This document shows positions 1-22,172 of a stretch of 22,172 bases of DNA, piece by piece. Each line of letters begins with the position of its first letter. The first letter of the stretch is position 1. Source of the DNA: a virus; the IMG/VR virus record IMGVR_UViG_3300021437_000568, positions 1-22,172 of that record; one strand, given 5' to 3'. Position numbers and translations under genes: made by a program. The notes under the pieces were generated by a model. That model was given only the letters and a program-made list of their open reading frames with translations, had not been told where the DNA came from and did not search any database.

Positions 1-61
1 TCTCACAATTCTACGCGACCATTTTGAGAATGCGTACGTGCTTGTCTGTTGTCGTGTGCTA

Positions 62-73
62 GTGTGCGCACAC
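62..73. promoter_or_regulatory. 12-bp perfect palindrome overlapping a -10-like box
   Basis: The bases gtgtgcgcacac form a perfect 12-bp inverted repeat. It overlaps an extended -10-like string, TGCTAGTGT at 57-65, which closely resembles the -10 box before the protease gene (TGCTAGCGT). No -35 box sits at the right distance. This may be a promoter with an operator for the HNH gene, or chance in GC-rich DNA. Confidence 0.25.
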
Positions 74-94
74 GTGCGGCTTCACACCCTGCGA

Positions 95-691
95 ATGCTT
101 CGTATCTTACACGCGGCAGACTACAGCTTTCGCGCGTTGGCGCGTATCTGCGGGACATCACGCGACTCCGTTCGGAGGCTCCTCAATCCAGCGCTCCGCG
201 AGAAGCGGCGCGGCGCCGACCGCGAGCGCGCCGCCGCGCGTCGTGCCGCAGACCCCGAGGCGGTGCGGAGCTATCAACGCGCCTGGCGTGAGGCGCATCG
301 GGAGCAGTGCCGCGCCCACGCTCGGAAAGGCAATGCGGCCTACAGGCGCCGCCACCCACACGTCAACCGCGTTAAGAAACACCGCAGGCGAGCTCGGCTT
401 TACGCGGCCTCTGGCGCGGGTTTGCCGCCGCAGGCGTTTGCCGACTGGCTCGGCCTGTGGCGCGGTCGTTGTGCGTACTGTGGGGTGTCTTTCGAAGCGC
501 GCAGTTGTGTTACGGTAGACCACATTGTCGCCTTGAGCGCTGGCGGGTCCAACGCCTTGGATAATCTCGCGCCTGCGTGCCGCGTGTGCAACTCGTCGAA
601 AGGGCCCGCGCCCTTGGCGGTGTGGCGCCCGGAGGCTGCGGTGCTTGTGCGGTGGCGGGCGCGTGTGGTCGCCAAAGTGCTGGGCGGCTAG
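95..691 (+). CDS. HNH homing-type endonuclease with N-terminal helix-turn-helix
   Basis: The C-terminal half carries an HNH nuclease: a CAYC zinc pair, then VTVDHIVALSAGG with the catalytic DH, then LAPACRVCNSSKG with the second CxxC and the Asn. The first 25 residues (SFRALARICGTSRDSVRRLL) look like a helix-turn-helix that would bind DNA, and the middle is very Arg/Ala-rich. HNH proteins of this size next to phage packaging genes are usually free-standing homing endonucleases, or nucleases that assist terminase. The start is uncertain: ATG 95 gives 198 aa. GTG 74 lies 8 nt past a -10-like TAGTGT and would make a leaderless start, and GTG 38 is also in frame. The nuclease call is firm; the homing role is inferred. 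Confidence 0.8.
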   Translation: MLRILHAADYSFRALARICGTSRDSVRRLLNPALREKRRGADRERAAARRAADPEAVRSYQRAWREAHREQCRAHARKGNAAYRRRHPHVNRVKKHRRRARLYAASGAGLPPQAFADWLGLWRGRCAYCGVSFEARSCVTVDHIVALSAGGSNALDNLAPACRVCNSSKGPAPLAVWRPEAAVLVRWRARVVAKVLGG

Positions 692-801
692 CGGGGCAGG
701 GCGAGGAGGCGATTCGCGCCCCACCTACATCCCCGCACCGAAATTCGCACGCACGCTGCGTTTTCCCTCAGTCCCGTGCGATAACAGACGTACACAGAGT
801 C

Positions 802-1008
802 ATGCGCAACGCGTTGACGACCCGCCCCGCCGCTTCCGCCCTTCGCACCGCGGAGACGATCGCGCTCCGAAACCTGACTCGGGCGCGGACCTCGGGCGCG
901 AGCTCGGCTGAGATTGCCCGCGCCGCGCGCCGGTACGTCGAGGCGCGCGCCCTGGCGGAGCGTTCCGTCGCGTCTGCGCAGATTGCGCCGCGTGCGTGCG
1001 TACGTTAA
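802..1008 (+). CDS. Small Ala/Arg-rich helical protein, unknown function
   Basis: A 68-residue protein beginning MRNALTTRPAASALRTAETI, predicted mostly helical and basic. I do not recognise a family. It lies 110 bp after the HNH gene and ends 15 bp before the probable small terminase, whose promoter overlaps its 3' end. The ATG at 802 is preferred over upstream in-frame starts, which would run back into the HNH gene. No good ribosome site is visible. Real coding status is moderately likely from position and spacing alone. Confidence 0.45.
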   Translation: MRNALTTRPAASALRTAETIALRNLTRARTSGASSAEIARAARRYVEARALAERSVASAQIAPRACVR

Positions 1009-1011
1009 CCT
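983..1011 (+). promoter_or_regulatory. Promoter for the small terminase gene, near-leaderless
   Basis: TTGCGC (983-988), a 17-nt spacer and TAACCT (1006-1011) match a sigma-70-type promoter with a TAnnnT -10. The ATG at 1024 follows after only 12 nt, so transcription would begin within a few bases of the start codon. The same geometry recurs at five other genes here. Confidence 0.5.
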
Positions 1012-1023
1012 GAAGTCACGAAC

Positions 1024-1638
1024 ATGCGAGCCACCCCCGCACACATTGTCGCGCACGCCGTGCGCTTGATCGACTCCGGCGTGTCGTACGCCACCGCTGC
1101 GAAGCAAACCGCGAAGCGGTTCAAGTGCGGAGTGAGCGAGGCCGCAGTGCGCAAGTGGGTGCGCAAGCGCGCGGCGGGGGCCGCCGACGCGGCGCCCGAC
1201 AGCGCTCCGGAGAGCACCGCCCCAGATCGGGACTCGGAAGACGCAGCGCCCCCGGTACATCAGAACGGCGAATCGGAGCCGAACTTGAGTGGAAGCGACG
1301 ATGGCGACGACGCGTCCTTGTACGAGCGCACCCTGCGCATGATGAAACGCGCGGAGGCGCGGGCCGTACGCGCGGAGGCCGACGGAAACCACTCCGCTGC
1401 GCAGCGCGCGCAGCGCGACGCCGCGACGCTGATGCCGGTGCTCGCACGCCTTGAGGCCGCGCGCAGAGCCGGCGCCGACGGCGTGACGTTCACCCGCGAG
1501 GAGTTGGAGAAAGCCCGCGCCTCCGTGCGTGCGCGCGTGGCGGCGCTCGCCTCCGACCTCGAGCGCACCGGGGGGATCTCCTGCGCCCACTGCGGGCGGA
1601 GCATAAGGCTGGCACTTGCTCGGGGGGATGATACATGA
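1024..1638 (+). CDS. Putative terminase small subunit
   Basis: A 204-residue protein with an N-terminal helix-turn-helix-like region (HAVRLIDSGVSYATAAKQTA... SEAAVRKWVRKR, residues about 8-48). Next come an acidic Asp/Ser/Pro-rich linker (about 50-100), a long charged helical region (about 100-190) and a terminal CAHC pair. Small terminases bind the packaging site through such an N-terminal domain and oligomerise through helices, and this gene lies near the large terminase and portal. No sequence signature proves the role. It overlaps the next gene by ATGA and has its own promoter directly upstream. The alternative is a general phage DNA-binding regulator. Confidence 0.5.
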   Translation: MRATPAHIVAHAVRLIDSGVSYATAAKQTAKRFKCGVSEAAVRKWVRKRAAGAADAAPDSAPESTAPDRDSEDAAPPVHQNGESEPNLSGSDDGDDASLYERTLRMMKRAEARAVRAEADGNHSAAQRAQRDAATLMPVLARLEAARRAGADGVTFTREELEKARASVRARVAALASDLERTGGISCAHCGRSIRLALARGDDT

Positions 1639-2270
1639 AGCGGGCATGTGCGACATGCGGCGGCTGTTTTAAGTGTAAGCCATCCGCATCTCGAAAATTC
1701 TGTACGCGTCAGTGCGCGGGGCTGGCCGCGAGAAAGCCGGGGCGGGAGTGCGCACGATGTGGTGTGCCTTTCAGGCCGCGCCGCCCTGAGAGTAAGTTCT
1801 GCTCGGTCGTGTGTGGTCTCAGGCCGCGCAAGGCGCCTGACACGTGTTTGCAGTGCGGGGCTGAGTACCGGTCACGCCGCGGCCCGGGTAGTCAAAAGTA
1901 CTGTTCTGCCCGCTGCGCTTCAGCGGCGGCGGAGCGCGGGCCCGCACTCCGGCGAGCGCGTGCGCGCACTTATCGGGCGAAAGCCTACCCGGCGCGCAAG
2001 GCGCGGTTGATGCGCCCTCTTTTCGATCACTGGCAACACGGCAGATGCGCGATTTGCAGGGGTCCGGGCACGCCCGGTCCGCCTGACGGTAAGCGTAAGC
2101 TGTGTTTAGACCACTGCCATGTTACGGGCATACCGCGTGCAGTGTTGTGCGGTCAGTGCAACACGGCCGTGGGCGCAGTGCGGGAATCGCCACGCATCGC
2201 ACGCGCGCTAGTTGAGTACGTGGTGATGTGCCGCAGTTTGATTACGGTGAAAGGACCCGACCAGCAATGA
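1635..2270 (+). CDS. Endonuclease VII-like nuclease with three zinc ribbons
   Basis: The 211-residue protein has two parts. Residues 1-94 hold three successive CxxC...CxxxC units (C5/C8/C23/C27, C39/C42/C56/C60, C71/C74/C90/C94), each resembling a small zinc ribbon. Residues about 128-195 match the recombination endonuclease VII fold: zinc cysteines C138/C141 and C172/C175, a D159-H160-x-H162 catalytic core (LCLDHCHVTG), and N176 right after the last cysteine. This is the same arrangement as T4 endonuclease VII (zinc C23/C26/C58/C61, D40/H41/H43, N62). T4 gp49 resolves branched DNA before packaging. Here the added zinc array suggests sequence-specific binding, so it may be a homing nuclease. 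It overlaps its neighbours by ATGA at both ends. Confidence 0.85.
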   Translation: MKRACATCGGCFKCKPSASRKFCTRQCAGLAARKPGRECARCGVPFRPRRPESKFCSVVCGLRPRKAPDTCLQCGAEYRSRRGPGSQKYCSARCASAAAERGPALRRARARTYRAKAYPARKARLMRPLFDHWQHGRCAICRGPGTPGPPDGKRKLCLDHCHVTGIPRAVLCGQCNTAVGAVRESPRIARALVEYVVMCRSLITVKGPDQQ

Positions 2271-2458
2271 ACCCTCAAATGAAGCAACTGACCCAGCGCA
2301 CGGACTCGCGCCCGCTCGCTGAGCGCAAGAAATCGATCACGATGCGCAAGGCGGAAATCCGCGCGCAGCTGGACGCGGTAGAGCGTGCGGAGGCGGAACT
2401 CGACATTGAGATTGAGCGCGAGGAATACGAACGGGAGCGCGCGCATGCCGCGGAGTGA
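2267..2458 (+). CDS. Small coiled-coil protein
   Basis: A 63-residue, highly charged protein starting at the ATGA overlap with the endonuclease VII-like gene. Residues about 20-60 (ITMRKAEIRAQLDAVERAEA onward) form an uninterrupted amphipathic helix rich in Glu, Arg and Ala, typical of a dimeric coiled coil. No family is recognised. It overlaps the next gene by 14 nt, which supports a translationally coupled run of small genes from the small terminase to 3247. Confidence 0.55.
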   Translation: MNPQMKQLTQRTDSRPLAERKKSITMRKAEIRAQLDAVERAEAELDIEIEREEYERERAHAAE

Positions 2459-2672
2459 GCTCGTCCTGATGCGCGTGACGGAGCTCGAGCCGGGGCAGCG
2501 CGTGCGCTTGCCGCGCACGTCCCGCACGCGCCTGCAAACCGTCGTGAGCGTGCAAGCGGGAGAGCTTGGCACAGTGCAAGTGTACACAGATCTAGGAGTT
2601 TACGTATGCAATCGGTCGGACATGGTGGACGTGGAGGAGATATCGGCGACAGACGGCGGGCGGTGGGTGTGA
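2445..2672 (+). CDS. Small beta-rich protein, SH3/KOW-like
   Basis: A 75-residue protein starting at ATG 2445 inside the end of the coiled-coil gene. It shows alternating hydrophobic strands (LVLMRVTELEPGQRVRLP, TVVSVQAGELGTVQVYTD, VYVCNRSDMVDVEEI), the look of a small barrel. Its Gln-Val turns and Asp-Gly ending recall SH3-like folds, but no family is assigned. Its last 67 nt are overlapped by the next gene if that gene begins at ATG 2606. Confidence 0.5.
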   Translation: MPRSELVLMRVTELEPGQRVRLPRTSRTRLQTVVSVQAGELGTVQVYTDLGVYVCNRSDMVDVEEISATDGGRWV

Positions 2673-3247
2673 GCGCACACGACTCCGCGCCCACGCTGCG
2701 TGCGGTGCGCGTGCCCCCGCGGCCGGAGCGGCGCAGCGAACACGCGTTGCAATGCGTGTATCCGGGGTGCGGCAAGCGCGGGCCTTTCGGCACGTGCGCT
2801 GTGACCGGATGCCCCGAGGGTTTGGACGCGCCTCTCGCGCGCCCCACGCTTCCGTCGCCCGGAGCGCAGCGCCCGTCGAGCTTGCCGCCCCCGCGCCGGG
2901 CGCCCGCGCCGCGTCGCTCCTACACCCCGCCGACGCTGCGCACCTCGGATGTGCAACGCCTCGACGTGGTCCTCTCGCGCTTGCAATTCGCGCTACGCAC
3001 CGCCGACACGTTGAACGAGTTGCGGCATTACCTCGTGGAGCTCGCCGCGGATGTCGAGTCGGTAGTGAGCGGCGACCGCGCCGCGCCGGAGCTGCGCGTC
3101 TCGGAGGTCGCGCCCGATACGTTGCCGTCGCCCCAAGCCGAGCTGGCCGCAGACGACGCCGCCCCGAGCACGCCCTACGGGACGGACATCGCGGAGGAGT
3201 TCGGACCGGGTGATTCGGAATGGTTGGTGCTGCGTGGCGCGCCCTAG
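2606..3247 (+). CDS. Unknown protein with a possible zinc knuckle
   Basis: ATG 2606 has a textbook ribosome site, AGGAG at 2594-2598, 7 nt away, and gives 213 aa. GTG 2669 forms a GTGA overlap with the stop of the previous gene and gives 192 aa. The first start implies an unusual 67-nt overlap. Residues about 49-70 contain C-x4-C-x7-C-x4-C (CVYPGCGKRGPFGTCAVTGC), a possible zinc site. A Pro/Arg-rich stretch follows, then a helical segment (QRLDVVLSRLQFALRTADTL) and an acidic tail. The function is unknown. It converges on the large terminase gene, and the two stop codons share the palindrome CTAG at 3244-3247. Confidence 0.5.
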   Translation: MQSVGHGGRGGDIGDRRRAVGVSAHDSAPTLRAVRVPPRPERRSEHALQCVYPGCGKRGPFGTCAVTGCPEGLDAPLARPTLPSPGAQRPSSLPPPRRAPAPRRSYTPPTLRTSDVQRLDVVLSRLQFALRTADTLNELRHYLVELAADVESVVSGDRAAPELRVSEVAPDTLPSPQAELAADDAAPSTPYGTDIAEEFGPGDSEWLVLRGAP

Positions 3248-4782
3248 AACCCGAGCCGCCGGCCCCCGCGGGCGGTAAGCCCCGCAGCAAGCCCCGGCGC
3301 CCCGCGTAGCGCACCGGGCGCCGACCCCGTGCGGAGGGCGGCTTGCAGCTCGCCGTGAAGCCTGGCGGCCGTGGCGGCGTCGCGCGAGTGGTCCGGCGGG
3401 GAGTCGAGGCGGAGCTCGCGGAGCTCGATCACCAAGTAGGCGAAAGCGTCCAGTCGGTTGGGCGACCGTTTCGTAACGCCCGGCACGTAGGTGGTGAGTT
3501 CCTTTTCCAGGTCCGCGAACCGGGGCGCCTTGGGATCGGGGTCCACGAGGTGAGCACGCCCCGCGTCCGTCTCCGCGGCGGGGCCGTCCGCACGCGAGCC
3601 CTTGGACTCCTGCGGGCTGTACTCGCGAATGAATAGGCACCCCGGATCGAACGCAGGCCACGGCTCCTCGCGCCCGAGGACGCGCACGCGCAGGCCGGCG
3701 GTCTCCGCACGGGACTTCAACACCTCCGCCGCTGCGTCGCCGATGCGCTTGCGCTCGACGCCGATGCGCCCGCGGCGCGGGCCGGGTATGCGTGGGTCGG
3801 CGTGCTTGATCCCGAGGTCCGCCCACTCGCGCGAGGTGTGCTTGCCCGACAGATCGGCGAACGCGTAGGCGTGCTTGTCCGTGCGCCCGCGTCCGCCCAC
3901 GCACAGACCCGTCTCGTCGGCGGTGTCGTACGTCGATGTGGCGGGGTCGATCGTCACCATGATCTGATCGAAGTCCGGCGCAGACTCGACGCGGGAGTTG
4001 TCAATCATGGCCTGCGTCCAGAGTGCGCCCGCGGACTCGCGGAAGCTCGCACCCATGAGCTCCTCCTCGCGGCGCACGCCGGCGTAGCTCACCCACTGCG
4101 AGCGTAGGTACTGCGTCGACAGACCTTGGTTGTCGAACATGGTGCCCGGAGCGATCACGTGCTGAACAGGGTCTGCGTCGTGCCACTCCTCGAGTAGCGC
4201 GCGCACCTCGTTTCGCCCCTTGGCGGTGGAGTCCCAAATCAAGCGCTCCTCGCCGACACGCGTGGCGGTGTAGAGGTTTTTGAACGCGTCGAGCCGCGAG
4301 CCCGCTTTCCAGTCGACGATCTCCGTGCACCACGATAGCGAGAAGTTACCGCCGCGGCTGCGCCCCTCGCGCTCCGGCGTGAACCCGATAGCCTCAACGC
4401 CGTTGGGCCACCGCAAGCCGAGTTTGCCTAAGGGCTCAGGGCGTTGCCAAGGTTCGGCGTACTCGATCAGCGACGCAAACTGGACCTCCGCGACGCGTGC
4501 CTCTGTTGGGGCCATGAGCGCTACGTGCGTTTCTTTCCCCGACATGACGCGCTCGTTTATGTACCGCGCGATCGGAGTCGTCTTACCGAACCCGCGCCCC
4601 CCAGTGTAGCCGCACGTTCGCCAGCGGTGCGAGGGCACGTGCTGCTCTGGACGGAGCCATAGGTCAAAACACCACGGAAGCACGGCGAGTTCCGCATCCG
4701 ACAGCGATTCGATCCACGCTTGGTCCAAGTGCGTGAGGACGTACGCGGGGGAGACAGCACCGGGCGGGAGCGTTTCATTCAT
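3244..4782 (-). CDS. Terminase large subunit (packaging ATPase and nuclease)
   Basis: A 512-residue protein that powers DNA translocation into the prohead and cuts the genome. The ATPase has a Walker A motif GGRGFGKTT at residues about 61-69, preceded by GYT. A Walker B-like strand with Asp/Glu (FSLSWCTEIVDW) follows. The C-terminal nuclease domain shows acidic residues in MVTIDPATSTYDT, IGVERKRIGDAA and NRLDAFAYLVIEL, the last being the typical third metal-binding Asp. The start at ATG 4782 forms an ATGA overlap with the portal stop, which excludes the longer upstream reading. It lies on the minus strand behind the portal, opposite to the capsid genes. Confidence 0.93.
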   Translation of the reverse strand: MNETLPPGAVSPAYVLTHLDQAWIESLSDAELAVLPWCFDLWLRPEQHVPSHRWRTCGYTGGRGFGKTTPIARYINERVMSGKETHVALMAPTEARVAEVQFASLIEYAEPWQRPEPLGKLGLRWPNGVEAIGFTPEREGRSRGGNFSLSWCTEIVDWKAGSRLDAFKNLYTATRVGEERLIWDSTAKGRNEVRALLEEWHDADPVQHVIAPGTMFDNQGLSTQYLRSQWVSYAGVRREEELMGASFRESAGALWTQAMIDNSRVESAPDFDQIMVTIDPATSTYDTADETGLCVGGRGRTDKHAYAFADLSGKHTSREWADLGIKHADPRIPGPRRGRIGVERKRIGDAAAEVLKSRAETAGLRVRVLGREEPWPAFDPGCLFIREYSPQESKGSRADGPAAETDAGRAHLVDPDPKAPRFADLEKELTTYVPGVTKRSPNRLDAFAYLVIELRELRLDSPPDHSRDAATAARLHGELQAALRTGSAPGALRGAPGLAAGLTARGGRRLGF

Positions 4783-6275
4783 GGCGGGGGGTTGTCGTTC
4801 GGAGGAGCGCCGGCGGGTGGGGCCGGCGCGGGGGGCGGGGCAGCCGCGGCTTTGGCGCGCTCGTCGAGTTCTGTGATCGTGAGGTCGTCGCGCTCGTCGC
4901 CGAACGCGGGCAGACCCTGCGATGCGCGCGCTTCGCGAACCTTGACGACCTTGGCGAGGTCCGTGGGCGCGAGCGCCAGGGGGACGACCTTGGTTTCGAC
5001 GGAGGCGAGCGTGCACGGCACAGCCACCCCGAGCACCGACACGAGGGCGTCGATCGTCTCTTGCGTAACTTCAAGCCCTGCCTCTTTCATGACTTTGATC
5101 GAAATCGCGAGTCGCTCAAGCGCCTGCGCTTCTTGTTCCGAACGCCGCGCGCCGTCCGTGTCGGGCATGGCGTACGAACATGCCGGCATGTCGTCGCGCT
5201 CGACGCCGTGCAAGTCCGCCCACGGCCACAGCACACCCTCGCGGTAGCCCCGCTCAAGCGCTTCGAAGTCGCCTTGAATGCGCGTGCTCGCTACGCTGAA
5301 CAGCGCGGCGATATCCACACCCGGAGCGCCGCCTTGCGACCCGAGCACTGCGTCCGTACCGAGGTAGATCCGCATGGCCGCTTTTTCGCGGTTGAGGATC
5401 AATTCCCGGAAGACTTGCCAGGCAGTCGATCCGTTGAATAGGAGCTCCGCTGTCGACCCCGGCGGTAGCACGCCCGCCACCGACTCGCCGCTTGCGAGGT
5501 CGCGTATAGTTGTGAGCAGCGCCGCGACTTCCGTGGAGAGCTCCCCGGAGCCGTCGTCTTTCTCGAGCGGCACGCCCTCGCGTGGGGTGCCGACGACTTT
5601 GGGTTGGCCGTGGCTGTATGAGGCGCCCGCCCAATCTTGGATCCCGCCCGCGTGCGCGGCCCATAGTAGTGCACCCGGAAGTACGCACGCATCCTGCGTC
5701 CACGGCGCGACCCCGAACTTGCGGAACACGATCCATCGCCCATCGCCGTGTACGATCGTCACCGAACCGTGGTCGAGCGTGCGCGTCTCGAGCGTGCGCG
5801 TCGTCGCGTTGTAACGCACGTGCTCGAGGGGCCACTCGGTCAAACACATTTGCACGGTCGGCCCGTATTCGGGGTCGTCGACCGCGGTGCGCTGGACGTA
5901 GCCGATCGCAATGCCGTGGTTGGCGAGCGTTCCGAGGATCGACTCTCGCACATGCACGGGCATGTCGATTGCCTCCTCCGCACGCTCCGCCACCGCGCGC
6001 CCCTCGTCGGAATCGACCGGGCGCCACAGGAGATCGACCGCGCTTTGCGTGGAGACCCGAGTGCAGTATGCGGTGAACAGCGCGTCATTCGTTCGGAACG
6101 CCTCCGCCAGGCGCACCGGTTGGCAGAAGTCGCCGCGGAGCTGCGCATCGCGAGCGGAGCGGATCAACTCCAACGACCACGAGTATCCGCCCCACCGCCG
6201 GGACGTGGGCGGGTTGACCGTCGTTTTCGGTGAGACCTTGGGCGCGGTCGGGGAGGGTGTGGTCGGTTCGGCCAT
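4779..6275 (-). CDS. Portal protein, Mu gp29 / DUF935-like
   Basis: A 498-residue protein of portal size and make-up. An N-terminal segment YSWSLELIRSARDAQLRGDF is followed by VRLAEAFRTNDALFTAYCTR, the stem/wing-type helices seen in Mu-like portals. A central region has VTIVHGDGRWIVFRKFGVAPW, and the C-terminal half has IYLGTDAVLGSQGGAPG and a Pro/Ala-rich tail. Portals form the dodecameric ring through which DNA enters and leaves the head. The adjacency to terminase with an ATGA overlap supports the call. ATG 6275 lies 9 nt past a -10 box, TACGTT. The assignment to the DUF935 group is by resemblance and not certain. Confidence 0.85.
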   Translation of the reverse strand: MAEPTTPSPTAPKVSPKTTVNPPTSRRWGGYSWSLELIRSARDAQLRGDFCQPVRLAEAFRTNDALFTAYCTRVSTQSAVDLLWRPVDSDEGRAVAERAEEAIDMPVHVRESILGTLANHGIAIGYVQRTAVDDPEYGPTVQMCLTEWPLEHVRYNATTRTLETRTLDHGSVTIVHGDGRWIVFRKFGVAPWTQDACVLPGALLWAAHAGGIQDWAGASYSHGQPKVVGTPREGVPLEKDDGSGELSTEVAALLTTIRDLASGESVAGVLPPGSTAELLFNGSTAWQVFRELILNREKAAMRIYLGTDAVLGSQGGAPGVDIAALFSVASTRIQGDFEALERGYREGVLWPWADLHGVERDDMPACSYAMPDTDGARRSEQEAQALERLAISIKVMKEAGLEVTQETIDALVSVLGVAVPCTLASVETKVVPLALAPTDLAKVVKVREARASQGLPAFGDERDDLTITELDERAKAAAAPPPAPAPPAGAPPNDNPPP

Positions 6276-6284
6276 GAGTAAGCA

Positions 6285-6313
6285 AACGTACCCGATTGAC
6301 GTACGTACGTCTA
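6285..6313 (-). promoter_or_regulatory. Minus-strand promoter for portal and terminase
   Basis: Read on the minus strand: TAGACG (6313-6308), a 17-nt spacer, TACGTT (6290-6285), then 9 nt to the portal ATG at 6275. This is a TAnnnT -10 with a near-consensus -35, and the implied transcript is leaderless or nearly so. It overlaps the plus-strand promoter at 6296-6325 by 18 bp. Confidence 0.55.
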
Positions 6314-6325
6314 CTGTGCTAGCGT
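6296..6325 (+). promoter_or_regulatory. Plus-strand promoter for the head operon
   Basis: TTGACG (6296-6301), an 18-nt spacer and TAGCGT (6320-6325), with TG one base upstream of the -10 (extended -10, TGCTAGCGT). The protease ATG at 6335 follows after 9 nt, with no Shine-Dalgarno between, so a leaderless mRNA is implied. Confidence 0.65.
6298..6311. repeat. 14-bp perfect palindrome between the divergent promoters
   Basis: gacgtacgtacgtc is its own reverse complement. It covers parts of both -35 boxes, so a dimeric repressor or activator bound here could control both transcripts. It may instead simply reflect two facing GACG-type -35 boxes. Confidence 0.5.
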
Positions 6326-6334
6326 ACGCCGCGA

Positions 6335-7732
6335 ATGTCCTCGCTCTATTGGCTGCTTTCTCACGAGGCGCTACAACAGCGCGTGGTGCGGTCGATCCGC
6401 GAGGCGCGCACTCCGCTTACCGCCCGCGCCCCGCGCGCGGACGCGGCGCCTGCGGGCGGATTGCCCGCGCCGTTGCGCATTGAAAATGGGGTCGCGACGA
6501 TCAAGGTCGAGGGCGTATTGACGCCGGCCCCCGACTACATGGCGGAAATGTACGGCGAGGCCAACACGTCGTACACCGACTTGCAGAACTCGCTGCGCAT
6601 TGCGCTCGGGGATCCGTCGGTGCGCAAGATCGATTGGGTGATCAACTCCCCCGGTGGATCTGTGGACGGGCTTTTTACCCTGCTCGACGCGATCGAAGCC
6701 GCGCGCGAGTCCAAGGCCAAGCCCATGGTTGCGCGCGCAATCGAGGCGCAGTCTGCCGCGTACGGTATCGCTGCGGCGGTGGGCACGATCGAAGCGATGA
6801 GCCGCGTTTCTGCGATCGGGAGCGTTGGCGTCGCGACGAGCGGGTTTATTTCCGGCGGTATCTGCGGCACGGTCGTGGACCTGACGAACTCGGAGTCGCC
6901 CGACAAGCGCCCGAACCTTTCCACGCCCGAGGGGCGCGCGGTCGTCGTCTCGCACCTCGACGAAATCGCTGCGGAGTTTTACGGGACGATTGCCCGCGGC
7001 CGCGGTATCACACCCGACGCGGTGGCAAAAGGGTACGGGCGCGGCGCGAGCATGTTGGCGCAAGCGGCGCTAGATGCCGGAATGATCGACCGAATCGACG
7101 ACCCTCGAGCTCGCTCGGCGCGTGGCGCACGTACCGACTTGACGGACGCACGCACACAAGGTACCGTGCGGGCTAGCATGTCTGCAGACACGACACCCGC
7201 GCCGACGCCGGCAGAGCCTGAGAAGAAAGACGAGCCCGCGCCGGCACCCGCGGACGTGGCCCCCGCCGACGAGTCGGAGCAGGACGAGGCCGCACCGGTT
7301 GCTCCTGCGCCGGCTGCACCCGCGGCTGCGTCGGCGAGCGCGTCTCCCGCCGGCGGCATGACGCTCACCCCCGAAGAGTACGCGGAGTTCTCCGCGCTCC
7401 GAGCCGAGCGCGCTGTGCGTGCGACGGCCGAGCGCCGCGCACTCATCACCGAGCTCGTGGCGCTTGGCGCCGAACGCCCGGCGACCGCCTGGCGCGACGG
7501 TGCCCCCGTGCCGCGCCTCGCCTCCGAGCCAATCGAGGACCTGCGCGCCCGCGTGGCCATGCTTCGCACCACCGCTCCCAAGGCGGAGATTCTCCCCCCG
7601 AGCTCCGGTTCCGGCACCGGCGAGGAGGGGCTCACCGATTTTGAACGGGCCGACGCGGCCCGGATCAAGGACTCCGATGCCCGCGCGCGTTTCGTCGCGC
7701 AGCGGCTCGAGCGAAAGCAGAAGGCGCAGTAA
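6335..7732 (+). CDS. S49-type prohead protease with C-terminal scaffold domain (Mu gpI-like)
   Basis: 465 residues. Residues about 45-275 are a ClpP/SppA-fold peptidase: WVINSPGGSVDGL gives the oxyanion Gly-Gly region, Ser140 in AQSAAYGIAAAV is the likely nucleophile, and GSVGVATS and GRGITPDAVAKGYGRG are typical of phage S49 enzymes. Residues 282-465 are an Ala/Pro/Glu-rich linker followed by charged helices (LTPEEYAEFSALRAERAVRA), the look of a scaffold. Such proteases cleave the scaffold and themselves during head maturation, as lambda C with Nu3 and Mu I with Z do. A 39-bp promoter-bearing repeat lies inside the gene at the domain junction. The ATG 6335 is fixed by the promoter 9 nt upstream. 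Confidence 0.9.
   Translation: MSSLYWLLSHEALQQRVVRSIREARTPLTARAPRADAAPAGGLPAPLRIENGVATIKVEGVLTPAPDYMAEMYGEANTSYTDLQNSLRIALGDPSVRKIDWVINSPGGSVDGLFTLLDAIEAARESKAKPMVARAIEAQSAAYGIAAAVGTIEAMSRVSAIGSVGVATSGFISGGICGTVVDLTNSESPDKRPNLSTPEGRAVVVSHLDEIAAEFYGTIARGRGITPDAVAKGYGRGASMLAQAALDAGMIDRIDDPRARSARGARTDLTDARTQGTVRASMSADTTPAPTPAEPEKKDEPAPAPADVAPADESEQDEAAPVAPAPAAPAAASASASPAGGMTLTPEEYAEFSALRAERAVRATAERRALITELVALGAERPATAWRDGAPVPRLASEPIEDLRARVAMLRTTAPKAEILPPSSGSGTGEEGLTDFERADAARIKDSDARARFVAQRLERKQKAQ
7133..7171 (+). repeat. 39-bp perfect direct repeat, copy 1 (inside protease gene)
   Basis: These 39 bases are identical to 15351-15389. Both copies end 6 nt before an ATG (7178 for the nested scaffold, 15396 for the sheath). 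Here the repeat is also translated, as the linker TDLTDARTQGTVR. Identity at every synonymous position argues for selection on DNA or RNA, or for recent copying. Confidence 0.95.
7139..7167 (+). promoter_or_regulatory. Internal promoter for the nested scaffold
   Basis: TTGACG (7139-7144), exactly 17 nt and TACCGT (7162-7167) lie within the 39-bp repeat. The in-frame ATG 7178 is 10 nt beyond the -10 box. No Shine-Dalgarno precedes it, so translation from a leaderless transcript is the simplest reading. Confidence 0.65.
7178..7732 (+). CDS. Nested in-frame scaffold protein (Nu3 / Mu gpZ analogue)
   Basis: This start lies within the protease gene in the same frame and yields 184 residues, MSADTTPAPTP to the shared stop. 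The first 55 residues are acidic and Pro/Ala-rich. A helical segment follows (PEEYAEFSALRAERAVRATA), with a further predicted helix near the C-terminus (LTDFERADAARIKDSDARAR) and the Lys/Arg-rich end expected of a capsid-binding scaffold. Nested scaffolds made from the 3' part of the protease gene are known in lambda (C/Nu3) and Mu (I/Z). The promoter in the repeat 6 nt upstream supports separate production in excess over the protease. Inferred, not proven. Confidence 0.7.
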   Translation: MSADTTPAPTPAEPEKKDEPAPAPADVAPADESEQDEAAPVAPAPAAPAAASASASPAGGMTLTPEEYAEFSALRAERAVRATAERRALITELVALGAERPATAWRDGAPVPRLASEPIEDLRARVAMLRTTAPKAEILPPSSGSGTGEEGLTDFERADAARIKDSDARARFVAQRLERKQKAQ

Positions 7733-7737
7733 CGATC

Positions 7738-8691
7738 ATGACCGACATCGCAGCAGAGCGTTTGCCCAAGTCTACGGGCGAGATTCCGCACCGCGGCACT
7801 TACAGCATGGCGGCCAACACCTTGCTGTACAAGGGCCAGATCGTCACGCAGGATTCCGCCGGCCGCGCCGCGGTTCCAGGCGCGGGTCAGAACGCGGTCG
7901 GTATCTCGAGCGCCACGTACAACAACCGCACGGGCGCCCCGAGCGGTGGCGCAGCGGACGCAGTCAAGGCGGAAGTCGAGTATGGTGTTCAGGGTCTGAT
8001 CTACACCGGCACTGCGCCCAAGCCGGGCGAGGTCGTCTATGTCGTCGACAACACCACCGTTTCGCTCGACCCGACGGGTTCGCGCGGTATCGCGGGTATC
8101 TGCTCGGAGACCAAGAACGGCACCGGCGACGACGGGCTCTGCTACGTGTTTATGGGCCCCCTGGCGATTGCCCTGGCGCAGTCGTTGCAAGCGGCCATGT
8201 CGGTCGATATCCCGCTCGGCGGGTGGCGCCTCAGCACCGGCGCCGCGATCCCTGCGTTTGGTAACGGCACCGCGGACGGTTTCTCGCTCGTCGGTAGCGA
8301 GGGCCTTGGGATTCGCATCAACGACGACTCCACTACGGTGTTTGCCGGCGTGTGCCGACTTCCGGAGTCGTTGCCGGCGAGCGCGGCTCTCACGCTGCAC
8401 ATGCTCGTCTCCCGCGTTGGCTCATCCGACGCAGCCACCGCCAAGCTCACGCCCCACGTCTACCGCAACCGCGAGGGTGCGGCGTACGATGCGGGCGGGG
8501 ACTTGGTCACCGGCGACACGGCGTTGCTCTCCGCAGCTACGACGGTCATGCAGGAGCTCACCGTCGCGATCGATCAGAACAGCGGCGCGCAGGCGGGCGA
8601 CGTTCTGACCGTGACCCTGCAGGCCAAGGTCTCCCCCGGCCTCGACAACGACGACGCGGTCATTCACGCGGTTTGGATCGAAGCGCGCTAA
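7738..8691 (+). CDS. Head decoration-like protein with extra C-terminal beta domain
   Basis: 317 residues between the protease/scaffold and the major capsid gene, the usual place for a decoration (cement) protein. Residues about 1-140 resemble the DUF2190-type cement fold: a Gly/Ala-rich beta domain with LLYKGQIVTQDSAGRAAVPG and AVGISSATYNN. Residues about 145-317 form a second, beta-rich domain (GFSLVGSEGLGIRINDDSTT, ELTVAIDQNSG, DVLTVTLQAKVSPG) that looks like a jelly roll and could project from the capsid surface. It starts 5 nt after the protease stop. The family assignment is by context and composition only. Confidence 0.65.
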   Translation: MTDIAAERLPKSTGEIPHRGTYSMAANTLLYKGQIVTQDSAGRAAVPGAGQNAVGISSATYNNRTGAPSGGAADAVKAEVEYGVQGLIYTGTAPKPGEVVYVVDNTTVSLDPTGSRGIAGICSETKNGTGDDGLCYVFMGPLAIALAQSLQAAMSVDIPLGGWRLSTGAAIPAFGNGTADGFSLVGSEGLGIRINDDSTTVFAGVCRLPESLPASAALTLHMLVSRVGSSDAATAKLTPHVYRNREGAAYDAGGDLVTGDTALLSAATTVMQELTVAIDQNSGAQAGDVLTVTLQAKVSPGLDNDDAVIHAVWIEAR

Positions 8692-8754
8692 CAGCCGCAC
8701 CCAACCCGCAAACAGACGCACTCAGCACGGACAAGGACGGCAAGGCAAAGCATC

Positions 8755-9789
8755 ATGGCGAAACCACTCGAGCAACTTAGTTTCGACTCGCAACGCGCGC
8801 TCGAGCAATTCAGCTCCGCGTTCCAGTCCGCTTTCGAGGCTTCCGAGCCGTCGAGCCAGTGGTCGGCGGCGTTCGGCTTGGTCGAGTCGTCGCAGGCGCT
8901 GCTCCTGACCTACCCCATGTCGATCTCCGCCGCGGGCTACGTCGAGCGCAAGGGCGACGACGCGGCGCGCGACATGTACGAGCGGTCGATCTCGATCACC
9001 CCGATCGAGTGGACCGACGGTGTTCAGGCGCAGAAGCGCAGGCTCGAGCAAAGCGACTTCGCAGTGCAGGCTTGGACGAGCGAGGCGCGGCGCATGGCAA
9101 CGGAAGCGCGCCGACACGGCAACATCCTGACGGCCCGCTTGCTGCATGCCAACGCGAACTTGCAGCTCTACAAGGACTCCACGCTCGGCGTCGACGCGGG
9201 GATCCCGCTGTTCAGCTCGAGCCACCAGGTCAACATTTTCGACACGAGCAAGGGCACGTTCAAGAACGTCCTGCTCGGCGGCGGCACGGACTTCGCCGGC
9301 AACGCGATCGACCAAGAGTTGTTCCGCGCGGTGCTGTTGCACGGCGGCACTGGGATCAAGGGCGCCAACGGTCAACTCATGGCGGTCAACTACACCGACA
9401 TGATCGTCCACCCTGCCAAGGCGCAAGAAGCCAAGGACTTCCTGCAGTCCGACTTGATGCGCGCGACGTTCCTCGAGGGTGCTACAGGTTCGACCAAGAA
9501 TACGCAGCTCACCACCAACAACCGGTACAAGGGTATCATCAACCTCGTGGTGGCCGAGGAGCTCGCGCAGGTCTCCGGTGTAGACTCGGACAAGGTCTAC
9601 TTCGTGGACCGCAACCACCCAGCGAAGCCGTGGATTCTCCAGGACGGCGGCACGCCCGAGGAGATCATGTTCGATAGCAACAGCGAATACTGCAAGAAAA
9701 CCGGCAAGGTTCGCGTCAACTACAACATGCTGATGGGTGTCACCGGCGCTTTGCCCCACGGCATTCTGCGCGTCGACCTCAGCCCGTAA
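8755..9789 (+). CDS. Major capsid protein
   Basis: 344 residues, following protease, scaffold and decoration genes in the classic order. The N-terminal third is helical (SFDSQRALEQFSSAFQSAFE) with SAAGYVERKGDDAARDMYER. The centre has SDFAVQAWTSEARRMATEAR and NILTARLLHANANLQLYKDS. The C-terminal half has VNYTDMIVHPAKAQEAKDFL, then VDRNHPAKPWILQDGG near the end, in keeping with an HK97-fold Mu gpT-like head subunit. It would assemble the icosahedral shell. AAGG at 8742-8745 lies 9 nt before the ATG. A terminator-like hairpin follows 19 nt after its stop. Confidence 0.85.
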   Translation: MAKPLEQLSFDSQRALEQFSSAFQSAFEASEPSSQWSAAFGLVESSQALLLTYPMSISAAGYVERKGDDAARDMYERSISITPIEWTDGVQAQKRRLEQSDFAVQAWTSEARRMATEARRHGNILTARLLHANANLQLYKDSTLGVDAGIPLFSSSHQVNIFDTSKGTFKNVLLGGGTDFAGNAIDQELFRAVLLHGGTGIKGANGQLMAVNYTDMIVHPAKAQEAKDFLQSDLMRATFLEGATGSTKNTQLTTNNRYKGIINLVVAEELAQVSGVDSDKVYFVDRNHPAKPWILQDGGTPEEIMFDSNSEYCKKTGKVRVNYNMLMGVTGALPHGILRVDLSP

Positions 9790-9808
9790 TCTCGCCCGCA
9801 ACACGTCC

Positions 9809-9829
9809 CCGGCGCTCCGGCGCCGGTTT
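9809..9829 (+). terminator. Rho-independent-like terminator after the capsid gene
   Basis: A perfect 7-bp stem (ccggcgc / gcgccgg) with a TCCG tetraloop at 9809-9826 is followed by TTT. The U-tract is short, so partial termination is likely. It would limit read-through from the highly expressed capsid gene into the endonuclease and neck genes. Confidence 0.5.
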
Positions 9830-9865
9830 CCCCTCGGGGCGCCCGGCGCGGGGCGGAGAGCTTTC

Positions 9866-9919
9866 ATGGCCTACTGCACCGCTTCCGATAATCAGGCGGC
9901 TCCGAGGGGAGCGACGCCC
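9866..9919 (+). repeat. Upstream copy of the connector N-terminus, fused to the endonuclease
   Basis: Codons 1-18 (MAYCTASDNQAAPRGATP) match the start of the downstream gene (xAYCNASD...RGATP) at protein level. The DNA has diverged, notably at synonymous sites. The endonuclease core begins immediately after. Confidence 0.75.
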
Positions 9920-10576
9920 ACGTTTGACGTTTATTGCCATACGTCTCCGAGCGGAAAGCGTTACGTGGGGTGGACGTCTCGGGGCTGGCGTGCGCGTTGG
10001 CGCAAACATGTCGAGAAGGCGCTAGCGGGCAGCCGTTTCCCTTTGCACTGCGCGATCCGGAAGTACGGCGCTGACGCTTTCACCCATGAGTTGATCGACA
10101 CTGTGGGCTCCGAGGCGGAAGCGAAACGGCTTGAGGTAGAGTGGATTGAGGGTTTGGGTACTGTAGCGCCCGGGGGATACAACGCGACCGCGGGCGGCGA
10201 CGGCTCTGCGGATCCGAGTGCGTATGTGCGTGAGCGGATCGGGCGCGCGCATCGCGGGAAGACTATACCCGCCAGTCAGCGGGCGCAGATTTCAGCGGCG
10301 TTGACTGGTCGTAAGCGGGGGCCGTTCTCCGCGGAGACGTGCCGGCGGATAAGCGTGGCACAGATCGGTAAGACGGTGTCGGAGGAGAGCCGGCGCCGCA
10401 TGAGTGAAGCGCAGCGGAAACGACCGCCCGCCTCGGCTGAGACGCGCGCAAGAATGTCCGCTGCGTGGACGGATGACATGCGGGCAGAGGCCGCGCGGCG
10501 CCTGCGCAAACAGCGGTTTATGCGTGCGCTCCGGGTTTCGTGGCAACGCGTGGAGGCGGACCTTGGCATACTGTAA
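9866..10576 (+). CDS. GIY-YIG homing endonuclease inserted at the 5' end of the connector gene
   Basis: 236 residues. The GIY-YIG core is VYC (22-24) ... YVG (33-35), RW at 44-45, catalytic-type Glu90 in RLEVEW, and GYNATAGGDG. Residues about 120-215 carry several NUMOD3-type DNA-binding repeats (GRKRGPFSAETCRRIS and relatives). Residues 1-18 (MAYCTASDNQAAPRGATP) are absent from the paralogue at 17354, which starts directly at MFSVYCHTSP. They instead copy the start of the downstream connector (AYCNASD...RGATP). The ribosome site GGAG at 9855-9858 is 7 nt from ATG 9866 and probably belonged to the connector. The last codons overlap the connector's TTG start. Confidence 0.9.
   Translation: MAYCTASDNQAAPRGATPTFDVYCHTSPSGKRYVGWTSRGWRARWRKHVEKALAGSRFPLHCAIRKYGADAFTHELIDTVGSEAEAKRLEVEWIEGLGTVAPGGYNATAGGDGSADPSAYVRERIGRAHRGKTIPASQRAQISAALTGRKRGPFSAETCRRISVAQIGKTVSEESRRRMSEAQRKRPPASAETRARMSAAWTDDMRAEAARRLRKQRFMRALRVSWQRVEADLGIL
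10552..10556 (+). promoter_or_regulatory. Ribosome site GGAGG setting the TTG start of the connector
   Basis: GGAGG lies within the last codons of the endonuclease and 6 nt before TTG 10563. This decides the otherwise unobvious start of the connector gene and shows that the endonuclease's 3' end supplies a translation signal to its host gene. Confidence 0.7.
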
Positions 10577-10622
10577 CGCAAGCGACCTGCATTCTCATGG
10601 GGTCGCCCGTGGTGCGACGCCC
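10563..10622 (+). repeat. Downstream copy of the connector N-terminus
   Basis: Codons for (M)AYCNASDLHSHGVARGATP repeat, with divergence, the first 18 codons of the upstream endonuclease. The endonuclease stop codon TAA at 10574-10576 is embedded in this copy in another frame. Confidence 0.75.
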
Positions 10623-11219
10623 AACCCCGGACGACCGCTCGCGTCGCTCACCTCAAGCACGTGCGTGCTGGACGCGCACGATTTCGAGACAGGCGACGCG
10701 ATCTTGCTCTCTGTTGTCGGGGACGGAGCGTTGCCGTCTCCGCTCGTTGCAGGCACTACCTACTACGCACAGCGCGAGTCAGAGCACGCGTTCAAGGTGC
10801 GAGCCACGGCGGGTGGCTCGGCCCTGACGATCGTGGACGCGGACGACACTGTGCTTGTGTCGGCGCCACTCGACCGGGACGCGGCGATCGAGCTCGCATC
10901 CCGCATGGTTGACGACATGACCCCCGGGCAGAGTGTGCCGTTCGACAACGCCGCCGTTTACCCGGACGGTGTGCCGGCGATCGTGCGCATGACGACGGCG
11001 GAGATCGCCTCCGGGTTAATCCTCACGCGCGCGGGCACGTCCTCGCGCGGCATGTCCGAGATTGTGGACGGCGCGCAGAAGCGCCTGGCGCGGTGGGCGC
11101 AGGGCCTGCCAGTGCGCGGCACCCCCGCGGCCTCGCGCACCAATAGCGCAGCCCCTGCGCCCGCTACGGCCCCGGTTTCGGACTCGCGTGGCTGGCGCCG
11201 GTTCGGGGGAATCGAATGA
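10563..11219 (+). CDS. Head-tail connector / neck protein, restarted at TTG
   Basis: 218 residues from TTG 10563, chosen because GGAGG sits 6 nt upstream and the protein then begins (M)AYCNASD, the typical look of phage head-tail connector N-termini. Residues about 25-105 form a beta-rich insert (STCVLDAHDFETGDAILLSV, GTTYYAQRESEHAFKVRATA) of the kind seen in virion proteins. A helical C-terminal part follows (AAIELASRMVDDM, IVDGAQKRLARWAQGL) and a Pro/Ala tail. The position right after the major capsid gene supports a connector role. It overlaps the endonuclease by 14 nt and the next gene by ATGA. Confidence 0.6.
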   Translation: MAYCNASDLHSHGVARGATPNPGRPLASLTSSTCVLDAHDFETGDAILLSVVGDGALPSPLVAGTTYYAQRESEHAFKVRATAGGSALTIVDADDTVLVSAPLDRDAAIELASRMVDDMTPGQSVPFDNAAVYPDGVPAIVRMTTAEIASGLILTRAGTSSRGMSEIVDGAQKRLARWAQGLPVRGTPAASRTNSAAPAPATAPVSDSRGWRRFGGIE

Positions 11220-11623
11220 GTCTCAAGGGCGACCTCCGCACTTTGCAGGCGTTCAAGCGCGCCGTGGCCAAGCTCCCGATTACGTCGGTGGCGCGCATCG
11301 CTGCGCGCTCCGCCCCTGCCATGTCCGAGCTCGCAGGGTCGGCGTACGACTCCGGGCAGACCGTCTACGGGAATGCGCGCCCGCAGAGCGTCGACGGCAA
11401 GCCGCTCACGCTCGAGCGCACGGGCGCCTCGCGGCGGGCGATGCAATTTATCGCCACGGGGCGCGACATTCGGCTGACCCGATTGCCGCGCTACACCAAG
11501 TATCTGATTGGGAAATACGACGTGCTACCCAACGGACCGTTGCCGGCGACCTGGCGCGCGCGCCTCACGGAGATCGCCGCGCAGGTGTTCTACGACGAGT
11601 TGCACCGCGGGGGCCAGCCGTGA
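11216..11623 (+). CDS. Neck / head-tail joining protein
   Basis: A 135-residue basic protein starting at an ATGA overlap with the connector. It has an N-terminal helix (LRTLQAFKRAVAKLP), then AARSAPAMSELAGSAYDSGQ and a Arg-rich C-terminal half ending in a helix (WRARLTEIAAQVFYDEL). Size, basic character and order suggest an HK97 gp10-like or equivalent joining protein. The family is not proven by any motif. Confidence 0.5.
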   Translation: MSLKGDLRTLQAFKRAVAKLPITSVARIAARSAPAMSELAGSAYDSGQTVYGNARPQSVDGKPLTLERTGASRRAMQFIATGRDIRLTRLPRYTKYLIGKYDVLPNGPLPATWRARLTEIAAQVFYDELHRGGQP

Positions 11624-12219
11624 TCTCCGAGACGGTCGACGCTGTGCAAGCGCGGATCAAGGGTAAAGGTTTCCCCTACCCGGTGATCGTCGGCCCCGAG
11701 ACGTTCAAACGTGAGGGGTTCATGGGCGCGATCGTGATCGAGCGCGACCTCGATACCGGCGACCGCACGCAATTGCCCATCGGCTGGAAGCGGGTTACCG
11801 GGGACCAAGCGGAGCCTGCGGCCTCGCGCGCGATCGTGGTGTGGCAACGGCGGGTGGCCGTAATCGCGACTATCTACGCCCGGAGCTCGAAAGCCGGCGC
11901 CCGCGCGAACGAACACCAAGTCGAGTGCGATCGCGTGCGGGACGGCGTGCTCTGCGCGCTCACGGAAGTGTTCGCGGCGCACTTTCTCGAGGTGATCGAG
12001 GACCGCTACGTTAAGCGTGAGGAGCTCACCGCCGACACGTTCAAGGCGTTGGAGACGTGGCCCGGGTTCGCTGCGCGCATCCGGTTCTCCGTGCTCGCGC
12101 CCGTGCGCGACGTCAACTACCAAGGACACGGCCCGCTCACTGGCGTGGTCGAGCGCGTCACTCCGCCCATTGTCAGCCAAGACGGCTTCCCCGACTACGA
12201 CCCGAACCCGAGCGATTGA
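11620..12219 (+). CDS. Neck or tail-completion protein, unknown family
   Basis: A 199-residue protein from GTG 11620, which overlaps the previous stop (GTGA). It has alternating strands (YPVIVGPETFKREGFMGAIV, AIVVWQRRVAVIATIYARSS) and a helical middle (CDRVRDGVLCALTEVFAAHF), then a beta-rich end. The order connector, joining protein, this gene is the usual place of a tail terminator or tail-completion protein, but no motif supports a precise role. The tight coupling shows co-translation. Confidence 0.5.
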   Translation: MISETVDAVQARIKGKGFPYPVIVGPETFKREGFMGAIVIERDLDTGDRTQLPIGWKRVTGDQAEPAASRAIVVWQRRVAVIATIYARSSKAGARANEHQVECDRVRDGVLCALTEVFAAHFLEVIEDRYVKREELTADTFKALETWPGFAARIRFSVLAPVRDVNYQGHGPLTGVVERVTPPIVSQDGFPDYDPNPSD

Positions 12220-12222
12220 ATC

Positions 12223-14019
12223 ATGCCGAGCCTACCGAACGCCTCCACCTCTGTCGATGTTGACGGTCGCACCTCGCGCACGCGGGATTACGTCGCGGGC
12301 CCGATCGTTGTCGGCCCCAAGGGCGACAAGGGCGACAAGGGCGACGACGGCGCAGACGGCTACTCCGACGACCTGTATCGCGCGAATGCGATCGCGGAGT
12401 TCGGGTGCGTGGCGGACGGCGCCACCGACGACACGTCGGCGCTCAACGCCGCGCTCGCGTCAGGTGCGCCGCTCGTGTATTTGCCGCCCGGCACGTACAA
12501 GGTGAACGGAGCCGTGACGGGCTCGGCCGCAAACCAGTGCGTGCGGCTCGCCCCGGGCGCGAAGCTGCGTGTCGCGCCCGCAACCGGAAGCGTCGTGTTC
12601 AGCGGCGCGCAGCAGCGGCTAGAGGGATTGAGCGCGGAGGTGATCGCCGCGAGTTCCACGACGTTCAACGCGATCACGGTGTCGGGCACGGGTACCGTGA
12701 TTGACGGCGGAGCCTTGTCCGTGTCTGCGGATGTTCCGAACTGCACGCTGCTTAAGATCGAGGGTGAGGCGGTGCACGTCCCCGAGCGTGTGACGATCAC
12801 GAGCGCGGGAAAGGCGTTCAAGTACGGCGTTCATGTCGAGGCATCCAACGGCGGCGAACTCGACTACGTGACTATGGCGGGCATCCACGCGGACGTTGGC
12901 GACGACGGCGCGGACGTCACGTTCGGGGCCCTGCTCTATACCCGGGGCAAGCGGTCGTCGATGGGACAAATCTCGATCGAGGCGGGAGGACGCGCGTTCT
13001 TCCCAGACGGCGTGGTGATCGTCGACGGGCACTTCAACTCGTTCCAAGACCCCTACGTTCTGGCGCTCAAGGCTAAGTACGGGTTCTATCTGAAAGACGG
13101 CGCGGAATTCTGTTACATCCGAGGTGGCTGGATTCAGCAGCGAGCTGGCGACATGGCCTCCGTGCTTGCGGACTCTGAGGGGATTCGCGTCGGGCACAAC
13201 TGCGACCACCTATCGCTCAAGGATGTGACCTGCACAGGCTTCGACTACGGGCTGGGTTTCCACGGCTCAAACAACATTCCGAACCTCGACGGGTTCGACG
13301 CCAGCAACAATAAGACCGCGGCTATCCTGATCGACTCAGAGATCGCCGGCGAGGCGTGGCCGATCTCCGGTCTGTCGATGACCGGATGCTACGCGGAGAA
13401 CGCGGCGACGGGATCCCAGCCGATCTACATTTGGGCCAAGACGGGGCAAGTGCTCGGCGGTGTCCTTCTGGGCGCGGGGTCTCTGGGGTATGAAACCTAC
13501 TTCATCAAGATCGAAACGGCGTTCGCTGCGTTCACGGGGTTCAAGATCGACGGTAACCGGATCATCGCGCTGGACAACACCGGCGCGGGTATCTTGCCGA
13601 ACGTGAACACAGATATCGTGTGGGGTGACGCCAACGACACTGAGCGGTCGAACACGATTTCCTCCGGCACGTATGCGAGCAAGGTGCGGCAGTCCCGAGA
13701 TCCGCTGCTCAACGGCGTGACCGTGGGTTCGAACGGCACGCGCGTCTCCAAGTATTTCTCGGACGTCTATACGCTGAACTTCAACGCGAACCCGGAGGTA
13801 GGGCAGATCCAAGACGTTGTGGCGACCGTCGCTGGCGTGGCTGTCGGAGACCAGGTGGCGGTGAGCGTGCCGGACTCCCACGTGTTCGCGGCTGCGGGGA
13901 CGGGTGACGTCTACTTTGCGTGGGTGAGCTCAGCCGGGCACGTGACCGTGCGGCGCCAGGCTGGGGCTCACTTCACGCCCGGGTCCGGCTCGTTCCGGAT
14001 CTCGTACTGGCAGCACTGA
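12223..14019 (+). CDS. Spike / fibre with collagen-like neck and beta-helix (pectate-lyase-like)
   Basis: 598 residues. Residues 1-30 are a short attachment region. Residues 31-46 are five Gly-X-Y triplets (GPKGDKGDKGDDGADG), which would trimerise. From about 55 the motif FGCVADGATDDTSALNAALA with LVYLPPGTYKVNG is the classic start of a phage tailspike right-handed beta-helix, and the following 400 residues are repetitive Gly/Asn/Thr-rich strands. The C-terminal 80 residues (VAVSVPDSHVFAAAGTGDVY, ending FRISYWQH) are a typical trimer cap. Such proteins bind or degrade surface glycans. No catalytic residues can be fixed. It begins 3 nt after a neck gene, an odd place for a tail spike. Confidence 0.85.
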   Translation: MPSLPNASTSVDVDGRTSRTRDYVAGPIVVGPKGDKGDKGDDGADGYSDDLYRANAIAEFGCVADGATDDTSALNAALASGAPLVYLPPGTYKVNGAVTGSAANQCVRLAPGAKLRVAPATGSVVFSGAQQRLEGLSAEVIAASSTTFNAITVSGTGTVIDGGALSVSADVPNCTLLKIEGEAVHVPERVTITSAGKAFKYGVHVEASNGGELDYVTMAGIHADVGDDGADVTFGALLYTRGKRSSMGQISIEAGGRAFFPDGVVIVDGHFNSFQDPYVLALKAKYGFYLKDGAEFCYIRGGWIQQRAGDMASVLADSEGIRVGHNCDHLSLKDVTCTGFDYGLGFHGSNNIPNLDGFDASNNKTAAILIDSEIAGEAWPISGLSMTGCYAENAATGSQPIYIWAKTGQVLGGVLLGAGSLGYETYFIKIETAFAAFTGFKIDGNRIIALDNTGAGILPNVNTDIVWGDANDTERSNTISSGTYASKVRQSRDPLLNGVTVGSNGTRVSKYFSDVYTLNFNANPEVGQIQDVVATVAGVAVGDQVAVSVPDSHVFAAAGTGDVYFAWVSSAGHVTVRRQAGAHFTPGSGSFRISYWQH

Positions 14020-14025
14020 CCCGGG

Positions 14026-14772
14026 TTATTTGAGCTTGCGGAACGCGAACAACTGGTCAAGCTCGAGCGCGGAGATCTGGCCGTTTGCGATTCCGAATGC
14101 GCCCACGGAGAACGATGCGGAGTAGTTTGAACTCCCGGAGTCTGCGAACGTGCCGCCGAACGTGAGGTATTCCGAGGTGTCTTGCACGCTAGTAGTAACC
14201 GTTGCGGAGAGCGTCGGGGTTTGCGCTACGCGATCGATTGATAGCGCCACGGCGGAGCCGGGCTTGAGTAACAGATCGTAAAAGAACGGCCCCGTCGCGT
14301 ACCCGCCGGGCGGTAGAGGGAAACGCGCCTCTTGGTCCGCCGACGCATCGTGTACGACTACCGTGATTCGTGTTCCGTCTAAAGAGAGCACAGCGTTGTG
14401 CGCGGTACGATAGTGGCCGAACACCGCGCCCGGCGCGCTTGGCGCGTTGACCCACCCCCAAATGTGCGTGGTGCCGGTCCAGCCGCGTGTTTGCTTGGCC
14501 GCGGTGCGCAGTAGGCTGTCGTTCGCGCCGTTCGTGTACGTCAGTACGGCCTGGCCGTTGACGGCCGCGGCCGCGGGGGCGACGGCCACGCTTGGCGCGG
14601 TCATGTTGAAAGCGGAGCGCCCGTTCATTTCTGGCAGAACCAGCGATGCCCCGGACCCTTGCGCGAATGTCGGGTCCCACCAATACCCCGCGGCCACGGC
14701 GGCGATCTGTCCGGGGTTGAACGCGGGTGGGTGCGACCCGAGCGTGAGTGCGGCGCCTGCGCGCAGGCTCAC
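14026..14772 (-). CDS. LamG/concanavalin-like virion surface protein
   Basis: 248 residues from GTG 14772 (GTGA overlap with the preceding minus gene). The C-terminal 180 residues look like a LamG/lectin jelly roll: FGHYRTAHNAVLSLDGTRIT, then YDLLLKPGSAVALSIDRV, then FGGTFADSGSSNYSASFSVG followed by FGIANGQISALELDQLFAF. That final pattern is common at the ends of phage lectin-like structural proteins. It probably binds a surface sugar or decorates a spike. It converges on the spike gene with 6 bp between stops and no terminator. Confidence 0.6.
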   Translation of the reverse strand: MSLRAGAALTLGSHPPAFNPGQIAAVAAGYWWDPTFAQGSGASLVLPEMNGRSAFNMTAPSVAVAPAAAAVNGQAVLTYTNGANDSLLRTAAKQTRGWTGTTHIWGWVNAPSAPGAVFGHYRTAHNAVLSLDGTRITVVVHDASADQEARFPLPPGGYATGPFFYDLLLKPGSAVALSIDRVAQTPTLSATVTTSVQDTSEYLTFGGTFADSGSSNYSASFSVGAFGIANGQISALELDQLFAFRKLK

Positions 14773-15311
14773 TTGTAGACCTCCTCCGCGTCGATCTCCG
14801 CCTGGACTTGGATCGTACCGGTCGCGTCGAGCGCGGCCTCTGTCTGGAGCCCCACGAGCCATCCGGGCTCGAGGTAGATCGGTTGTGCCTCCGTCTCGTT
14901 CCACCGCCAAACCTCATCCCAATTCGCGCCCGAGGCGCCGGCGTGGACGAGTTGCATGCGCTGGATTACCGCCGACTCGAAAGTGAATCCGGTTGTGGTG
15001 AGGGCGCCTGTAGTCGCCACGTGGCCAATGGCCAACGTGCCCCCGCGCCCCGAGCGGGTGCGCCCGAACGTGAACGCAGCGCCACCCAAGGGGTTCGCCG
15101 TGGCCGCCGCATCGTTGCTCGCACGCACCAACTTCAGCCCCCGCCCGGCGGTTACCGGGGTGCCGAACGCCGTGAGCGTGGTGACTTGCACATGCATGCG
15201 TTTGACGCGTAGCAGGAAGTTGCCGGCCTCCGGGTAGCGGACGGTGAGGAGTGTGCCGTTCGTGGTGACGGCGATTATGCCGGTGAGCGCGGAGCCGAAT
15301 TGACCATACAT
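14769..15311 (-). CDS. Beta-rich structural protein, unknown
   Basis: 180 residues starting MYGQFGSALTGIIAVTTNGT at ATG 15311. It is beta-rich and hydrophobic (RYPEAGNFLLRVKRMHVQVT), with a Gly/Ala-rich middle and an acidic end (IQVQAEIDAEEVYK). No family is recognised. Longer upstream starts are rejected because they would run back through the sheath gene on the opposite strand. ATG 15311 lies 8 nt past an extended -10 box. Its pairing with the lectin-like gene suggests they form one appendage. Confidence 0.55.
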   Translation of the reverse strand: MYGQFGSALTGIIAVTTNGTLLTVRYPEAGNFLLRVKRMHVQVTTLTAFGTPVTAGRGLKLVRASNDAAATANPLGGAAFTFGRTRSGRGGTLAIGHVATTGALTTTGFTFESAVIQRMQLVHAGASGANWDEVWRWNETEAQPIYLEPGWLVGLQTEAALDATGTIQVQAEIDAEEVYK

Positions 15312-15319
15312 ATCCGCGC

Positions 15320-15328
15320 AGCATATCA
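15320..15328 (-). promoter_or_regulatory. Minus-strand extended -10 promoter for the accessory pair
   Basis: On the minus strand TGATATGCT (15328-15320) is an extended -10 (TG n TAnnnT), 8 nt before ATG 15311. No convincing -35 is seen. The gap 15312-15395 is thus a divergent promoter region shared with the sheath gene. Confidence 0.45.
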
Positions 15329-15350
15329 CAGCCGGTCCGCTAACGTACGC

Positions 15351-15389
15351 ACCGACTTGACGGACGCACGCACACAAGGTACCGTGCGG
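15351..15389 (+). repeat. 39-bp perfect direct repeat, copy 2 (before the sheath gene)
   Basis: Identical over all 39 bases to 7133-7171 and placed at the same 6-nt distance from the downstream ATG. Here it is intergenic. Confidence 0.95.
15357..15385 (+). promoter_or_regulatory. Promoter for the tail sheath operon, leaderless
   Basis: TTGACG (15357-15362), 17 nt and TACCGT (15380-15385) are followed after 10 nt by the sheath ATG 15396, with no Shine-Dalgarno. It is the same element that precedes the nested scaffold, so the two abundant proteins may be co-regulated. Confidence 0.65.
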
Positions 15390-15395
15390 AACTAC

Positions 15396-17354
15396 ATGGC
15401 CACTTTTCCGCGCGCAGTGACACACCTGGAGCCCACCGCCAGTTTCCCGGGTGGGGGCGACAATCTGATCTGCCTGCTGTCGCCGTGCGCGACTTCGGAC
15501 GATATCACCCCGCGGTTTTTTGGGAGTGCGCAGGCGCTGTATGAGCAGCACGGGTACTGCGAGGGCGTCGAGTACGCGGCCCTGCACACGTCCAAGACGG
15601 GGCTTCCGGTGCTGTTCATCGGCATGCCGATCGGAACCGCGGGTTCCGTTTCGCGCTACACCAGCCACGGCAATTCCGGGTCGAGCGTCGTGACCGCCGC
15701 AGCGGGGTCGGACGGTGTGCTCGGGGAGCACGACGGGGTGGTGCGCGTTCTCGTGGGTGGCACGATCGGTACCGATCAAATCAAGCTCGAGCTCTCCCTC
15801 GACGGCGGCCGCAGCTTCAAGAACGTTCGGCTCGGAACCGCGTCGAGCTACGTGATCCCCTACGTCAACGTGACGCTGTCTTTCGCGGCGGGCACGCTCG
15901 TCGCGGGCGACACGATCGCGGAGTGGCACGGGAGCGCCCCCAAGGTCGACACCGCAGATCTTACGGCTGCGCGCAGCGCGCTCGCGGCGGGCCTGACTTT
16001 CTTCCGGTCGATGCTGCTCACCGGCGACTTGCCGAACGACACCGCCGCGTCGGCGTTCAATACCGAGCTTGAGGCGTACACGACCGAAAACGAGCGCTTC
16101 ATCTACGGCCGCGCCAGCGTGTATGACCGCAACCCGCAGGCGAGTCTGTCGCACTCCTATGCGCGCCTCACGGGCTCGCCCGCGCTCACGTTCGCGGAGG
16201 TTGGCGGCACCGGCGACACGATTACCCGTTCCGCCGGCTCGTACCTGACGGACGGCTTCCGCGACGGCGACTACATCACCGTGACCGGGGCCGTGGCGAG
16301 CGCGGGCGTCAACAATGTTTCGGGTGCGGTGGCGACCGTCGCCGGTTCGGTTCTGACCATGGGCTCGACGGACCTCGCCGCCGAAGTCCTGTCCTCGGGC
16401 GGCTTGATCGTCGGCTCTCCGGCGCTCACGTTCTCCGCCTCGGGCCACACAATCACCCGCAGCCGCGGCTCGTACCTTGCCGACGGATTCCGGGTCGGCG
16501 ACTCGGTGACCGTCACCGGCACCGCGAGCAACAACGTCACCAAGACGATCACGGCGTTGACGGCTACGGTCATGACATTTGCGGCGGGCCTTGCCGACGA
16601 GACGCTCGGGAGCGCCTCCGTCACGATCGTGAGCGGGCAGAGCAAAGCGGCGTGGATGGCGGAGATCGACGCGGAGTTCGCGCCAGTTGACGGTGCCCCG
16701 CGCATCGACTTGAGCGCTGGCCGCGGCGCCGTCGCATCGCCGTTCTCCGGGTGGTTCTTCCGGCGCCCCGCAGGGTGGTTCGCGTCGTTGCGCGAGTATC
16801 AGCATGACCTGCACGTCGCGACGTTCCGCAAGGACTTGGGCCCTGTGGGCGCTGACCTGTACGACGGCAACGACGTCCTCGTCGAGTGGGACGACCGCGT
16901 CGACGGCGGTGCCGGCTCGGAAGCGAACTTCACAACCCTGCGGTCGTGGAGCAACGGCCCGCGCGGTGCGTTCATCACGCAGAGCCTGACGCGCGCCGGC
17001 GACGGCCAGATCACGCAGCCGACGCACAACATGGCGGTGATCAACGCGGGTTGCACCGCCGTCCAGTTGGCGACGGAGAACGTCGTGGGCCGCACGCTGC
17101 AGCTCAACTCGGACGGCACTGCGACGAGCGACGCCCTGGCGGTGATCGCCGCAGAGGTGAACGCGATCGTGGAGCTGACTTTGCTGGCCAGCCGCGGCGA
17201 GGGCCCCCGCGCCTCGTCCGCCCGGTGGACCCCCTCGCCGGACGACATTTACTCAGTACCTGAACCTACGATGCACGGCACGCTGGAGATTGAGTTGCAG
17301 GGTACGGTCCACTCGGTAGACACCGCGGTGCGCGTGCAGTCGAACGGTCAGTGA
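15396..17354 (+). CDS. Tail sheath protein with duplicated insertion domain
   Basis: 652 residues from ATG 15396, fixed by the promoter repeat. An in-frame TTG at 15300 would only translate the promoter. The N-terminal part (FPRAVTHLEPTASFPGGGDN, SLDGGRSFKNVRLG) and the C-terminal part (FRKDLGPVGADLYDGNDVLV, GQITQPTHNMAVINAGCTAV, YSVPEPTMHGTLEIELQGTV) match phage contractile sheath proteins. Residues 261-414 hold two tandem copies of a beta domain starting SPALTF, inserted in the middle. The sheath contracts to drive the tube through the envelope. It ends overlapping the next start (TGATG), with the tube gene two genes down. Confidence 0.85.
   Translation: MATFPRAVTHLEPTASFPGGGDNLICLLSPCATSDDITPRFFGSAQALYEQHGYCEGVEYAALHTSKTGLPVLFIGMPIGTAGSVSRYTSHGNSGSSVVTAAAGSDGVLGEHDGVVRVLVGGTIGTDQIKLELSLDGGRSFKNVRLGTASSYVIPYVNVTLSFAAGTLVAGDTIAEWHGSAPKVDTADLTAARSALAAGLTFFRSMLLTGDLPNDTAASAFNTELEAYTTENERFIYGRASVYDRNPQASLSHSYARLTGSPALTFAEVGGTGDTITRSAGSYLTDGFRDGDYITVTGAVASAGVNNVSGAVATVAGSVLTMGSTDLAAEVLSSGGLIVGSPALTFSASGHTITRSRGSYLADGFRVGDSVTVTGTASNNVTKTITALTATVMTFAAGLADETLGSASVTIVSGQSKAAWMAEIDAEFAPVDGAPRIDLSAGRGAVASPFSGWFFRRPAGWFASLREYQHDLHVATFRKDLGPVGADLYDGNDVLVEWDDRVDGGAGSEANFTTLRSWSNGPRGAFITQSLTRAGDGQITQPTHNMAVINAGCTAVQLATENVVGRTLQLNSDGTATSDALAVIAAEVNAIVELTLLASRGEGPRASSARWTPSPDDIYSVPEPTMHGTLEIELQGTVHSVDTAVRVQSNGQ
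16176..16637 (+). repeat. Tandem protein-domain repeat inside the sheath gene
   Basis: Copy 1 at 16176-16415 (80 aa) and copy 2 at 16416-16637 (74 aa) share SPALTF, TITRS-x-GSYL-x-DGFR-x-GD, TVTG and a matching end (LIVG / TIVSG). This is an internal duplication of a small beta domain, probably exposed on the sheath surface. Confidence 0.85.
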
Positions 17355-17983
17355 TGTTTTCCGTCTATTGCCACACCAGCCCAAGCGGTAAACGCTACGT
17401 CGGATATACCGGCGGTAGCGTTCGCCAGCGCTGGCTTGAACATCAGCAGGAAGCGTGTGGTGGTAGCGACCGCCTGGTGTGCCGCGCTATTCGCAAATAC
17501 GGCGCGGACAGCTTTCGCACTGAAGTGTTGGCGCTATGCGACACCGAGGCGGGCGCGCGCAAAACAGAGCAACAATGGATCGCGCAGCGGGCATCCAAAG
17601 CTCCCGCTGGCTACAATGCTACCGACGGGGGAGACGGTCGTCGTGGGTTCCGTACCAGCGATGCGACTAAGCAGAAAATCAGCGCTGCAAAACGTGGGGC
17701 CCCCGGGCGATTCTTGACCCCGGAGTCCCGCGCTAAAATATCCGCGTCGTGGTCCGCAGAGCGCCGAGCGTCCCTTTCCGACCGCATGCGAGGCAACACT
17801 TTCGGCGTTGGCAAACCTGCGTCAGACAAGCAGCGTGACGCCGCCAGTAAGACGTGGCGTGGCGTAAAGCGTGGTCCGTTTACGGCAGAACACCGCGCCG
17901 CGTTGAGCGTCGCTCGCAGAGAGCGCGCGGCAAGAGACATGATCGTCAGCACTGCCCATCACACCGAGTCCTTGGGCAACTAA
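17354..17983 (+). CDS. GIY-YIG homing endonuclease between sheath and tube
   Basis: 209 residues from ATG 17354, which overlaps the sheath stop by one base (TGATG). The GIY-YIG core is VYC (4-6), YVG (15-17), RW (26-27), Glu72 in KTEQQW and GYNATDGGDG. NUMOD3-like repeats follow (ATKQKISAAKRGAPGRFLT, PESRAKISASW). It is a clear paralogue of the enzyme at 9866, sharing HTSPSGKRYVG, AIRKYGAD and GYNAT. The DNA looks less GC-biased than its neighbours, as expected for a mobile gene. It splits the usual sheath-tube gene pair without harming either protein. Confidence 0.92.
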   Translation: MFSVYCHTSPSGKRYVGYTGGSVRQRWLEHQQEACGGSDRLVCRAIRKYGADSFRTEVLALCDTEAGARKTEQQWIAQRASKAPAGYNATDGGDGRRGFRTSDATKQKISAAKRGAPGRFLTPESRAKISASWSAERRASLSDRMRGNTFGVGKPASDKQRDAASKTWRGVKRGPFTAEHRAALSVARRERAARDMIVSTAHHTESLGN

Positions 17984-18017
17984 CCCGAACCCCTGAACAC
18001 GAGAGACACCCCCACGT

Positions 18018-18542
18018 ATGTCGTTCTTTGATCTGCCGGTTATCGACGGGGTCAGCCCGTCGTTCGCGGATATCGCGGTTCGGGTTTCGCCCGTCGGCGG
18101 CCTCGTCGGCGGTGTGCTGTCCGCGCTGGGCGGGAAGCTGCTCGAGCTCGGGGATATCGCCGCGGTCAACACCGGCGTCACCGTCGAGCTCGGAGAGCAG
18201 CGCGAGGGTGGCCGGGTTATCAAGCGCACGCGCGGCTCCGTCTCGTACGAGGCGAGCCTGACCCTGTACTCTGAGGGGTACGACAAGTTGATCCGCGGCC
18301 TGCTCGCGACCGCCCCGAGCCGCGGAAATCAGGCGCTAATCTCGCTCGTGACGTTCTCCGTCAACGTGGTGTGGAGTCCACCCGGAACGACCAAGATTTT
18401 CGAGAAGCGCCTCAAGGGGTGCCGGATCATCGGCGACAAGGAAGACAGCGCGGAGGGCACCGACGCCGCGCAAATCGAGGTCGCGCTTCACCCGCTCGAA
18501 ATCGTGCGCGTGATCGACGGCCGCGAAGTCGCGATGCTGTAA
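18018..18542 (+). CDS. Tail tube protein
   Basis: 174 residues starting MSFFDLPVIDGVSPSFADIA. It is a beta-rich protein of tube size: GVTVELGEQREGGRVIKRTR, GSVSYEASLTLYSEGYDKLI, ISLVTFSVNVVW, RLKGCRIIGDKEDSAEGTDA and a C-terminal IEVALHPLEIVRV. It is placed after sheath and before the frameshifted chaperones and tape measure, which fixes the role well. The tube forms the inner channel for DNA. No strong ribosome site is seen; a weak GAGAG lies about 12 nt upstream. Confidence 0.8.
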   Translation: MSFFDLPVIDGVSPSFADIAVRVSPVGGLVGGVLSALGGKLLELGDIAAVNTGVTVELGEQREGGRVIKRTRGSVSYEASLTLYSEGYDKLIRGLLATAPSRGNQALISLVTFSVNVVWSPPGTTKIFEKRLKGCRIIGDKEDSAEGTDAAQIEVALHPLEIVRVIDGREVAML

Positions 18543-18547
18543 CGCTA

Positions 18548-18564
18548 CTGGCGCAGGTCGCCAG
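18548..18564 (+). terminator. Possible attenuator hairpin after the tube gene
   Basis: CTGGCG-CAGGT-CGCCAG is a perfect 6-bp stem with a 5-nt loop, in the 101-nt gap between tube and chaperone. Weaker hairpins follow (cgccg...cggcg near 18580-18597). There is no U-tract, so this is at best a partial terminator or mRNA-stability element that would keep chaperone output below tube output. Confidence 0.3.
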
Positions 18565-18643
18565 CTGTGCCCGGTTTGCGCCGCCTCCTTTCCGGCGTGG
18601 GGCGGGCGCGGCTGGGGGCCTGCGCCCCAATGAAAGGAAACAC

Positions 18644-19087
18644 ATGCCCGAAGAAACCCCCAAGCACCTCACCGCCGACGCGGTCCAGGCCATGCGCGAC
18701 GAGCGCAAGCGCCGCGCGAACCCCACCGCGGACGCGCAGCGCGCAACCGACCTGCTCGCCGTCGACGACCTCGAGCAGAAGCACGGCGACTCCAACGTCG
18801 CGGTCGTGCACGTCCCATACGCCGCCGGTTTGCCGACGTGCGCCGCGGTGCGCACGCCCTCCGCGAACGAGGTTTCGCGGTACCGCTTTCAGTGCCGTCC
18901 GAACAAGAAAGGCGAAATGCCTGACGCGATCTCGCCCGCGGAAGACGTCGCGGATCAGTGCCTGCTCTACCCCGCAGCAGACGTGTTCGCGCGACTGTGC
19001 GCGGCGCGCCCCGGCTTGAAGCTGCAGCTCGGCCTTGAAGCGCTCAAGCTCGCGCAGGGGGCGTCGGAGGCCGATTTAAAAGATTGA
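18644..19087 (+). CDS. Tail assembly chaperone, short form (lambda G-like)
   Basis: 147 residues, MPEETPKHLTADAVQAMRDE to ADLKD. A strong AAAGGA ribosome site precedes the ATG. The protein has a charged helical N-terminus, a beta segment (NVAVVHVPYAAGLPT, FQCRPNKKG) and an Ala/Leu-rich helical end. Its place just upstream of the tape measure, with a programmed frameshift at its last codons, is the hallmark of lambda G and its counterparts. It coats the tape measure during tail assembly and is absent from the finished virion. Confidence 0.8.
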   Translation: MPEETPKHLTADAVQAMRDERKRRANPTADAQRATDLLAVDDLEQKHGDSNVAVVHVPYAAGLPTCAAVRTPSANEVSRYRFQCRPNKKGEMPDAISPAEDVADQCLLYPAADVFARLCAARPGLKLQLGLEALKLAQGASEADLKD

Positions 19088-19239
19088 ACGAGCTAGTCAC
19101 TAGCTCGCGCAAGAAAGCGGGCGTGCTCGCTGACGGGCTCGTGGCGCTGTTCGGCGCGGAGTCCGTCGAGGCCCGCGCCGCTACGTTCCGAATCGCAGAA
19201 GTCCTCAACCTGATCCAGCAAGCACTCTCCGGGAAATAG
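18644..19239 (+). CDS. Tail assembly chaperone, -1 frameshift fusion (lambda GT-like)
   Basis: Reading codons from 18644 to 19081, then slipping back one base to re-read 19081, continues in the -1 frame as RLNELVTSSRKKAGVLADGL to the TAG at 19237-19239. This adds 52 residues for a total of 198. The extension is helical (ATFRIAEVLNLIQQALSGK), fits the T domain that contacts the tape measure, and ends 1 nt before the tape measure start. No independent start codon with a ribosome site exists for the extension. The fusion is made at a low ratio in known systems; the ratio here is unknown. Confidence 0.8.
19075..19107 (+). promoter_or_regulatory. Programmed -1 ribosomal frameshift signal
   Basis: The heptamer T TTA AAA (19075-19081) is in the correct zero frame. 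After a 7-nt spacer comes a perfect 8-bp stem, CGAGCTAG / CTAGCTCG (19089-19096 and 19100-19107), with the loop TCA. The zero-frame stop TGA (19085-19087) lies in the spacer. Heptamer, spacing and hairpin match the known -1 signals of phage tail chaperone genes. Confidence 0.9.
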
Positions 19240-19240
19240 C

Positions 19241-21265
19241 GTGGCTGACTCCAACTACGTCATAGATATCGCGGCCACGCTTCGCGGGGACGAGACGATC
19301 GCGCAGCTCGATCGGCTGACGGAGAATCTGGTTGGCGCCGGCCGCCGCTCGGATGATTTCCAAGCGGCGATCCGGCGCGTGTCCGCGGAGCTCGACGCCG
19401 CAAAGTCCGCCGCGGACGCGGCCAACGCGGCCCTCAAGGCGGGCAACAACGAATACGCGTCGCTCGAGAAAGCGGCGGTGTCCGCGTCCAAGGCGCTCGA
19501 GCGCGCGCAGTCCAAGGGTAATTTCGACCCCAAGGCGGCGCGCTCCGCGGCGGAGGCGAGCGCTGCCCTCGACGCGTACGGCGGCACGCTCAAGGGCCTG
19601 GAGGCCGCGGCCGCCAAGGCGGGGGCCGAGCAGGCTCGACTACAGACGCACCTCGCGAACACGCAGAAGATCGCCAAGCATGTCGACGACCGAAACCAGT
19701 TGCTCAACCAACGTTTCGAGAAACTGGCGCAGGCTACGGCGCTCCTACCCGGACCGCTTCGCGGCGTGGCCGACGGCGCGCTACGCTCGGCCCGCGCGAG
19801 CCACGGGTTGTCGGTCGCGTTCGGTGAGACGCAGGGCGCATCGATCCTGATGGTTGTCGGCTTGGCCGCCGCGGCCGCTGCCGTAGTGGCCGTGACCGTT
19901 GCGGTGATTGCAGGATACGCCGCATTCGGCAAGTACGCCGCAGGGCAGGCCGACGCGGCGCGTTCCGCAGGCCTGGCGCGCGAGGCGTTTGCAGCGCTCG
20001 ACCCCGCCGCGAAGTCCGCCGTCGGCGCGTTCGGCGCCGTGAGCGATGCGACGGGCTTGACTGACGCGCAGTTGCGCGGCCTGGCGGGTTCGTTGCGTGA
20101 GGCGCATGTGAGCGCAGCGCAAATGCCCAAGGCCTTGCGCGCCGCGGCGCTCGCAGAGGCCGCGCTAGGGCAGGGGGGCGCGTCTAAGTTTATCGAGCGG
20201 ATCAAAGACGGGCAAGACTCCGTTGAAGGGTTCGCGCGTAGCGCGCAGGCGAAGTTTGGCGGGATTGTCGCGCGGCAATTGCTCGGCCTCGACGCGCAGG
20301 GCGCGCGGTTCAAGAAATTGTGGGGCGGTCTGTTCGACAGCCTCAACCTAGAGCCCGTGCTCGGGGCACTCAAGACGCTAGTCGACATGTTCGACAAGTC
20401 GAACCCGTTGGCACAGGCGCTGTCCGCAGTGTTCAAGGGTCTATTCGAGCCGGTCGCAAAGAACGCGCAGGCCGCCGCGTACGCCGTCGAGGCGTTCGCG
20501 CTTGGCGTTGCGATCCAACTGACGAAAGCCTATATCGCTTTCAAGCCGCTACTTCAGGGGTTCGACGCTTTCGGGCTGTCCGTGCGCACTGCCAAAGACT
20601 ACGGCGAGAAATTTGCGACGGCGTTGCTCATTGTCGGCGCCGGTACCGGGATTGTGGTTGCGGGGCTGGGCATCTTGCTCGCCGTTGCGCTCGCGATACC
20701 CGTTGCGTTCTTTGCGCTGGGTTACGCGATCGGTACAGCCATCGGCGGAGTGATTGACTGGTTCTCCCGACTAGGCGCCCGCGCGGATGCTTGGCGTGAC
20801 GAAATGGTTTCGAAGTTCGTCGATATCGGCGCGCAGTTGATCAACGGCCTCGTGTCGGGTATATCGTCCGCGGCTGCTACGGTCGTCGACGCCGTAAGTT
20901 CGACAGTGCGAGCGGCGATCGACACCGCAAAGAACCTACTCGGTATTCATTCTCCGAGCACGGTTTTCGCGGAGATCGGCGACAACACCGCGCAGGGGTA
21001 CGCGCAGGGCGTCGAGGGCGGCACGCCCGACGCGCAGCGAAGCATGGCCAACCTGACGGTGCCGCCCGCAGGCGGGGGCTCTGCGGGCGCCGGGGGTTCG
21101 GCCGTGCTTGCGCGCGACGGCACGGGCGGGCGCGGCGCTGTGTCGGTCACGATCGAGCGCTTGGAGATTGCCGGCGTTGCAGGCGCGGCGGAGATCGCCC
21201 CGCGCCTGGCGGAGCTACTCACGCAGATCCTTGAGGGCGACGCCGCGGCGTTGGCGGGGGCGTGA
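19241..21265 (+). CDS. Tape measure protein
   Basis: 674 residues from GTG 19241, the first start after the frameshift product. Residues about 1-170 are a long Ala-rich coiled coil (AAKSAADAANAALKAGNNEY). Two long hydrophobic stretches, at about 200-232 (ILMVVGLAAAAAAVVAVTVA) and 460-505 (ALLIVGAGTGIVVAGLGILL), could insert into the host membrane. The C-terminus has LLGIHSPSTVFAEIGDNTAQ with GYAQG, a motif found at the end of many tape measures. This protein sets tail length and is ejected ahead of the DNA. At 674 residues it predicts a fairly short tail of roughly 100 nm, using the usual rule of 0.15 nm per residue. Confidence 0.9.
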   Translation: MADSNYVIDIAATLRGDETIAQLDRLTENLVGAGRRSDDFQAAIRRVSAELDAAKSAADAANAALKAGNNEYASLEKAAVSASKALERAQSKGNFDPKAARSAAEASAALDAYGGTLKGLEAAAAKAGAEQARLQTHLANTQKIAKHVDDRNQLLNQRFEKLAQATALLPGPLRGVADGALRSARASHGLSVAFGETQGASILMVVGLAAAAAAVVAVTVAVIAGYAAFGKYAAGQADAARSAGLAREAFAALDPAAKSAVGAFGAVSDATGLTDAQLRGLAGSLREAHVSAAQMPKALRAAALAEAALGQGGASKFIERIKDGQDSVEGFARSAQAKFGGIVARQLLGLDAQGARFKKLWGGLFDSLNLEPVLGALKTLVDMFDKSNPLAQALSAVFKGLFEPVAKNAQAAAYAVEAFALGVAIQLTKAYIAFKPLLQGFDAFGLSVRTAKDYGEKFATALLIVGAGTGIVVAGLGILLAVALAIPVAFFALGYAIGTAIGGVIDWFSRLGARADAWRDEMVSKFVDIGAQLINGLVSGISSAAATVVDAVSSTVRAAIDTAKNLLGIHSPSTVFAEIGDNTAQGYAQGVEGGTPDAQRSMANLTVPPAGGGSAGAGGSAVLARDGTGGRGAVSVTIERLEIAGVAGAAEIAPRLAELLTQILEGDAAALAGA

Positions 21266-21266
21266 C

Positions 21267-21476
21267 ATGTGGGCCAAGTTTTTGACCCGCGATATGCTCG
21301 AGCGCGCACGGCGCGTGGCGAACGCGCGGCGCGCGAACCCCTCCGGGTATGAGCGCCTCGCGGCATTCGTGCGCGCACCGTCGCTCGGCCTCGACGACGT
21401 CTTGCGCGCGTGCGAGCACCACCGCCGTGCGCTTGAGCCGCAGACCAAACCTGAGTCGTTGGGGTGGAGGCAGTAG
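21267..21476 (+). CDS. Small basic protein downstream of the tape measure
   Basis: 69 residues from ATG 21267, one base after the tape measure stop. It is helical and Arg-rich (MLERARRVANARRANPSGYE, LDDVLRACEHHRRALEPQ). No family is recognised. Placement in a fully packed tail operon makes it likely real, perhaps a small tail-assembly or baseplate factor. Confidence 0.5.
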   Translation: MWAKFLTRDMLERARRVANARRANPSGYERLAAFVRAPSLGLDDVLRACEHHRRALEPQTKPESLGWRQ

Positions 21477-21479
21477 AAC

Positions 21480-22010
21480 ATGGCAACCAGCCCTAGCACC
21501 CACCCAGAGTTGTACGAGTCGATCAAGCTCGGCAACTCCCCGTCGCCCGGGCGCGTGACGCTCTCCGGCCACGACCGCAAACAGAAGTGGGAGATTCAAA
21601 ACCCCAAGGGCACTACAGGGTTCAACGAAATCAACCACGGGCAAGAGCCCATGACGTTTACCGCGACGTTCTACCTCGTGGACCTCGACGACGTGCAAGC
21701 GTGGGAGGATTTCCTGCGCGTGCTTCGTAGCGCGATCCCGATCGCCGGCGGCAAGCCCAAGGCGCTCCCGATCTATCATCCAGACCTCGCGCGCCAGCAA
21801 ATCTCGGACGTCGTGTGCGAGACGATCGGCGGCCTTACGCATGACGACAAGGGCGGCGCGACGGTGAGCGTCACGTTTCTCGAGTACCGCCCGCACAAGC
21901 CGCGCCCCGCTACCAAGCCCGCCGCGCGTCAAGGCGTGACGACACTCGACCCGAACGCCGCCGCAAAGCGCGAGCTCTCCCAGTTGCTTGAGCAGGCGAA
22001 AGGCCCGTGA
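21480..22010 (+). CDS. Putative baseplate / tail protein
   Basis: 176 residues from ATG 21480, with GGAGG at 21466-21470 placed 9 nt upstream. It has a beta-rich body (GRVTLSGHDRKQKWEIQNPK, GQEPMTFTATFYLVDLDDVQ, then GGKPKALPIYHPDLA and GGATVSVTFLEYRPHKPRPA) and a charged helical end. The position after the tape measure and the pattern of a domain ending in a VTFLEY strand recall proteins at the tape-measure / baseplate-hub junction of Mu- and P2-type tails. The exact family is not certain. Confidence 0.5.
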   Translation: MATSPSTHPELYESIKLGNSPSPGRVTLSGHDRKQKWEIQNPKGTTGFNEINHGQEPMTFTATFYLVDLDDVQAWEDFLRVLRSAIPIAGGKPKALPIYHPDLARQQISDVVCETIGGLTHDDKGGATVSVTFLEYRPHKPRPATKPAARQGVTTLDPNAAAKRELSQLLEQAKGP

Positions 22011-22013
22011 TCC

Positions 22014-22172
22014 GTGGCGTCCGTTGAAAGCCGCATAGCACGGTTGGAGCGTGTGTTTCTGCGCGGGCCGACGGGTGCCGTGGGCCCGCCGGGGATGACT
22101 GGTCCACGCGGTGCGGCGGGCTCCGCGGGCGCGACTGGGCCGACAGGGCCCCAAGGTTTGCAAGGCGTGCCT
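22014..22172 (+). CDS. Collagen-like protein, partial (runs off the window)
   Basis: Open to the end of the window, 53 residues seen from GTG 22014, which is 3 nt after the previous stop. A short amphipathic helix (SVESRIARLERVFL) is followed from Gly18 by twelve perfect Gly-X-Y triplets (GPTGAVGPPGMTGPRGAAGS and on). Collagen-like stretches in phage proteins make trimeric stalks that carry fibre heads. The rest of the gene, probably with a C-terminal binding or trimerisation domain, lies outside. Confidence 0.75.
   Translation, partial: MASVESRIARLERVFLRGPTGAVGPPGMTGPRGAAGSAGATGPTGPQGLQGVP

Follow-up and report, generated by a model that had tools for sequence, protein, structure and literature searches.

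Mobile ORFs (mORFs) of fungal mitochondria bring a replacement C-terminus to the gene that they occupy, as found for atp6, atp9, cox2 and nad3 of Glomus, the first case having been atp6 of Allomyces (PMC3630166). At the other end of the gene, the mitochondria of Tremella contain 'introns with N-terminal duplication' of host genes (PMC7315562). Intron-less interruptions of phage genes by homing endonucleases are described as split genes (PMC2988022; PMC10448857), and the genes in pieces so created include Aeh1 nrdA with mobE, T4 gene 60 with mobA, and gene 43 of Aeromonas phage 25 with seg43 (PMC2988022). A phage element that replaces the end of a gene was not found in the open-licence literature searched.

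The locus considered here lies in an IMG/VR virus record of 22,172 nt that carries tailed-phage head and tail genes and was analysed over its whole length (the window; Table 1). A spacer of 76 nt separates the major capsid gene (8755-9789) from the ATG, at 9866, of a homing endonuclease gene (HEN1), and no promoter or intrinsic terminator was predicted in 9600-10800. Elsewhere in the window, a 46-nt repeat (7126-7171 and 15344-15389, 96% identical) with TTGACG in a promoter-like layout is found within the protease ORF, directly 5' of an internal ATG of a possible nested scaffold gene, and again directly 5' of the ATG (about 15393) of a large tail gene; a late promoter present twice is the probable explanation. 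An HNH-like endonuclease gene and an endonuclease VII family gene (2-691 and 1635-2270) lie 5' of the structural genes, and the second of them is also low in GC3 (0.665).

Table 1. Features of the HEN1 locus and of related genes in the window.
Feature	Coordinates	Strand	Basis
Mu gpT-like major capsid protein, encoded 5' of the insertion	8755..9789	+	Pfam PF10124 E=2.3e-6; PHROG 371 E=1.1e-7
Shine-Dalgarno (SD) GGAG, 7 nt 5' of the HEN1 ATG; taken as the connector's original ribosome site	9855..9858	+	Sequence; SD-start spacing equal to that of copy 2 (DNA alignment)
Copy 1: leader of HEN1 (18 codons, MAYCTASDNQAAPRGATP), putatively the displaced N-terminus of the connector	9866..9919	+	Match to copy 2 far above background; MAYCTAxD at connector starts
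Left 10-nt direct repeat GCGACGCCCA at the junction	9911..9920	+	Two sites in the whole window
HEN1 body: GIY-YIG catalytic domain and NUMOD3	9920..10576	+	PHROG 314 E=3.1e-26; NUMOD3 above cut-off; I-TevI alignment
SD GGAG of copy 2, within the HEN1 coding sequence, 7 nt 5' of the TTG	10552..10555	+	Sequence
Copy 2: putative substitute connector N-terminus MAYCNASDLHSHGVARGATPN, TTG start, 14-nt overlap with the HEN1 stop	10563..10625	+	Sequence; GC3
Putative head-tail connector (gp36/Ad1-like, beta-domain insert), invaded gene	10563..11219	+	Position behind the capsid gene; motif at the N-terminus; weak gp36 profile match
Right 10-nt direct repeat GCGACGCCCA	10614..10623	+	Two sites in the whole window
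HEN2: leaderless GIY-YIG paralogue of HEN1, of the usual free-standing form	17354..17983	+	Pfam GIY-YIG E=3e-7; 42% identical to HEN1

HEN1 is a GIY-YIG/NUMOD3 endonuclease ORF (9866-10576) with a GGAG-N7-ATG start. The Pfam GIY-YIG model gives it 17.4 bits, under the 22.6-bit cut-off; its membership of the family is indicated by retention of the invariant R44, E90 and N106 and by alignment with I-TevI (1ln0/1mk0). Judged by its sequence, HEN1 is a GIY-YIG homing endonuclease of the phage Seg/I-TevI type with intact catalytic residues, and would presumably be an active, site-specific cleaving enzyme. By TIGR01453 it is near group I intron endonucleases, but below the cut-off. The paralogous HEN2 starts right at the catalytic domain, its ATG overlapping the stop of the preceding gene as TGATG. 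Codon 19 of HEN1 (ACG) aligns with this ATG (TFDVYCH in HEN1, MFSVYCH in HEN2); the ancestral HEN1 start codon has thus been lost, and HEN1 appears to have been fused at that position; 21 residues precede the catalytic-domain VY motif in HEN1, versus 2-8 in most relatives.

Over its initial 18 codons (MAYCTASDNQAAPRGATP), HEN1 matches the initial 20 codons of the downstream putative connector (MAYCNASDLHSHGVARGATP). Aligned with its own downstream region, the HEN1 leader reaches a best local score of 56 (51 if bounded by the ATG), whereas 1329 mismatched pairs, in which leaders of related endonucleases were set against the downstream regions of other endonucleases, have a mean of 18.4, a standard deviation of 4.0 and a maximum of 36. 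Such a match between leader and next gene is unique to HEN1 among 76 distinct related phage endonucleases, none of the others exceeding 33. High scores of two loci in the survey (L041 and L068) were rejected as low-complexity, GC-rich matches. HEN1 stands out less by an ungapped, start-anchored score (34, exceeded by 2 of 4028 null pairs), the reason being a 2-codon indel between the copies; the middle is also rewritten (DNQAAP versus DLHSHGVA), and both RGATP and the SD spacing are common to the two copies. An earlier note on this DNA, made from the letters alone, had correctly read the coordinates and sequences of HEN1, the TTG start of the connector, the shared N-termini, the position of the HEN1 stop TAA (10574-10576) within the connector ORF, which creates an overlap of 14 nt, and the start of HEN2, at 17354, at the catalytic domain. 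The 18-residue match that it described is real, with a score well beyond the mismatched pairs, and survives as homology, though not as an unbroken run, given the indel and the altered middle.

The gene behind HEN1 encodes 218 residues from a GGAG-N7-TTG start. It has no significant match in Pfam, PHROG or NCBIfam, and an AlphaFold model computed without an alignment showed no confident fold (mean pLDDT 36). Against a Mu gp36 profile of our own the protein matched weakly, in two colinear parts (E=0.14-0.47 among 503 sequences), and this match, the gene order and the N-terminal motif together suggest a putative head-tail connector. Residues 24-102 (about 10632-10868) are a beta-rich insert of TTYYA type, with rhizobial phage tail proteins as nearest matches. 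The degenerate pattern MAYCTAxD followed by a hydrophobic residue matched 16 stretches in IMG/VR, every one of them at the start of a short protein (113-221 residues), and four of the six such proteins compared with Pfam are Mu gp36 proteins. MAYCTAxD is therefore a widespread connector start and not an endonuclease feature, and the HEN1 leader is a connector N-terminus, probably a displaced one. The earlier note had named as a threat to its reading a generic motif, shared by unrelated connectors and always carried by the enzyme; the first eight residues are indeed generic for connectors, but the endonucleases lack them. In all nine comparison connectors (eight gp36 homologues and Mx4), none of them picked for this position, the conserved D is followed by L, M or F; copy 2 has L there and continues as DLHSHGV, much like DLYSLGV in Mx4, and copy 1 has N and two codons fewer. 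On this comparison copy 2, attached to the connector body, looks functional, and copy 1, in the HEN1 leader, looks relaxed.

The 10-nt repeat GCGACGCCCA occurs just twice in the window, at the two homologous junctions, for both of which a single contig is the sole source. Joining the sequence at this repeat, with one repeat and the intervening DNA removed, produces a single in-frame ORF beginning MAYCTASDNQAAPRGATPNPGRPLAS, which is the predicted uninterrupted allele. Over 12 aligned codons the copies differ by seven synonymous changes and one amino-acid change, whereas neutral simulations with an equal number of differences average 6.2 amino-acid changes, with none of 20,000 at one or fewer, in a test biased by the prior alignment of codons by amino-acid identity. 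Its direction is clear despite this bias, and by this measure the copies diverged as working connector starts. Since synonymous sites are saturated and amino acids kept, the copies would not be a recent local duplication. Away from the junction, 7 of 8 codons are recoded, a mild excess over independent draws from codon usage (P 0.01-0.05), and over all codons 7 of 11 amounts to mere saturation (P 0.49). Synonymous sites are heavily diverged, as noted earlier, but the excess appears only when junction codons are set aside; recoding as an escape from cleavage is possible on that basis, and the idea, raised earlier, that synonymous divergence guards against self-cleavage is no more than suggestive.

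Base composition also changes along the connector. Structural genes have a GC3 of 0.80-0.875 and endonuclease genes one of 0.65-0.71; within the connector GC3 is 0.62 over codons 1-21, 0.77 over codons 22-60 and 0.83 from codon 61 to the end, a shift that rests on 21-60 codons. The endonuclease-like GC3 of the connector start fits a start that arrived with the endonuclease. A contig from another assembly (L002), 99.98% identical, has its edge (its own position 1) at window position 10741, in connector codon 60 and 165 nt past HEN1, close to where GC3 rises to the phage average; this edge could reflect allelic variation or the edge of a co-conversion tract.

A mirror case was found when the endonuclease survey was repeated with stop-codon anchoring against a null of 4028 pairs. 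In L066 (IMGVR_UViG_3300037455_000250, 1919-3725), a related GIY-YIG endonuclease gene (2995-3669) lies 3' of a clamp-loader gene, placed 11 codons before the clamp-loader stop. The clamp-loader gene ends SRLEAWCITGE*, SRIEAWCIAKE* follows directly 3' of the endonuclease stop. Their stop-anchored score, 47, lies above that of every null pair (highest, 32). In the Streptococcus phages Dp-1 and MS1, the uninterrupted clamp-loader gene abuts the next gene, whose ribosome site is within the last clamp-loader codons (AGCAAGGAGGAGTGACATGATTGGACAG in Dp-1). The displaced copy in L066 retains the ribosome site of the next gene (GCAAAGGAGTAACTATGATTGGACA), and the attached copy (ATAACTGGTGAATAAG) lacks it. 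As the displaced end has a 3' context of the Dp-1/MS1 type, the end severed by the endonuclease would be the native one. The two L066 copies share eight codons with the same amino acid, all re-spelled but that for Trp, which has no synonym. L066 supports the direction proposed for the window case, as an independent, C-terminal mirror version of it. By analogy, the upstream copy in the window, with its normal spacer and ATG, would be the native connector start and copy 2 the substitute. The earlier note had the element capture the native ribosome site and N-terminus: the leader is indeed consistent with a connector N-terminus with its ribosome site, while its native status derives from this analogy; the second N-terminus, with its own SD and TTG, proved a well-formed substitute.

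In a possible third instance, L033 (Eggerthella phage LE2-3, 1950-2864), the upstream gene ends MERRWLKR* and the endonuclease itself ends AERRWNKR*; the C-terminal match ERRW-KR is borderline (33, against a null maximum of 32), relatives are lacking, and a C-terminal duplication in which the endonuclease reads into the displaced native end is possible from the sequence. In two further loci (L074, 1656-3403; L086, 1890-4544) a GIY-YIG endonuclease splits the clamp-loader gene into two ORFs, both around residue 175, and no Rfam intron was found in these split genes. Thus a single gene family, split in L074 and L086 and end-replaced in L066, shows both solutions. The N-terminal clamp-loader piece of L086 (1890-2999) has an apparent small intein at the Walker A motif (GTGKA...THN-TTTAR).

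The best explanation for the window, which we consider probable, is that HEN1 and the substitute start form a gene-start-replacing homing element in the connector gene. Such an intron-less element would have inserted after connector codon 18, severing the ribosome site, the ATG and the 18 codons at the front of the old gene from its body; the severed start would have been joined in frame to HEN1 at the latter's former start codon, and would now initiate HEN1. Behind HEN1, a replacement ribosome site, a TTG and some 20 codons of diverged connector N-terminus would have been joined to the old body. Its spread would depend on cleavage, around the junction, of connector genes that are still uninterrupted; an occupied allele, with its re-spelled start, would be poorly cut by HEN1. 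The arrangement is that of a mORF, with the endonuclease ORF flanked by homologous N-terminal copies at 9866 and 10563, and not that of a gene in pieces, as the downstream ORF itself begins with a full N-terminus of connector type. An uninterrupted relative of the connector, proposed earlier for comparison with both N-terminal copies, was not found among viral contigs, genome contigs, phages and plasmids with the connector query and a degenerate DNA pattern, which retrieved only the near-identical L002; the direction of events, that is, which copy is native, is therefore inferred. Cutting at the connector site, enzyme activity and the function of the connector are predictions. Capsid and portal queries in viral contigs and a protease query in genome contigs gave no matches, and in phages the portal retrieved only Mx4 (24%) and the protease many remote head proteases.

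A different history would have HEN1 as a free-standing endonuclease gene between capsid and connector, to which illegitimate, micro-homology-driven repair joined a foreign or duplicated connector start; copy 2 would then be native, copy 1 a newcomer that gave the endonuclease a better start, and a dedicated replacement module would not exist. Intergenic free-standing endonucleases are indeed the common phage form (PMC2988022, PMC10448857), the 10-nt junction repeat is compatible with micro-homology joining, and copy 2 agrees well with the connector family pattern. However, the normal post-capsid intergenic leader and the ATG belong to copy 1, while copy 2 has the TTG, an endonuclease-like GC3 and an SD within the endonuclease gene; furthermore, the native neighbour signals in L066 are on the displaced end and not on the attached one. 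We regard this history as rather unlikely. Local tandem duplication of the connector start in this genome, followed by endonuclease insertion and drift, would explain the equal spacing of SD and start in both copies, but is hard to reconcile with saturated synonymous sites alongside amino acids kept in both, and a useless leader would not persist so long; we judge it improbable.

Splicing is a very improbable alternative, whether HEN1 resides in a degenerate intron or copy 1 is spliced to the connector body with copy 2 incidental. The resemblance of HEN1 to group I intron endonucleases, below the TIGR01453 cut-off, and the common reading frame of copy 1 and the connector body would suit it; yet no Rfam match to an intron RNA was obtained in 9700-10800 even at E<=1, or window-wide at the gathering score, and a protein-like second start with an SD would be purposeless in an intron. 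Chance, convergence or faulty assembly as the source of the shared segment is scarcely credible: MAYCTAxD is generic among connectors, and the near-identical contig ends 165 nt past the endonuclease gene, but the generic motif is a connector and not an endonuclease feature, RGATP and the SD spacing match as well, and an assembler would not be misled by a repeat of just 10 nt.

Few copies of a connector are needed per virion, and weak re-initiation may therefore suffice for the gene behind HEN1. No other start in the frame of the TTG at 10563 is preceded by a good SD, and the RNA surrounding this TTG is less folded than all of 200 shuffled sequences (z=+2.24). The replacement ribosome site and TTG at the end of HEN1 suggest that the connector would be made by coupled re-initiation. 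For the T4 homing endonucleases, stop/start overlaps of this kind have been interpreted as translational coupling (PMC2988022), and by analogy translation of HEN1 and the connector would be coupled.

On whether intron-less homing elements with a replacement end form a class in phages we are evenly divided, the two forms, 5'-end replacers (the window) and 3'-end replacers (L066), resting on one solid case each. In such elements the replacement would be synonymously re-spelled over about the length of a cleavage site, so that the occupied allele is immune and the protein is kept. If true, homing endonucleases would have one more means of inhabiting a needed phage gene cheaply, in addition to introns, inteins, intergenic positions and split genes. 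The element would be hard to lose, because simple deletion leaves a wrong or degenerate gene end or no start signal. Furthermore, it would account for patchwork gene ends in phages, and predicts foreign gene starts or ends next to endonuclease genes, which would mislead annotation and phylogeny. With 5' and 3' forms in one endonuclease family, the fungal mitochondrial case would become testable in bacteria.

The earlier note had likened the locus to gene-end replacement in fungal atp6 and knew of no comparable phage class; the C-terminal trick does have a phage mirror, in L066, and the N-terminal form is not entirely without precedent, having one in Tremella (PMC7315562). As in fungal mORFs (PMC3630166), an unspliced homing endonuclease ORF in an essential gene would supply a replacement end and displace the native one, and the two ends differ chiefly at synonymous sites. 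Unlike these mORFs, which replace the 3' end in mitochondria, the element in the window would replace the 5' end, with the endonuclease taking the native ribosome site and a new ribosome site and TTG being supplied; the L066 case is the direct phage analogue of the fungal C-terminal form. The Tremella elements likewise carry a duplicate of the N-terminal part of the host gene that replaces the corresponding host part, but they are introns, some spliced, some retained in cDNA and others remaining 3' of the gene, and they reside in a eukaryotic organelle without capture of a ribosome site. With phage genes in pieces the window shares the breaking of an essential phage gene by a free-standing endonuclease without an intron; those genes, however, give two polypeptides, whereas the product predicted here is whole, with one end replaced. 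Compared to the T4 Seg endonucleases (segA-segG; PMC2988022), HEN1 has the same combination of GIY-YIG domain and NUMOD-type tail and an overlap with a neighbouring ORF that suggests translational coupling, but the seg genes are intergenic and have a short N-terminus of their own, and none has been described with the N-terminus of its target gene.
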